A DNA stretch of 64,000 nucleotides from the NCBI GenBank assembly GCA_947038175.1, contig CAMQVJ010000003.1, positions 1 through 64,000 on the forward strand, read 5' to 3'. This stretch comes from an uncultured Desulfovibrio sp. Lineage in GTDB: Bacteria; Desulfobacterota; Desulfovibrionia; Desulfovibrionales; Desulfovibrionaceae. Position 1 is the stretch's first letter; each line of letters starts with the position of its first letter. Positions 1 to 64,000 of this stretch are shown in pieces. The translations under genes were made by a program, and so were the position numbers. The notes beneath the pieces are model-generated. The model was not told the origin of the DNA, did no database searches, and worked only from the letters and a program-made list of their open reading frames with translations.

Positions 1-122
1 ATAAGAATATAACAAAAAAATGAAGTGGTCTAAGAGTGGACTTGTGGGGGGGGGGGGGGGGGGGGACACCCCCACCCCTCCCAAAAAACAATCCTAAATA
101 AAAAATCTAACCCAAAAAAACT

Positions 123-2114
123 TTAATTTTCTTTAGTGTTCAGTTTTTTTAGTGCAATTTCGAGACAGGAGAGCGCTGCGGGTGTGACTCCTGAGATTCG
201 GGAGGCTTGCCCTAGGCTTATGGGTTTTACTTCATTGAGTTTTTCTTGAATTTCTCGTGAAACACCGGGGATGTTTGTGTAATCAAGGTCGGGTGGAAGA
301 CTAATGTTTTCTTGACCCAGTGCCTTTTTCACTATTTCTTCTTGCCTTGTTAGATAGCCAGCGTATTTCGTTGCAATTTCGACTGTGTCACAGATATCGG
401 GTTCTTTTTCGATATATTCCATGAGGGCAGGTAGAAAGAGTGCGATGTCTTTGAGGGAAAGGCTGGGGCGGCGGCAGAGCTCTTCAAGGGTGATTGCCTT
501 TGTGGGAAGTGGCTCGTCTAGTGATTCCAGTATTTTTCTGACTTTTGCATCAGGGCGAATAGTGGTTTCGTGGAGTTGCTGAATAATTTCTGCCATAATT
601 TTTTCTTTATGCACAAAGATATCCCAATGCCTATCTGTCACGAGTCCTCTTTCTCTTCCCATGGGAGTCATGCGTTTGTCGGCATTATCTTCCCGTAAAA
701 GGAGGCGGTATTCTGCTCTAGAAGTGAACATACGAAAAGGTTCTTCTGTTCCTTTTGTGACAAGTTCATCAACAAGAACGGCCATATAGGCTTCGTTTCG
801 TTTAGGCAGAAATGCGGGTTTCCCTTCCATTTTAGCTGCAATATTGAGGGCGGCCCATAGACCTTGGGCGGCGGCTTCTTCATAGCCTGACGTTCCGTTG
901 ATTTGTCCTGCGAACCAAAGGCCTTTTACTTTTTTAGTTTCAAGGGTGGGGAGTAATTGTATGGGGTTTGCGTAATCGTACTCAATGGCATAGCCAGGGC
1001 GAACGATTTGTGCATTTTCAAGCCCAGGAATACTGGCTATCATATTTTCTTGAGCGTCTAAGGGGAGGCTTGTGGAAATACCGTTAGGATAGCACTCTTG
1101 AAGGTTGAGGCCTTCTGGCTCAATAAAAACTTGGTGGCGTTCTCTTTCGGGGAAGCGGGCAATTTTATCTTCAACGGAAGGGCAGTATCGTGCGCCTGTA
1201 CCTTCGATCACCCCTGTGAAAAGGGGAGACCTGTCCATACCTGCTCGAATAGCATCATGGGTTTTTTCATTGGTCCATGTGATATAGCAAGGAACTTGGG
1301 CGAGTTTAGGGGCTTCGCCGTGGAAGCTAAAACCTGGAATAGGGGTGTCGCCTGTTTGTTCTTCCATATTTGCAAAATTGATAGAATCGTAACGTATGCG
1401 TGGGGTTGTGCCTGTTTTTAGTCTACCTAGTTTTATGCCTAAACTGCGTATGGAGTCTGATAGGTGTAGGCTTGGAGCATCCCCTAAGCGACCGCCAGGC
1501 ATGTTTTCTAAACCAATATGAATGAGACCACATAAAAAAGTTCCTGTGGTGAGAAGCACATGGGGGGCATAAAACTTCTTGCCCATGGCGGTGTGGACAC
1601 CTGTTATTTTTTTTTGGAAGCCTTGTTTTGTGTCACCATCTTTCTTTATGGCGTCGCTACTTTGGGACGTATTGGAGTGTTCGCTTGTTGGTGAATCATT
1701 GGTTTGGGCGTCACTTGTTTGCAAATCGTCAGCTAATAATTCTTCGACGGTATCTTGCCAAAGGCTGAGATTTTTTTGTGCAAATACGTGTTCTTTTACA
1801 ACTTTCAGGTATTGCTCTCTGTCCATTTGGGCACGGCGTGCACGAACAGCAGGGCCTTTACTTTGGTTGAGTATACGAAACTGTATACCCGCCGCATCGG
1901 CCCATAAGCCCATACAGCCACCAAGGGCGTCGATTTCACGCACAAGATGCCCTTTGGCAAGCCCACCGATGGCAGGATTACACGATAGATGTCCAATGCG
2001 GTCAACATTACCTGTGATGAGTAAGGTGTCATGACCTAATTTGGCAAGAGCCATAGCGGCTTCACAGCCAGCGTGTCCAGCACCTACAACGATACAATCA
2101 AAAGAATTCTTCAT
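123..2114 (-). CDS. mnmG: tRNA uridine-5-carboxymethylaminomethyl modification enzyme MnmG/GidA
   Basis: N-terminal FAD motif [43 protein letters not shown] and [17 protein letters not shown] motifs of the family. Confidence 0.97.
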
Positions 2115-2338
2115 AAGTTTAGCCTAAAATAAAATGAGTGATATTTCTGAGGTCGACTATAGCGAGAAGATGGGAAAAGTGAAAGATTTTTCTTTTATAT
2201 AAAAAAATGAAAGGAGTTCTTATATATGTTTACTTTGTATTTCAAGTACTTGTGTGTATAAGCCCCTAAATTTATATTGACAAAAAGAGGAAGGGGCTTC
2301 AAAGTCGTGTAAACGTATAAAAAAGAAAAGGTATATAT

Positions 2339-2530
2339 ATGATTTCACCTATAGTTAAAGGGTTTTTAATTGGCTCATCTCTTGGTGTTTTGGCTGCTAT
2401 TTTTGGGATTACGGAAAGCTTACCACGAAGTATTTTACTTGGTTCCTTTGGTGGTATTTTTGCTGGAGTGACGACAAATTATAGGCTTAAACGCAAACAA
2501 GAGGCGACGCAAAAAAGCGAAGATTCCTAG
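2339..2530 (+). CDS. small hydrophobic protein of unknown function
   Basis: 63-aa ORF with one or two hydrophobic segments and a basic tail, located upstream of kdtA. Confidence 0.5.
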   Translation: MISPIVKGFLIGSSLGVLAAIFGITESLPRSILLGSFGGIFAGVTTNYRLKRKQEATQKSEDS

Positions 2531-2620
2531 GCCCTGTCTTTTTTGTGTGTGCCGATGGTGATTTTTTATGAAAAGAATCTGACGCTTTTACAATATAATA
2601 CTTTGAAATCGGAAATTCTC

Positions 2621-4912
2621 ATGCCTATAATTTTTAGATTTTTCTTTGCTACTTATGATTTCGTATGGAAAATTGCGATACTTTTTTTAAGACGTCATAA
2701 AAGATTAAAAGAAGGCTGGGTGCAGCGTAATATTCCAGATGATTGGTTGACACAAAACAGTTCTTCTTCTGATTCTCTGTCGACAAAAGATAAAGACAAA
2801 CCTTTTTTTGGTAAAAAGAACGGACACGATAGTTTTAGTTTTGATGATGGTCAAAGCGACGAGCAATATGATGTTCACCAAAACGAGAATCAGCATAATG
2901 TTTATGAAAATACGGAAGAAGGCGAAAGCTCTTCTTTTGACGAAGATAAAAATGTTGCTCAAGAAGAGAACGCTCCTACCTTTGAATCTTTTGGTACTCA
3001 TAATAAAAATTATACAGATAATATCGGCACGTATATTGATACGGATACTGTGGGTTTAAGCGATTATCCTGAGAATGAAATTTCTTTTCGTGAGTCTGAC
3101 GCGCGTGAATCCACGCCTCATAGTCATGGAATAAATGCGAGCTATGCAAAAAACGTTTCTCAGGGCGGTGATACGTCTGTTGATTTATGGATACAAGCGG
3201 CCTCGGGCGGTGAAGCGTATTTAGCTTGTGAGTTTATTCGAGCTTTGCCCCAAGAGAAGCGGGATATGTCCATACTTATTACGACATGGACACGGCAAGG
3301 TATGCAGGTTCTTTCCCACGAATGCTCAAAAATAATAGCAGACATGGAAGCAGAAGCCTTGCTTTCACCAGATACTTTTGGTGATGCGCCAAATGACATA
3401 AAGAGTGACGTAGAGAGTGAAGAGACGAACGTAGAGCAAGGTCAAGGGGACGATTTTAGAAATCTTTTGTCACAAGAAAACGTGGCAAGGGATAATGCGG
3501 AAAATAATGACGAAGCTTTTTCTGCAAATTCAGAGCAGAATCCAAAAAGTGTCCGTATTCCCTTTATTCAAATTCGTTTTGCGCCACTGGACAAAAAAGA
3601 CATCGTGATGCGAGCCCTTGATATCGCTAATCCTCGTCTTTGTGTTATGCTAGAAACGGAGCTTTGGCCGAATTTCATGCTAGGCTGCAAAGAGCGAGAA
3701 ATTCCGTTTTATGTGATTAATGGACGTATGACAAAAACGACTTATGAGTTTTATAGAATAATCGCTAAAGTTTTAAATTTTGTGTCCCCTAAACATGTTT
3801 TAGCTATGACGCAAGATGATATGCAACGATTTTCAACTATCTTCCCTTCAGCTCTTGTGAGCTATATGCCGAATATTAAATTTGATAGAGCGGCGGAATT
3901 TGTGCGGGATTCTATTTCTAAATTCCAAGAAAAATCTTCGATATCTGCAAATGAAAAAAAAGAAGGCATGGGAGAGAGCGAGGAATGGGAAAATAAAACC
4001 ATGGCAAGCCAAAGCGATTCAACTCAAAGTGGTTCAGCTCAAAGCGACCCTGCTCAAATAGCTAAATCGGCAATGCCTAAAAAATCCTCCGCTAAAAAAA
4101 CGAAAAAGAATTTTGTTTTGTCTAATGAAACAGGACAAAACTTTGTTTTTCCTAGCGAAAGGGGACAAAACTTTGTTTTGTCTGGCGAAGAAGTGATTAA
4201 AAAAGATGTTCTTATCCATAAAACCTATTTGAAGGCATTGCCTATGCTTTTTTCTCAGGTGCAAAGTACTTTACTTTTTGCCTCCGTGCGAGAAGAAGAA
4301 GAAAACTTATTAGCGTCTATTTTATGGAAACTATATCCCGTGAAGAAAAACTCCCTCTTTATTGTAGCACCAAGGCACATGCACAGGGTGGGGGCGTGGA
4401 AAAAACGCTTTTATGACCTTGGTATGCGTCCTTTGCTTGCTTCTGAATTTTTACGTGATAGGGATTTTTCCGATGAAACACGTTCCTATTCTGCCTTTGA
4501 ATCACACTATTGTGTTATATGGGATCTTTTTGGTGATTTGACTCATTTATATAGCCATGCAGATACTGTTTTTGTTGGTGGTTCTTTCAAGGGGCTTGGC
4601 GGTCAAAACTTTTTAGAAGCGCTTTCTTGTGGGGCTATTCCTCATGTGGGGCCAGATTTAGATAATTTTCTTTGGGCACTTGGTGAAGATGTTGACCCGT
4701 CTTTAGAAGATATGGGCTTACTTTACAAACACAAAAATAAGCGAGATTTACAGCTTGCTTTATTGCAAAGCCGAGATTACAAAAAACAAGACAAAGAACG
4801 GTTTGATATTCAAATGAAATTTTTAGAATGGATTGAACCACGTTGCGGTGCAAGTAAGTTAGCGGTGGAAAAGATTTTAGCTGATAGGGCGTTCAATTCT
4901 AATTCAAGATAG
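2621..4912 (+). CDS. waaA: 3-deoxy-D-manno-octulosonic acid transferase (KdtA/WaaA) with long low-complexity insertions
   Basis: ORF track 2543..4912; start at 2621 (MPIIFRFFFATYDF) preferred. WIQAASGGEAYLA, ETELWPNF, FVGGSFKGLGGQNFLEALSCGAIPHVGP motifs. Confidence 0.85.
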   Translation: MPIIFRFFFATYDFVWKIAILFLRRHKRLKEGWVQRNIPDDWLTQNSSSSDSLSTKDKDKPFFGKKNGHDSFSFDDGQSDEQYDVHQNENQHNVYENTEEGESSSFDEDKNVAQEENAPTFESFGTHNKNYTDNIGTYIDTDTVGLSDYPENEISFRESDARESTPHSHGINASYAKNVSQGGDTSVDLWIQAASGGEAYLACEFIRALPQEKRDMSILITTWTRQGMQVLSHECSKIIADMEAEALLSPDTFGDAPNDIKSDVESEETNVEQGQGDDFRNLLSQENVARDNAENNDEAFSANSEQNPKSVRIPFIQIRFAPLDKKDIVMRALDIANPRLCVMLETELWPNFMLGCKEREIPFYVINGRMTKTTYEFYRIIAKVLNFVSPKHVLAMTQDDMQRFSTIFPSALVSYMPNIKFDRAAEFVRDSISKFQEKSSISANEKKEGMGESEEWENKTMASQSDSTQSGSAQSDPAQIAKSAMPKKSSAKKTKKNFVLSNETGQNFVFPSERGQNFVLSGEEVIKKDVLIHKTYLKALPMLFSQVQSTLLFASVREEEENLLASILWKLYPVKKNSLFIVAPRHMHRVGAWKKRFYDLGMRPLLASEFLRDRDFSDETRSYSAFESHYCVIWDLFGDLTHLYSHADTVFVGGSFKGLGGQNFLEALSCGAIPHVGPDLDNFLWALGEDVDPSLEDMGLLYKHKNKRDLQLALLQSRDYKKQDKERFDIQMKFLEWIEPRCGASKLAVEKILADRAFNSNSR

Positions 4913-4922
4913 GTGATTTATC

Positions 4923-6317
4923 ATGTTTAAAAAAATCAAAGAATTAATAAAACCTACGGGTGAAAAAGTTATTATTGTTGGCGCTGGTGAAGTGGGTCTA
5001 CATCTCGCCAAGCGCTTATCGTTCGAAGAAAAAAGCGTGGTCGTTTTAGATCTCGACCAAAGTCGCTTGGATAGAGTTACACAGAATGTTGATGTGCAAA
5101 CTATTGTTGGTTCAGGATCTTCTCCTGCGAATTTAGTGGCTGCTGGTATTGAAGATGCGACGTATTTTCTGGCAGTTACGAATAATGATGAAGCCAACCT
5201 CGTGGCGTGTTTATTTGCTAATCACTTTGCACCAAACGCTATCAAGCTTGCACGTATTAATAATCATGAATACGCAGATTATCCCGATGTACTTGGAAGC
5301 GCTAACCTTGATATTCAGCTCATGGTTCACCCTGAATACGAAGTGGTGAAAACTATTGATAGACTATTGTCTCTACCTGGCGCTCAGGATTATGCCGAGT
5401 TTGCAGGGGGGCGCCTAAGAATGGTGGCGTATAGCCTTGAAAATGATATTCTTATTGGAAAAAAATTAACGGAATTTCGTACCCTTGCTAAAAATGATGA
5501 CATTATGGTGACGGCGATTATTCGTAATAAAAAACTTATTATTCCTAATGGACAAGATATTATTGAAAAAGATGATCTTGTATATTTTGCCTATAAAGTG
5601 GATGCACAAAGAGCCTTGTTACGCCTTTTGGGACGTACTCGCAGTTTTTTCAGCTCGGTATGTATTATCGGTGGCGGCAAAGTGGGCACGTCTTTAGCTC
5701 GTCTTTTCGAACAAAAAGGCCTTGATATTAAGCTTATAGAAAAAGACCAAGCTCGCTGTGAAGAACTCGCAGAGATTCTAAGCGATACTCTTATTCTACA
5801 TGGTGATGCTACTGAAAAGTCACTACTTATGGAAGAGAATGTGGGCAAAATGGACGTGGTCATAGCGGTGACCTCTGACGAAGAAAGTAATATTTTATCC
5901 TGTCTTTTAGCAAAAAGCATTGGGACAAGAGATTCTGTTGCTCGAATCAATAAATCTGCCTATATGCCCATTATCAAACATATTGGTATCGACCATGGTG
6001 TAAGCACTCGCCTTGCGGCGGTTAATGGTTTTCTTAACTATTTACGCAAGGGCAATGTGGTCGCAACGGCCTCTGTGGCAGGAGATACCGCCGAAGTGCT
6101 TGAAGCTCGTTTACCCATGACGTCACCCCTACTCAATATTCCGCTTATGGAAATCACTTTGCCTGAAAAAGTCATTATTATCGCCGTGATGCGTGATGAA
6201 AAAGTATTCATCCCTCATGGACGCACTGTCTTGCAAGCACATGACCATGTCATCTTCTTAGGTGGGCAAAAAGAAATTCGCAAAATTGAGTCTCTTCTTG
6301 TTGGCACTGGAAGATAA
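4923..6317 (+). CDS. trkA: Trk system potassium transport regulatory protein TrkA (two RCK/TrkA_N-TrkA_C units)
   Basis: IIVGAGEVGLHLAKRLS and IIGGGKVGTSLARLFE Rossmann motifs, duplicated architecture. Confidence 0.9.
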   Translation: MFKKIKELIKPTGEKVIIVGAGEVGLHLAKRLSFEEKSVVVLDLDQSRLDRVTQNVDVQTIVGSGSSPANLVAAGIEDATYFLAVTNNDEANLVACLFANHFAPNAIKLARINNHEYADYPDVLGSANLDIQLMVHPEYEVVKTIDRLLSLPGAQDYAEFAGGRLRMVAYSLENDILIGKKLTEFRTLAKNDDIMVTAIIRNKKLIIPNGQDIIEKDDLVYFAYKVDAQRALLRLLGRTRSFFSSVCIIGGGKVGTSLARLFEQKGLDIKLIEKDQARCEELAEILSDTLILHGDATEKSLLMEENVGKMDVVIAVTSDEESNILSCLLAKSIGTRDSVARINKSAYMPIIKHIGIDHGVSTRLAAVNGFLNYLRKGNVVATASVAGDTAEVLEARLPMTSPLLNIPLMEITLPEKVIIIAVMRDEKVFIPHGRTVLQAHDHVIFLGGQKEIRKIESLLVGTGR

Positions 6318-6412
6318 ATAAAGACAGCTTAGTTAATATAAATATGAAAATAGCGCAGGGTGGCTATGCGTCTATAATGATGTAGACTAATGTGACTTGG
6401 AAGGTATAATGT

Positions 6413-8449
6413 ATGATGAAATACCGTGCGGATATAGATGGTTTGAGAGCTATTGCTGTTCTTGCTGTAATATTTTACCATATTGGGTTTACGAGTGTAT
6501 TTAAAAGTGGTTATGTTGGTGTGGATGTTTTTTTTGTTATAAGCGGCTATTTAATTACGAGTATTCTCTATTCATCAATAAAATTTCCCTCCTCTAATGG
6601 TGATAAACACGTTCATTTCTCTCTTCTTGATTTTTATGAAAGGCGTATGAGGCGTATCCTTCCTGTCTTTTTTCTAGTGGTTTTAATGTCTCTCTTTTTA
6701 GGGCATTTTTTTTTCACAGCTCGAGAGAATGATGATTTAACGAATTCTATCTTTTCTGTTTTAGGATTCGGAGCAAATTACTTTTTTTGGGGTGATGATA
6801 ACTATTTTTCTATAAAAGCTCTTTCAAAGCCTCTATTGCATATGTGGTCACTTGCAATAGAAGAACAGTTCTATATATGTTTTCCTCTTTTATTAATTCT
6901 TCTGATAAAGAAAAATAAATCAGTGATAAAATATATTTCTCTTATTACTCTTTTCTCTTTTGTCTCCTGCGTTATTGTTAGCTGGCTTAGTCAAAAAACA
7001 GCTTTTTACTGGTTGCCTTTTCGTGCGTGGGAGTTATTGCTTGGTAGCTTGCTTGCTGTATGCAGTCTATCGTCAGGGGAAAATCTCAAATTACTACAAA
7101 TAGAGAAAGAATGGAAAATACAAATCCTTTCTCTTGTGACTTTAGCTTTGCTTCTTTTCTCTATTACTTCTTTAGAGGTAATTAGTACTGTATTTCCATC
7201 TTATGTGGCTCTTTTTCCTTGCCTTGCCACTCTTTTGTGTATTGAAATTGGAAAAAATCCAAAGAGTTTAATTTATAAAATTCTGTCATTACCTGTTCTG
7301 GTAGGTGTTGGTAAAATTTCTTATTCCTTGTATCTTTGGCATTGGGTATTTATTGCATATTTTCACGCTAACTTCATGAGTGTTGGTACATTAACTTTAC
7401 AGCAAAAAATGATTTGTCTTGTTCTTACTTTTCTCTTTTCTCTTGTTTTCTATTTTCTATTAGAGCAACCCATCCGTCATAAAAGAATACTAAAAAAACA
7501 GAAAACATTTTTTGTGAGCATAGCTCTTATCCTAGTGGGGCTTTTCATTCTTACACTCGCTGTGAAGAAACAAATAATACCCAATCGTCCTAACTTTTAT
7601 GACCAATATGCCTCGTGTGGTTTCACTCTAAGCTCTGAGAATTTTGTTGATAATATACAAGGGCTCCATTTCTTTGGTAGTGCCTCTTGCGAACCAACCC
7701 TATTTGTCATAGGGGATAGTCATGCAGCAGCTCTTTACGAGATGCTTGATTTGCTCGCTATAGAAAATAATGTAAGCGGGGTAATGTATACAAGCCAGAC
7801 ACCACTGCTAAATACTGTAGACCCATCTAATGTTAATATTAATCTAATTTCCCCTTCTAGTATATTAGAAGAACAATCCCAATTAAAAGAATATCTTAGT
7901 AGGCAGAATATCAAAAGTGTACTTTTTATTTTACGATGGACTTTGCGTATGTATGGAAAAACACTCGTTGGTAATAAACCAGTTGGCGAAACACACACTC
8001 TCTACTATATAAATGAAGACGCTTCTATAAATAAGGATTCTATTTTTGCAGTGAAAAAATCTATAGAAGATACGCGTCGTTTTTTTGCTAAAGAAGACAC
8101 CCAGTTTTATTACCAAAAAGCGCTTCCTGAATTTTTAGATTTTGTCCCAAGCATTGCCACATATATGAGTCGGGAGTTTGGTTTCTCAGATATTCGTGTG
8201 AAGGTCTCTACTCCGTATAGTGAGTATGAAAACTTGCATGCCGAGACTTTTAAAGAGTTAAGTCATCTAAAAGAGCAGGGATTTTATGAGATAAATCTGA
8301 CGGATAAACTATGTGACACCAATTACTGCTATGGCTTAAATGAGGAAAAAATTCCACTTTACTCTGATGCAGACCATTTGTCTAGAATAGGGGCAATGTA
8401 TGTGAAAGATGAATTCCTTCCGTTTATTATTTCAGGTAAAAGGGAATGA
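6413..8449 (+). CDS. acyltransferase 3 / OafA-type membrane acetyltransferase with C-terminal SGNH domain
   Basis: YRADIDGLRAIAVLAVIFYHIG, GYVGVDVFFVISGYLIT, HMWSLAIEEQFYICFPL; SGNH GDSHAAAL and DADHLSRIGA. Confidence 0.9.
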   Translation: MMKYRADIDGLRAIAVLAVIFYHIGFTSVFKSGYVGVDVFFVISGYLITSILYSSIKFPSSNGDKHVHFSLLDFYERRMRRILPVFFLVVLMSLFLGHFFFTARENDDLTNSIFSVLGFGANYFFWGDDNYFSIKALSKPLLHMWSLAIEEQFYICFPLLLILLIKKNKSVIKYISLITLFSFVSCVIVSWLSQKTAFYWLPFRAWELLLGSLLAVCSLSSGENLKLLQIEKEWKIQILSLVTLALLLFSITSLEVISTVFPSYVALFPCLATLLCIEIGKNPKSLIYKILSLPVLVGVGKISYSLYLWHWVFIAYFHANFMSVGTLTLQQKMICLVLTFLFSLVFYFLLEQPIRHKRILKKQKTFFVSIALILVGLFILTLAVKKQIIPNRPNFYDQYASCGFTLSSENFVDNIQGLHFFGSASCEPTLFVIGDSHAAALYEMLDLLAIENNVSGVMYTSQTPLLNTVDPSNVNINLISPSSILEEQSQLKEYLSRQNIKSVLFILRWTLRMYGKTLVGNKPVGETHTLYYINEDASINKDSIFAVKKSIEDTRRFFAKEDTQFYYQKALPEFLDFVPSIATYMSREFGFSDIRVKVSTPYSEYENLHAETFKELSHLKEQGFYEINLTDKLCDTNYCYGLNEEKIPLYSDADHLSRIGAMYVKDEFLPFIISGKRE

Positions 8450-8540
8450 TTGTTTAAGTACTAAAACTATCAAAAGGTATTGTATGTACTCGATGATTTT
8501 GTGTTGTGATAAAAATAGTCATGTATACATTTTTGTAAAC

Positions 8541-8580
8541 GCAAATAGCTAGTATATATAATGTATTACTAGCTATTTGC
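8541..8580. terminator. strong hairpin after the acyltransferase gene
   Basis: GCAAATAGCTAGTA ... TACTAGCTATTTGC, 14-bp arms. Confidence 0.5.
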
Positions 8581-8697
8581 ATTTAAAAATTAGTATAAGA
8601 AAATGTCTTGACACTTATAGTGCTTATCAAGCATTTTAGGTGTCAAGTCTCATATATTATGATGTGCTTGAGATTTAAAATATAAAACAGGTACACA

Positions 8698-9297
8698 ATG
8701 AAAAGAATTGTTTTGGCAACAAAGAACAAGGGTAAATTAGCAGAACTAGAACAGCCACTATTAACGCTTGGCTTTTACGTGGAAACACTGCCCGATGATT
8801 ACGCCGATATTCCAGAAGACGGCGCAACTTTTGAAGAAAATGCCCTCATAAAAGCGAAATACGTTTGCAAAGATTTAGGCTTGCCTGCCTTAGCCGACGA
8901 TTCAGGTATAAGCGTACAAGGGCTAAACAACGCACCAGGAATCTATTCTGCACGCTACGCTCAAGATTATGAGAATTTAGAAAATGAATCCACAGACACC
9001 AAAAATATACGAAAATTACTAGATATGACAAAAGATTTTTCCCACGAAGAAAAATCCTGTGCCTTCCATTGTGCCATGGCTCTCGTTTTTCCCGATGGCA
9101 AAAACATCGTCGTGCACGAAAAATGGGAAGGGCGACTCCTCAACTCCACAGAAGGGAAAAATGGCTTTGGCTATGACCCCCTATTCTTCGACGAAGAACT
9201 ACAAATAAGTGCAGCCGCTATGGATAAAAAAGTCAAGATGTCTCGCTCGCACAGAGCAAAAGCTCTCAAGGCTCTCATCGAAGCCTTAAAAAAATAA
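8698..9297 (+). CDS. rdgB: dITP/XTP pyrophosphatase (RdgB/HAM1)
   Basis: VLATKNKGKLAEL, ALADDSGISVQGLNNAPGIYSARYA, GFGYDPLFF. Confidence 0.96.
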   Translation: MKRIVLATKNKGKLAELEQPLLTLGFYVETLPDDYADIPEDGATFEENALIKAKYVCKDLGLPALADDSGISVQGLNNAPGIYSARYAQDYENLENESTDTKNIRKLLDMTKDFSHEEKSCAFHCAMALVFPDGKNIVVHEKWEGRLLNSTEGKNGFGYDPLFFDEELQISAAAMDKKVKMSRSHRAKALKALIEALKK

Positions 9298-9300
9298 TAT

Positions 9301-9366
9301 TTTCATTTTTTTCTTTTTCTTTTTTTTTGGAGGGAATGATTCCCTCCAAACCTCCCCATAGGGGGG
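9301..9366. repeat. compound intergenic palindrome element (pyrimidine tract + GGAGGGAATgATTCCCTCC)
   Basis: palindrome 9329..9347 directly after an (almost) uninterrupted C/T tract. Confidence 0.7.
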
Positions 9367-9490
9367 ATTTGTATAGGCTGTGTATGCCTTAGTATTATTG
9401 GCTTTTGTGGTTTTTTATTTGTCTATACTCAGGTAAATTGAAGCGACCTTGCCTTATTTGCTGGGTGGCTGAAAATCTCATATTTTAGTA

Positions 9491-9575
9491 TTTTTTGTAA
9501 ACAAAGTTTACAAAAAATACATAATGTGGGGGTTTGGGGGAGTTCAACTCCCCCAAGGAAAAAAAATAAAAAAAA
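9491..9575. repeat. compound intergenic palindrome element, opposite orientation
   Basis: TTTTTTGTAAAC-AAA-GTTTACAAAAAA (9491..9517) followed by GGGGGAGTTcAACTCCCCC (9536..9554) and a purine tract. Confidence 0.75.
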
Positions 9576-9604
9576 TAAAAATATGATGTGGGTATGGGGA
9601 ATAT

Positions 9605-11197
9605 ATGACGATTAAGAAAGGTTTTTTCGCTTCTAAGCAGCAAATGGGAATAGCGGCTCTTATTATGGGTTTGAGTATTCTCCTTTCTCGTTTTATGGGG
9701 CTTTTCCGTGACAAGATTATTTCGTGGCAATTTGGTGCAAGTGGGGAGACTGACCTTTACTTTGCGGCTTTTGTTTTACCTGATTTCTTGAACTATCTGC
9801 TTGCGGGGGCGTATGTTTCCATAACGCTTATCCCTATTCTTTCGAGGCTTTTTGCTGAAGATGATCAAAAGAATGCGTGGGAGTTTTTTGGTTCGGTTTT
9901 TGTTTGGTCTACTTTGTCTATATCGCTTTTATCTTTTATAGCGTGGATTTTTGCTCCTTATATTGCGCCGTCTTTGGCTCCTGGTTTTGACGAGGCGCAG
10001 TTGGAGCGGCTTGTTTATTTTTTGCGTATTGTTTTACCTGCACAGATTTTCTTTTTGCCTGGGGCTTGTTTTTCTGCTTTGCTTTATATACGCAAGCAGT
10101 TTTTTGTTCCAGCGCTTATGCCGTTGATATATAATGGTTGTATATTGCTTTGCGGTGTTGCTATGCCTTATTTTGGTTTAGTTGAAGGCATGGAGGGTTT
10201 TTGTTACGGTGTTTTAGCAGGTTCTTTTTTAGGTGCTTTTTTATTACCTTACTTGGCTGTGACTCGAGGGGGTATTGTATGGCGTTTAAGTTTTTATCAC
10301 CCTCAGCTAAAGAAGTTTTTCCTTCTTGCGCTGCCCCTCATGTTGGGACAATCTGTTGTTGTTCTTGATGAGCAATTTGTGCGTATTTTTGGGAGTATGG
10401 CGGGTGATGGTGCTGTGAGTTTGCTCAGTTATGCACGGCGCATTATGATGGTGCCTGTTGGTGTTGTTGCGCAGGCTGCGGGGGTGGCATCGTTTCCTTT
10501 TTTGGCGGCGTTGCTTGCGAAGGGTGATAGGTTAGGTTTTTGTGAAACCTTAAATTCTGCGCTCAAGAATAGTTTTATTGTGGTTATTCCGATCACCTTA
10601 TTTATGATAGCGGTTGCCATGCCTACGCTTGGTTTTATTTTTGAAGGTGGGCAGTTTACGAAAGAGCACACTTTGCAAACGACGCCTTTATTGCAGATAA
10701 TGCTTTTAGCTGTGCCTTTTTGGGTTTTGCAACAGATTATAGGTCGGGCTTTTTATGCAATGGAAGACACGAAAACTCCTGCCATTGTGGGAACCTTTGT
10801 TACTCTTGTGTCTGTGCCTTTTTATTATTATTTTTCGGAAAAATTTGGTGCGACAGCCATAGCGCTTATTACGACTAGCTCTATTATGTTTTATTCTTTT
10901 ATACTTCTGTTTTTAGCACGCAGAAAATTTTTAGAAGCATTTAGTGATGTATTTTGTGTTTTTATAAAAAATGTGTTATTAAATTTAGTACCGTTTTTGG
11001 GTATCTCTTTAGTTTTTTCAAAATTATCCGATACAGTAAGTTCATGGGGTTTTTCATTGCTTTGGCAACAATTTATCTTGCTTAGTATTTGTGGATTATT
11101 TTTTCTTTTTTCCTATCTTGTTTTGGCAAAAATATTTTTGCCGACTAATATAAATTTGCTTTGTGCGCCTTTTGTGCGTCGCATAAGAAAAAAATAA
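9605..11197 (+). CDS. murJ: lipid II flippase MurJ (MviN)
   Basis: ILLSRFMGLFRDKIISWQFGASGETDLYFAAFVLPDFLNYLLAGAYVS; ~14 TM helices. Confidence 0.95.
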   Translation: MTIKKGFFASKQQMGIAALIMGLSILLSRFMGLFRDKIISWQFGASGETDLYFAAFVLPDFLNYLLAGAYVSITLIPILSRLFAEDDQKNAWEFFGSVFVWSTLSISLLSFIAWIFAPYIAPSLAPGFDEAQLERLVYFLRIVLPAQIFFLPGACFSALLYIRKQFFVPALMPLIYNGCILLCGVAMPYFGLVEGMEGFCYGVLAGSFLGAFLLPYLAVTRGGIVWRLSFYHPQLKKFFLLALPLMLGQSVVVLDEQFVRIFGSMAGDGAVSLLSYARRIMMVPVGVVAQAAGVASFPFLAALLAKGDRLGFCETLNSALKNSFIVVIPITLFMIAVAMPTLGFIFEGGQFTKEHTLQTTPLLQIMLLAVPFWVLQQIIGRAFYAMEDTKTPAIVGTFVTLVSVPFYYYFSEKFGATAIALITTSSIMFYSFILLFLARRKFLEAFSDVFCVFIKNVLLNLVPFLGISLVFSKLSDTVSSWGFSLLWQQFILLSICGLFFLFSYLVLAKIFLPTNINLLCAPFVRRIRKK

Positions 11198-11208
11198 GGA
11201 AAGTTATA

Positions 11209-12159
11209 ATGCAAGTTTTACGCTCGAAACGTGCAGGTTTTTGCATGGGAGTTGCCTTGGCTCTTAGCAAGCTTGATGATTTGGTCAGTAAAGGGGGGCA
11301 TGTGGCAACCTTTGGTCCCATCATTCATAATCCTTTTGTCTTGACGGAATATGCCATGAAAGGGGTTCGTTGTTTCAAAACTGTTCAAGATGTTAAAGAT
11401 TCCCTTGAACCATTTTATGCATTTTCTGAAACTCTTGGTACGCATGGTTCACCTGTTGCAGAAGAAAAGAAACCGTTTATGAATGTTCTTGTGCGAGCTC
11501 ACGGAATACCACGGGAGACGGAAAGTTTTTTGAGAGGTTTATCTCATGTTTTGCTCAATGACGCAACGTGCCCTCGAGTGAAAGATGCACAAAACGCCAT
11601 CAATGACGCAACGAAGGCAATGCCTTTAGAATCTGGTGGAATGGGAAAAGCGAAGACATTACTTCTTTATGGTGATGTGAATCACCCTGAAGTGGACGGG
11701 CTTGTTTCTTATGCTTGCGGTAGGTATATTGTTTCTTCTGATATCGAGAAAATTGTATCGTATGCACAAAAACATGATTCTGAACATATGGTTTTGGCTG
11801 CTCAAACGACACAAGATAGACCTCGCTTTGATATTTTGAAGGAAAGACTTTTAGCTTCTGCTTGCAATGTACAGGTTTTGGAAACAATATGTGATGCCAC
11901 GAGGTTACGCCAAGAGGAAGCTTTAGAGCTTGCTAGCAAGGCGCAAGCCATGGTAGTCATAGGCGGAAAGGAAAGTGGAAACACAAAAAGATTAGCAGAA
12001 ATAGTTTTTTCTCAAAATATCCCTACAGTTCTTGTAGAAAATGCCGAAGAGCTACATAGAGAGTTTTTTAAGGGAATAAAAGTGGTTGGCGTGACAGCTG
12101 GCGCTTCGACTCCCAAATGTTTAGTAGATGAAGCAGAGAAAATACTCTCATCTTGGTAA
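11209..12159 (+). CDS. ispH: 4-hydroxy-3-methylbut-2-enyl diphosphate reductase IspH
   Basis: LRSKRAGFCMGVALAL, RAHGIPRE, LNDATCPRVKDAQ, GVTAGASTP; ATG at 11209 preferred over the ORF-track TTG at 11161. Confidence 0.95.
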   Translation: MQVLRSKRAGFCMGVALALSKLDDLVSKGGHVATFGPIIHNPFVLTEYAMKGVRCFKTVQDVKDSLEPFYAFSETLGTHGSPVAEEKKPFMNVLVRAHGIPRETESFLRGLSHVLLNDATCPRVKDAQNAINDATKAMPLESGGMGKAKTLLLYGDVNHPEVDGLVSYACGRYIVSSDIEKIVSYAQKHDSEHMVLAAQTTQDRPRFDILKERLLASACNVQVLETICDATRLRQEEALELASKAQAMVVIGGKESGNTKRLAEIVFSQNIPTVLVENAEELHREFFKGIKVVGVTAGASTPKCLVDEAEKILSSW

Positions 12160-12197
12160 ATAAAATTTTGTGTCCGCACACTTTGTAGGAGGGACAA

Positions 12198-13217
12198 ATG
12201 TCTCAGACAAATATTCTTTTAGAAGCTGGAACCAATGAACTTGAAATCGTGGAATTTTTCATTGATGAACCTATTAACGATATGGACGCAGGAACGGAAA
12301 CTTCCATTAACGTCGTGCAAGAAGAGGGGAAATCCCCTATCTATCGTGGATATTATGGGGTAAATGTTGCTAAGGTTCTTGAAATTATTCAATTGCCACA
12401 CGTTACTCCTTTACCTGAAGTGCAAAACCCTGCTGTATTGGGTGCTTTTAATTTGCGTTCGCAAATTATTCCCTTGGTAGATTTGAATGTTTGGCTTGAT
12501 AAGGAACATCCTAAAGATGATACACCTTCAAAGGTTGTTGTTACTGAGTTTAATAACGTAACTTCTGCTTTTATGGTTTCTGGCGTGAATCGTATTCACC
12601 GTATTAGCTGGGAAGATGTTGATCCACCAAACCCATATATGGCTTATTTTTCAAAAGGTTGCATTACGGGCGTTGTGCGACTTGAAGATCGTATCGTCTT
12701 TTTGCTTGACCTTGAAAAAATCGTTACTGAACTAAACCCAACTCTTGGTTTGCGTCTTGATGCTGCTGTTGATTGGGATGACAAGCAGCGTTTCCGTGCT
12801 CTTATTTGTGATGACTCATCACTTATTCGTAATATGCTTAAGAGCCTACTTGAGCAAGCTGGTTTTGAAGTGCAAGCGCTAACCAATGGTCAAGAAGCAT
12901 GGGATGAACTTGTTCGTTTACGTAAGCTTGGCATTCAAGATGGTCGTCCGATTAATGACTATGTACAAGTGCTTATTTCTGATATTGAAATGCCTTCCAT
13001 GGACGGTCATACACTTTGTAAGCAAGTGAAAGACGACGCTATAATGAAAGATTTGCCTGTTATTTTGTTCTCATCACTTATTACAGATAAATTGCGTCAC
13101 AAGGGCTTGTCTGTTGGTGCTGATGATCAAATTTCTAAGCCAGGTGTTACTCAGTTGGCAAAAAGAGCGCATGAACTTATTATGCAATACATTGAAAAGA
13201 ATGGTCAATCGCAATAG
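12198..13217 (+). CDS. cheV: chemotaxis protein CheV (CheW domain + receiver domain)
   Basis: GYYGVNVAKVLEIIQLPHVTPLPEVQNPAVLGAFNLRSQIIPLVDL followed by ALICDDSSLIRNM ... LISDIEMPSMDGHTL. Confidence 0.93.
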   Translation: MSQTNILLEAGTNELEIVEFFIDEPINDMDAGTETSINVVQEEGKSPIYRGYYGVNVAKVLEIIQLPHVTPLPEVQNPAVLGAFNLRSQIIPLVDLNVWLDKEHPKDDTPSKVVVTEFNNVTSAFMVSGVNRIHRISWEDVDPPNPYMAYFSKGCITGVVRLEDRIVFLLDLEKIVTELNPTLGLRLDAAVDWDDKQRFRALICDDSSLIRNMLKSLLEQAGFEVQALTNGQEAWDELVRLRKLGIQDGRPINDYVQVLISDIEMPSMDGHTLCKQVKDDAIMKDLPVILFSSLITDKLRHKGLSVGADDQISKPGVTQLAKRAHELIMQYIEKNGQSQ

Positions 13218-13225
13218 GGATTTCT

Positions 13226-13702
13226 ATGGATATACTCATACTTGGTGTTGGCAATATTCTATATAGAGATGAAGCCATTGGAGTGAAGACGGTTCTTGCT
13301 TTGAAAGAAGCGTATGAATTTCCTTCTAATGTTTCTTTGCTTGATGGTGGAACTTTAGGCCTAGGGCTTATGGATACTCTTATGGGTTGTGATCTTGCGA
13401 TTATCGTTGATGCGGTAAAAAGTGGACATGAGCCAGGGACTTTGTATAAGCTTGAAGGTGATGACCTGCGCAAAAGTATGAGTTTTTCAGATTCCATGCA
13501 CCAAACAGATCTTGTGGATACGCTTATTTTCTGTGATTTAGCAGGAAAGCGCCCTGACTGTTTTGTTTTTGGAATGGAACCTCTTGATTATGAAACCTTA
13601 GATACCGAGATGAGCCCCGTTATGCGGGAAAATATGCCACGCCTTATGGATGCAGTATTGAAAGAATTAACACAGATTGGCGTCTCGTATTCAAAAAAAT
13701 AA
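13226..13702 (+). CDS. hydrogenase maturation protease (HyaD/HycI family)
   Basis: ILGVGNILYRDEAIGVKTV, LLDGGTLGLGLMDTL, DAVKSGHEPGT, HQTDLVDTL, FGMEPLD. Confidence 0.9.
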   Translation: MDILILGVGNILYRDEAIGVKTVLALKEAYEFPSNVSLLDGGTLGLGLMDTLMGCDLAIIVDAVKSGHEPGTLYKLEGDDLRKSMSFSDSMHQTDLVDTLIFCDLAGKRPDCFVFGMEPLDYETLDTEMSPVMRENMPRLMDAVLKELTQIGVSYSKK

Positions 13703-14072
13703 GAATAAAAATAAAGGAATAGAAATATTCCTTTCTTTTTTTAATAAGCGTTTGCCGTTTTTCTTTGGGATTTCTTCCTGTTCTTATGTTTATTGAATCG
13801 GAACTGAATGGGATTAATAGAGCATGTACTTTGTGTGTGTAGTTGACAAACACAGATAGAAAATATACCTTTTTTATCTGTGTTTTTGAATATTAAAGAA
13901 GTAGTAGCAAGCCGTGTAGCGGGGATGCTCCCTTGAAAAGTAGTAAGCTTTTGAGTGATAATATTGTCTTGCTCTCTTACTCTTTTTTGTAAAAATCCAT
14001 CTCTGTTTTTAGACGATAGATTGTTTCTTTTAAATATATACAGCAAAACTTTATGAAATAGTGAGAAATAAA

Positions 14073-15500
14073 ATGTCAAAGCGCATTACAATTATTGGGG
14101 CTGGCCCTGGTGGATATACAGCAGCATTTGAGGCAGCCAAGAGAGGCGCAGAGGTAACTCTTATAGAATCAACATGGCTTGGTGGCACATGTTTAAATTG
14201 TGGTTGTATTCCAACGAAAACCCTTAAGGCAAGTGCCGAGGCTCTTGAAACTGTGAAGCATGCCTCCAGTTTTGGGGTTTTGGGTGTTGGCAATTTTAAA
14301 ATTGATATGCCAAGTGTTATTGCAAGAAAGCGAAAAACAACAGAAATACTCCGCTCTGGGCTTGAAAAAACCTGCGCACAGCTCAAAATTAATCTTATTT
14401 ATGGATCAGCTCGAATTGTAAATTCTAGCCTTGTTGAAATTGCCCATCCAGAAGATAATACGAAGATAATAGAAAGAATTGAAAGCGATACTATTATTAT
14501 TGCAACAGGTTCAACTCATCTCAATTTACCAGGCCTTATTATTGATAATAAGCATATTATAACAAGCGCCGACGCACTTGAACTTGAGACTGTTCCTACA
14601 TCAATAATTATTGTTGGTGGGGGAGTTATTGGTTGCGAACTCGCGTTTATTTATAATTCTTTTGGAAGTAAGGTGACTATAGTTGAGGGGCTTGATCGTG
14701 CTCTTCCCGTGCCTTCGGTTGATGAAGAAATGAGCAAAATCCTGCAACGAGAGATGAAGAAAGCGGGGATTATTCTTAAAACCCATAGTATTGTCTCAGA
14801 AACAAGTATTGCTAATGGTAAAGTCTCAGCAAAGCTTGCTCCCTCGCCTTTTCTTGATACTATTCCTGAATCTGTAAAAAAAGAAGAAATTCTTGAGGCT
14901 GATATTGTTATTATCGCTGCGGGCAGAGTTCCAAGTACTGACGGGTTAGGCCTTCTTGAGTTAGGCATAGAAACCGATAAACGTGGCTTTATCATGGCAA
15001 ATGAATACCTTGAAACCAATATTCCTCATGTTTATGCCATTGGTGATATACTAGGGCCCTCCAAAATAATGCTTGCCCACATGGCTTCCATGGAAGCTAT
15101 TGTTGCGGTAAAAAATTGCTTTGGTGCAAAAGAAAAAATAAATTATGATGTTGTCCCGTCTGCTATTTTTGTAAGCCCTGAAATTGGAACTGTGGGATTA
15201 ACTGAAGCCCAGGCAAAAGCAAAAGGCTATGATGTTGAGGTCAGTCTTTTTCAGTTCCGTGAACTTGGAAAAGCGCAAGCTATGGGTGAATTGCCTGGGG
15301 CGTTCAAAATCATTGCTGATAGAAAAACAAAGAAGTTGCTTGGTGCGCATATCGCTGGAGCGCATGCCACAGATTTGATAGCAGAAATGACCCTTGCTTT
15401 GCAATTGGGGACAAGTGTTGAAGAGATTGCGCATACAATACATGCCCACCCTACTTTAGCAGAAGGTATTTTTGAAGCGACACATCGATTTACAGAATAA
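14073..15500 (+). CDS. lpdA: dihydrolipoyl dehydrogenase
   Basis: GAGPGGYTAAFEAAKRGAEVTLIES, GGTCLNCGCIPTK, GGGVIGCELA, YAIGDILG, AHPTLAEG. Confidence 0.92.
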   Translation: MSKRITIIGAGPGGYTAAFEAAKRGAEVTLIESTWLGGTCLNCGCIPTKTLKASAEALETVKHASSFGVLGVGNFKIDMPSVIARKRKTTEILRSGLEKTCAQLKINLIYGSARIVNSSLVEIAHPEDNTKIIERIESDTIIIATGSTHLNLPGLIIDNKHIITSADALELETVPTSIIIVGGGVIGCELAFIYNSFGSKVTIVEGLDRALPVPSVDEEMSKILQREMKKAGIILKTHSIVSETSIANGKVSAKLAPSPFLDTIPESVKKEEILEADIVIIAAGRVPSTDGLGLLELGIETDKRGFIMANEYLETNIPHVYAIGDILGPSKIMLAHMASMEAIVAVKNCFGAKEKINYDVVPSAIFVSPEIGTVGLTEAQAKAKGYDVEVSLFQFRELGKAQAMGELPGAFKIIADRKTKKLLGAHIAGAHATDLIAEMTLALQLGTSVEEIAHTIHAHPTLAEGIFEATHRFTE

Positions 15501-15545
15501 AAGAATCCTTAGTCTAAGAAAATCTTCATAAAAAAACTTTATTAT

Positions 15546-15596
15546 AAAAAAAATCCCATTATTTCTTCCTTCGAAAAAATAATGGGATTTTTTTAT
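15546..15596. terminator. bidirectional terminator between lpdA and the feo locus
   Basis: AAAAAAATCCCATTATTT...AAAAAATAATGGGATTTTTTT. Confidence 0.8.
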
Positions 15597-15665
15597 TAAT
15601 TTAATAGTAAACGTTTCGAGTTTTTTGAAAAATTAAAAAAGTTCTCAATACTATCTGACGTGATT

Positions 15666-15947
15666 TTAGATATCGTCTTTTTTAGAAGGAGGTGTTGTAC
15701 AAGCGACTTTATCAATAATACGAAGTCCGCTACTTGCATTCTCGCCCTGTCCGTTCTTGTTGCCCGTGTCACTTGTTCCAGCACAGTCACCGTTATTACT
15801 AGCAGAGCAAGCATTACAACCGTTACCACAGGAACTGCAACTGCCTTTATTTTTTGGGTTGAAAACTGATTTTATTACTAAAAGTAAAGCAATAAAAACG
15901 ACAATGCCAACAATAATTGTGCCTGAGTTATTTATTAAGTAATCCAT
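15666..15947 (-). CDS. FeoB-associated Cys-rich membrane protein
   Basis: N-terminal TM segment then CSSCGNGCNACSASNNGDC; directly downstream of feoB. Confidence 0.75.
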   Translation of the reverse strand: MDYLINNSGTIIVGIVVFIALLLVIKSVFNPKNKGSCSSCGNGCNACSASNNGDCAGTSDTGNKNGQGENASSGLRIIDKVACTTPPSKKDDI

Positions 15948-16067
15948 AATTATTCTCTTATGATTATGCTTTCTAGCAGGTTGATATTAAAAGTTTTTTC
16001 AGAAAAGGGAGAGTATGAGGGGAAAACTCTTTCAAATATTTCCCCTCAAAACTCGCCTCAAAAACTC

Positions 16068-18206
16068 TTATGCTTTAGCAGTGTAGGGGTTTTTTCTGAA
16101 TAAGCCGTATAAAATAGCAGTGATAAAGAGTACAGATATAACGGCACCAATTCCGAAATCAGCTCCAAGAACAATGACGGAGCCTAGTTGATAGGTTATC
16201 ATAGCAACAATATAGGCAAATATACACTGATAAGCAACGGCGAACAATGTCCATTTAGGATTGTTCATTTCTCTTTTTATGGCAGCGATTGCAGCAAAGC
16301 AAGGCGCACACAAGAGGTTGAAAACAAGGAAGGAATAGGCAGACACTACGTTGAAATCTTGGGCAAAGTTCTGCCAGTATTCCACGCCATCTTCCGCTAC
16401 TTCTGAGAACCCGTAAAGCACACCCAATGTACCCACTACGTTTTCTTTTGCGATAAGACCTGTCACAGTACCAACAGTTGCTTGCCATGTGCCAAAACCA
16501 AGAGGTGAGAATATAGGAGCGAATAAGTTACCAAGGCCTGCTAAAAGACTGGTGTTATTATCTTCTACCGCAACAAATACGCCATTTTCAAGTCCGTAAC
16601 CTTGCAAGAACCAAAGAATAACAGCAGATAACATAATAATAGTTCCTGCTCGTTTAATAAATGACCAACCTCGTTCCCATGTAGCAAGAAGAACATTTCT
16701 CATGGCTGGCATATGGTAAGCAGGAAGTTCCATAACAAAAGGAGTAGGGGCGCTTGCAAACATTTTACATTTTTTCAAAATAATACCAGAAACGATAATA
16801 GCAAATATTCCAACGAAATACGCAGAGGGAGCAACCCACCATGCACCGCCAAAAAGAGCCCCAGCGATAAGCGCAATGATAGGAAGTTTTGCACTACATG
16901 GAATAAAAGTTGTGGTCAAAATTGTCATTCTTCTGTCGCTTTCACTTTCCACTGTGCGTGAAGCCATAACCCCTGGAATGCCGCAACCACTGCCCACAAG
17001 CATAGGAATAAAGGATTTACCAGAAAGCCCAAATTTATGGAAAATTCTATCCATAATAAAAGCAATACGAGCCATATAGCCCACATTTTCTAATATAGCC
17101 AAGAGGAAAGACACGAGTAATATTTGTGGTACAAAACCAATAACCGCACCAACACCACCCACAATACCGTCAATAACTAAACCTGTAAGCCAAGGCGCAA
17201 CATTCAGTTGTACAAAGATAAGACTTAATGTGCCTTGTACCCATTCTGCAACAATAACATCGTTAGTGAAATCAGTAAAAAATGCCCCCACAGTTGTGAC
17301 AGAAATATAGTAAAGCAAGAAAATAATGGCGATGAATATAGGCATTGCCAAAAATCTATTGGTGACAATATTATCGATTTTGTCCGAATGTGAACCACCA
17401 ATTTGTGGTTTCTTCTTGATGTGTTTAGCAACATCATTACTGATAAAAGTATAACGCTGACTTGTGATTATGCTTTCTGCATCGTCATCAAGGTGAGTTT
17501 CACACTCCACAATATGCTCTTCAAGGTGTTGCTTTTGTTCGTCACTAAGGGCTAAATTTTCTTGGATTTTTTCATCTCGCTCAAAAAGTTTAATAGCATA
17601 CCATCTGATATGCTTTATATTATTGATGAGCGGTTCAATTATTTCTTCAATATGTGCGATGGCATGCTCAATAGGGCCAGCAAAAACAGGAGGTAATTTT
17701 ATTTCTTTTTTTGCTTTTGCAAGGGCTATGGCTTTTTCTGCAACATCTTTAGAACCTTGCCCACGAAGTGCAGATGTTTCAACAATCTCACAACCAAGAG
17801 TTTTTGAAAGGGCTTCGATATTAATTTCATCGCCACGTTTGCGCACTATATCAATCATATTAAGTGCTATAATAACGGGAATGCCTAACTCCAAAAGCTG
17901 TGTAGTTAAATACAGATTTCGCTCAAGGTTCGTTCCGTCAACAATATTAAGAATGACATCAGGCTTTTCATTTAAGAGATAATCACGAGAAACAACTTCT
18001 TCCATTGTGTAAGGCGAAAGAGAATAGACCCCAGGTAAATCTTGAATAAACACATCACTATGTCCTTTCAACTTGCCTTCTTTCTTTTCAACGGTAACAC
18101 CTGGCCAGTTACCCACATACTGGTTACTGCCAGTTAAATCGTTAAACATCGTGGTTTTACCACTATTTGGGTTACCTGCAAGCGCGATTGTAATAGTCAT
18201 ATTCAT
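16068..18206 (-). CDS. feoB: ferrous iron transport protein B
   Basis: ALAGNPNSGKTTMFNDLTGSNQYVGNWPGVTVEKKEG; DLPGVYSLSPYT; gate domains. Confidence 0.97.
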   Translation of the reverse strand: MNMTITIALAGNPNSGKTTMFNDLTGSNQYVGNWPGVTVEKKEGKLKGHSDVFIQDLPGVYSLSPYTMEEVVSRDYLLNEKPDVILNIVDGTNLERNLYLTTQLLELGIPVIIALNMIDIVRKRGDEINIEALSKTLGCEIVETSALRGQGSKDVAEKAIALAKAKKEIKLPPVFAGPIEHAIAHIEEIIEPLINNIKHIRWYAIKLFERDEKIQENLALSDEQKQHLEEHIVECETHLDDDAESIITSQRYTFISNDVAKHIKKKPQIGGSHSDKIDNIVTNRFLAMPIFIAIIFLLYYISVTTVGAFFTDFTNDVIVAEWVQGTLSLIFVQLNVAPWLTGLVIDGIVGGVGAVIGFVPQILLVSFLLAILENVGYMARIAFIMDRIFHKFGLSGKSFIPMLVGSGCGIPGVMASRTVESESDRRMTILTTTFIPCSAKLPIIALIAGALFGGAWWVAPSAYFVGIFAIIVSGIILKKCKMFASAPTPFVMELPAYHMPAMRNVLLATWERGWSFIKRAGTIIMLSAVILWFLQGYGLENGVFVAVEDNNTSLLAGLGNLFAPIFSPLGFGTWQATVGTVTGLIAKENVVGTLGVLYGFSEVAEDGVEYWQNFAQDFNVVSAYSFLVFNLLCAPCFAAIAAIKREMNNPKWTLFAVAYQCIFAYIVAMITYQLGSVIVLGADFGIGAVISVLFITAILYGLFRKNPYTAKA

Positions 18207-18347
18207 GCCTCTTTATGAACTTTTTATTATTTATAATCCATTATATATCAAAGTCTATCTTAAAATTGAATTGAAATCGAAATCCATGTTCTTAAGCGTG
18301 TCAAAAAAAATGAGCATATCTAAAAATTTATTGCTCTCTCTCTCTGG

Positions 18348-18569
18348 CTATTCCACTTCAATCATTTGGGCGTCAGCTTTTCTAAGTGTAAGCTCATAGC
18401 CACGCACAGTGACCTCAATAGGGTCGCCAAGGGGAGCAACTTTGCGAACAAAAAGTTCACATCCTTTTGTAATGCCCATGTCCATTATTCTACGCTTTGT
18501 AGGGCCTTCGCCGTGCAGTTTTATAACTTTTGTACTTATGCCCGTTTCGATATCTCTTAATGTTTTCAT
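18348..18569 (-). CDS. feoA: ferrous iron transport protein A
   Basis: KLHGEGPTKRRIMDMGITKGCELFVRKVAPLGDPIEVTVRGYELTLRKADAQMIEVE. Confidence 0.9.
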   Translation of the reverse strand: MKTLRDIETGISTKVIKLHGEGPTKRRIMDMGITKGCELFVRKVAPLGDPIEVTVRGYELTLRKADAQMIEVE

Positions 18570-18599
18570 GGGGGACTCCTTGAGTGTAATGTATATGGT

Positions 18600-18690
18600 T
18601 TTCTTTTCTTTCTTTTTCTTTTTCTTTTTTTCGGGGGCATGATGCCCCCGAGCCCCCGCATATCGATTTCAAACTTCGTTTGAAATCGTA
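18600..18690. repeat. compound intergenic palindrome element
   Basis: C/T tract, CGGGGGCATgATGCCCCCG (18632..18650), AGCCCCC spacer, GATTTCAAAC-TTC-GTTTGAAATC. Confidence 0.75.
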
Positions 18691-18811
18691 TATTATTTGG
18701 AAAAGGCTTAAGTTCTAAGGGGAGGCTTTGGGAGGAAAAGTTTATCTCGTAAAAAAGCTTGCAAATATGGGGCTAAAAAGCTGTATTTTGCTAAGGCGAA
18801 TAAAAAAGGCG

Positions 18812-19024
18812 CTAAATCATTATTCTATTTGTCAAATTTTGATCAAGGGCAATACGGCTGTCTTTTATGCCAACAATCATATTTCCGCCTATCTTGGAAA
18901 CAACGGACACAGTTTCACCAACAACAAAGCCTAGCTCTGACAAATGTTGTCTTATTTCGTCTTTTCCCGTGATTTTTATGATGATGTTTTGGTCACCCAC
19001 GCTAGCCATCATTAACGGCATCAT
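18812..19024 (-). CDS. second FeoA-domain protein
   Basis: MMPLMMASVGDQNIIIKITGKDEIRQHLSELGFVVGETVSVVSKIGGNMIVGIKDSRIALDQNLTNRIMI. Confidence 0.85.
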   Translation of the reverse strand: MMPLMMASVGDQNIIIKITGKDEIRQHLSELGFVVGETVSVVSKIGGNMIVGIKDSRIALDQNLTNRIMI

Positions 19025-19124
19025 AGATAATTTCCTTCTTTATTCACGCGAATAATTTTACATGTATTTCTAAATACTTTTGCCTTTATAAGGAAAATGA
19101 CATTCAATGTCAATAATATTTTTC

Positions 19125-19170
19125 TTCTTCTCTTTTCTTTTTTCTTTTCCGTGGGAGTTGAACTCCCCAT
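19125..19170. repeat. compound intergenic palindrome element
   Basis: C/T tract then GGGAGTTgAACTCCC (19153..19167). Confidence 0.65.
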
Positions 19171-19324
19171 CTGAGCTCTCTATTTACGTATTTGCTCGTG
19201 CCTCGTAAACGTAAACGACGATGTCGTCCTTTGGGTAGGCGAACCCTCACATATCTAACATATTGGAACTTCTTGTTAATATATCTGGTGTGAATTATAT
19301 AAAAAGTTTTGAAGGGAGGGGGTT

Positions 19325-19358
19325 GGGGAGGGAAACTTTTTCAAAAGTTTCCCTCCCC
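19325..19358. terminator. perfect palindrome/terminator 3' of the P-type ATPase gene
   Basis: GGGGAGGGAAACTTTT..AAAAGTTTCCCTCCCC. Confidence 0.65.
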
Positions 19359-19400
19359 ATGCTCACCTAATTTCTAATTTTTAATTTTATGTTTCATATT

Positions 19401-21437
19401 TCATATTTTTTTGTCATAAAGTCTTGCTGCGCATAGGAGTACGAGAATTGTTCCTCCATTGTGGGTCAGTGCGCCTGTTACTGGCCCTAAGAGTCCGAGG
19501 ATGGAGAGAATAACGGCAGTTATATTTATAGAAAGCGCCATGAAAATATTAAACTTGATGCTTCGCACGGTGGCGATGGAGAGTTTTTTGAGATAGGTTA
19601 TTTTTCCTAAATCTTCGCCAATAAGGGCTATGTCTGCGGCTTCTATGGCGATATCGCTGCCGGCTTTACCCATTGCTACGCCGACATCTGCGAGTTTTAG
19701 GGCGGGGGCATCGTTGACACCGTCGCCAATCATGCAAACAATATTCCCTTTTGCTTGGAATGCTTGAACTGTTTCCACTTTTTGTTCTGGGAATAAATCG
19801 CTGTGGACATCATGTATGCCCACTTGCTTGGCAAAATAATCTGCCGTTATGGCGTTGTCCCCTGTTAGGAGGGCTGTCTTTACGCCCATGGTGTTTAGTT
19901 CGTGCACCATGGTGGCGGAGCTTTCTCGTAGCTTATCTGCTAAGGCGATAAAGCCAAGGCATTCCCCATTGATTGCTATAAAAACAAGAGCTTTTCCTTG
20001 CTTTCTTAATTCGTTTTCTTTGCTTAGAATGCGTTCGCTTATGGGAATGTTTTTTTCCTCTAAAAAGGTTTTGCGTCCGCAAAGAATTATTTCGTTCGCT
20101 TCAATCTCTTCGACGCCTTTTCCTGGGAGCATGGTAAATGTGGAATTTTTGTCCGCATCGTCGCTATACAAATTCTTTGCGAATACGTTTTTATTTGTAT
20201 GGGGGTTCATTTCGTGACGGGGGGTGTTTGTATTGACTAGTGAATTTTTGGGAGAAGATTGAAGAGGACTTTTTGTGTATTCAGTATATTCGGCATGTTC
20301 AATTTGTTCAGTATCCTCGCCATATTCATTATTAAAATGACGGACAATGGCTTTTGCGAGGGGATGCTCAGAGCGTTTTTCTGCCTTTGCTGCAAAGTAT
20401 AAGAAATCTAAATCGCTATAATTTGAAAAATTAATAAGGTCGCTTACTATTAATTCACCATGGGTAAGTGTGCCTGTTTTGTCAAAGGTAATAAGGTCAA
20501 CTTCCCCCATTTTTTCAAGGGCTTCACCGCTTTTAATGAGTACTCCATTTTTTGCCGCTTGCCCTATTGCCGCCATGATAGACGTTGGGGTGGCAAGCGC
20601 CATTGCACAGGGGCAAAAAACAACAAGCACGGTGACGGCTCGAATCACACTGTCGGTAAATAAATAGGTTAAAAAAGCAATGATAATCGCCACAGGGATA
20701 AGACGCACGGCCCATGTATCCACAATGCGCTGAATGGGGCTTTCGTTTTTTGATGCTTCCTCAATCATGCGAATAAATTTTTGTAGGGATGTGTCTTTCG
20801 CTTCTTTTGTGCAGAGAATATCGAGAGAGCCGAAGCCGTTTAGAGTTCCACAAAGTACCTCATCACCTACTATTTTATCTACGGGTAATGATTCTCCCGT
20901 TAGAATAGATTGGTCTACGGAGCTTGCACCATGGATAATTTGTCCATCGACAGGAATAGTCTCCCCTGGGAAAACTCGAAGGGTGTCGCCTTTTTGTACT
21001 TCTTCTGCTAAGATACGTATTTCTTTGTTGTTTTTGTCAATCTTGCAAGCCATGGTAGGAACAAGATTAATAAGCCCCTTTATACCAGCCTTTGTTTTTT
21101 CTGTTGTTCTTTGTTCCAAAATAGAACCGATTGCCATAATCACGGCAATCTCTGCGGCGGCGAAGGCCTCACCAATCATAATCGCCGCTATAATACCAAT
21201 AGATATAAGGACAAGCGCCGTGATTCGCTTATATAAAACAAGATATTTAATGGAAAAAAAGAGAATAGGCGTGCCTGAAATTAATATGGAGAACCACGCA
21301 AAATCTAAGGGTGTTTTGTAATTAAGCATAAGGCATAGAAAACTCAAAAGAACAAATATCCCAGAGATAAGAGTCATCTTTGTGTCGTATAAAAAATTGA
21401 AAAAGAGATTTGATTTTTCGTAAATTTGATTAAACAT
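19401..21437 (-). CDS. heavy-metal translocating P1B-type ATPase
   Basis: [42 protein letters not shown]; metal specificity not assigned. Confidence 0.92.
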
Positions 21438-21851
21438 TATGTTAGCCTCATTTTAAAATATAGTCCGAAATTATCATCGGGATATTGTAGTCTATTGTGT
21501 TATTTTTTGGGAAGGAATGTCTTTATTTAAAGGTGGGTAAAAAGATATAGACCTAACCCTCGTATATAATGGAAACGTTTGTTATTTGTGAAGTATAAGC
21601 CTAAATTCTCACCCTATCTGTATAATGGAAAAGTTCCCTCTATGTTGGTGTTTTTTGCCTCTGCATTCTCTTTGCTTGCCCTTTTGGGAAACGTAAAAAA
21701 GGCGAAAGAAAAGACTCGTGTTTATTTATAATATTATCCAGAAAAGAACATTCCCAGAGAATACTAAACTAACGAAGAAAAACGCAAAAAACGCAATTAT
21801 TTTTGAAGGGGGTTAACTGATGTGTAAAAGAAAAGGGGGAGGGCAGAGATT

Positions 21852-22136
21852 CTAAACCATTCGAGAAAATTGCTCAATGACCGCACTCAATTTTTTTAGT
21901 GCTTCCTCTTCATTTCCTTCTCTCACCGCATCTAAAACACAGTGCTGAATATGAGCCTCTAGCATTGCTTGCCCTGTTTTGTGTAAGCCTGCCTTAGCCG
22001 CGCTTATCTGTACAAGCACCTCTTCGCACGATTTGTCATCCTCAAGCATTTTCTTGATGCCCTTTATTTGACCTTCTATACGGTTAAGACGTTTCACTAT
22101 GGAACTATTATCTGCACATTTCATAAATTCTCCCAT
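21852..22136 (-). CDS. csoR: CsoR-type metal-sensing repressor (DUF156 family)
   Basis: RLNRIEGQIKGIKKMLEDDKSCEEVLVQISAAKAGL...AHIQHC; C-x24-H-x3-C spacing matches the CsoR Cys-His-Cys ligand set. Confidence 0.88.
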   Translation of the reverse strand: MGEFMKCADNSSIVKRLNRIEGQIKGIKKMLEDDKSCEEVLVQISAAKAGLHKTGQAMLEAHIQHCVLDAVREGNEEEALKKLSAVIEQFSRMV

Positions 22137-22162
22137 TGGTTTTTGTTTCGTTTTGATACCGT

Positions 22163-22179
22163 ATACCCCTATAGGGTAT
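22163..22179. promoter_or_regulatory. putative CsoR-family operator
   Basis: ATACCCCTATAGGGTAT palindrome immediately upstream of csoR. Confidence 0.6.
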
Positions 22180-22333
22180 TAAGTCAATGGGTGCTTGTTG
22201 ACAGAATAAATAAATCGATATATTGAATCAAGTAAGTGTTATTTGTGTCGAGATACGTTTTTACGTAGGAAAAATACTATCTTGAAGTATATGACTTTGT
22301 ATTTTTAGAATCCCAAATAGAAAGGACAACTTT

Positions 22334-22551
22334 ATGAGTAAATTATCCGAGAAAGAATTTCTAGAATTCTTAGAAAATAGCCCATGGCGGAATCTCCACT
22401 AGAAATGGACATAAGTATCCCTGAAGATATTTTTGATTCCACAGGCAAACTTATTATTGTCATAGCTTTTTCTAGGGAATTTGATATTGCCTTGTCTGTT
22501 GACCAAATGATGCGTTGCCAAACCCCAAGAGATTTATATGGATTGTTCTAA
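22334..22551 (+). pseudogene. acyl carrier protein with a one-base frame disruption
   Basis: MSKLSEKEFLEFLENS in frame 2 (from 22334) and MAESPLEMDISIPEDIFDSTGKLIIVIAFSREFDIALSVDQMMRCQTPRDLYGLF in frame 1 (from 22384) together make one ACP with FDS-TGKL phosphopantetheine site; insertion of one C in AGCCCATGG restores a single frame. Confidence 0.7.
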
Positions 22552-23320
22552 AATTCAGACGCCTTTAAGTTATCTTGCAGGAAAAACATACTTGGTGACT
22601 GGTGCTTCGTCTGGAATTGGCCAGCACCTTGCCTTATTATTAGACAGACTAGGCGCTCGTGTTGTTTTAAATGGACGAAATGAAGAAAGGCTTAATGATA
22701 CGTTGTCAAAAATGGACGGAAAAAACCATTATATAGCCATGGCAGATATTACCAAAATTGACTGCGTGAACTGGCTTAAAGATATAGGGACCAAGGCGAA
22801 TTCCCCTCTTTCGGGCATAGCGTACTGCGCTGGCGTCCATGAATTTGTTCCCTTACGAGCTTATAACTCGGCTGCTCTTTCCTTGGCGTTCAATCAATTT
22901 ACGATATCTATGATGGACTTATTTATGGCTAGTTGCAAAATGAAAAAAGCAGATACTCTTAGTTTGGTTTTAATGTCAACTCTTAGTGCTCACCAAGGGA
23001 TTACTGGAAATGCTCTGTATGGGGCGAGCCGAGCAACTGCGGAATCATTATGCAGGAATATCGCTATAGAATTTGCACCACGCGGTGTGCATTGTAATTG
23101 TGTGGCGGGTGGCTATATGACTGGTTCAAATATGACCGACAGCTTTGTTCAACAATTAGGAAGCGACCGTATAAGCACCATTGAACAAGCTTACCCCTTA
23201 GGCTTTGGTCATGTTGCTGACGCTGCCCATATGCTTGCGTTTTTATTAAGTGATTCTAGTAAATGGATTACGGGGCAAACCTTCACAGTCGATGGCGGAT
23301 CCAGTATAAAAGGAATTTAA
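22538..23320 (+). CDS. short-chain dehydrogenase/reductase, 3-oxoacyl-ACP reductase-like, with YxxxR instead of YxxxK
   Basis: YLVTGASSGIGQHLAL; LMSTLSAHQGITGNALYGASRAT; C-terminal LLSDSSKWITGQTFTVDGGSS. Confidence 0.88.
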   Translation: MDCSKIQTPLSYLAGKTYLVTGASSGIGQHLALLLDRLGARVVLNGRNEERLNDTLSKMDGKNHYIAMADITKIDCVNWLKDIGTKANSPLSGIAYCAGVHEFVPLRAYNSAALSLAFNQFTISMMDLFMASCKMKKADTLSLVLMSTLSAHQGITGNALYGASRATAESLCRNIAIEFAPRGVHCNCVAGGYMTGSNMTDSFVQQLGSDRISTIEQAYPLGFGHVADAAHMLAFLLSDSSKWITGQTFTVDGGSSIKGI

Positions 23321-24343
23321 ATGATACAGGAATTTAATAGTGTGCGGATTGCAGGAATCAATGCGGCAGTTCCCCATAATGTAATTTCTATTAGTGATCT
23401 CGTGCAAGGTTCTGATAAACAAACAGCCTCTAAAATTAGACGCACCGCAATGTTAGCAGGATTAAAAACACGCCCTGTCGCCCTAGAAAATACAAGTGCA
23501 AAAGATTTAGCAGTTCTGGCGGGTAGAGAGCTATTAAAGAACCTTGATTGGAACACTGGTACTGTTAATGCCATCTTTTTTGTTACAGAAACTCCAGATT
23601 TTCTGATGCCAGCTACAGGATATTTTATACATCACGAACTTGGGCTTTTAGAAGAATGTGTTGTAACAGATGTAATAGCTTCTTGTAGTGGGCTTATTCA
23701 AGGTGTATGGACTGCCGCATCCCATCTTTCTGAAGACTGCTCGAGAGTACTTGTTCTTTCTGGTGATACTATGAGTAAAACTTTTTTACCTGATGATATA
23801 GGGAATCAAATTCTTTTTGGAGACGCTGTTGGAGCGATTGCCCTAGAATTTAATCCTAATCAGAATGAGCCTATAACGTTTAATCTCACATCACACCCTG
23901 ATGTTGATCTTGTTCTTGCTATCCATGGGTCTGGTGTTCGTAAAACAGAAAAACCAAAAGGGTTTTCCATGCTTGGTGAAAAAGTGATGGAATTTTCACA
24001 GACTAAAACAGTGGAAAATATTTCTGAATTATTGAATAGATTAGCGTTGAATATCGATGATATTGAAGTGTTCTTTTCCCATCAGCCCAATCTTGCGCTT
24101 TTAGAATCATTGCAAAGAAAATTAGGCTTTCCAAGAGAAAAAGTACCTTCAATTCTTGACTCCTATGGAAACTGTAGCAGTGCAAGCATTGCCTTACTTC
24201 TTTCGGACTATTTTCAGAAAAATCCTAATAAATCATTTTCAAAAGCTTTATTTTGTGGCTTTGGTGGTGGTCTTGCTGTTGCGTCTATGCTTGCACCTAT
24301 AAGTGCATCACAATGTTTTCCTATTGTTCGTTATGAACAGTAA
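23321..24343 (+). CDS. 3-oxoacyl-ACP synthase III family protein
   Basis: VIASCSGLIQG (Cys), FFSHQPNLALLESLQ (His), SYGNCSSASIAL (Asn), VLSGDTMSK. Confidence 0.88.
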   Translation: MIQEFNSVRIAGINAAVPHNVISISDLVQGSDKQTASKIRRTAMLAGLKTRPVALENTSAKDLAVLAGRELLKNLDWNTGTVNAIFFVTETPDFLMPATGYFIHHELGLLEECVVTDVIASCSGLIQGVWTAASHLSEDCSRVLVLSGDTMSKTFLPDDIGNQILFGDAVGAIALEFNPNQNEPITFNLTSHPDVDLVLAIHGSGVRKTEKPKGFSMLGEKVMEFSQTKTVENISELLNRLALNIDDIEVFFSHQPNLALLESLQRKLGFPREKVPSILDSYGNCSSASIALLLSDYFQKNPNKSFSKALFCGFGGGLAVASMLAPISASQCFPIVRYEQ

Positions 24344-24358
24344 ATGTTGGAGTTTTTC

Positions 24359-25630
24359 ATGCATAACATCGTCAAAGATTTGTTTACAATCCCTCGTTCA
24401 TTAACGGGTAATGGAGTTCGCCAAACTTTGGCGTATTTAAAAAACATGTGCCCCCTTATGACTATTCACGAAGTTCCATCAGGTACGCAGTCCTTTGATT
24501 GGACAGTTCCGCCTGAGTGGAATATTAGGGACGCATGGGTAAAAGATTCTTCTGGCAAAAAAATAATTGACTTCAAAGTACATAATTTACATGTTATGGG
24601 GTATTCAACTCCTATTCATAAGCGATGCTCTTTGGCGGAGTTATTGGAGCATGTTTATACCTTACCTGAACAACCTGATTTGATTCCTTATATAACGTCT
24701 TACTACAAAGAACGTTATGGATTTTGTATGACAGAAAATCAGAAAAATGCGTTGCTTGAGGGAGAATATGAACTCTTTATTGATAGTGACTTAAACTATG
24801 AAGGTTCGCTCACGTATGGCGAAATTATTATTCCAAGTTCTAATCCTAACGCACAAGAAATTTTCTTTTCCACCTATGTTTGTCATCCACAAATGGCAAA
24901 TAATGAACTTTCTGGGCCTGCGGTTGCCATCCATCTTGCAAAGTGGCTTATGGAAAAAGAAAATAGTAAATTTACCTATAGATTTTATTTTGGTCCTGAG
25001 ACTATAGGAAGTTTGGTTTACTTGTCAAAAAATGTAGAAGTATTAAAGAAGAATGTTTATGCCGGTTTTGTGCTTAGCTGTGTTGGTGATGATAGAGCAT
25101 ATAGTTATTTAGCAAGTCCTTATGGCGATACTATTGCCGACAAAGTGGCTCAAAATGTATTAAAATACCATGCACCAGATTACGTCAGCTATTCTTATTT
25201 ATCAAGGGGTTCAGATGAACGCCAATACTGCGCTAGTGGTATAAGATTACCCGTATGTTCAGTGATGCGCACCCGCTATGGAGCTTACCCTGAATATCAT
25301 ACATCTGGAGATGATTTGGAATTAGTAACAGAAACGGGCTTGCAAGGTGCCTTTTTAGTATATCAAAAAATTATAAATACATTAGAGTTCAATGCTTATT
25401 ATACGATGACATGTCTTGGCGAGCCACAGCTTGGCAAGCGAGGTCTTTATCCTACAATAAGTACTAAAGAAAGTGGTGATATTGTAAGGGATATGATGAA
25501 TGTTATAGCATACGCAGATGGTTCCAACGATATAATTGATATTAGTAATAAAATACACGTCAGTACCGAAGATGTTATCGGGATTATTGAAAAATTGAAA
25601 GTTGCAAACCTTATTTCTAGCATCAGTTAA
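24359..25630 (+). CDS. DUF4910 (DUF2172)-type aminopeptidase-like protein with C-terminal winged-helix segment
   Basis: RSLTGNGVRQTLAYLK, VPSGTQSFDWTVPPEWNIRDAWVKD, YVCHPQMANNELSGPAVA, RGSDERQYCASGIRLPVCSVMRTRYGAYPEYHTSGDDL; ORF-track start 24344, ATG at 24359 equally possible. Confidence 0.85.
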   Translation: MHNIVKDLFTIPRSLTGNGVRQTLAYLKNMCPLMTIHEVPSGTQSFDWTVPPEWNIRDAWVKDSSGKKIIDFKVHNLHVMGYSTPIHKRCSLAELLEHVYTLPEQPDLIPYITSYYKERYGFCMTENQKNALLEGEYELFIDSDLNYEGSLTYGEIIIPSSNPNAQEIFFSTYVCHPQMANNELSGPAVAIHLAKWLMEKENSKFTYRFYFGPETIGSLVYLSKNVEVLKKNVYAGFVLSCVGDDRAYSYLASPYGDTIADKVAQNVLKYHAPDYVSYSYLSRGSDERQYCASGIRLPVCSVMRTRYGAYPEYHTSGDDLELVTETGLQGAFLVYQKIINTLEFNAYYTMTCLGEPQLGKRGLYPTISTKESGDIVRDMMNVIAYADGSNDIIDISNKIHVSTEDVIGIIEKLKVANLISSIS

Positions 25631-25681
25631 GCTCAATAAAATCAATTAAATATAAAAATAATCATGCACCAGTAGGTATAT

Positions 25682-26446
25682 ATGAAAGAATACTCAAAAC
25701 AAGAATTAAAAGATGCTCTTTTGGACATCGGACTTATACGAGGGGATACTCTTCTCATTCATAGTGCATTGTTCCGGCTTGGGATTATTAACTGTACAGA
25801 GGTAAAGGATATCCTAAATACTATTTATACAATAATAAAAGACATTATTGGGGATAGTGGTACTATTGTAGTACCAACTTTTACATTTGGTTTTAGCTCA
25901 GGTGAAGATTTTGATATTGAGAATACTGCTTCTAAAAATATGGGAAATTTTAGTGAATATATACGAACACATGAAGCGAGTGTTCGATCAAAGCACCCGA
26001 TTCAATCAGTCAGTGCATTAGGAGATAAGGCAAAATGGATATGCGAACTCAATAGTTATTCTGGTTTTGGCAAGGACAGCCCTTTTGCTAGATTGCTAGA
26101 AGCTTCAGGAAAAATTTTGTTACTTGGTAGACCCGTCTCAACGTCCTTTGTGCATTTACTTGAAGAGTACAATCAGGTACCGTATCGTTTTTGGAAAGAA
26201 TTTTCGGGTAATTATATAAAAGACGGACTGTGTGAATATAAAACATATGGTTTATTTGTTCGTGACCATGCAACAAATCCACAAATTCAATTAAAAAAAA
26301 TTGAAAGTGTGTTGACGCTCGCTGGTAAAGTGAAAAGCTGTAAGCTCGGCGGCGGAATGGTACACTCTATCAATACAAAAGATTATTTTGAAGTAGTGAA
26401 TGAAAAGTTACAAAAAGATCCTTATTTTTGTGTGAGTGAAGTTTAG
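25682..26446 (+). CDS. AAC(3)-family (aminoglycoside 3-N-acetyltransferase-like) acyltransferase
   Basis: LIRGDTLLIHSALFRLG, TIVVPTFTFGF, RSKHPIQSVSALG, VPYRFWKEFSGNY. Confidence 0.85.
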   Translation: MKEYSKQELKDALLDIGLIRGDTLLIHSALFRLGIINCTEVKDILNTIYTIIKDIIGDSGTIVVPTFTFGFSSGEDFDIENTASKNMGNFSEYIRTHEASVRSKHPIQSVSALGDKAKWICELNSYSGFGKDSPFARLLEASGKILLLGRPVSTSFVHLLEEYNQVPYRFWKEFSGNYIKDGLCEYKTYGLFVRDHATNPQIQLKKIESVLTLAGKVKSCKLGGGMVHSINTKDYFEVVNEKLQKDPYFCVSEV

Positions 26447-26477
26447 TTATTATAAAGAACTATTCTATTACGCCGAG

Positions 26478-26532
26478 CACCACAAAAAAATCCATTAGTA
26501 GTAAAAGGTTACTAATGGATTTTTTTGTGGTG
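26478..26532. terminator. bidirectional terminator between convergent arms of the cassette
   Basis: CACCACAAAAAAATCCATTAGTA ... TACTAATGGATTTTTTTGTGGTG, perfect 23-bp arms. Confidence 0.9.
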
Positions 26533-26534
26533 TT

Positions 26535-26780
26535 TTATTTATTTAACTCTTTTTGTTCTATCATATCTAATAATACTTGAATTTTGAAATAGCCTTGCTC
26601 TTGCAAATCATCGTCTTCTGGTATCTCAATATTAAATGTTTCCTCCAAAGCCATAAAAAAAACCATGGCGTCCAATGAATCTAAGATAGCTTCATTTAAC
26701 AAATCTGTTTCTGCCGTAATGGTAACCGTTTTGTTTGTTACAGAGTTTATAACGTCATTTAATCGACTAATAGTACTCAT
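26535..26780 (-). CDS. acyl carrier protein
   Basis: LLNEAILDSLDAMVFFMALEETFNIEIPEDD; DSL attachment site. Confidence 0.9.
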   Translation of the reverse strand: MSTISRLNDVINSVTNKTVTITAETDLLNEAILDSLDAMVFFMALEETFNIEIPEDDDLQEQGYFKIQVLLDMIEQKELNK

Positions 26781-26788
26781 GTCTACTC

Positions 26789-27697
26789 CTATAATTTAAT
26801 TATCGTTGTTGCCCAAGACAGCCCGACTCCAAAACCTGATAGTAAAACTGTTTTTCCTTGCAAAGTACTGTTGCCCAGATATTCCTCAATCACAAGTGGG
26901 ATTGAAGATGAAACAGTGTTTGCACTTTCTGACATATGCATTAAACATTTATATTCTGGCAAATTGAGTGTTCTAACAAGGTTTGTTAATAAAAACTTGT
27001 TAGCTTGGTGAAAAATAAAGTAATCAATATCAACAAGCTCTAATTCATTTTTTGCCAAACATGCTTGTATCGATGGCTTTATTCTTTTCATCATAAAATT
27101 AAAGATAGATCGACCATCCATAAACAAATAGCCATCATCCCCAATGCAGAGCTTATTGGAGTTACTTCCGTCAGTGCCAAAAGTCGTAAATTGTATAGCT
27201 CCATAATCGCCAATGAACGTTGCAGTTGCTGCATCCCCGAAAATCGAAGCTGTATCTTTATTTTTATAGTTGATTATTCCAGAATAGCAATCGCAAGTTA
27301 CTATCAGTGCGTTCTTTAAATTTTCTGTGCACATTATGCCTTTAGCAATTGAAAGTGCGTATACATATCCAGAGCAACCAAGGTTGACATCAAACGCTGC
27401 GACTGAATAGGGCAAATTTAACAAAAACTGTAGCTGAGAAGAATTTTGAGGGATTTGTTTTTCAGGTGTCTGTGTCACATAAATAAGTAGCTCAATAGAC
27501 TCGCTCTTTATGTTTTCTTTTTTGAATAGCTTTTCACATGCAATTTGGGCAAGTGATAAGCCATTTTCGCCCTCACCCAAAATCTTTCTTGAAAAAAAAC
27601 CCAATTTTTCTTTTTGAAACTCGACCGTAGTACCACATAAGCCTTCAATTTCTTGAGGTGAAAGGCTTTTTGATGGAAAATGAGAGCAAATTTTCAT
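26789..27697 (-). CDS. 3-oxoacyl-ACP synthase III family protein (second copy)
   Basis: DVNLGCSGYVYALSIAKG (Cys), FIFHQANKFLL (His), SESANTVSSSIPLVI (Asn). Confidence 0.88.
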   Translation of the reverse strand: MKICSHFPSKSLSPQEIEGLCGTTVEFQKEKLGFFSRKILGEGENGLSLAQIACEKLFKKENIKSESIELLIYVTQTPEKQIPQNSSQLQFLLNLPYSVAAFDVNLGCSGYVYALSIAKGIMCTENLKNALIVTCDCYSGIINYKNKDTASIFGDAATATFIGDYGAIQFTTFGTDGSNSNKLCIGDDGYLFMDGRSIFNFMMKRIKPSIQACLAKNELELVDIDYFIFHQANKFLLTNLVRTLNLPEYKCLMHMSESANTVSSSIPLVIEEYLGNSTLQGKTVLLSGFGVGLSWATTIIKL

Positions 27698-27700
27698 ATA

Positions 27701-28258
27701 TCACCGATTAAAGTACAATGTACCTATGTGTTTTTGATTTTCATAAATATGTGAACAAGCTAGTCGCCTAGTTTCCCTTTGAAAAATAATAGAGTAGTCA
27801 CAGCCTGGAGAGTTTATTTTCTGCATATCAAGGCGATTAAAAATCCATTTCGGGGATTCATAATTTGGTAACTCCATACTGATTAACCGTTTATTCAGAG
27901 CAACGCAAGTTTTTATGAATGAACCCTCATGCTCCGTAAAGTTTACTTGTCCCGTAGAAAAAAATGCCTGCGCGCATATTTTTTGTTCATCAAATGGCAA
28001 GATTATAGGATTTAAAGATTTGTCTTCTTGATATATATATGCAACCTTGTCCTGTTTTTCTTCTTGCCACAAAAACGTTGCAGAGGCGTGTTCACCAACT
28101 TCACGCTGGATACTTATGTTGTCAGAATAAATCATTCTATTAACCTTTAAAGAATGTTGCTCACTAGGCACAAACGTATCCACCAGAAATTCATATAAAG
28201 TTGTTCCTTGCAAATAGGTTCGATCTTCAAGAAAACATAAGCGTTTAACCTTTTTCAT
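27701..28258 (-). CDS. unassigned 185-aa protein in the acyl cassette
   Basis: complete ORF directly upstream of and co-directional with KASIII/ACP; no recognised family motif. Confidence 0.65.
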   Translation of the reverse strand: MKKVKRLCFLEDRTYLQGTTLYEFLVDTFVPSEQHSLKVNRMIYSDNISIQREVGEHASATFLWQEEKQDKVAYIYQEDKSLNPIILPFDEQKICAQAFFSTGQVNFTEHEGSFIKTCVALNKRLISMELPNYESPKWIFNRLDMQKINSPGCDYSIIFQRETRRLACSHIYENQKHIGTLYFNR

Positions 28259-28468
28259 ATTTTTCCATACTTCATTAACTCTTTAGATGATTTTTAAAAT
28301 AATAGTAGCATTTCAAATAGAATGTGATATAGAGCAATAGTAATTATTTACTGTTACTATAAAATTATATGAATGAGAAGTCAATAAGACATAACCCATA
28401 AAAAAAATGCAAGTATTCCACATCAAAAAATATTTGGTTAGCCCCTGTGAATCCTCCTCACCTACGCC

Positions 28469-29191
28469 ATGTATCACAAGAGCGATGTCTGCAATTTTTC
28501 AACTGGTATTGACTTTCTCCTTTTTCTTTGGACTGCTCTTGATCGAAAGATATCTGAAACAATTTACACAGAAATAAAGACAATAATTGGAGAAGAAGGG
28601 ACAATTATTGTTCCTACATTTACCTATGGTTTTTGTAGTGGTGATGATTTTGATATTGATAATACCCCTGGAGTAGCTATGGGGAACTTTAGTGAGTATG
28701 TGAGAAAACTAGATTCTAGTATTCGTTCAAAACATCCTATGCAATCTATAAGTGCTAACGGTAGATTAGCAGAACACCTTTGTGAGGTCGATACGTATTC
28801 GACTTTTGCTGAAAATGGACCGTTTGATAGATTTATAAAGGCGTCAGGTAAAATGCTTCTTTTAGGAGTGGGTTTTGAAAATATGACAATTTTACATATT
28901 ATTGAAGAACGCTTTCAGGTCCCCTATCGCTATTGGAAAGAGTTTTCGGGGAATTACATTCAGCACGGGGAAAGTACACGGAAAACCTATGGAATGTATG
29001 TTAGAGACCTTGATTTAAACCCAGAAATAAAAATTCAAAGAATAGAGGACTACCTTACAAGCTTGAATGCTGTAAGCAAACGGTCTATTGGTGAAGGCGT
29101 GGTAAAAACGATTAATATTGTCACATATATCGATGTTTTGAGTAATGAATTGCAACACGACCCCTACTTTTTGATTAAAGAGGATGCATAA
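28469..29191 (+). pseudogene. second AAC(3)-family protein, N-terminal part missing/replaced
   Basis: aligns with 25682..26446 product from EIKTIIGEEGTIIVPTFTYGF onward, but lacks the GDTLLIHSALFRLG segment. Confidence 0.6.
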
Positions 29192-29394
29192 AGTATAACG
29201 AATATTCGATGGGATGTTTTTCGCAATATATACAGCCATATAGGCCTTAAGTTCTTCTACTCGCTCCATTCTCTAAAAAAGCATTTTTTTATCCCTTTTC
29301 TTGGACAACCAAGACAAGGGATTTTCTATGGTATTAACTAGGGAATATAAAATCTAAATTTATAACTTATTTTCACTAGACATGACAATTTCCG

Positions 29395-29553
29395 TTTTGT
29401 CATCCTCGAGCATTTTCTTAATGCCTTTTATTTGCCCTTCTATACGGTTAAGGCGTTTCACTATGGAACTATTATCTGCACATTTCATAAATTCTCCCAT
29501 TGGTTTTTGTTTCGTTTTGATACCATATACCCCCATGGGGTATTAGGTCAAGC
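29395..29553 (-). pseudogene. truncated duplicate of csoR 5' end plus its operator
   Basis: near-identical to 22034..22193; ORF reads MGEFMKCADNSSIVKRLNRIEGQIKGIKKMLEDDKTEIVMSSENKL*. Confidence 0.92.
29527..29543. promoter_or_regulatory. second copy of the putative CsoR operator
   Basis: ATACCCCCATGGGGTAT, more symmetric than the first copy. Confidence 0.55.
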
Positions 29554-29893
29554 GTTCGATAGCCATCGATGTTTTTTTTTGTTAGATTATAAAGATAGGA
29601 ATCGGCAAACCTAAAGAATTTTCTAACTGAAAAATGGGACAGTTAAGGGACGAGTTGAGCAGAGCCGAAAAAATCACGAAAAGCTTGATGGCATTCAACT
29701 TGATAGCGATAGGGTAAAATCTAAAACGAAAGAGATGGAAATATAAAATCCACCTATCTTGGCTTGAATTATGAAAGTATTTGCTGTATGATCTATGGTA
29801 AGGATTATTTTAGTAATAATGAAAAAGAGTACGGTGCGATGCCGCAAAGATTATATAATAACAAAACATACTAAACAAAAAAGAGAGATTACT

Positions 29894-30517
29894 ATGAAAG
29901 TACTAATGGTAAATGGCAGTAGCAATAAAACAGGTTCTACATTCACTGCGCTAACAGAAGTAGGCAAAGAACTTATTTTGAATGGGGTTGAATATGAAAT
30001 TTTGCAACTGGGTTCAGAATCGCAACGTGACTGTATAGGCTGTAGGGTATGTCGGAAAACAGGCAAGTGTACTTTTGATGAAAATGGGCTCAACGAATTT
30101 GTTGAACAAGCGAGAATATCTGATGGTTTTATTTTCGGCTCTCCTGTTTACTACGCACATCCAAGCGGTAGACTCTTGTCATTTTTAGACCGTGCATTTT
30201 ATAGCGGCTCAAGTGCATTCTGTTCTAAGCCAGGCGCATCGGTCGTCTCTGCAAGAAGGGCAGGCACAACAGCATCTATTGATTGTATAAATAAATACTT
30301 CTCAATTGCTTCAATGCCCATAGTTGGCTCATCTTACTGGACCATGGTTCACGGAAATAAAAAAGAAGAAACTCTACAAGACTTAGAAGGTTTACAATCA
30401 ATGAGAAACCTTGCTAAAAACATGGCATTTCTGATTAAAAGCATAAATATAGCAAAGGAAAACGGAATTAATTTGCCAACTCTAGAAAGAGAACATGTTA
30501 CAAATTTTATTCGTTAA
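29894..30517 (+). CDS. flavodoxin-family NAD(P)H-dependent FMN reductase / iron-sulfur flavoprotein
   Basis: MKVLMVNGSSNKTGSTFTAL, DCIGCRVCRKTGKC, FGSPVYYAHPSGRLLSFLDR. Confidence 0.88.
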   Translation: MKVLMVNGSSNKTGSTFTALTEVGKELILNGVEYEILQLGSESQRDCIGCRVCRKTGKCTFDENGLNEFVEQARISDGFIFGSPVYYAHPSGRLLSFLDRAFYSGSSAFCSKPGASVVSARRAGTTASIDCINKYFSIASMPIVGSSYWTMVHGNKKEETLQDLEGLQSMRNLAKNMAFLIKSINIAKENGINLPTLEREHVTNFIR

Positions 30518-30680
30518 TAAAAAATTATACATGGCAAAGATAATGTATAATAATCAGGATTGATATGATTTAAGTATGATAGATGGCGAGTTTCTCAAAG
30601 AGAGGCTTGAGGGGGAAATTTTTGAAAGTTTTTTTCCGAAAGTTTTTGAAAAATAATTCCTCAGAGTTCTTCAAATTCGC

Positions 30681-30709
30681 TTGACAAAAGCCCTATTAAC
30701 ACCTAATAA
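30681..30709 (+). promoter_or_regulatory. sigma70-type promoter of the str operon
   Basis: TTGACA - 17 nt - TAATAA. Confidence 0.6.
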
Positions 30710-30752
30710 TTTTCGTTCGGTTTATTTTTGTTAATTTTAAATGGAGGAAGCT

Positions 30753-31124
30753 ATGCCTACAGTCAGCCAACTTATTCGTTTTGAACGAAAAAAGGTTGTA
30801 AAGCGTAAGAAGACACCTGCATTGCAAGAATGTCCACAACGTCGTGGAGTATGCACTCGTGTATACACCACAACACCTAAGAAGCCTAACTCAGCGCTTC
30901 GTAAGGTTGCTCGTGTGCGTTTGACCAATGGTCTTGAAGTGTCTGCTTACATTCCAGGTGAAGGTCACAACTTACAAGAACACAGTGTCGTTATGATTCG
31001 TGGTGGTCGTGTAAAGGATTTACCTGGTGTTCGTTATCACATCGTTCGTGGTACTCTTGATACCGCTGGTGTTGCAGATCGTCGTCAACGTCGTTCAAAA
31101 TACGGCACAAAACGTCCTAAATAA
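30753..31124 (+). CDS. rpsL: 30S ribosomal protein S12
   Basis: [69 protein letters not shown] before ATG at 30753. Confidence 0.99.
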
Positions 31125-31176
31125 ATTTTAGTTACATTCTTTTCGATCATGCGGTGGTTCCGCTTGCTCGTTTTGA

Positions 31177-31668
<492 letters not shown>

Positions 31669-31678
31669 GTCGTAAAAT

Positions 31679-33751
31679 ATGTCACGTAGTTTTGAAATTA
31701 AAAATATTCGTAATATCGGCATCATGGCCCATATTGACGCAGGTAAAACAACAACCACAGAACGTATTTTGTTCTACACTGGTGTTTCCCATAAAATTGG
31801 TGAAACACATGACGGTGGCGCTACCATGGATTTCATGGAGCAAGAACAAGAACGTGGTATCACTATTACTTCTGCGGCAACTCAATGCACATGGGATAAT
31901 CATACGATTAACATCATTGATACTCCTGGACACGTTGACTTCACAATTGAAGTAGAACGTTCTCTTCGTGTACTTGATGGAGCTGTTGCGGTATTTGATG
32001 CTGTTGCTGGTGTTGAACCTCAGTCAGAAACTGTATGGCGTCAAGCTAATAGCTACAATGTACCTCGTATCTGCTTCATTAATAAAATGGACAGAATTGG
32101 TGCAAACCATGCTCGCTGTGTTGATATGATTCGTGACCGCTTAAAAGCAAAGCCAATCATGTTGCAAATTCCAATCGGTAACGAAGACCTTTTTGAAGGT
32201 GTCGTTGATCTTATCTCTGGTCGTGCTATCAAATTTGATAAGCAAACCAAGGGCGCTGATTTCTGGGAAGAAGATATTCCTGCTGATATGATGGAACTTT
32301 ACGAAGAAAAGCGTATCGAAATGCTCGAAGCTGTTGCAGAAGAGGACGAAGTTCTTCTTAATAAATATCTTGATGGTGGAATCTTGACTACAGAAGAAAT
32401 TATTTCTTGCGTACGTAAAGCAACTATCTCTCAAGCTATTGTTCCTGTAATGTGCGGAACTGCGTTCCGTAACATGGGCGTGCAACCACTTCTTGATGCT
32501 ATTGTTCGTTACTTGCCTTCTCCTCTTGATATTCCACCAATGGTGGGCATTGACCCTGACGATAAAGAGAAAGAAATCGAATGTCTTCCAATTGATAAGA
32601 ATCCTCTCGCAGGACTTGTTTTCAAATTGGCATCTGATCCATTTATTGGTCACCTTTCCTTCTTCCGCGTTTATTCTGGTAGTGTTGAGCCTGGTACAAC
32701 TTTGCTCAATACAAATACTGGTAAAAAAGAACGTGTTGGTCGTATCGTTCGTATGCACGCTAACAAGCGTGACGAAATCAAATGGGCTGGCGCTGGCGAC
32801 ATCGTAGCTCTTGTTGGTATCAAGAACGTATCTACTGGTGACACTCTTTGTAGCGAAAGCGCACCTGTAAAGCTTGAATCACTGAATATTCCTGAACCTG
32901 TTATTGAGCTCGCTATTGAGCCAAAAACAAAAGCAGACCGTGATTCTCTTTCTGCAGCACTTAATAAGCTTGCTAAGGAAGATCCTTCCTTTAGAGTTAA
33001 GGGTGATGAAGAAACAGGGCAAACTGTTATTGCTGGTATGGGCGAATTGCACCTTGAAATTATCGTTGACCGTTTGGTTCGTGAGTTTGGCGTACAAGCA
33101 AACGTGGGTAAACCACAAGTTGCTTACCGTGAAACTATTGGCAAGCCAAGCAAATCTGATACCAAGTACGCAAAGCAATCAGGTGGTCGTGGACAATACG
33201 GACACGTTATCATTGAAGTTGCACCAAACCCAGGCAATGGCTATGAGTTTGTGAACTCTATCTCCGGTGGTGTTATTCCTAAGGAATACATTCCTGCTGT
33301 AGATAAGGGTATTCAAGATGCGCTTAAGAGCGGTGTTCTTGCTGGTTTCCCAGTTGTTGACGTAAAGGTAAACCTTATTTTTGGTTCTTACCATGAAGTT
33401 GACTCCTCTGAACAAGCGTTCTACATTGCTGGTAGTATGGCGATTAAAGATGGTATGCAAAAAGCTACTCCTACACTTCTCGAGCCTATCATGGACGTTG
33501 AAGTTGTAACTCCTGACGATTACCTCGGTGACGTTATGGGTGACCTTAATGGTCGTCGTGGTCGTGTGCAAGGTATGGATGCTCGCTCTGGTGCGCAATC
33601 TATCCGTTGCCAAGTGCCTCTTTCTGAAATGTTTGGTTATGCAACTGACCTTCGTTCAAAGACTCAAGGTCGCGCAACATTCACCATGCAATTTGACCAT
33701 TATGAAAAAGTACCTGCAAGCATTGCTGAAGGTCTTACAAAGAAAGACTAA
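31679..33751 (+). CDS. fusA: elongation factor G
   Basis: [50 protein letters not shown]. Confidence 0.99.
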
Positions 33752-33788
33752 TTTTATATAAGCAATTTGCTTTATAAAAAAGTATATA

Positions 33789-33821
33789 AAAAGCCGTTCA
33801 TTTTTGAGCGGCTTTTTTTTT
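33789..33821 (+). terminator. fusA terminator
   Basis: AAGCCGTTCA-TTTT-TGAGCGGCTTTTTTTT. Confidence 0.9.
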
Positions 33822-33902
33822 ATATACTTTACATACTCCTTTTTTCAAAGTAGACTCTGAACTATGTATAATTAATTACTTGTTCGAATAAGAGGGTAAT
33901 GT

Positions 33903-36437
33903 ATGAAATTTTGCAATAGTATTTCTCTTTGTTTACTTGTGTTTTGCAGCGCTTGCGGTGGCGGTGGTTCTGGCGGCGGTGGTGCTGGCGGTAATGCTGG
34001 CGGTGGTCCTATAGTTTATGTCACCAAGGATGTTACAGTAAGTGATTTTGATTCTGAGCACGCCCCGGATCCAGAAGTTTTTCATAATTTTCCTTTGTAC
34101 GGTGTTTATTATGCCCCCCTTTCTGGTACTCAAGGTAATTCCCATATTTTAGATAGTGATGTAGTCCTACATAACTCTAACATTGTTGGTACTATGGGTT
34201 ATGACGTTTATGGTGTTTATGCTATAAATGATGGGACAGAACAAACAATTAAAATGACCAATAATTCTGTTACCATTTCCGAAAGCAATATACAAGCTGG
34301 TGGCTGTGACCCTACCATGGTATGCGGTAAAGGAGTCGATATTTATGGAGCATGGACAACAAATGGTATAAACCACATTGCCACAGAAAATAGAGTTTCC
34401 ATTTCTAACAGTACATTAAGCTCCGTAGGCAATAAGACCGGTGAGGATTATTCGGCTTGGGATACGGATGTTGTTGGTGGTTACGCAGTAGGTAATAATA
34501 GTACAATTGCAAATAATTCTGTATCTGTATCTGATGGTAGCAAATTGCAATCGCAAAATCATGTAAGGGTTTATGGCGGACACGCTAACATTAACTTGGG
34601 TAATAACAGTACAATTACAAACAATTCTGTTTCCATTACTGATAGCTCTTTATTTGCAGCTGAATATGTTGAAGTTATTGGTGGGGTAAAAACAGGTGGA
34701 AACAATGCACAAATTACAAATAATTCTGTTTATATTTCAAATTCGACCATAACGAGCGCCTCGAGGATACAAAAGGATAAATCAGTTAAAATTTTAGGTG
34801 GATATGCTAAAAATGGTGGCACAGGCAATAATGTCACAAATAATAAGGTTACGTTTCATGGTAATGTCACACTCGAGCTGGGTAATTACGGTTTACTTAT
34901 CGCTGGTGGCTCAGGTGGCTCAGCTGGTTTGACGGATGGCGTTCATGCTACTGGTGATTTTCGCACAGGCAATACTCTTGTATTAGATAACGCCACTGTG
35001 AAGATATTGAGGACTGGGGCTGGAGTCAAACGGCTCGAAAATTTTGACAAGTATGTTTTCAAACCCTCTTACGCACAAATAATGGATGTAGATAATACAC
35101 CTATGATAGCAGGGATGGATTTTTATCTTGGCACTGATGCGCATCTTAGTATAGAAGGCGATGTGGGTGGTTCTTCAACAATTCCAATGAATCAACAAAT
35201 TGTTTTGATGCAGGGAAGTTTTACTGGGAATTTTGAGAATATAAATGATACATTTGCCCTGCAACAGGGTTTATCAAGCTATTATGATGTTGAAGTAAGT
35301 TTAGTAAGCAAACTTATCGCTAAAATTGCTAGTGCCCCTAAGACAAGCAGGCAAGCCTCTGTTCCTGCAGAAGCGCAAGTTGCCTCCACATCTTTGCTTA
35401 ATGAAGCCACTAACTTTGTAAGTGGCGCAGGTATAACAAGTGCTCTTTCTGCTACAAGGCTGGCAAACGCTAACTCTTTTGCGGCGAATGGCCGTGCGCT
35501 TGCCGTGAGTGGTGCTATGATGGGATCGGCTGTTAACAGCACGATATCGAACACGACAGGGCAAACTGGAATTTCTTCACAAAGCATTCAGCAAAATGCT
35601 CATTGGGCAAATTCTAGCTGGGCAAGTTTTTCTGCCGCAAGTGCTGGTAGTTCAAGTTATAATTCAAGCTCTTCAACATCATCTATTGATGTTGATAGTT
35701 ATTCTATACTTAGTGGTCTTGCCAGACGTTTTGCGATGCAAAAAGGAAGTATGCTCGTTGGGTTATTTGCTGAATACGGAAATGCAGACATTGATACACA
35801 CAATAAATTTGATAGCCAATCGGATATAAAAGGAACAGGCGACAGCTCTTACATGGGCGGTGGTATTCTTGGGCGTTTTGACCACTATTCAGGCATGTAT
35901 GCCGATGCGTCTCTTCGCCTAGGCAGGACAACGACGGAACATTCTAGCTCTGATTATCAAGGCTTTTCCGGTCGCAATATATCTTACGATACAGAATCAC
36001 TTTATTTTAGCACTCATATTGCCCTCGGTTATAATTGGAAAATGTTTGGCGCAGGTAATGCAGATGTATATGCTAAATATCTATGGGCGCACATGAGTGG
36101 TGATGACGCCAATATTATTGGTGATGAATATAAATTCAGCGATGTTAATTCCCATAGAGCACGCCTTGGCACACGCTATACCCATGCTCTTAACAAATAT
36201 ATCAGCCCATTTTTTGGGGCGGCTTATGAGTATGAGTTTGATAGCTATGCCCATTCCTCTGTCCGTGGAATGGATTTTGAAGCTCCCAATCTTAGGGGCG
36301 GTACGGGTATTTTTGAAGGAGGTATCAGCTTGACACCTCTCGCGAATGGACCTGTTACGCTTGATTTGAATACAGAAATTTTTGTGGGCATGCGTGAAGG
36401 GTATATGGTTAATGCACAACTTGTGTATGATTTCTAG
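33903..36437 (+). CDS. autotransporter with Gly-rich N-terminal linker, repetitive passenger and C-terminal beta-barrel
   Basis: signal-like [27 protein letters not shown]; repeated [21 protein letters not shown] units; C-terminal autotransporter pattern ending in VYDF. Confidence 0.85.
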
Positions 36438-36464
36438 AAGTGAGCTTTAACTACGCAGGGCATG

Positions 36465-36629
36465 TAAAGACACAAGGTCGCGCAACATTCACCATGCAAT
36501 TTGACCACTGCGAAAAAGTTCCTGCAAGCATTGCTGAAGGTCTTACAAAGAAAGACTAATTTTATATAAGCAATTTGCTTTATAAAAAAGTATATAAAAA
36601 GCCGTTCATTTTTGAGCGGCTTTTTTTTA
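36465..36629 (+). repeat. duplicated 3' end of fusA plus terminator
   Basis: near-identical to 33658..33821 (ACAAGGTCGCGCAACATTCACCATGCAATTTGACCA ... AAAGACTAATTTTATATAAGC ... terminator). Confidence 0.95.
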
Positions 36630-36713
36630 TTCTGCGTTGTTTTGTATCACATGGAGTTTTGTATCGTAAAGTGAGGTTTTATTTTTGGGTCTTGAAATAG
36701 GGTTAGGTAAGCG

Positions 36714-37031
36714 TTAGCGTACCCAATTTTCTCCCCAAATTTTCATCTCATTAATGATAGGTTCTAGCGCTTCGCCCTTTTTTGTGAGTGTGTAATACAC
36801 TTGAGGAGGAATAACGGGGATAACTTTTCGTGTTAAAATTCCATTCGTCTCTAAATTTCTGAGGGAATCAGTGAGTGTTTTTGGAGTGATATTATTCAGT
36901 AATTTTCGTAATTCGCCAAAGCGTTTTGTACCTGTGGATAAGTTTTTAATTATTAAAAAGGACCATTTCCCCCCTATGACTATTAATGCTTTTTCCACGT
37001 AACATTCTGTTTCTGATGTACATTTCAACAT
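36714..37031 (-). CDS. HxlR-family transcriptional regulator
   Basis: CYVEKALIVIGGKWSFLIIKNLSTGTKRFGELRKLLNNITPKTLTDSLRNLETNGILTRKV. Confidence 0.9.
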   Translation of the reverse strand: MLKCTSETECYVEKALIVIGGKWSFLIIKNLSTGTKRFGELRKLLNNITPKTLTDSLRNLETNGILTRKVIPVIPPQVYYTLTKKGEALEPIINEMKIWGENWVR

Positions 37032-37189
37032 ACAATCTTTCCTCGTGTTTTTGTTTCTCGGTATCTTTTTAATACTAATAAATGTTTAAGGTTACTATGT
37101 ATCAATTTGGTAACTACTTGTATTTATATATCGACCTTGTTATCCTGTCAATGGTGTCAAAATTATAGCAATGTATAGGGAGATGTATT

Positions 37190-37705
37190 ATGGACTTTTC
37201 AAATTTGGCGAAGCAAAGATGTTCTGTAAGAGGCTATGAGCAAAAAAAAGTTGAAGAATCAAAAATTGAAGATTTGTTGAATGCTGGAAGACTTGCACCG
37301 ACGGCGGCGAATAAGCAGCCACAAAAGATACTGGTTTTGGACAAGTGTGAGTCATTAGCCAAAGTTAACAAATCCGCTAATTGTCATGGTGCTCCACTGG
37401 TTATGATTGTTCTAGCAGATAAAGAGACGGCGTGGGTGCGCCCTTTTGATAAAAAAAGCATGGTGGATATTGATGGGAGCATTGTTGCAGATCATATTGT
37501 TATGCAGGCGGAAGATTTGGGTTTATCAAGTTGTTGGATTACTTTTTTTGACCCTTGTATTTTGAAAGAAGCATTTGCGATACCTGATAATTTAGAGCCT
37601 GTGGCTATTATAACATTAGGTTATAGTAGTGTTATGAAAGATGCAGAGCGACATATTCGTACACGAAACCCTTTGGAGTCCATGGTGTTTTATAATCAGT
37701 TTTAG
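37190..37705 (+). CDS. nitroreductase family protein
   Basis: RCSVRGYEQKKVEESKIEDLLNAGRLAPTAANKQPQKI; divergent from HxlR gene. Confidence 0.9.
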   Translation: MDFSNLAKQRCSVRGYEQKKVEESKIEDLLNAGRLAPTAANKQPQKILVLDKCESLAKVNKSANCHGAPLVMIVLADKETAWVRPFDKKSMVDIDGSIVADHIVMQAEDLGLSSCWITFFDPCILKEAFAIPDNLEPVAIITLGYSSVMKDAERHIRTRNPLESMVFYNQF

Positions 37706-37773
37706 TCATGACTTTCTCAATAGAAACGTTCTTGCTTATACTTTGAGTAAATGGAAACTTTTTAGAATACAAA

Positions 37774-37940
37774 CTTTTTCAAACGCAGTTTGAAAAAGCG
37801 ATGGGGGGTCAGGGGGATTCAATCCCCCTGAAAAACAAAAACAAAAACAAAAACAAAAAACAAAAAACAAAAAACAAAAAACAAAAAACAAAAAATACTC
37901 ATAAAATATGTTGATAAAAAAAGGGGAGTTGAACTCCCCT
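37774..37940. repeat. compound intergenic palindrome element with (CAAAAA)n tract
   Basis: CTTTTTCAAAC-GCA-GTTTGAAAAAG (37774..37798); CAGGGGGATTcAATCCCCCTG (37810..37830); (CAAAAA)n to ~37897; AGGGGAGTTgAACTCCCCT (37922..37940). Confidence 0.85.
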
Positions 37941-37973
37941 AAATATAGAAATATTACTTCTAATATACTGTGT

Positions 37974-39446
37974 TTATTTTTTTGAATCGCTCCCGATAAC
38001 AACTTTTTTGAGTATTGATTGTTTTTGCCTAGCGATGGCGAGGGAGTCGTCGGGGACGTCGTGTGTAATAACGGAGCCTGCACCTATGAGGGCATTTTTG
38101 CCAATCTTTACGGGTGCAACGAAGGAAGAATCTGAGCCAAGAAAGGCGTTGTCGCCTATTATTGTTTGGTGTTTGTTTTTTCCGTCGTAGTTGCAGGTTA
38201 TGCAGCCTGCCCCTATGTTGACATCAGAGCCCACAAGGCTGTCCCCTATATAGCTGAGATGATTTATCTTGCTTCCTTTTCCTACTGTGCTCTTTTTTAT
38301 TTCCACAAAATTTCCAATGCGCACATTATCTGCTAGGACTGTTTTGGGTCTTAATCGGGCATAGGGTCCGATGAGAGCAGAGTTTGCAATGATGGCATCT
38401 TCAAAATGGCAGAAAGAGCGAATTGTGCATGCTTCGCTTATGTGGGTGTTATTGATATAGCAGTGGGATTCTATGATTGTGTCTTTGTCTATGTAAGATT
38501 GCCCGTAGATTTCGCAGGGCCCGAAGAGCTCAACGCCGGGCTTAATGGTGGCAAGGGGGCTTATGCGCACAGACTCGGGGGCGTGAATAATGACGCCTGC
38601 TTTCATGTGCTTTTTTGTTTCTTCTTCTTGCATGAATTTTTCAGCAAGATGAAGATCGAGGGGATTGTTTACCCCAAGCAAAAGGGAAGAGGAGCCAAGG
38701 GAAATGGCCTCGATTTTGTAGGAATTTTCTTTTGCTAATGCGATGATATCGGTGAGATAATATTCTCCACTCTCGTTGGCGGTGGAAATTTGCGGCAAAA
38801 GTTTTTCGAGAAGTTCGCTGTCGAAAAGATAAATACCAGCGTTTACTTCGTGAATTTCGCAGTCAGGAAATTTCTTTTTAAAATCTTTTGCTTCGATAAT
38901 TCCTTGCACGCTGCCTGTATTTGCATCGTAGAAATTGCATGAGCCTAGAGGCATGCTGTTGACGTTTGCGTCAAAGTCCATTCGTACTACTCGCCCGTAG
39001 GCGGCTGGGTCTTCAAGGGTGAGGCTCATAAAGGCGAGGGGAATATTGTTTGCTTTTTCTATGAATTCTCGCAAAATATCTTCATTTATCAGGGGGGTGT
39101 CAGCGTTTACCACAAGTATTTTTGTTCCTTGTGGTAAATTTTTGATATTGAGTATTTCGTTTATTTTTTGCAAGGCGCATTGCACGGCATGCCCTGTGCC
39201 CAGTTGTTTGTCTTGTAAAACACAATGTTCAAAGGCTTTTTCTCCAAAAGCTTTATTTATATGGGCACTTACTTCATCTGCACCATGCCCGATGACTGTC
39301 CAAATGTTTGCGCTGAGTTGTTTCACTGCGTGGTATACATGAGAAATCATGGCCTCACCGAGAACAGTTTGCAATGCTTTTGGGCGAGAAGATGGCATAC
39401 GAGTGCCTTTTCCAGCAGCAAGAATAATCGTAGATATTTTTGACAT
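37974..39446 (-). CDS. glmU: bifunctional UDP-N-acetylglucosamine pyrophosphorylase / glucosamine-1-phosphate N-acetyltransferase
   Basis: IILAAGKGTRMPSSRPKALQTVLGE; NVRIGNFVEIKKSTVGKGSKINHLSYIGDSLVGSDVNIGAGCITCNYDGKNKHQT. Confidence 0.97.
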   Translation of the reverse strand: MSKISTIILAAGKGTRMPSSRPKALQTVLGEAMISHVYHAVKQLSANIWTVIGHGADEVSAHINKAFGEKAFEHCVLQDKQLGTGHAVQCALQKINEILNIKNLPQGTKILVVNADTPLINEDILREFIEKANNIPLAFMSLTLEDPAAYGRVVRMDFDANVNSMPLGSCNFYDANTGSVQGIIEAKDFKKKFPDCEIHEVNAGIYLFDSELLEKLLPQISTANESGEYYLTDIIALAKENSYKIEAISLGSSSLLLGVNNPLDLHLAEKFMQEEETKKHMKAGVIIHAPESVRISPLATIKPGVELFGPCEIYGQSYIDKDTIIESHCYINNTHISEACTIRSFCHFEDAIIANSALIGPYARLRPKTVLADNVRIGNFVEIKKSTVGKGSKINHLSYIGDSLVGSDVNIGAGCITCNYDGKNKHQTIIGDNAFLGSDSSFVAPVKIGKNALIGAGSVITHDVPDDSLAIARQKQSILKKVVIGSDSKK

Positions 39447-39556
39447 AGTGGCTCCTAGTTTATTTTATTTATTATTTCATTTTACTTTATTTATTATTTT
39501 ATTATTCTTTTCTTTTTCTTTTTACTTTTTACTTTTTACTTTTTTATTATTTTATT

Positions 39557-39593
39557 GGGGAAGAAAACCCTTTATAAAGGGTTCTTCTTCCCC
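39557..39593. repeat. compound intergenic palindrome element
   Basis: T/C-rich tract 39470..39555 then GGGGAAGAAAACCCTTTATAAAGGGTTCTTCTTCCCC. Confidence 0.65.
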
Positions 39594-39687
39594 AAACCCC
39601 ATCTTTCCTAAATTTTATATAAATTCAGTATGCAAAAAATAAAATCTAGAAGAATGGATCGGAAGACACTTACTTGGTTAGAAAATG

Positions 39688-39891
39688 CTATAAAACAGTT
39701 TTACCAAGCCATACAAGGAAAATAGCTATTGCGAGGAGGAATATGCCCCAGTACCTTAATAGTTCTGGCTGTAATTCCATAAGGCTTTGCAAGAAGCTAA
39801 TCATTTTTTTAGGAGCGATAAGCCATGGTAACGCTTCAATAAAACAGGCAAGCCCGAGGGCGGTAATGAAAAAAGGTAAAAATTGATCCAA
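39688..39891 (-). CDS. DUF2065 family small membrane protein
   Basis: LGLACFIEALPWLIAPKKMISFLQSLMELQPELLRYWGIFLLAIAIFLVWL. Confidence 0.8.
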   Translation of the reverse strand: MDQFLPFFITALGLACFIEALPWLIAPKKMISFLQSLMELQPELLRYWGIFLLAIAIFLVWLGKTVL

Positions 39892-39902
39892 AGTATTCTC
39901 AC

Positions 39903-41069
39903 TTATGACGTAAAGCCATTTTCTAAAATGTTTTTGATGTCGTTGCCATTTAGATTTAAAACAAATGTCCCTGCTCTTTCAGGGGTAAACATTTCGTGTA
40001 CAAGGTTTTGTGTTTGTTCTTTATTGCAAAAATCCCGCACGAGTTTATGTGGTGCGTATTTTTTTAGGAAATCCCGAAGTTGTTTTTTGAAATCATTGTC
40101 GAGGGGGATTTTCCATGCATTCTCTTTTTCTACAAGGTCGAATATGGGGAGCAGAAAAGCGGAACAGGAAAGACCATGCGGAACTTTGTAATGCAAGGTG
40201 AGAGGGTAGGAGATTGAGTGGCTAATGGAGCTATGACTTTGACTAATAGCCATTCCAGAAATACAAGCAGCTTCCTGCACTTTAGATCGTGCCTCGATAT
40301 TTTGCGGAAATTCTTCTATAATAGGTAAATTTTCCATGACTAAGCTGAGTGCAGTTTGCGCACAACTAAGGCTCATGGGAGTTGCGGTCGTATTCCACAG
40401 GGTTTCAAGTGCATGGGAAAAGGCATCTAATGCCCCATAAAGTGTGTCGACCCAAGGCAAAGAAAGGGTGAGGCTAGGGTCAAGTAAAGCTACTTTTGCA
40501 AAGCATGCTTCTCCTGCAAGGGAGCATTTTTTCTTGTTTTTATTATCCCAAATTGTGGCAAAAGGCGTTATTTCTGCGCCCGTTCCTGCGTTTGTGGGAA
40601 GAAGAATAAGAGGGAGCGGTGAGACATTGAGTTCTTTTTTATCCCTGAGCCATGCGTGGAGCGGAGTTTTGAATTCTGTTTGTAAGCCACAGGCAATAGC
40701 CTTTGCGCTATCCATGACAGAACCACCGCCTAAAGCAATGACAGCAAGGATTTTACCCTTTGATTTTTCTTGTTCACGTAGCTCTTGGATTTTTTGATCT
40801 AAAATATCGAGGTCAGGCTCAGGACTGATTTCACACACAGACCAAGTAGCAGGTATATCTGCCATTAATAAATCGGCTGTTTTTCTGCGAATCATGCCAG
40901 CGCTTGTGACCAGTAAAAGAGAATACAGCACAACAGCTTGCGGCGTATCCGAACGGGGGGAAAGAAGCGCAGACATATCTATATAATGGGAAAGGATTTG
41001 AGGCAGTTCTTTTCGAGCGTCATGTTTTGCTATAATTCTAACAGGATTAAAATGCTTCCAAGCTTCCAT
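39903..41069 (-). CDS. iron-containing alcohol dehydrogenase
   Basis: VIALGGGSVMDSAKAIA, LPTNAGTGAEIT, DAFSHALETLWN, SHSSISHSISYPLTLHYKVPHGLSCS. Confidence 0.9.
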   Translation of the reverse strand: MEAWKHFNPVRIIAKHDARKELPQILSHYIDMSALLSPRSDTPQAVVLYSLLLVTSAGMIRRKTADLLMADIPATWSVCEISPEPDLDILDQKIQELREQEKSKGKILAVIALGGGSVMDSAKAIACGLQTEFKTPLHAWLRDKKELNVSPLPLILLPTNAGTGAEITPFATIWDNKNKKKCSLAGEACFAKVALLDPSLTLSLPWVDTLYGALDAFSHALETLWNTTATPMSLSCAQTALSLVMENLPIIEEFPQNIEARSKVQEAACISGMAISQSHSSISHSISYPLTLHYKVPHGLSCSAFLLPIFDLVEKENAWKIPLDNDFKKQLRDFLKKYAPHKLVRDFCNKEQTQNLVHEMFTPERAGTFVLNLNGNDIKNILENGFTS

Positions 41070-41177
41070 AAATTCCTCCCTTTTTGCGACTTTATACTAA
41101 GATATTAAAATTTACACGTATCCAAAAAACAAGTCAAGAGTGAGGGTTTAGGGGGGGATTGGTTTAATTTTTATTTT

Positions 41178-41247
41178 TTGGGGGAGTTGAACTCCCCCAA
41201 ACCCCCTCGTCGGCGATTGTTTGTAAACTTTGTTTACAAACAATCGC
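41178..41247. repeat. compound intergenic palindrome element
   Basis: TTGGGGGAGTTgAACTCCCCCAA (41178..41200) and GCGATTGTTTGTAAAC-TTT-GTTTACAAACAATCGC (41213..41247). Confidence 0.85.
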
Positions 41248-41420
41248 AACTTATGGGCTTATGGCTTCTCAAGTTTCATATTTGACAGGGGCAAAAGCAA
41301 TGCGTATATCTATTGTGTAAGAGGCATAAGAGGGCGCTTTATGCGTGCAATATTCTTATTGTTTCTTATGGATTTTTATTTGTTAGTATGTGTTTTTTAG
41401 AAATATATTTTGGAGTTATC

Positions 41421-42254
41421 ATGGCGCACAAGAAAAAAGAATGTATTGATCCACAAAGCTTAGGATTGCCCTCAGGCGGAGTAGATACTCACGCTCATCT
41501 TGTTTCAGAGAGATTATGGGATGACAGGGACGAGGTTTTACAAAGAGCGAAAGCCTGTGGAATTTCCCATATCGGACAAGTTTTTTTACGCAGTGAATCC
41601 TATCGAGAAAAAAAAGAATACTACCTTAATAAAGACCATGTATTTTTTATATATGGAATACATCCAACTGATTTACTTGAGATTAGCTCTACAGAATTGC
41701 AAGAAATAAAAAAAGATATTATTATAGATAGGCAAAGCACAAAAAAAGTGCGTGCCATTGGTGAAATTGGGCTTGATTTTTACTGGAAAGAAGTTCCTGC
41801 TGATGTGCAGGAAGATTATTTTCGCCGTCAACTAAAAATGGCAAAAGAAGTGAATTTGCCTGTTGTTATCCATAGTCGTGATGCTTTTGATGACACTGTG
41901 CGGATTTTGCTTGACGAGGGCTATGATAAGTTACCACTTCTGTGGCATTGTTTCGACGGGGATACAGAAAAAGCAGAAACTATTCTTTCCCATGGTTGGC
42001 ATATTTCTATCCCTGGTTCTGTGACGTATAAAGCAAATACCGCTTTTCGTGAGGCTCTGCGCTGTATCCCTAAAGATAGGCTTATGCTAGAAACTGATTG
42101 CCCCTATCTTTCGCCAGAACCTTGGCGTGGAAAAATCAATGAACCTGCTCTCTCTGTTTTTACAGCAAAATGCGTAGCAGATGAACTTGGCCGTGATGTG
42201 GCTGAGCTTTGGGTGACCTGCGGTCAAAATGCCATGCGATTTTTTTCCTTGTAG
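41421..42254 (+). CDS. TatD family metal-dependent hydrolase
   Basis: GVDTHAHLVSE, GEIGLDFYW, PVVIHSRDAFDDT, LWHCFDG, METDCPYLSPEPWRGK (read as LETDCPYLSPEPWRGK); ATG at 41421 preferred. Confidence 0.92.
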   Translation: MAHKKKECIDPQSLGLPSGGVDTHAHLVSERLWDDRDEVLQRAKACGISHIGQVFLRSESYREKKEYYLNKDHVFFIYGIHPTDLLEISSTELQEIKKDIIIDRQSTKKVRAIGEIGLDFYWKEVPADVQEDYFRRQLKMAKEVNLPVVIHSRDAFDDTVRILLDEGYDKLPLLWHCFDGDTEKAETILSHGWHISIPGSVTYKANTAFREALRCIPKDRLMLETDCPYLSPEPWRGKINEPALSVFTAKCVADELGRDVAELWVTCGQNAMRFFSL

Positions 42255-42453
42255 GTGGACGGATTTTTATTTTCCTAGAGTAGTATTTAAATGGCGCTTG
42301 CTCTAATACTTTTTATGATTGTACCGATATATTCTATGGGTACGGTGAGGAAGTGAAGCCCCAACTGTTCGCTCAGGAAGCAAATACACTTTCTCATCGA
42401 TCCCCAATTGAATATGTTAATATTTGATAACATCTAGAAATAGTGAGGTAATT

Positions 42454-42639
42454 ATGCAAGTTGGCTCTACAGCAGGATCCCTGCAATCGCAAGTAAGCAT
42501 GGGTATAACTAAAAAAGCTCAAGATACAGGTGCAGCGCTTGTTGATAATCTTATGTCTAAGTCCTTGGACGGAACATCAGAAATGAATCAAGCTCTTGCT
42601 TCCCGTGGTGTAGGCACACAGCTTAACACCGTTGCGTAG
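42454..42639 (+). CDS. YjfB-like putative motility protein
   Basis: MQVGSTAGSLQSQVSMGITKKAQDTGAALVDNLMSK. Confidence 0.6.
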   Translation: MQVGSTAGSLQSQVSMGITKKAQDTGAALVDNLMSKSLDGTSEMNQALASRGVGTQLNTVA

Positions 42640-42667
42640 TATTTAAAATACAAACGTCGATTCTTAT

Positions 42668-42702
42668 AAAAAAAAGCTTACTTTAACAGTAAGCTTTTTT
42701 TT
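42668..42702 (+). terminator. rho-independent terminator
   Basis: AAAAGCTTACT-TTAAC-AGTAAGCTTTTTTTT. Confidence 0.85.
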
Positions 42703-42784
42703 GTGTTTATATCGCTGTTTATATCAATTTTTGTATTTATATCGCTATTTCTGAGTTTTTTGAAATACCCAATATTTTTTGCGT

Positions 42785-43627
42785 TTATACTTTGGTAAAG
42801 TGATTACCGTAAGATGCAACACAGCTACCGTCTTTTTTATATTGATTTTTTTCAAGACTTAATCTGTGGCTTGCAATGTCCATAACATTATCGTGTGAGC
42901 GCACCCATGGCTCTGCTGGCTGCAAAGTACTGAGCACTGTATTAGCTCCATGTATAAGATAATGCATAGGAATAGTGAGAGCTGGGGAATAGTTCTTCAT
43001 AATTTCATCTGCTTGAGAATAGGTGAGAATATGCTCGCTTTCGTCCACAGGTAAAAAGAGCACGTCTATTTCCAAATTTTTCAAATATTCATGCACCCAG
43101 GCATCTGGTTGTGCTCGGTTATCTCCCCAATGCACTACGGTCACGCCAGCACATTCCACAACCATAATACAGTTATCCATATGCAAATTATTATTTGGAG
43201 GTGAAAAATCTTCGCCAAAATCTTTTTGAACTTCTGTCCAACGAGTTTTTCCAACGCAGTGGCTCATGTGTTTATCCGCAAGGCCAGTGATGCGCACGTC
43301 TGATAAGGCAAATGTTCCGACGGGGCGCTCCATAACCATGCGAGCTTTTGGCAGATGCAAGGCATCATGGTCAAAATGCGCATGGGTTGAAACGGCCATG
43401 TCAACTGTGATTTCTGGAAAATCGTTGGGAAACCAAAGCCCCCAAGCGGCATCATTACGCCATGGATCAATTAATATACTGAGACCATTTGGGCTGGTAA
43501 TGCGGTGGCAAGAATGGCCAAAATAATCAATATGCACCATGCCTTTGCTTTCAGAAACGCCAAGTTTTTGAAGTTCTCTCAGGTTTTCATTATTGATATC
43601 AAATATTTGAGCTCTTGATCCGTCCAT
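42785..43627 (-). CDS. MBL-fold metallo-hydrolase
   Basis: IDYFGHSCHRITSPNGLSILIDPWRND, STHAHFDHDALH, VVHWGDN. Confidence 0.85.
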   Translation of the reverse strand: MDGSRAQIFDINNENLRELQKLGVSESKGMVHIDYFGHSCHRITSPNGLSILIDPWRNDAAWGLWFPNDFPEITVDMAVSTHAHFDHDALHLPKARMVMERPVGTFALSDVRITGLADKHMSHCVGKTRWTEVQKDFGEDFSPPNNNLHMDNCIMVVECAGVTVVHWGDNRAQPDAWVHEYLKNLEIDVLFLPVDESEHILTYSQADEIMKNYSPALTIPMHYLIHGANTVLSTLQPAEPWVRSHDNVMDIASHRLSLEKNQYKKDGSCVASYGNHFTKV

Positions 43628-43671
43628 AGGTACTCCTTTTTTTTGAAGGTTGAATGGGCAGGAAACCTTTA

Positions 43672-44772
43672 TTATTTACTTCTTACGTTGCTTCTATTGA
43701 CAATAGGTTCTTCTGCTAGTTTTTGTTTTTGTGAACTTTTGCTAAGCACCCCTAAGCCTGTAACGACGGAAGGATTAAAATGAATACAGATACCTAAAAG
43801 TTCTCCGACGGGCAGTATTTTACTGTGTACATCAACTATATTGAGTTTTTTTTGGAGAAAGGAAGGGAGCATAAAAGAACTGGTCATTTTTATTTCTGCG
43901 TCTGGAAAAAGTTGTTTCACTCTTGCCCACACGGAGTATGGATTAATTTTATTCCCAAAAGCTGGCAAGTCTCGTGGGGAGAATTTATTTTTATAAAGGA
44001 TAATAACACCTTTTTGTGCAACCCTGCATGTTTCACTCAATATACTTGACGGTGAAAAAAGAGTGCTGAAGGAGGCGTCTTGCAAAAAAGTAGGAACAGC
44101 ATCTAGGGGAATGGATTTCTTTCCTGCATGAGTGCTTGTATTATTATTTGTCTGACTTCCCATGTTTTTGCGCAGGCTTTTGCTTAGCCTCGTTGCTCTT
44201 GCCCGTAACTGTTCTTGAATAGGTTTTATCCCTCTAAGGGCGAAGTTCTTTATTCTTTCAAGATTTGTGTTTTTTCTATTCGAGGCATGAAAGTTTATAT
44301 GCGTAGCGATAGATTGCGTACCATTAGTATGCTCGTCAATATGCTCGTTTTTACCTTGAGTTGCTCTTGTTTTTCGCTGTGCCAGTCGTGATTGTATTAT
44401 ATTTAAATCTTTCGCAATGCGCTTCATTATTTTGTATTGCGAGGATGCGTAGCAAGTGAAAAAAGCATAATCAAAACTATCATCGTCAAAGGGTAAGGCG
44501 TCTACTTTAGCAAGTTGATACTCAATTCGTGGGCCAGAGCGATGCAAGGCATAATTGAGAACATTTATATCTTCATCGCTTGCGCATACGTCAAAACCTG
44601 CATCCCAAAAAAATTCAGGTGCGATATGAGAATGCAAGCCCACTTGCAAGAAAGAGCTGCCTCGCCTTTGCCAACTTGACATAAATGATCGAACAAGGCG
44701 CTCTTCTAATTGTTGTAAGCAAGGCACTGTCTTACTCGGCATTTTCCGCAGTAAGTGCATCATCTTCTGCAA
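43672..44772 (-). CDS. SAM-dependent methyltransferase-like protein with low-complexity insertion
   Basis: FLQVGLHSHIAPEFFWDAGFDVCASDEDINVLNYAL ... DALPFDDDSFDYAFFTCY. Confidence 0.7.
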   Translation of the reverse strand: MQKMMHLLRKMPSKTVPCLQQLEERLVRSFMSSWQRRGSSFLQVGLHSHIAPEFFWDAGFDVCASDEDINVLNYALHRSGPRIEYQLAKVDALPFDDDSFDYAFFTCYASSQYKIMKRIAKDLNIIQSRLAQRKTRATQGKNEHIDEHTNGTQSIATHINFHASNRKNTNLERIKNFALRGIKPIQEQLRARATRLSKSLRKNMGSQTNNNTSTHAGKKSIPLDAVPTFLQDASFSTLFSPSSILSETCRVAQKGVIILYKNKFSPRDLPAFGNKINPYSVWARVKQLFPDAEIKMTSSFMLPSFLQKKLNIVDVHSKILPVGELLGICIHFNPSVVTGLGVLSKSSQKQKLAEEPIVNRSNVRSK

Positions 44773-45046
44773 CCCAGCGGGTGAGCGCTTCGGCTATAAT
44801 GCGAGCTTGGCGAACACTGGAAATATTGAATTTAGCTTGTTGGCGAAATTCGCCACTCATTTTCTTATAACGACGAATGGTGTATTTATCCGCACCATAA
44901 TCGTCAGCATCCGCAACATATTCTTTGTAGCGGTATAAGATGGTAGAATTTAAACCCTTTGATAAAATTTGTTTTTCTATTTCTTTGATTAAAAGAACAC
45001 CGTCTTCTTCGTAATTGATGGTGATTTCGTCAATAGTGCTACTCAT
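44732..45046 (-). CDS. conserved hypothetical protein
   Basis: complete 104-aa ORF overlapping the start of the methyltransferase gene. Confidence 0.6.
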   Translation of the reverse strand: MSSTIDEITINYEEDGVLLIKEIEKQILSKGLNSTILYRYKEYVADADDYGADKYTIRRYKKMSGEFRQQAKFNISSVRQARIIAEALTRWVAEDDALTAENAE

Positions 45047-45186
45047 AAAATGTTCCTTTTTGCCTTAAACTTTCAAGGGTATGTTTAAATATAAAATGCG
45101 TTTTTCTGAAATATTTAGGAACTTTTTAGGGAGTTCCCAATATAATCAGGTGTAATTAAATTATAAGCAGCTAAAGCCAGTTATAG

Positions 45187-45702
45187 TCAACGCCTACTTT
45201 TGAAAAAATCTTGTAATACATGCATGCAATCGTGAGCCAAAATGCCTCCCATATGCCATGTATTAACCCCAAGATGCGGAGCGTCTAAACCTTCTAAACA
45301 CGAACAAACGCTTCCTGCTCTTTCATCATAAGCACCGAATACCAGTCCTGTCAAACGAGATTCTCGGACTGCCCCTGTGCACATAAGGCATGGTTCTAAG
45401 GTAACTACAAGGAAACAATCTAAAAGACGGTAATTTTGTATACTTTGTGCGGCTCTTCGCAGAGCTAATATTTCTGCATGGGCAGATGGGTCGCAAAGCC
45501 GAATGCTTTCATTATGGGCATGGGAGAGGATTTTTCCCTGAGTATTAACCACAAGGGCTCCCACGGGAATTTCTCCTTCCAATGCTCCTTTTTGAGCATG
45601 AAAAAGGGCTTCTTGCATAAGGGTTTCCCATGTATGCCCCCTAGGGGCAAGTGGTACAGGCCCCCAAGGTTCTTTGGCATGAAAAACAGTATTGCTTGTC
45701 AT
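45187..45702 (-). CDS. tadA: tRNA adenosine(34) deaminase TadA
   Basis: GEIPVGALVV, DPSAHAEILALRRAAQ, LEPCLMCTGAV. Confidence 0.95.
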   Translation of the reverse strand: MTSNTVFHAKEPWGPVPLAPRGHTWETLMQEALFHAQKGALEGEIPVGALVVNTQGKILSHAHNESIRLCDPSAHAEILALRRAAQSIQNYRLLDCFLVVTLEPCLMCTGAVRESRLTGLVFGAYDERAGSVCSCLEGLDAPHLGVNTWHMGGILAHDCMHVLQDFFKSRR

Positions 45703-45711
45703 TTTATTTTA

Positions 45712-46377
45712 TTATTCTGGTAGATTATCTACAGCATTGAGTATGATATCTCGTACTTCTTCAGGGGTGTTTGCCATGGTGATAAGGTCAACTTCATCTT
45801 GACGAACATAACCGTAGCTCACCATTTTATCACGTATCCAATCAATGAGGCCTTCCCAATATTCAGAGTTGTATAAAACTATGGGGAATTTATGGATAAG
45901 ACCTGTTTGTACTAAAACGATAGCTTCAAAAAGTTCGTCTAAAGTGCCAAGTCCGCCAGGCATAACGACATAAGCGGTTGCGTATTTAACAAACATAAGC
46001 TTGCGAGCAAAGAAATAACGGAAGTCGCAACGTGTTTTTACATAAGGGTTTGGATGATCTTCTGCAGGCAAGTGGATATGCAAGCCAACAGATGTACCAT
46101 TGGCTTCTGTTGCGCCTTTATTTCCCGCTTCCATAAGACCAGGGCCACCACCAGTGATAACACCTAACTTGGCTTGAACAAGAAGTTTTGCAATTTCTTC
46201 CGTTGCATTATACATGGCGTCGCCTGGTTTTGCACGGGCAGATCCAAAAATAGAAACACATTTTGGGAGAGAGCCGAGGGTTTCTACGCCATCAACAATT
46301 TCTGCCATAATACGAAAAACTCTCCAAGACTCATCTACACTTAAAGCATTGACAACAGATTGATCTTTATTATTCAT
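45712..46377 (-). CDS. LOG family / TIGR00730 Rossmann-fold protein
   Basis: VSIFGSARAKPG, GVITGGGPGLMEAGNKGA, VMPGGLGTLDELFE. Confidence 0.95.
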   Translation of the reverse strand: MNNKDQSVVNALSVDESWRVFRIMAEIVDGVETLGSLPKCVSIFGSARAKPGDAMYNATEEIAKLLVQAKLGVITGGGPGLMEAGNKGATEANGTSVGLHIHLPAEDHPNPYVKTRCDFRYFFARKLMFVKYATAYVVMPGGLGTLDELFEAIVLVQTGLIHKFPIVLYNSEYWEGLIDWIRDKMVSYGYVRQDEVDLITMANTPEEVRDIILNAVDNLPE

Positions 46378-46516
46378 CGTGTATCTCTCTTTTTTTAGGT
46401 ACTAAAAATATTCGTATCTTAACCGATTTAAAAGTATATGCTGTGGGTGCACTTAACGCAAGCATTTAACTCAGACATTGGGGCGGACGTCACGTTATTC
46501 CAATTTACTTTTTTTA

Positions 46517-46594
46517 GGAAAATGATTTTTCCTCCTTGGCTCTCTTTTTACATATTTACTCATTCTTCGTAAACAAATACTAAAATAGAGAGCC
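46517..46594. repeat. intergenic palindrome pair
   Basis: GGAAAATGATTTTTCC and GGCTCTCTTTTTACATATTT...AAATACTAAAATAGAGAGCC. Confidence 0.55.
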
Positions 46595-46859
46595 TCCCAA
46601 ATGAGAATAATGTGGCGAGAACATGTTCGCCTTATAGTTTAGCAATACTTCGTTAAAAGCGTTATAGATGGGAGTCAAAAAAAAAGATAAAATAATGCTT
46701 TTCATACTAGCATAATTATAATAAATTATAGAGATGTTTCCTTTATGATGAGATTTGTTTACTGGCAAGGAAGATATTGTAATATATTGTATTGTAACAA
46801 TATGTTAGATATTACCCACTGGCGATATGAATCACCTTTGAATTATTCTAGGAGTATTT

Positions 46860-48476
46860 ATGAAAGTCACTTTTCTTGGCGCAGCACAAACGGTTACAGG
46901 TTCTTGTTATATTATAGAAGGCGCAGGGCATCGTTTCGCTCTTGATTGCGGTATGCATCAAGGTAGTAAAGTCATTGAAGAACGTAATTTTGATACGGAA
47001 CAATACGCGCCACAATCACTAGAATTTGTATTGCTCACCCATGCGCATATTGACCATTCAGGGCTTTTGCCCCGCATTGGGGCTCATGGATTTAACGGCC
47101 CTGTTTATTGCACAGAGCCAACCGCAGATCTTGTGGCGCTTATGCTTGAAGATAGCGCACATATTCAAGAAATGGAATATGAGTGGAAGCAAAAACAGCG
47201 GAACAGAAAAGGTAAAAATAAAATTTCAGAGAACGAAGTTCTTTATACTATGAAAGAGGCAAAAAAGGTCACGAAGCAATTAGAAGTTGTTGAATTTGAT
47301 CAATCTTTTGAGCCAGTAAAAAATATTAAAGTCACTTATAAAAATGCTGCCCATATTCTTGGCGCTGCTTTTATTATTATTGATGTGACGGAAGATGGCA
47401 AATCCACACGCCTTACTTTTTCTGGTGATCTTGGTCGCCCTGGGGCTTTACTTTTACACGATGCGGCAGTGCCTGAAGTGACGGATTATTTATTTGTAGA
47501 ATCAACGTATGGCGACCGTGATCACAAGGGCGAAGATGATACCCTTGAAGAACTTATGCAAGCCATTGAATATAGCTACGAGCGAAAGGGAAAGGTACTT
47601 ATACCAACCTTTGCCGTTGAGCGAGCGCAGGAAATTATGCATTCTTTGCATTTACTCAAGGCGCAAGGTAAAATTCCACAGGATATGCCTATTTTTCTTG
47701 ATAGCCCGCTTGCTATTCGTGCTACGGATATTTTTTATAAGCATTCGGACAAACTCAATATTCAAGACGGGCATGCTAATACTTTTGATGTAAATAAAAA
47801 TAATCTCAATATCCATTTCACCTTGAGTACGGAAGAATCTCAAGCTCTGAATATGATGATTGGGCCTGCTATTATTTTATCTGCCAGCGGTATGTGTAAC
47901 GCAGGGCGCATAAAACATCACCTGAAGCACTCTATTTGGCAACCAGAAACAAGCCTTGTTTTCGTGGGTTATCAAGCAGTTGGAACGCTTGGGCGTAAAA
48001 TTATTGAAGGGGCAGAGCATATTTCTATATTCAACGAACAGCTTAAAGTCGCTGCGAAAATATTCACCATTGGTGGATTTTCTGCCCATGCGGATCAAAG
48101 CCAATTACTTGACTGGATAGAAACAATAGCCGAGCACAAACCGCATGTTATTTTCACCCATGGTGAACCAAAAGCACAAGAAGCTATAGCAAAAATTGTG
48201 CAAGAAAAATTCCACCTTCAAACGAGTATTCCTAGCTATTTAGGAACAATTGAATTGAAGGCAGGAGCGCAACCAGTGCTTGAAGCTGGGCTGCCTTATA
48301 TCGAAGAGCCTCAGGCAAGTGATAACCTTGTATTACAAGGGATTGTTAGCAATCTTGGGCAACTTCAAGCGCAACTTACATCGGTTGCAGGTAAGTCACG
48401 TAAAGAACAATCAGCAATTTATGAGCGCATAGCGTTACTTAATCGTCAATTAGCTGATTTTCTTTCAGAAATATAA
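46860..48476 (+). CDS. MBL-fold/beta-CASP RNA-processing exonuclease family
   Basis: FLGAAQTVTGSCYII, LTHAHIDHSGLLPRI, AHILGAAFI, FSGDLGRPG, SASGMCNAGRI, GGFSAHADQ. Confidence 0.93.
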   Translation: MKVTFLGAAQTVTGSCYIIEGAGHRFALDCGMHQGSKVIEERNFDTEQYAPQSLEFVLLTHAHIDHSGLLPRIGAHGFNGPVYCTEPTADLVALMLEDSAHIQEMEYEWKQKQRNRKGKNKISENEVLYTMKEAKKVTKQLEVVEFDQSFEPVKNIKVTYKNAAHILGAAFIIIDVTEDGKSTRLTFSGDLGRPGALLLHDAAVPEVTDYLFVESTYGDRDHKGEDDTLEELMQAIEYSYERKGKVLIPTFAVERAQEIMHSLHLLKAQGKIPQDMPIFLDSPLAIRATDIFYKHSDKLNIQDGHANTFDVNKNNLNIHFTLSTEESQALNMMIGPAIILSASGMCNAGRIKHHLKHSIWQPETSLVFVGYQAVGTLGRKIIEGAEHISIFNEQLKVAAKIFTIGGFSAHADQSQLLDWIETIAEHKPHVIFTHGEPKAQEAIAKIVQEKFHLQTSIPSYLGTIELKAGAQPVLEAGLPYIEEPQASDNLVLQGIVSNLGQLQAQLTSVAGKSRKEQSAIYERIALLNRQLADFLSEI

Positions 48477-48530
48477 ACCACAAAAAGCAGAACTCACAAC
48501 AAATAAAAGAGTATTAGGGGTCTATACAGA

Positions 48531-49091
48531 ATGAGGATTATTGCTGGAGCGTTCAAAGGACGCAGCTTAAAAACAATTACAGGTACAGGTTATCGCCCTG
48601 CGATGAGTAAAGTTCGTGAATCACTTTTTTCACTCCTTGAATCTAGGGGTGTGGTCTGGCAAGATTCGCCTATTTTAGATTTATTTGCAGGTAGCGGTAG
48701 CCTTGCTTTTGAAGCCGTTAGCCGTGGTGCGCCGAGAGCGTGTTTTGTCGAAAAAGACCCAAAAGCCGCAGCGTGTATTAGGCAAAATGCGGAGAATTTA
48801 GGTATTGACGATAGGTGTTTTGTTGCCGCAGAAGATGCGATTAAATACGTAGGACGACGCCCTCAACAGAAATTTTCTGTCGTGTTTATCGATCCTCCTT
48901 ATGCGGTTAATTTTCTTCCGCCAACCTTGCGAGGGCTTATTCGTCGTGAATGGCTTGAGCCTGGTGCTTTTGTCATTGCAGAGGTGGAAAAGCATCTCAA
49001 AATTGATACGGAAAGTTTTGAAGGGCTGACTCTTGAGCTTGATAGAAAATATGGTCAAACAAGGATTCTTGTATGGTATTGCCCAGAATAG
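48531..49091 (+). CDS. rsmD: 16S rRNA (guanine(966)-N(2))-methyltransferase RsmD
   Basis: MRIIAGAFKGRSLKT, RPAMSKVRESLFSLL, ILDLFAGSGSLAFEAVSRGA, VFIDPPYA. Confidence 0.95.
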   Translation: MRIIAGAFKGRSLKTITGTGYRPAMSKVRESLFSLLESRGVVWQDSPILDLFAGSGSLAFEAVSRGAPRACFVEKDPKAAACIRQNAENLGIDDRCFVAAEDAIKYVGRRPQQKFSVVFIDPPYAVNFLPPTLRGLIRREWLEPGAFVIAEVEKHLKIDTESFEGLTLELDRKYGQTRILVWYCPE

Positions 49092-49594
49092 CCGTTTATG
49101 CTGGGACATTTGACCCTATACATAATGGGCATATTGGTATTATCACAAGGGGAATAACCCTTTTTGATAAAGTTGTTGTTGGTGTTGCAGAAGACACTGG
49201 CAAGAAAGCTCTTTTTTGCTTGGAAGAAAGAGTGGCCATGGCGAAAAAATATTTTGACCAATCAGAATATAAAGATGTGGTTATTGTTGAACCCTTTAGT
49301 GGGCTTTTAGTTGAGTACGCAAAATCACATGATGCGGTGGGTATTTTGCGTGGTTTACGTGCTATTTCAGATTTTGACTATGAATTTCAAATGGCGCTCA
49401 TGAACCGTAAATTAGAACCAAGTATACAAACCATGTTTCTGATGTCTGATTTTAAATGGATGTATGTGAGTTCCACTAATCTTAAGAATGTTGCGAGTTT
49501 GAACGGTGATATAACGGACTTAGTGCCTGCCCATGTTTATAGCGCTATGCAAGATGTTTATGCCGCACAAAAAAATAGCGCAACAAAAAAATAG
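49073..49594 (+). CDS. coaD: phosphopantetheine adenylyltransferase
   Basis: AVYAGTFDPIHNGHIGII, ILRGLRAISDFDYEFQMALMNRKL, YVSSTNLKNVASLNGDI. Confidence 0.97.
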   Translation: MVLPRIAVYAGTFDPIHNGHIGIITRGITLFDKVVVGVAEDTGKKALFCLEERVAMAKKYFDQSEYKDVVIVEPFSGLLVEYAKSHDAVGILRGLRAISDFDYEFQMALMNRKLEPSIQTMFLMSDFKWMYVSSTNLKNVASLNGDITDLVPAHVYSAMQDVYAAQKNSATKK

Positions 49595-49760
49595 TGGAAG
49601 AAGAAAATAGCGGAAGAAAAGACTAAAGTACAAAAGAGTCACGCACGAAAAAATAAGTGTATATATTAAATAATTGCATGAAGAATCTGTGATGTAAGTA
49701 AATGACAGCGCAAGAGAAAAAAATTAAAGACGCAATAAAAAAGAATGGATTAAGATTTAT

Positions 49761-50666
49761 ATGAAAAAAGTTATTTGCATCATGGGGCCAACGGGTGCAG
49801 GAAAAACCGCATCGGCGATTAATCTTGCAAAAGCAGGCTATCCTATTCGAGTTATTAATACGGATTCACGTCAAGTTTATTACGATTTTCCGATTATCAG
49901 CGCCCAACCAGATGAGGAAGAAAAATCCGCCTGTCCCCATGAATTATATGGATATTTGCAATGTCATGAGAAGATTTCGGCGGGTGAATGGGTTAAGCTT
50001 GCTAAATCACGAATAGACATTGCCCATAAGCAAGGCTGTATTCCCGTTTTAGTTGGGGGCACAGGGCTTTATTTTCGGGCTCTTTTTGATGGTATTGTGG
50101 ATATTCCGCAAGTTCCTGATGATATTCACCAAAAATATATCGATGAACTAAAAAAAGAGGGCAGCGAATACCTGCACGCAAAATTAGAAAAAATAGATCC
50201 AAGCTATGCACAGAAGGTGCATCACAATGATAAACAGCGTGTGGCAAGAGCTTTAGAAGTATTTGAATCAACAGGAAAAACCTTTAGTGATTGGCATAAA
50301 GGGCAAAGTGTCCAACCTGATTATGACGTGTTGAGAGTTGGCATTGGTATTCCTTTAGCGGAACTCACACCCATTCTTTCTAAGCGCACTAAAATTATGT
50401 TTGAACGGGGAGCTTTGGAAGAAGCAAAAAAGGCTTTGCGTAAATGCCCCGATTTGAGCGCCTCTGCATGGACAGGAATTGGTTGCCGTGAAATAGCCCT
50501 TTTTCTACAGGAAAAATATGACCTTGAGACTTGTATGGATGTTTGGAATAAAAATACTCGTGCCTATGCAAAACGCCAATGGACATGGTTTAATGCGGAC
50601 AAACGCATAAAATGGTTTCGCCCTGAAGAAGATTCTCTTCAGTGTATGCAAGATTTTCTTGTCTAG
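49761..50666 (+). CDS. miaA: tRNA dimethylallyltransferase
   Basis: GPTGAGKTASAINLA, NTDSRQVYYDFPIISAQP, VLVGGTGLYFRALFDGI. Confidence 0.96.
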   Translation: MKKVICIMGPTGAGKTASAINLAKAGYPIRVINTDSRQVYYDFPIISAQPDEEEKSACPHELYGYLQCHEKISAGEWVKLAKSRIDIAHKQGCIPVLVGGTGLYFRALFDGIVDIPQVPDDIHQKYIDELKKEGSEYLHAKLEKIDPSYAQKVHHNDKQRVARALEVFESTGKTFSDWHKGQSVQPDYDVLRVGIGIPLAELTPILSKRTKIMFERGALEEAKKALRKCPDLSASAWTGIGCREIALFLQEKYDLETCMDVWNKNTRAYAKRQWTWFNADKRIKWFRPEEDSLQCMQDFLV

Positions 50667-50810
50667 AATCAATATATTCTTTCTCTTTCTAATTTCTTAC
50701 CTTTGTTAATAAATGAAAAAAAGTTTCTGTTTGCTAGGGAACTTTTCTCTATAAATGTTCTCATGAGTTAAAATATGCTCATAAAATGTTTTTTCAGGAA
50801 GGGGGGCGAG

Positions 50811-50852
50811 GGGGGAAAACTCATTTTGTACTACAAAATGGGGTTTCCCCCC
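50811..50852. terminator. large intergenic palindrome
   Basis: GGGGGGAAAACTCATTTTGTA-CTACAAAATGGGGTTTCCCCCC. Confidence 0.65.
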
Positions 50853-50972
50853 TCTCTCTTAACTATCTAAAGAGCTTCACTCAAATATCTAAATTACCCC
50901 TCTCGAAAATTTAAAATAAACCCTGCTCGCCTTTTTATTGACAAGACAGGGAATGTATTTTATAAGAGTCTC

Positions 50973-51035
50973 ATGAATACGCAAATAATTAAATCTTCTC
51001 CAATGCAAACTAGTTGGTGGTGGCTCGAATCATAA
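50973..51035 (+). CDS. trpL: putative trp leader peptide MNTQIIKSSPMQTSWWWLES
   Basis: 20-codon ORF with three consecutive TGG codons, ~40 nt upstream of a rho-independent terminator that precedes trpB. Confidence 0.88.
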   Translation: MNTQIIKSSPMQTSWWWLES

Positions 51036-51073
51036 ACGGGTCGGATTTTTTGCGCGCAAATTTTGTTATAATC

Positions 51074-51100
51074 ACGACCGTATACTCGGTCGTTTTTTTT
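51074..51100 (+). terminator. trp attenuator terminator
   Basis: ACGACCG-tatact-CGGTCGTTTTTTTT; upstream GGTCG (51040 region) can pair with the CGACC arm as competing antiterminator. Confidence 0.88.
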
Positions 51101-51131
51101 ATGTGAAAATGGGTATGCGGTTATAAATCAA

Positions 51132-52376
51132 ATGGAGTTTCTCATGTCTAAGAACACATCTCATGATAATAACGTAACAGGCGAAAATGGAGTAGGTTTT
51201 TTCGGTATTCATGGCGGACAATTTGTTCCCGACGGGATTAAAGAGCGCCTTGATGAATTGACCGAAGCGTATCTTCGCTATAAAGATGACCCTGATTTTT
51301 TACAGGAACTTCATACTCTCTATACCCATTTTAGCGGTAGACCCACTCCTATTTTTTATTGCGAATCCTTGAGTAAGCACTTGGGCGGAGCAGATATTTA
51401 TTTAAAACGTGAAGACTTGAATCACTTGGGCTCTCATAAGCTTAATAACGTTCTTGGGCAAATGCTTCTTGCAAAGCGCATGGGTAAAACACGCATGATA
51501 GCGGAAACTGGAGCTGGCCAACACGGCGTTGCAACGGCAGCCGCAGCGGCTCTTTTTGGCTTTGAATGCACCGTCCATATGGGTGAAGAAGATATTCGTC
51601 GCCAAGAGCTTAATGTGCTTCGTATGCAAATAATGGGAACAAAAGTTGTACCTGCCACCAATGGCCAGCGCACTTTGAAAGAAGCGGTTGATGAAGCTTT
51701 CGAGGCGTATGTAGCAGATAAAGAAACTTTTTATATTTTAGGTTCTGCACTTGGGCCTTATCCATATCCTGAAATGGTGCGTAATTTTCAATCCATTATT
51801 AGTACAGAATCACGTGCACAATTCCTTAAAATGACAGACTCTTTGCCTGATATGGTTGTGGCGTGTGTTGGTGGTGGTTCAAACGCCATTGGCTCTTTTT
51901 ATGGATATCTCGATGATAAAGAAGTTGAGCTTATCGGCATTGAACCTGGTGGACGTGGCGATCAAATGGGAGAACATGCAGCGAGTATTTCCCATGGCAA
52001 GGTTGGAATATTACATGGCTTTAGAAGCTATGTTTTACAAGATGAAGATGGCGAGGCTGCCAATGTTTATTCTATTTCAGCAGGCCTTGATTACCCTGGT
52101 GTTGGCCCTGAACATGCCTATTTGAGCGATATCGGCAGAGCGCATTATAAAACCATTAATGACATGGAAGCCATTGATGCCTTTTTTGCCTTGTCACGAT
52201 ATCAAGGTATTATCCCTGCCCTTGAGTCCTCCCATGCTTTAGCGCATGCTATGAAGGTTGCACCTAATATGGCGGGCAAAAAAATTCTCGTGACCCTTTC
52301 TGGGCGTGGGGATAAAGACGTGGATCAAATATCTTCCAAGATTAAACAAAAAATTATTAGAATGCCTCAGTATTAG
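51132..52376 (+). CDS. trpB: tryptophan synthase beta chain
   Basis: GRPTPIFYCESLSKHLGGADIYLKREDLNHLGSHKLNN; AETGAGQHGVATAAAAALFG; GGGSNAIGSFYGY. Confidence 0.97.
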   Translation: MEFLMSKNTSHDNNVTGENGVGFFGIHGGQFVPDGIKERLDELTEAYLRYKDDPDFLQELHTLYTHFSGRPTPIFYCESLSKHLGGADIYLKREDLNHLGSHKLNNVLGQMLLAKRMGKTRMIAETGAGQHGVATAAAAALFGFECTVHMGEEDIRRQELNVLRMQIMGTKVVPATNGQRTLKEAVDEAFEAYVADKETFYILGSALGPYPYPEMVRNFQSIISTESRAQFLKMTDSLPDMVVACVGGGSNAIGSFYGYLDDKEVELIGIEPGGRGDQMGEHAASISHGKVGILHGFRSYVLQDEDGEAANVYSISAGLDYPGVGPEHAYLSDIGRAHYKTINDMEAIDAFFALSRYQGIIPALESSHALAHAMKVAPNMAGKKILVTLSGRGDKDVDQISSKIKQKIIRMPQY

Positions 52377-52569
52377 AATGCTGAAGTTTTAGAAAATTCG
52401 TGGTTTATACTGAATTACTCTTTGTAATTTTGGGGTGGAATATTGCTTCTTGCACGAGAGGAAGAGATTGCTTGATAATAAGAAGCAAATCTTCTGAAAA
52501 TATGCATGTAAAGAAGTGATATTCCCCTTTATGTTTTAATTGAGTTGAATATACTATTGAAAGTTTTTG

Positions 52570-52646
52570 AAAATAGTGTGTAAAATAGTCTCTTTTTCTC
52601 TAAGGAAAGAGTTATACTGTTACTTTTATACACACTATTTTTTTTA
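52570..52646 (+). terminator. long terminator hairpin after trpB
   Basis: AAAATAGTGTGTA ... TACACACTATTTTTTTT. Confidence 0.65.
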
Positions 52647-52807
52647 GGAAAACACTGAATAAAAAATAATGAATGATATCAGTATATTATAACTAGTAAA
52701 AAACGGTTACATTATGGCATGGAATTTGCTATTCTTTTCATGTTGAAATGCTTATTTTTACTCCCTATAAATGCATGCATGAAAATATTATTTTGATTTA
52801 ATATGTA

Positions 52808-54343
52808 TTGCACAAAGGTATTTGCGTGTTCGTGTATAAAAATCATATACAAAGCCCTCGGCGCTTTCTTTTTGTCCTTTTCTTGCCCTTTTTTTTGATG
52901 GCAAGCTGTACTCCTTTTTCGGCGAAGGAAAGGAATAGTATTAATATTCTTCCATCTCCTGTACCTGGAAATTATCAAACTATGCCTCTTAATCCCATTC
53001 TTTCTGAAAAACGAAAGCAATCGGAAATAGGGCCTCATAGTGCATGGTGGGAAAGTTTTAACAGCGAAGATTTGAATAATTTGGAAACCATAGCCCTTAG
53101 TCATAACTTTGATATTTTAACTGCGTGGGCACGATTAAAGCAAAGCGCCGCCCTTGCAGACAAATCGTTTTCAAATATTTTTCCGCAGATTGGTATGGAA
53201 GGCTCGAGAGCTCGCAATATTAGAACGACACAAATAACAGAAGATTCATCACAAAACTCTCAAGAAAGTGACGCCTTTGGTTTGAATTTTTCTGCTTCGT
53301 ATGAGTTGGATTTTTGGGGAAGACTTTCTTCTGAACGTAAAGCCGCTGATTTACGCCTTGAAGCCAGTAAAGAAGATATGCAAACCGCAGCCATCAGTGT
53401 TGCCGCTTCTGTGGCAGAAACGTGGGTAGACCTTTTAGGAAATCGTGCGGAATTTCTTGTTTTGCAGCGTCAAATTGAAGTGAATAAAAGCTTGGTTCTT
53501 ATGCAAGAAACAAGGTTTGCCAATGCTTTGGCTAAGAGTTTAGATGTATTACAGCAAAGGGAAGCCCTGCTTGCCTCAAGAGCTGAAGCTCCGCAACTCG
53601 AGCAAAACGCCATAGTATTGCGAGATAAGATATCTATTTTATTGGGTAAAATTTCTGGAGATATTCCTGCCATAAATGAAAATGCAGAATTTCCTAAACT
53701 GAGCCTTGTGCCTGATGTGGGGCTTCCTGTAGAACTTCTTGAAATGCGCCCTGATATCCGTGCGGCATGGGCGAAATTACAAGCCGCAGATTGGGACACG
53801 TCACAAGCAAGGGCAAACCGTTTTCCTGCTATAAAACTTTCTGCTTCTCAAGCGTTTAGCGCTCCAGAAACTTCGCTTATGCTTCTCAATTGGGTGACGA
53901 ATCTTGTTGCCTCTCTCACATTTCCCCTTTTTGATGGCGGAAAACTATCCGCTGAAGAAGCCCGCATAAGAGCGCAAGCAGAAGAGGCCGTGCAAATTTA
54001 CGCAAAAACCGTTGCTATTGCTATTCAAGAAGTGAACAACACTTTAAGTAATGATGTGGCACAGCAAAATAAATTATACTTACTTAGAAAGCAATTTAGC
54101 CTTTCCAATAAAGCCAGTGAAGCGAGTTTAAGGGCATATATTGAAGGCAGTGATACGTTTTTACGTTTTATTTCACAGCTCAAAGCGACGCAGAATCTTG
54201 AGCGTATTCTTGTGCAACAAAGAGTCACTGTTTTACGCACACGCATTGGTTTATATCGTGCGCTTGGTGGACGTTATTTTCCTGAAGAAGTAAGAAATGC
54301 GGTTTTATTGACTGAAGAAACCTCGAAAGAAATTAACCAGTAG
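52808..54343 (+). CDS. NodT-type outer membrane efflux lipoprotein
   Basis: signal with LMASC lipobox; WWESFNSEDLNNLETIALSHNFDI; LGFSASYELDFWGRL-like pattern. Confidence 0.9.
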   Translation: MHKGICVFVYKNHIQSPRRFLFVLFLPFFLMASCTPFSAKERNSINILPSPVPGNYQTMPLNPILSEKRKQSEIGPHSAWWESFNSEDLNNLETIALSHNFDILTAWARLKQSAALADKSFSNIFPQIGMEGSRARNIRTTQITEDSSQNSQESDAFGLNFSASYELDFWGRLSSERKAADLRLEASKEDMQTAAISVAASVAETWVDLLGNRAEFLVLQRQIEVNKSLVLMQETRFANALAKSLDVLQQREALLASRAEAPQLEQNAIVLRDKISILLGKISGDIPAINENAEFPKLSLVPDVGLPVELLEMRPDIRAAWAKLQAADWDTSQARANRFPAIKLSASQAFSAPETSLMLLNWVTNLVASLTFPLFDGGKLSAEEARIRAQAEEAVQIYAKTVAIAIQEVNNTLSNDVAQQNKLYLLRKQFSLSNKASEASLRAYIEGSDTFLRFISQLKATQNLERILVQQRVTVLRTRIGLYRALGGRYFPEEVRNAVLLTEETSKEINQ

Positions 54344-54467
54344 AAACCTTTATGAAAAAGTATTAGCACAAGAATTTTGACGGCGAGCTCATGAGTTTTA
54401 ATGTATGCACGTGCTTTATATCAAACAAATAATCGAAGCAAAATAGACAAGGTAGAAAGAGTACTAT

Positions 54468-55826
54468 ATGCCAAATAAAAAAAGAATGAAAATCATAGGA
54501 TGTATTTTAGGAGCCAGTATTTTTTTATCGTGGCTTATGTTGGCAACAAAACCAGAAAGCGCGCGTCGGGTAGCACAAATAAGTAGCCCTCTTGTGAATA
54601 CGTCTTTTGCTGAAAAAGGCAACGCACAAATACAATTAGACGCCCTTGGCACCATACAAGCATCCCAATCAACGAGCATACGCTCTCGAGTTGTGGGGCA
54701 AGTGGAGCAAATTGGAAAAAATGGTGATGTGGGTTCTGTCGCTAAAAAAGGTGAGCTTCTTATTCAAATTGAAGACGATACCTATAAGAATGCGTTCAGT
54801 ATCAAAAAAAGTATGTTAGCTCAAGCAAAGGCTGCCTATGATTTAGAAATAGGCGAGCAGAAAGTTGCCCGTGCTGAAATTGAGCAATTAAAGAAACTAT
54901 CCCAAAATTTAGCACGCTCCCAACAAGGGAAACATACTTCCCCTAATGGTACTCCTTATTCAGGCAATGCTATACTTGGTATGACGAATATGGAAATGCT
55001 CAGTGGCGGAAATGCGTCAAATCTTGCTCTTCGAGCACCGCAACTAGCACAAGCAAAAGCCGCCGTCGACCTTGCCCAAGCGGAACTCAGTACCGCTCAA
55101 TTAAATATGGATTACACAAGTATTAAAGCTCCCTATAACGCATTAGTCGTAAAGAGAAATACCTCTTTAGGCAGCCAAGCAAATACATCGGATGTCTTGC
55201 TTGAAATTGTGGGGACAGATGAATATCGTGTGGAGGCGGCTGTTGCTCTTGATAAAATTGCCGCCCTCGATTTAGAAGATGTGAATAACTCCAAGGTCAA
55301 TATAAAAAGCGGTGCAGGCGTTGAGCGTCAAGGCTTTATTGTGCGTCGTATTGCCAGTTTAGATGATAGCACTCGCATGGGGCGTGTGCTCATTCGTATT
55401 CCCGACCCCTTAGGTTTAAAAAATAAGGAAGCGGCGTTAATTTTAGGTGATCATGTCACTGTAGAATTGAATGTAGGAACATTGAAAGATGTCGTGGTTT
55501 TACCCCGTAGTGCATTGCATAGCGGTGATGTTGTGTGGGTTGCTGTTCCTCTGGGTACAGATACGGATAGCCCTGCAAATATATCTAAAGACACGCCCGA
55601 GGCAACTTTAGCGGAGCAAGAAACAAAAACGCCTGATGAAGTTATAAAAAGGCAAAATCCTCAAGAGAAATCAAAATATACCCTTGATATTCGATATGTT
55701 ACAACGAGTTGGAAAGACACTCGTTTTGTCTATGTGAGTGAAGGCATTGCCGAGGGAGAGCGCATTATTATATCTACTTTGCCTGCTCCTATTCAAGGTA
55801 TGCCCATACGCATAAACGAAAAATAA
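54468..55826 (+). CDS. RND efflux periplasmic adaptor subunit
   Basis: LGTIQASQSTSIRSRVVGQVEQIGKNGDVGSVAKKGELLIQIEDD; QLNMDYTSIKAPYNALVVKRNTSLG. Confidence 0.9.
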   Translation: MPNKKRMKIIGCILGASIFLSWLMLATKPESARRVAQISSPLVNTSFAEKGNAQIQLDALGTIQASQSTSIRSRVVGQVEQIGKNGDVGSVAKKGELLIQIEDDTYKNAFSIKKSMLAQAKAAYDLEIGEQKVARAEIEQLKKLSQNLARSQQGKHTSPNGTPYSGNAILGMTNMEMLSGGNASNLALRAPQLAQAKAAVDLAQAELSTAQLNMDYTSIKAPYNALVVKRNTSLGSQANTSDVLLEIVGTDEYRVEAAVALDKIAALDLEDVNNSKVNIKSGAGVERQGFIVRRIASLDDSTRMGRVLIRIPDPLGLKNKEAALILGDHVTVELNVGTLKDVVVLPRSALHSGDVVWVAVPLGTDTDSPANISKDTPEATLAEQETKTPDEVIKRQNPQEKSKYTLDIRYVTTSWKDTRFVYVSEGIAEGERIIISTLPAPIQGMPIRINEK

Positions 55827-56000
55827 AGGCACTTCGATTTTTTTCTAAAAGAAAATTGCACTCTTTTTTTATCTAAAAATGAGGGGCTGTAAATTATAAT
55901 TCCAAAGTATTTTAGAGAAAACAAGTTTCCCCAAAAACAGCCTGTTTCTTCCACTCAGAATCCATTAGCAAAGCTTTCAGCGTTCCCATAAGGTAATGAA

Positions 56001-59000
56001 ATGAAAAATGACGACATAAAAGAATTTGATATAAAGACACTACCGCCTCATATGCAAAAGGGGGCTTTAACGTGGATGGCGTGTAACCCTGTGGCGGCAA
56101 ATTTGCTGATGATTGTACTGCTCATCGGTGGTGCGATGATGCTTTCCAAGGTGACGAAAGAAGTCTTTCCTGAGTTTTCCATTGATCGTATACAAGTGAG
56201 TGTGGCATATCCTGGGGCGACGCCTGAAGAAATGGAAAAAGGGGTCACCCTTGCTATTGAGCAAGCGGTTCAAGGTATAGATAATATTGATGAAACTTCC
56301 GCTGTGATATCCTCAGGTATGGCAACTGTGAGTATTGAATTTGAAGAAAGCGCTGATGGCAATATTGTTTTGCAAGATGTGAAAGCTGAAATAGATAGAA
56401 TCACCACCTTTCCAAAAGACGCAGAAATTCCCATTGTTTCTTTGTGGTCATCGGAACATGAAGTCATAACTTTGCTTCTCATTGGTAGCGATGACATGCA
56501 TGTTTTACGTTACTGGGCTGATATTATTCGTGATGAACTCACGCAGTCTCCCTCTATCACAAAGGTAGAACTTGAAGGCGTGCGAGATTTGGAAGTTCAT
56601 GTGGAAATCCCTCAAGATACTTTGCGTCGTTATGGTTTGAAATTACGAGACGTCGCCGATGCCATTGGTAATAGTGCTTTAGAGCAGGGTGGCGGTACAC
56701 TAAAATCAAGTTCTGGTGATATTCTCATGCGCATGGACGAGCGTCGTGATTTTGCGTCCGATTTTGCAAATGTGGCGGTGCGTACAAACCCCGACGGCAG
56801 CCAACTTCTTTTAGATGACATAGCGCATATGAGCGAAGGTTTTGAAGATGTGAACACATGGGCAGAATTTGACGGACATGAGGCGGTGATGCTTAAGGTT
56901 TATAAAACCGATTCGCAAACCCCTGAATCTGTTGTTAATGCGGCTTTAGCTATTGCCGAACGCTATAACGAAAGTCTCCCTGGTGGCTTACAGCTTGTGG
57001 AAAGAAATAATAGTGCAAAAATATATAAAGAGCGTGAGAGCTTACTTATTTCCAATGCGCTTACGGGAGTAGTTCTTGTTTTTCTTTGCCTTGCTATTTT
57101 CTTACGTCCCTCACTTGCGTTTTGGGTAAGTCTTGGCATTCCTGTTTCTGTTTTGGGTGCGTTTTGGTTTTTTGCTCCTTTTGGTCTTAGTATTAATATT
57201 ATCAGTATGTTTGCCTTTATTGTTACCCTTGGAATTGTGGTGGATGATGCCATTGTCGTTGGGGAAAATGTAAGTTCATGGCAAGAACGAGGCGCTCACC
57301 CCTTAGAAGCCGCCATTCGAGGCGTGCATGAGGTGGGTGGCCCTGTTGTTTTTAGTGTGTTGACGAATATATTGACTTTTCTCCCTATTATTTTTGTTCC
57401 AGGTGTTATGGGGCAAATTTGGCTTGCATTGCCTCTTGTCGTTATCGCTGTATTTACCTGTTCTTTATTGGAATCTCTTTTTGTTCTACCTGCTCACTTG
57501 TCCCATGTTTCTAAAAAGAAAAAACAGGAAACCTCTATATCTACCAAGCCAAAAAAGCCAAATATATTAACAAAGCTTTCCTTAAAACAAGAAGCTTTCA
57601 GCAGAAAATTTATGTATTTTGTTGAGTATCGTTTTGGCGGTGTTCTCACTTCTGTTTTACGCCATAGGTATATTTCCCTTGCGGTGAGTTTGGCTATTCT
57701 TATTTTTGTTGGTGCGTATGTGCAATCAGGGCGTTTAGGTTTTGACCTTATGCCACGAACAGAGTCCGATTATGCGTATGCAGAAGCGGTGCTTTTCGCC
57801 GGCTCGCCCTTATCTGAAATTAACCGAATAAAAGACCATCTTGTGAGTACTGCTCAAGAAACCGTTGATGAAAATGGCGGAGAAGATTTAGCCACAGGAA
57901 TTTATGCAAGCATAGAAGAAAATAAAATTGCTGTGCATGTGTTTTTAGTGGAAGCAGAAATTCGTCCCATGAGTACCATAGACTTTACCGATAAGTGGCG
58001 TCTTGTTGTTGGGCAACTTGCTGGCGTAGAAAATATTATTATGCAAGCCGACCGTGGCGGCCCAGGTTCAGGCAAGGGCGTTACCGTTCGTCTTTCCCAT
58101 CGTAATAGCGACACCCTTAATAAAGCGGCTATCACCCTAGGCTCAATGCTATTACCCTATGAAGGAGTTGGAGATATTGACACGGGCGTGAGTCAAACTA
58201 AACGCCAATTTGATTTAAATATTTTGCCAGCAGCAGAGCAGTCAGGCTTTACAGCAAGAGATATCGCAGCACAGGTGCGTGATGCTTTTGAAGGTGCGAT
58301 AGCGCTTCGCCAGCAGCGTGACACCAACGAAGTCACAGTGCGAGTTCGCCTACCAGAAGAAGAGCGCAAACAATTATCCACCTTTGAAGATTTAGTTATT
58401 CTTTCCCCATCAGGGCAAGAAAACCTCCTGCGAGACGTGGTGCAAATAAACGACACAAGAGCGGATTCTGTTATCATGCACACGAACGGTCGACGCACAG
58501 CCACAGTCTCCGCTAATATCACTCCCTCTTCTGCCACGGGACTTATGATGGAAACTGTGCGTGAAGACCTTATGCCAGAGCTTATGGCAAATTATCCAGG
58601 GCTTTCATGGGAATTTGGGGGCAGACAAGAAGATATAAAAGACAGCACAAGCACAATGGTTAACGGATTATTCCTATCATTATTAGGTATATATGCCCTG
58701 CTTGCTATCCCCTTTAGAAGCTATAGTCAGCCTCTTATTATTATGATAGCCATTCCCTTTGGTATCGTTGGAGCGGTTATGGGGCACTTCATAATGGGCT
58801 ACAGCCTAAGCGTGATAAGCATATTTGGTATAGTTGCCTTATCGGGGGTTGTGGTGAATGATTCCCTTGTGCTTATCGATTTTGCAAATAACAAACGCAA
58901 AGAAGGCGCAAGTGCTTATAAGGCTATTTATCAAGCCGCAATTGAACGCTTTCGCCCTATTCTGCTCACCACACTCACCACCTTTGTAGGGCTTATGCCT

Positions 59001-59165
59001 ATTATTTTTGAAACGTCAAGGCAAGCCCGAATGATGATTCCTGTAGCTCTTTCCCTTGGCTTTGGTATTCTTTTTGCTACTTTTATTTGCCTTCTTCTTG
59101 TGCCTTCTCTCTATCTCACCCTAGATGACATCAAAATGCGACGAGTGAATATAACTCCCGAATAA
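56001..59165 (+). CDS. RND multidrug efflux inner-membrane transporter
   Basis: VSVAYPGATPEEMEKGV, VTLGIVVDDAIVVGENV, GVVVNDSLVLIDFAN, RFRPILLTTLTTFVGLMPI. Confidence 0.95.
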   Translation: MKNDDIKEFDIKTLPPHMQKGALTWMACNPVAANLLMIVLLIGGAMMLSKVTKEVFPEFSIDRIQVSVAYPGATPEEMEKGVTLAIEQAVQGIDNIDETSAVISSGMATVSIEFEESADGNIVLQDVKAEIDRITTFPKDAEIPIVSLWSSEHEVITLLLIGSDDMHVLRYWADIIRDELTQSPSITKVELEGVRDLEVHVEIPQDTLRRYGLKLRDVADAIGNSALEQGGGTLKSSSGDILMRMDERRDFASDFANVAVRTNPDGSQLLLDDIAHMSEGFEDVNTWAEFDGHEAVMLKVYKTDSQTPESVVNAALAIAERYNESLPGGLQLVERNNSAKIYKERESLLISNALTGVVLVFLCLAIFLRPSLAFWVSLGIPVSVLGAFWFFAPFGLSINIISMFAFIVTLGIVVDDAIVVGENVSSWQERGAHPLEAAIRGVHEVGGPVVFSVLTNILTFLPIIFVPGVMGQIWLALPLVVIAVFTCSLLESLFVLPAHLSHVSKKKKQETSISTKPKKPNILTKLSLKQEAFSRKFMYFVEYRFGGVLTSVLRHRYISLAVSLAILIFVGAYVQSGRLGFDLMPRTESDYAYAEAVLFAGSPLSEINRIKDHLVSTAQETVDENGGEDLATGIYASIEENKIAVHVFLVEAEIRPMSTIDFTDKWRLVVGQLAGVENIIMQADRGGPGSGKGVTVRLSHRNSDTLNKAAITLGSMLLPYEGVGDIDTGVSQTKRQFDLNILPAAEQSGFTARDIAAQVRDAFEGAIALRQQRDTNEVTVRVRLPEEERKQLSTFEDLVILSPSGQENLLRDVVQINDTRADSVIMHTNGRRTATVSANITPSSATGLMMETVREDLMPELMANYPGLSWEFGGRQEDIKDSTSTMVNGLFLSLLGIYALLAIPFRSYSQPLIIMIAIPFGIVGAVMGHFIMGYSLSVISIFGIVALSGVVVNDSLVLIDFANNKRKEGASAYKAIYQAAIERFRPILLTTLTTFVGLMPIIFETSRQARMMIPVALSLGFGILFATFICLLLVPSLYLTLDDIKMRRVNITPE

Positions 59166-59264
59166 ATATTATATTATTGGGTGAGCGGAGCGTTATTGAA
59201 AAGCTTTTAATATTCAAAAATTATATATTATAGTAATGAAATGTTTTTTAAGGAAAAGGGGAGT

Positions 59265-59315
59265 TTGAGGGGGAAAAACTCATTTTTTTCAAAAAAATGT
59301 GGTTTTCCCCCTCAA
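59265..59315. terminator. large intergenic palindrome between convergent genes
   Basis: TTGAGGGGGAAAAACTCATTTTTTTCAAAAAAATGTGGTTTTCCCCCTCAA. Confidence 0.7.
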
Positions 59316-59344
59316 GATGCTTCTTCTCATTTATTCAAAAATGC

Positions 59345-60298
59345 TTATTTTGAAAAGGGGAGCGTACCGCCAAAATAGACGCCATCTTTTTGAACATTGG
59401 CAACAATTACATAAATTTCAACACCCGCTTGATAGGCTTCCTCGAGTTTTTGGCTATAATGAGGATCGATATAATCTGCCGCAGAGAAACAGTGCCCATC
59501 GGTTCTTTGCACAACATAGAGCATGGCGCCTCTTTCCCCTTCCTTCACAATGCGCATAAGAGTATCAAGGTGTTTTGCTCCTCGCTCGCTCACGGCATCG
59601 GGGAATGCAGCAACACAATCTTCAACGAGAGTCACGCTTTTGCATTCTACCCAGAGTCTTGGTTTTGCGTTCTCTTCTTTTATGTTACATGGATTTTCTG
59701 GGTCTGAATCAGAAATAGGAAGTGAATCGCTAGCCCCTTTCTTTCTCTTTTTTGGCAGGCTGGGTTTGTCGGCTTCACAGGAAATGCATGCGTCTAAACG
59801 GCTTTCTCCATTAGTGGCTTCCATACGTATATTTGTATATCCTTCAGTCCATGGTAGTAACGGTGTTCCGTCTGAATCACGCATGGAAAAAAGTTCTTTT
59901 AAAAATTTATTAGGTAGCGAAGTATTCACACCAAGCCACGGGGATTTATTTTGCTCTGCCAAATTCTTTATCGTGAGCGATTTCTCATGCTCTGCCAAAT
60001 TCCCCATTTCTACCGATTTACTCGAGAGGCTTTGGTCAATACATATAGCTTCTAATGTCCACCCAAGTTTTCGCTTTGGGTTATCTGCCTTTGAAAGCAA
60101 AATACGCCTGCCCTTACGCACAAGCCCCATCATAGAACCTGTGTTATTAGTATGCGCCCACAAGCTTTCTTCAGGTATCTGCTTTTGGGCTAAAACTCCC
60201 CATGTAAATTCAACAAAAAAACGCTTTTCGCGCTTAATAATACTCGCTTCTTCAAGGTGATTTTCAAAGGAAATAACTTTTGGAAATATATTTTTCAT
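59345..60298 (-). CDS. sfsA: SfsA family protein with low-complexity insertion
   Basis: KREKRFFVEFT, WAHTNNTGSMMGLV, ECKSVTLVEDCVAAFPDAVSERGAKHLDTL, FSAADYIDPHYSQKLEEAYQAGVEIY. Confidence 0.88.
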   Translation of the reverse strand: MKNIFPKVISFENHLEEASIIKREKRFFVEFTWGVLAQKQIPEESLWAHTNNTGSMMGLVRKGRRILLSKADNPKRKLGWTLEAICIDQSLSSKSVEMGNLAEHEKSLTIKNLAEQNKSPWLGVNTSLPNKFLKELFSMRDSDGTPLLPWTEGYTNIRMEATNGESRLDACISCEADKPSLPKKRKKGASDSLPISDSDPENPCNIKEENAKPRLWVECKSVTLVEDCVAAFPDAVSERGAKHLDTLMRIVKEGERGAMLYVVQRTDGHCFSAADYIDPHYSQKLEEAYQAGVEIYVIVANVQKDGVYFGGTLPFSK

Positions 60299-60427
60299 GG
60301 GCTGCCTTTAGCGTAGAATTAAAAATGTTTTTAACGTAAGCCCACAATACTAAAAAGAAAGGGGAAAAGCAAAGCCTTCCCCCTAAAATAATTATTCCAT
60401 ATTTTGTGATATGCGTATAAATATTTC

Positions 60428-61024
60428 CTATACGCATCTACTGGATAAAGTGTCCAAGACACCATCTAAAGAATGGCATTCGTCTTTAAACGTGTCGCCT
60501 TTTTTCTTCAAAAGAACTCGGTAATCTTCCAATGTTTTAATATGATAGTCTAAGTGACGTGCATTATTAGCGGCGGCAAATTTCTTGCTCGCAGAATCAC
60601 CCAAGATACCAAGCGATAAGGTTGCCGTAATACTCGCATCATCGCAAGGAATACAACCAGGGTTTTGCTCTTTATCAAGGGATAAAGGGTCTCTATTCAT
60701 AGCGCTGTGCATTTTTTCAGGACTCATGTTTCCATCAAAAAAAGTCATAGCTAAGCGCTGTCTATTTTCTTCAACAGGAAGGCATTCCGTCGCAAGCTGC
60801 ATAAGCTTCTCTTGCTCGGTGTCATGAAAAAGAGGGGAAAGCGTGAGGTCAATAAACTCTTGATTAACCCTTGATTGATTCTGCAAATCAATAAAAACCT
60901 CCGCTACAATCCACGGGTAATTTGCATAAATATCTTCAAAGATAATTTTTATATTTTTAATCAATAATTGCTTTTCGACATTCTCATCAGTGAGAACTTG
61001 CAATTGATTAAGTGTATTATTCAT
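60428..61024 (-). CDS. hypothetical protein
   Basis: complete 198-aa ORF, no recognised motif. Confidence 0.5.
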   Translation of the reverse strand: MNNTLNQLQVLTDENVEKQLLIKNIKIIFEDIYANYPWIVAEVFIDLQNQSRVNQEFIDLTLSPLFHDTEQEKLMQLATECLPVEENRQRLAMTFFDGNMSPEKMHSAMNRDPLSLDKEQNPGCIPCDDASITATLSLGILGDSASKKFAAANNARHLDYHIKTLEDYRVLLKKKGDTFKDECHSLDGVLDTLSSRCV

Positions 61025-61059
61025 AGTCCCTCCAATGGGGCGATAATGCTATTATAGAA

Positions 61060-61182
61060 TGTGTTTTTCTTTCTTTCTTTCTTTCTTTTCTTTTTTGTTT
61101 TTTTTCTTTCTTTTTCTTTTTTTAGGGGGAGTTGAACTCCCCCTAACCCCCACATTACTTTTTCAAACTTCGTTTGAAAAAG
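61060..61182. repeat. compound intergenic palindrome element (most complete copy)
   Basis: (CTTT)n tract; TAGGGGGAGTTgAACTCCCCCTA (61123..61145); ACCCCC spacer; CTTTTTCAAAC-TTC-GTTTGAAAAAG (61158..61182). Confidence 0.88.
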
Positions 61183-61298
61183 AATTCATCATAGGACAGG
61201 GTAAAGTCAATTTTGAAAATTTATATTTAAAAAGTTTAGGAAAGATAGGGGTTTTCTTCCCCCAGCAAAAACATTCTACCATTCTATCTTTTTACACA

Positions 61299-63176
61299 CT
61301 AGCAAAAAATGCTGACACCTGTTTGATATTTTTTATCATCGATAATGATTTTGATATCATATTTTCCAGAGTAGCCCTTCTTGCTGATATTGTGTTTAAT
61401 GGTGCGTTCATCGTCTTCTAGGAATGCGCCAGAACACATAGCAAGATGCCATGATGCTGCGGTATTGATGAAATAACCATGATCTTCTTTACCTTCAAGA
61501 ACGAACACAACGAGAGAGCCCCGTTCAAAAGTTCCTTGAATAATGAATTTATCTTCTTCTTCGTGAATGCTTATTTGATGGAACATAGGGATAATTTCCA
61601 TCACTTCTTCAACCTCAGGGATAGTGTCGAATGTTGGTGTAACATCGAGTTCACCGAGGATTTTTCCTTCACCAAAAACAAGATTTTCTTGGTCATGGTA
61701 AGGAGCTAAGCGCTCTGCACGGTAGAAGTTATTTCCTTCTACTTCAAGGAAGTACTGAATTACACCGTCTTTTTCTTCTACTGTTCTTGAGAGAAGATCA
61801 ACGCCTGGGTCGGCTACTTTTAGAAATGCACCGAGCAAATCGGAGGCATAACCGTCAACAGTTGCCATACCGCCTGAGTGAATAAGATAATGCCCATCAG
61901 CATAATATTCTACGTTGCAGATATAAGGGGAGAAGAAATCTTGTCCCCATTCTTTACCAAACTGCCAAACTTGTTCAATTTCCATTTTGTCAGTATCGAT
62001 ACGATAACGAACACCACGAGAGAAGTTGTCTTTGTTTTTGATGTATTTATCTTTTGTTTTAGCACGATATTGACCATTATCAAAAGCCATAATATCGCCA
62101 TCAGGGCAAACAACACACGCATGTTGCTCATACTGCCAATCAAACTTTGTGAGGTCGCCCACTGGTTTGAAGAAATATTTTTGCATGTCCGCAGGCCAGC
62201 CTTCAGGGTCGCCAATAATCCAGTTTAGCTTGCTAGTTTCATAATTGAAATTGGCGATAGCATCTTGGTGACGTCCTGAAATAGTGACACTTTTATTGAC
62301 TTCATCAACCCAAAGTGCGTTATTGTGGAACCAGTCATGAGCATCTTGAGAACCTGAACCACCTTGGTCTTGTGGCAAGAAATCTTTGAAATCCCAAGTT
62401 TTAAGAACTTTACCAGTATTTCTGTCAAGCAAGGCAATCATATCTTCTACAGTGTCTGTAGAGAAATCTTGGGTGAGTGCCATGATATTACCGTCAGAAA
62501 GTTCAAACTGATCATGGTGATAGTTGCCAGGCATACGGTATTCTTTGATAATTTTACCAAGTAAGGTAAGCTCAAAAAGCCCTGTTGAATTGTAAGGCAT
62601 ACGGCTATAACGGTGTGTGCCTGTCAGAATATTACCGTTTTTGAGGCGTTTGAGGTCAAACATAGTATTAATGTTAAGCATCCAACGAATTTCGCCTTTA
62701 TAGTCATAGGCAGTTGGTAAATTCTTGCCAGCAGGAGTAAGAAACATAAAGTCATTACCAAAATAATCATGGCTTGTCATAACATTGCGGCAACGACACA
62801 CATCAGCAGGCAATGCTTCACCCTTGATGCAAAATTCTTTGCATTCACCAGAGGAAAGACTCACGCTTACTTTTGTGCAGATACCTTCATAAAGACCGAT
62901 AACAGGAATAGCATGAGAAGTATTTTCTCCAAAGCTCTTCACTATATCTTCACGTGCATTATTTTTTCCATGCACAGTCATGGTAGCAGTAACCTTTTTA
63001 GCTGTCTTGAAAAGAATAAGAGCAGATAAAGGGTTAATTATATAAGGATTAACAATAACATGTGCGTCATTAAGAGCAGGAGCTTCTTTCTCAAATTTTG
63101 CAAGAAATGCTTTTTCTTTTTTGTTTTGGCTATTGATAATATGTTCTTCATATGTGTACGTAACGAAATTTGGCAT
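61299..63176 (-). CDS. aryl-sulfate sulfotransferase (AssT-like) without evident signal peptide
   Basis: HRYSRMPYNSTGLFELTLLGKIIKEYRMPGNYHHDQFELSDGNIMAL; DAHDWFHNNALWVDEVNKSVTISGRHQDAIANFNYETSKLNWIIGDPEGW; ATG at 63176 with AGGAGA RBS. Confidence 0.88.
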   Translation of the reverse strand: MPNFVTYTYEEHIINSQNKKEKAFLAKFEKEAPALNDAHVIVNPYIINPLSALILFKTAKKVTATMTVHGKNNAREDIVKSFGENTSHAIPVIGLYEGICTKVSVSLSSGECKEFCIKGEALPADVCRCRNVMTSHDYFGNDFMFLTPAGKNLPTAYDYKGEIRWMLNINTMFDLKRLKNGNILTGTHRYSRMPYNSTGLFELTLLGKIIKEYRMPGNYHHDQFELSDGNIMALTQDFSTDTVEDMIALLDRNTGKVLKTWDFKDFLPQDQGGSGSQDAHDWFHNNALWVDEVNKSVTISGRHQDAIANFNYETSKLNWIIGDPEGWPADMQKYFFKPVGDLTKFDWQYEQHACVVCPDGDIMAFDNGQYRAKTKDKYIKNKDNFSRGVRYRIDTDKMEIEQVWQFGKEWGQDFFSPYICNVEYYADGHYLIHSGGMATVDGYASDLLGAFLKVADPGVDLLSRTVEEKDGVIQYFLEVEGNNFYRAERLAPYHDQENLVFGEGKILGELDVTPTFDTIPEVEEVMEIIPMFHQISIHEEEDKFIIQGTFERGSLVVFVLEGKEDHGYFINTAASWHLAMCSGAFLEDDERTIKHNISKKGYSGKYDIKIIIDDKKYQTGVSIFC

Positions 63177-63186
63177 GATTTTTCTC

Positions 63187-63498
63187 CTAGTTTTTAATTT
63201 TTTCAAGTTCTTTGACAATCATAGGCTTTTGCTTAAGCCCCTCAAGTCTACTCACCTCAGCACCATCTTTCATGAAAAGCATGGTGGGGAAACCCTTGAC
63301 GCCACATCTATCTTTCAAATCTTCATTCTCATTAAAATCTACCGTATAAACACGTAAATCTGGGTCGTTTTTAACTATATCTTTCAACACAAAAGCAAGC
63401 ATTTTGCAAGGCCCGCATGTTTTTGAATAAAACTCTACAAGCATAGGACCTTTTTTGTCGAGCGCGTCATACTGCGCTGTCGTCACTTCCTCAATCAT
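63187..63498 (-). CDS. thioredoxin
   Basis: MLVEFYSKTCGPCKMLAFVLKDI; GVKGFPTMLFMKDG; ATG at 63498 preferred. Confidence 0.9.
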   Translation of the reverse strand: MIEEVTTAQYDALDKKGPMLVEFYSKTCGPCKMLAFVLKDIVKNDPDLRVYTVDFNENEDLKDRCGVKGFPTMLFMKDGAEVSRLEGLKQKPMIVKELEKIKN

Positions 63499-63539
63499 AG
63501 TATCTCCTATTTTTGTTTTTTGTTTTTTTATTATTTTTC

Positions 63540-63578
63540 TTGGGGAAAAAACTTTTTTCCAAAAAAGTTTTCTCCCCA
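63540..63578. terminator. intergenic palindrome of the same general class
   Basis: TTGGGGAAAAAACTTTTTT-CC-AAAAAAGTTTTCTCCCCAA. Confidence 0.65.
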
Positions 63579-63832
63579 AACCCCTCTTTCAAAAAACTTT
63601 AATTAACGTAATTTAAGTTTTTGTCAGAGCAATCAAATGGAAGCTAAGTTTATTTTTTTTTAATTTTCTCTAAAAAAGACTTAGTTGTAATTAATAAGAA
63701 TTTTGAATACCCATGTTTTGTGTTTACGAGCGAAGCGAGTAAATACAAAACACGATGGGGTTTCCAAAGGGAATCATTCCCTTTGGTCGCCGAAGGCATT
63801 CTTAAAAAACGCCGAAGGCATCTTAATCTTAC

Positions 63833-64000
63833 TTATCTTAAGCTTTCTACATATTTTGATGCAGCGTTTGCAGCGATTGCGCCATCTGAGCATGCGGTAA
63901 CGACTTGGCGTAGCATTTTGCTTGTTACGTCGCCTGCGCCAAAAACTCCAGGAATTTTTGTTTGCATACTGGCGTCGCCTTCAATGAATCCGTGCGAGTT
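63833..64000 (-). CDS. trxB: thioredoxin reductase, C-terminal part (runs off window)
   Basis: NSHGFIEGDASMQTKIPGVFGAGDVTSKMLRQVVTACSDGAIAAIAASKYVESLR*. Confidence 0.88.
   Translation of the reverse strand, partial: NSHGFIEGDASMQTKIPGVFGAGDVTSKMLRQVVTACSDGAIAANAASKYVESLR

Follow-up and report, generated by a model that had tools for sequence, protein, structure and literature searches.

A truncated csoR copy differing only silently from the intact gene at the edge of an inserted block in an uncultured Desulfovibrio genome

The csoR–rpsL locus

The window, a 64,000-nucleotide stretch of an uncultured Desulfovibrio sp. (contig CAMQVJ010000003.1 of assembly GCA_947038175.1), contains an intact csoR and, ~7 kb away on the same (minus) strand, a partial copy that corresponds to its first third. 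Self-BLAST of the window paired 22029–22187 with 29393–29551 over 159 bp at 93.7% identity (E ~1e-64). When the two copies were aligned, the shared stretch was 156 bp long and 94% identical, running from the −35 box (TTGAC) through codon 31 (GAT GAC AAA), and the sequences beyond both of its ends were unrelated. The features of the locus are as follows, each with the evidence on which it was assigned.

19401–21437, minus strand: copA-type copper P1B-ATPase (TIGR01511, 418.7 bits against a cut-off of 397; congener synteny)
21852–22124, minus strand: intact csoR, starting MKCADNSS (PF02583, open reading frame, congener orthologues)
22032–22187, minus strand: first repeat copy, spanning the −35 box through codon 31 of the intact csoR (self-BLAST, alignment)
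22163–22187, minus strand: promoter-operator of the intact csoR, TTGACTTAATACCCTATAGGGGTAT (pattern search)
22188–29395, no strand: inserted block, ~7.2 kb, 36% GC (congener synteny, GC)
22538–23320, plus strand: SDR/3-oxoacyl reductase-like (Pfam PF13561)
23321–24343, plus strand: KAS III-like (Pfam PF08541, PF08545)
24344–25630, plus strand: DUF4910/DUF2172 aminopeptidase-like (Pfam)
25682–26446, plus strand: AAC(3)-family N-acyltransferase-like (Pfam PF02522)
26535–26780, minus strand: acyl carrier protein (Pfam PF00550)
26789–27697, minus strand: second KAS III-like (Pfam; a sugar-type cluster of congener G004 contains a relative with 52% identity)
27701–28258, minus strand: protein of unassigned family adjoining KAS III (a relative with 29% identity adjoins KAS III in G004)
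28469–29191, plus strand: second AAC(3)-like, with the N-terminal part absent or exchanged (PF02522 match beginning at profile position 17)
29396–29551, minus strand: repeat copy 2, the truncated csoR fragment with promoter/operator and codons 1–31 (self-BLAST, PF02583, alignment)
29527–29551, minus strand: promoter-operator of the fragment, TTGACCTAATACCCCATGGGGGTAT, with the TAC-X9-GTA half-sites kept (pattern search)
30754–33751, plus strand: rpsL-rpsG-fusA operon, directly adjoining csoR in three congeners

The intact csoR, which adjoins the copper P-type ATPase gene, matched Pfam PF02583 at 92.6 bits, above the cut-off, over positions 2–77 of 78, and the congener orthologues were 61–66% identical to it. 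Its translation (DDKSC...AHIQHC) contains the Cu(I) ligand pattern C-x24-H-x3-C, with a spacing of +25/+29 like that of C36/H61/C65 in M. tuberculosis CsoR. By the PF02583 match and this C-H-C ligand pattern, the predicted protein is a member of the CsoR family. The gap between csoR and copA (21438–21851) is 415 bp here and roughly 26–65 bp in four congeners.

The fragment, in contrast to the intact gene, matched PF02583 at profile positions 2–27 only (33.9 bits), and after codon 31 its frame continues through 11 codons of unrelated sequence to a stop. It ends just ahead of where the first Cu(I)-ligand Cys would be, retaining the operator and the RLxR motif but neither the Cu(I) ligands nor the full three-helix domain of a functional CsoR. 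Lacking the copper-binding part, this stub cannot serve as a copper sensor.

Type-2 CsoR operators have been defined as TAC-X9-GTA (PMC3902906), and this form, with its G/C tracts, was seen at both copies as TAC CCTATAGGG GTA and TAC CCCATGGGG GTA. The promoter-operator pattern occurred twice in this genome and once in each of the four csoR-bearing congener genomes, and the operator of the stub may still bind CsoR. The intact gene resembles the CsoR repressors with type-2 operators (PMC3902906) in the PF02583 domain, the C-H-C ligands, the RLxR motif of helix 1, the TAC-X9-GTA operator and the adjoining copper ATPase, whereas the fragment has lost the ligands.

In three congeners (G002, G004 and G005) copA-csoR is located immediately beside rpsL-rpsG-fusA in divergent orientation; therefore, the block found here is an insertion, the empty site without the block having been seen in other species only. 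In the window, the 7.2-kb block, which is lower in GC, separates the intact csoR, next to copA, from the fragment, which lies towards rpsL, and an additional FMN-reductase gene lies between the stub and rpsL. Because of this gene and the 415-bp gap between csoR and copA, other rearrangements must have occurred at the locus and a single event is uncertain. In the fourth congener (G003; L037, L054), copA-csoR is distant from rpsL and the csoR–rpsL neighbourhood is also broken, with a gene for an acyltransferase-like membrane protein upstream of rpsL; neither a second csoR nor a second operator was found in that genome.

The block probably consists of foreign genes for acyl or amino-sugar modification. 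A similar block was found in none of the congeners, plasmids or phages, the congeners having only short gene pieces at the DNA level. The G004 cluster that holds the KAS III relative, along with the relative of its unassigned neighbour gene, reads, from its translations, as one for surface-sugar synthesis. The true 5' end of the second AAC(3)-like gene (28469–29191) seems to be lost, so that the right end of the block is made up of two truncated genes. Between this gene and the csoR stub, a strong hairpin was predicted at 29290–29322 (−18.9 kcal/mol, z −5.2), which is probably a terminator.

Differences between the two csoR copies

Nine differences were found across the 156 bp, five in the coding part and four upstream of the start codon. 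Within codons 1–31 there are exactly five, all of them synonymous and at third positions: CGT/CGC at codon 12, GGT/GGG at codon 18, AAG/AAA at codon 21, ATC/ATT at codon 23 and CTT/CTC at codon 27. The statement of the initial annotation that the truncated copy differs from the intact gene only at synonymous sites was thus borne out by the alignment, and the NG86 method applied to the 31 codons (17 synonymous and 76 non-synonymous sites) gave a dS of ~0.37 and a dN of 0.

For this sample of five changes in 31 codons, the probability that all five are silent is 0.0002–0.001 if every change hit a neutral fragment, and 0.003–0.010 for a neutral fragment paired with an intact gene that admitted silent changes alone. 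The corresponding values are 0.035–0.05 for a fragment unconstrained during half of its separate history and ~0.14–0.18 for one unconstrained during a quarter of it. The low probability of silent-only change under drift argues that both copies were working alleles while they diverged. Judging from five changes, the stub was probably part of a working gene for the greater part of its separate history, and so the truncation would be comparatively recent, younger than the split of the alleles.

The four upstream differences are at indices 5, 14, 17 and 26 counted from TTGAC, that is, at the last base of the −35 box, at two positions in the operator centre and at one in the −10 region, and they leave the conserved half-sites of the operator untouched. 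The retention of the operator and of the −35 and −10 elements by the fragment is a further indication that it descends from a working allele. The two changes in the operator centre seemed symmetric and were considered as dyad-compensatory, but they are unpaired relative to the TAC-X9-GTA dyad. A crossover tract within a mosaic repeat was also considered, since the copies share a difference-free stretch of 71 bp, but such a stretch has a probability of 0.26 when only silent and non-coding sites are variable, and the idea was dropped for csoR.

Recombination anchored in csoR and its alternatives

The explanation that we regard as probable is that two csoR alleles diverged while working and were then joined 7.2 kb apart by recombination that was anchored in csoR and added the foreign block. 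The donor and resident alleles would have diverged as working genes in separate strains or sister species, and the block would have entered at the junction of copA-csoR with the rpsL operon, using csoR as the anchor. One possible route is a single crossover by which a circular DNA carrying only the 5' part of csoR entered the chromosome; in the other, homologous recombination on one side would be combined with an illegitimate join on the other, within the resident csoR at codon 31. By either route, a complete csoR would remain towards copA and a 5' stub carrying its own promoter towards rpsL. The arrangement in the window agrees with this, as a complete copy of the anchor lies at one edge of the block and a truncated copy at the other, and the inner end of each repeat copy abuts the block. 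We infer the recombination route from this arrangement, in which a single crossover and homology-facilitated illegitimate recombination are indistinguishable. Either copy, or part of each, may have come from the donor, and the transfer may have run either way; integration by a single crossover could have made both copies chimaeras.

Integrase-driven islands can displace a gene end to the far side of the island, and the displaced end at the far side is alike here. However, no integrase or transposase was found among the genes of the block, and the repeats are not identical att cores but differ by 6%. Two other systems also offer likenesses. Single-crossover events in E. coli yield partial duplications of the anchor locus of 109–950 bp (PMC3240628), compared with 156–159 bp here, and in the lacZ case with a truncated circle, complete and truncated copies of the anchor flank the added DNA as they do in the window (PMC3240628); that case was made with an experimental plasmid, whereas here a natural block is flanked by alleles 6% apart and the route is an inferred one. 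In V. cholerae, displaced gene ends have been attributed to homology-facilitated illegitimate recombination, and at its T6SS effector loci new genes lie beside the displaced end of the old gene with a one-sided homology anchor, as here (PMC5361080). Unlike those loci (PMC5361080), ours carries other cargo, has a regulatory gene as the anchor and comes with no intermediate strains.

Which of the copies is the newcomer bears on two alternatives. Because gene order puts the fragment on the rpsL side, which is the resident one, the resident 5' end may survive, displaced, in the fragment, and the newcomer would then be the 5' end of the intact csoR. In its full form, this alternative has linear donor DNA undergo homologous recombination in csoR/copA and an illegitimate join within the resident csoR, so that the fragment was left as a remnant and the intact csoR, in whole or at its 5' end, was brought in, and we hold it as a tentative possibility. 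The fragment and its promoter lie towards rpsL, as the csoR 5' end does in congeners; this position, the unusual 415-bp gap from the intact csoR to copA, and the displaced gene ends described for such a mechanism (PMC5361080) are consistent with this alternative. On the other hand, the mechanism is rare and usually accompanied by deletions (PMC3240628), no strain polarises the change, and the sequence from the fragment to rpsL resembles that of congeners only near the rpsL promoter.

The reverse assignment, in which the cassette brought the fragment in as donor DNA and the intact csoR is wholly resident, is that of the initial annotation, and we consider it rather doubtful. The part of it that derives the fragment from another functional allele is favoured by the silent-only divergence and by the retained operator, −35 and −10 elements; its arrival with the cassette is one of the possible readings. 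The fragment adjoins the cassette, and a single crossover near the promoter end would make its coding part donor DNA, but its promoter side faces rpsL as it does ancestrally and a resident remnant fits equally well. Moreover, the two copies differ at 5 of 93 sites, as compared with 35–41 from any congener, and at that distance the five sites cannot be polarised. A search for a donor of the block or of the csoR allele in viral contigs (by exact pattern), plasmids, phages and congeners found none, and a scan of genome contigs gave only distant CsoR relatives, 33–48% identical.

It is unlikely that two full-length csoR paralogues diverged under selection in one genome and that a later insertion truncated one of them. 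Although this would account equally well for the silent-only change and the two operators, the four congeners have a single csoR each and an extra duplication would be required. It is very unlikely that the csoR 5' end was duplicated locally in this genome and that the dead copy then drifted. In the csoR tree the copies are sisters with 100/100 support, as this origin would predict and as the initial annotation had named as an argument against another lineage; the tree compares one genome per species, so that it makes them mutual closest relatives among these genomes and does not reach alleles of sister strains. Against the duplication are the absence of any amino-acid change among the five differences (0.003–0.010, as calculated above), in line with the objection of the initial annotation to pseudogene drift, and the 7.2-kb block that separates the copies. 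Finally, an assembly chimaera of two strains is highly improbable even for a draft genome of 149 contigs, because the truncation junction has no repeat by which contigs could be mis-joined and contamination is 0.13%.

Other repeats and the meaning of the stub

A second repeat was seen at the distal end of the rpsL operon. The last 31 codons of fusA and its terminator (33658–33820) are repeated at 36466–36628 with 97% identity, downstream of an autotransporter gene (33903–36437) that the pair flanks. Five differences, including TAT/TGC (Tyr to Cys), fall within the first ~55 bp, and the next ~105 bp are identical. Since this repeat contains a Tyr-to-Cys change, silent-only divergence is not general here. 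An extra fusA end noticed in G003 proved to be merely a 127-base contig overlap. We give little credence to the idea that the csoR 5' and fusA 3' scars, each ~160 bp long, reflect one repeated mechanism of this lineage that adds blocks at highly conserved operons, using the end of a core gene as the anchor and leaving the core gene whole.

Among the repeats inspected in ~350 kb of other stretches sampled from this genome, no comparable gene-end stub was found, which argues that the csoR stub is not a general feature of the genome. The other direct repeats in these stretches were dispersed non-coding elements or larger local duplications. One dispersed non-coding family, with GGGAGTTGAACTCCCC-like sequence and CCTTTGG palindromes, was seen at L065:2960–3129 and L065:16282–16449 and in L066, L079 and L081.

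The event proposed for csoR is of a known kind and its product is an ordinary genome scar, which leaves the knowledge of copper sensing unchanged. It marks the csoR–rpsL junction as a site of block addition. The silent-only difference between gene and stub is a usable marker of separate working alleles, and stubs of this kind can thus preserve a record of imported genes for which no donor genome has been identified.

Follow-up and report, generated by a model that had tools for sequence, protein, structure and literature searches.

The locus raises the question of why a trpB gene that stands alone should be preceded by the apparatus of tryptophan attenuation, a textbook mechanism that is usually found at the head of a biosynthetic operon. 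The window, a contiguous stretch of 64,000 nucleotides (64 kb), had been given a first-pass annotation in which a Trp attenuator was proposed to control an orphan trpB, for salvage of indole by TrpB alone during Trp starvation. The explanation that accounts best for the evidence below, and which we hold with good confidence, is a ribosome-mediated Trp attenuator on a single-gene trpB, serving Trp-starvation-induced indole salvage by a TrpA-independent TrpB. The parts of the regulatory region are as follows.

50938-50966, plus strand: predicted promoter (TTGACA at 50938-50943, a 17 nt spacer and TATAAG at 50961-50966)
50973-51035, plus strand: leader peptide ORF MNTQIIKSSPMQTSWWWLES, 20 codons, with the stop codon TAA at 51033-51035
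51015-51023, plus strand: three tandem Trp codons TGG (WWW), the predicted stalling site
51022-51027, plus strand: segment 1, GGCTCG, which pairs with segment 2 as the pause hairpin
51036-51044, plus strand: segment 2, ACGGGTCGG, of which 51037-51042 pairs with segment 1; it pairs alternatively with segment 3 as the antiterminator
51074-51080, plus strand: segment 3, ACGACCG, which pairs with segment 2 or segment 4
51087-51093, plus strand, with the U-run to 51100: segment 4, CGGTCGT, which completes the intrinsic terminator at 51074-51093

The 20-codon leader with three tandem TGG codons is present in the letters as first described, and it is the sole short ATG-initiated ORF (8-35 amino acids) containing WWW on either strand of the window. 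The competing pair and the ACGACCG...CGGTCGT terminator were likewise found in place, and both stems are predicted by folding. The terminator (3:4) consists of a stem of seven pairs followed by a U-run and was picked up by a terminator scan; eight T residues stand at 51093-51100, the first of which is base-paired within the stem. This anatomy was correct but incomplete, as the best-conserved stem of the region had been overlooked. The 1:2 hairpin, GGCUCG-(AAUCAUAAA)-CGGGUC at 51022-51042, has its first bases within the third Trp codon, and its loop contains the leader stop codon. Classical attenuators have their pause hairpin at this position.

Folding of the individual segments shows how the alternatives exclude one another. 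When segment 1 was masked and segment 4 was not yet made, the free fold of the window's leader was 2:3 (-10.6 kcal/mol), and when segment 2 was masked it was 3:4 (-11.2 kcal/mol). The two values are close in this genome, and antitermination would therefore rely on the 2:3 stem forming first. With segment 1 masked and segment 4 absent, segment 3 was found on segment 2 in all 20 leaders folded in this way. Folding of 50960-51131 as a whole, which had been suggested as a check, gave an unremarkable minimum free energy that was no better than that of shuffled sequences (z -1.1). The evidence for an attenuator is thus one of conservation and covariation, and not of stability.

The covariation was counted on segments placed by hand in 19 distinct leaders, because segment 2 of the window's genus is wrongly shifted by two columns in the MAFFT alignment. 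Segments 1 and 2 are paired in 113 of 114 cells, with compensatory pair types, and segments 2 and 3 in 123 of 133; for segments 3 and 4 the count is 116 of 133, in a table that places leader L022 wrongly, the terminator of this leader being sound. When the partners were swapped between loci, the mean pairing fell to 0.81 (1:2), 0.77 (2:3) and 0.62 (3:4), which indicates that changes in the stems compensate each other. The letters involved are ACGG-UCG/CGACCG in the window's genus and GCCGCGG/CCGCGGC in most other leaders. The attenuator logic put forward at the outset is supported by these three pairings with their compensatory changes, together with the location of the leader beside an orphan trpB. 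Judged on sequence and comparison, it is near certain that the locus is a ribosome-mediated Trp transcription attenuator. The comparison establishes the regulatory part, a predicted stalling site and a switch set before trpB, from which stalling and antitermination in vivo would be expected.

The start of the leader RNA appears to be unusual. A TTGAC motif begins 35-39 nt upstream of the in-frame leader ATG in all 41 distinct leaders, a spacing that is found by chance at 0.7% of all ATGs in the window. At the usual spacing, the -10 hexamer ends 6-10 nt ahead of the leader ATG (6 nt in the window), which would bring the start of transcription to the ATG or to a position adjoining it; in the window this predicts a start near 50972-50975, which coincides with the leader ATG. 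The -10 hexamers of many relatives are poor matches to the consensus, and the window's promoter is not on the list of a generic promoter scan that requires a T at position 6 of this hexamer. A Shine-Dalgarno-like motif precedes the leader ATG in only three of the 41 leaders and is lacking in the other 38. The fixed TTGAC-ATG spacing and the usual lack of a Shine-Dalgarno sequence suggest that the leader RNA is probably leaderless, and that the leader ORF is probably translated from it in this form. The attenuator RNA of Sinorhizobium meliloti trpL is also known to begin at its leader ATG (PMC7298713), so that a leaderless start would be a predicted parallel here and not a first.

The proposed mechanism can be described as follows. 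RNA polymerase would start at or beside the leader AUG. With an ample supply of charged tRNA-Trp, the ribosome would read through WWW to the stop codon in the 1:2 loop, where it would cover segment 2; the 3:4 terminator could then form, and transcription would end. When charged tRNA-Trp is scarce, the ribosome would stall on the Trp codons and cover segment 1, and segment 2 would pair with segment 3 ahead of the synthesis of segment 4, so that trpB is transcribed. The resulting TrpB, acting without TrpA, would condense serine with indole taken up from outside, yielding Trp. It is known that indole crosses membranes (PMC11085991).

An obvious question is whether the rest of the pathway lies elsewhere. 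The window's genome (2.73 Mb, 96.7% complete) was examined by profile searches, in which no trpA, IGPS (trpC), trpD, anthranilate synthase N-domain (trpE) or PRAI (trpF) was found; control genomes were positive for all of the biosynthetic families searched. The statement that no other trp gene is present had been made for the window, and by these searches it holds genome-wide. The first-pass annotation had named a full trp operon at another place in the genome as grounds for rejecting its reading; such an operon was looked for and is absent. Chorismate synthase (aroC) is present. A tryptophanase gene (tnaA) was not recognisable by profile search. In a cell that has neither TrpA nor IGPS nor a recognisable tryptophanase, the indole would have to come from outside; most likely it is made by neighbours and lets the cell build Trp from it.

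The same absence is seen in relatives. Four of the five other genomes of the genus lack trpA, IGPS, trpD and PRAI, among them one of 2.17 Mb in a single contig (G003), which is without trpA, C, D, E and F. Two genomes from two other genera (G013 and G016) also lack trpA, IGPS, trpD and PRAI. The remainder of the pathway is therefore missing from five of the six genomes of the genus, and from seven genomes in all that carry the orphan gene. One genome, G004, gave one Anth_synt_I_N match in a frame of 678 codons, which could be PabB. The exception within the genus, G001, has a trp operon (locus L077, G001:C10), and its TrpB groups with sequences from Synergistota and Bacillota, which suggests that this operon was regained by transfer.

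The gene that is controlled and its ribosome-binding site are located as follows.

51134-51137, plus strand: Shine-Dalgarno GGAG for the ATG at 51144, placed from the sequence and the aligned starts of relatives
51144-52376, plus strand: orphan TrpB (TrpB1 type), monocistronic; 51144 is the likely start, and the ORF opens at 51132

The position first given for trpB, 51132, is where the ORF opens. The start of the gene is probably the ATG at 51144, since it is preceded by GGAG and relatives start at the equivalent Met. The protein scores 567 bits against TIGR00263 (TrpB1, cut-off 392), and only 165 bits against the TrpB2-type model TIGR01415 (cut-off 519), and is thus not a TrpB2. All active-site positions that were checked, including K87, E109, D305 and S377, are unchanged in every orphan protein covering them. 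The dN/dS ratios of about 0.04-0.14, in which dS is near saturation for some pairs, point to an enzyme under purifying selection.

Two positions separate the orphan proteins from those encoded in trp operons. At position 171, all 22 orphans have D, whereas the 22 operonic proteins all have N or S; position 175, which is R or K in every one of the 22 operonic proteins, is neither in any of the 22 orphans. In Salmonella TrpB, these positions (N171 and R175) presumably sit on a helix facing TrpA. Over three broad TrpA-interface segments, clade-specific change was found at 3 of 17 conserved sites, compared with 6 of 136 (p = 0.06), and this is only suggestive. Of six residues (Res6) described for stand-alone TrpB enzymes (LBCA/plTrpB; PMC11917138), two match (T and S) and four differ. 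It is plausible, although the Res6 comparison speaks against it, that the orphan TrpB works independently of TrpA. Indole salvage would fit an enzyme of TrpB1 type that has kept its catalytic residues under purifying selection in a genome without trpA, IGPS or tnaA.

To place this protein among its relatives, it was used as the query of a first-round search that covered 59 genomes from its order. The proteins found split into 22 of orphan type, the query among them (57-75% identity), and those of trp operons (about 50%). In a maximum-likelihood tree of 56 sequences, the 22 orphans form one clade with a support of 100/99. The clade is drawn from several families of the order, and many of the host genomes also hold an operonic trpB. 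A leader ending in WW or WWW was found upstream of 20 of the 22 orphan loci (the exceptions are L019 and L020), and no comparable leader upstream of the eight operonic trpBs scanned in the same run. The orphan flanks that were inspected have no conserved neighbours, which characterises the gene as a stand-alone unit. As the attenuated trpB lies alongside a full trp operon in many genera, it appears to be an old specialised paralogue and not the remnant of an operon. One point of the first reading has to be amended here: the attenuated gene is also present in relatives that keep a full trp operon.

A covariance model (R1) was built from the 19 leaders, the window's included, all of which match by construction.

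51009-51102, plus strand: attenuator match to model R1 (E 1.9e-7); no other match was reported in this genome

Matches were obtained in 87 of 297 genomes of the order, most of them outside the training set. Directly upstream of an orphan-type trpB, and on the same strand, were 82 of the 88 matches; the remaining six comprise four weak ones (E ~1e-3), one in G294, a genome absent from the trpB list that was used, and one in G013. A TrpB of orphan type was found in 152 of 349 genomes at E <= 1e-140, a cut-off that admits at least one operonic protein (that of G001). Attenuation is not universal, as one genus (g43; L204, L214, L224 and L225) keeps the orphan trpB with no Trp-codon leader upstream and no strong matches to the model. 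The attenuator seems to have been lost there, and another genus, g45, appears to keep a decayed version of the leader.

The match in G013 is an observation of its own. It is a second copy of the Trp attenuator (L215, G013:C2:404550-404655, minus strand; E 7e-9) with the leader MNPRTNPTFEGLWWRLP, and it precedes an AMP-binding/AMP-binding_C_2 gene that resembles phenylacetate-CoA ligases. The genome of G013 also lacks the Trp pathway, and the product of this gene could serve the salvage of indoleacetate.

Three other explanations need to be weighed against indole salvage. That another route of regulation (a T-box, TRAP or TrpR alone) is at work and the WWW ORF is incidental is very improbable: an Rfam scan returned nothing at the gathering score, and even at E 1 it gave no T-box, TRAP or leader family; the WW/WWW codons, the 1:2 loop holding the stop codon and the 2:3 switch are conserved together. 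The idea that trpB and its leader are simply what was left last when a trp operon was lost deserves as little credit. Five of the six genomes of the genus are without the rest of the pathway, which would agree with such a relic; the idea is countered by the separate orphan clade that coexists with operonic trpB in many genera, by purifying selection on trpB and by a leader kept with compensatory changes. In its simple form, this explanation is refuted by the tree.

It is also conceivable, if unlikely, that the attenuator is real and that TrpB has another job under Trp starvation, such as the use of another nucleophile or Trp turnover, instead of indole supply. The orphan proteins do differ at a number of positions that are conserved otherwise and lie close to or outside the active site (T83 to L and A257 to P, in Salmonella-like numbering), and salvage would be less needed in the many genera in which the gene coexists with a full trp operon. 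However, all of the catalytic residues that were checked are conserved, regulation through Trp codons suggests that Trp is the final product, and seven genomes carry the gene without the rest of the pathway. Indole salvage is therefore preferred. In an extended form, which we favour with more reserve, the leaderless attenuator and the TrpA-independent TrpB1 paralogue would be an ancient, dedicated indole-scavenging module conserved across the order. It would have outlived the trp operon in some lineages and left these cells dependent on indole or Trp from the community, with the attenuator as a direct sensor of when to scavenge.

Much of this is known from other systems in separate parts, namely ribosome-mediated Trp attenuation, indole salvage without TrpA, gut genomes with TrpAB only and the Chlamydia trpRBA operon. 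Escherichia coli trpL and S. meliloti trpL-trpE(G) resemble the present attenuator in the short leader with tandem Trp codons, the 1:2/2:3/3:4 segments and the terminator with its U-run. However, the classical trp attenuators of proteobacteria control trpE or an operon, whereas a single orphan trpB is controlled here, in genomes that possibly lack the whole pathway; the present leaders also differ in being predicted to be leaderless, with a promoter-to-ATG spacing that is fixed across the order.

Among the enzymes, TrpB1/TrpB2 of Thermococcus kodakarensis are associated with indole salvage (Hiyama 2014, as cited in PMC11085991). They and TrpB2-type enzymes are alike in making Trp from indole with a TrpB that has no TrpA partner, whereas the protein here is of TrpB1 type and under attenuator control. 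Chlamydia trachomatis trpRBA likewise combines a truncated pathway with indole salvage regulated by Trp starvation, but it keeps trpA, and its control is by TrpR and YtgR-linked attenuation instead of a Trp-codon leader before trpB alone (PMC7755916). The TrpAB-only variant A1 of human gut bacteria keeps only the last step, with predicted use of indole; it has both TrpA and TrpB, and the accessible part of the source has no TrpB-only variant in its table and describes no regulation (PMC9026213). Exogenous indole is also used by gut Bifidobacterium in a trpB-linked manner, but there TrpB and TrpC form a fusion protein, and the organism makes Trp (PMC11085991). The stand-alone TrpB of Pelodictyon luteolum is of TrpB1 type with high activity in the absence of TrpA, although the genome has trpA, and only the two residues mentioned above are shared with it (PMC11917138).

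In the open literature searched, a scope outside which subscription papers and with them general attenuator surveys fall, no description of this orphan trpB attenuator was found, and nothing direct on a trpB attenuator in Desulfovibrio; PMC545781 makes no mention of tryptophan. What was not found there is the combination of an orphan TrpB1 spread across the order with a conserved Trp-codon attenuator, retained even where the whole pathway has been lost. Throughout an order, attenuation is linked here to a salvage step of one gene, and it has been kept where the operon has disappeared. Indole cross-feeding between bacteria could be tested cleanly in this natural system, and genomes of this kind are to be regarded as conditional Trp auxotrophs and not as absolute ones. 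The system would further provide a family of natural enzymes of TrpB1 type that probably function without TrpA, as well as a new set of probably leaderless leader peptides.

Several observations were made in the neighbourhood. Downstream, the efflux operon that had been named as the next unit is confirmed, some 430 bp beyond trpB, by matches to OEP, HlyD_3 and ACR_tran. On the upstream side, the attenuated trpB is closely preceded by miaA (IPP transferase; 49761-50666), which is nearby in G003 too; in the other genera inspected, the two genes were not found side by side. MiaA is a tRNA-Trp modification enzyme with a known influence on trp attenuation in E. coli. A long inverted repeat (around GAGGGGGGAAAACTCATTTTGTACTACAAAATGGGGTTTCCCCCCTC) occupies 50793-50871, in the interval from miaA to the attenuator, with only chance-level matches in Rfam; it is perhaps a strong terminator or a small mobile hairpin.

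A different arrangement was seen at the trp operons of relatives. A supposed conserved leader of 60 amino acids before trpE was rejected, since it turned out to be the last part of a tyrA-like ORF lying upstream. At eight loci (L061-L063, L065, L066 and L079-L081), this tyrA-like frame ends in a conserved ...WWWR... tail, after which come a strong terminator within about 100 nt and then trpE. We take the frame to be probably tyrA from its sequence and the published tyrA-trp linkage. An aro-tyrA-trp arrangement has been reported for Desulfovibrio vulgaris (PMC1173090); together with the gene content, it suggests that the order compared here is Desulfovibrionales. It seems that the 3' end of tyrA acts here as the Trp-codon leader of a trp operon attenuator, the C-terminal tail of the enzyme doubling as the leader peptide. 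At two further loci, L064 and L082, separate short WWW leaders with strong terminators stand upstream of trpE, apparently outside any long upstream frame.
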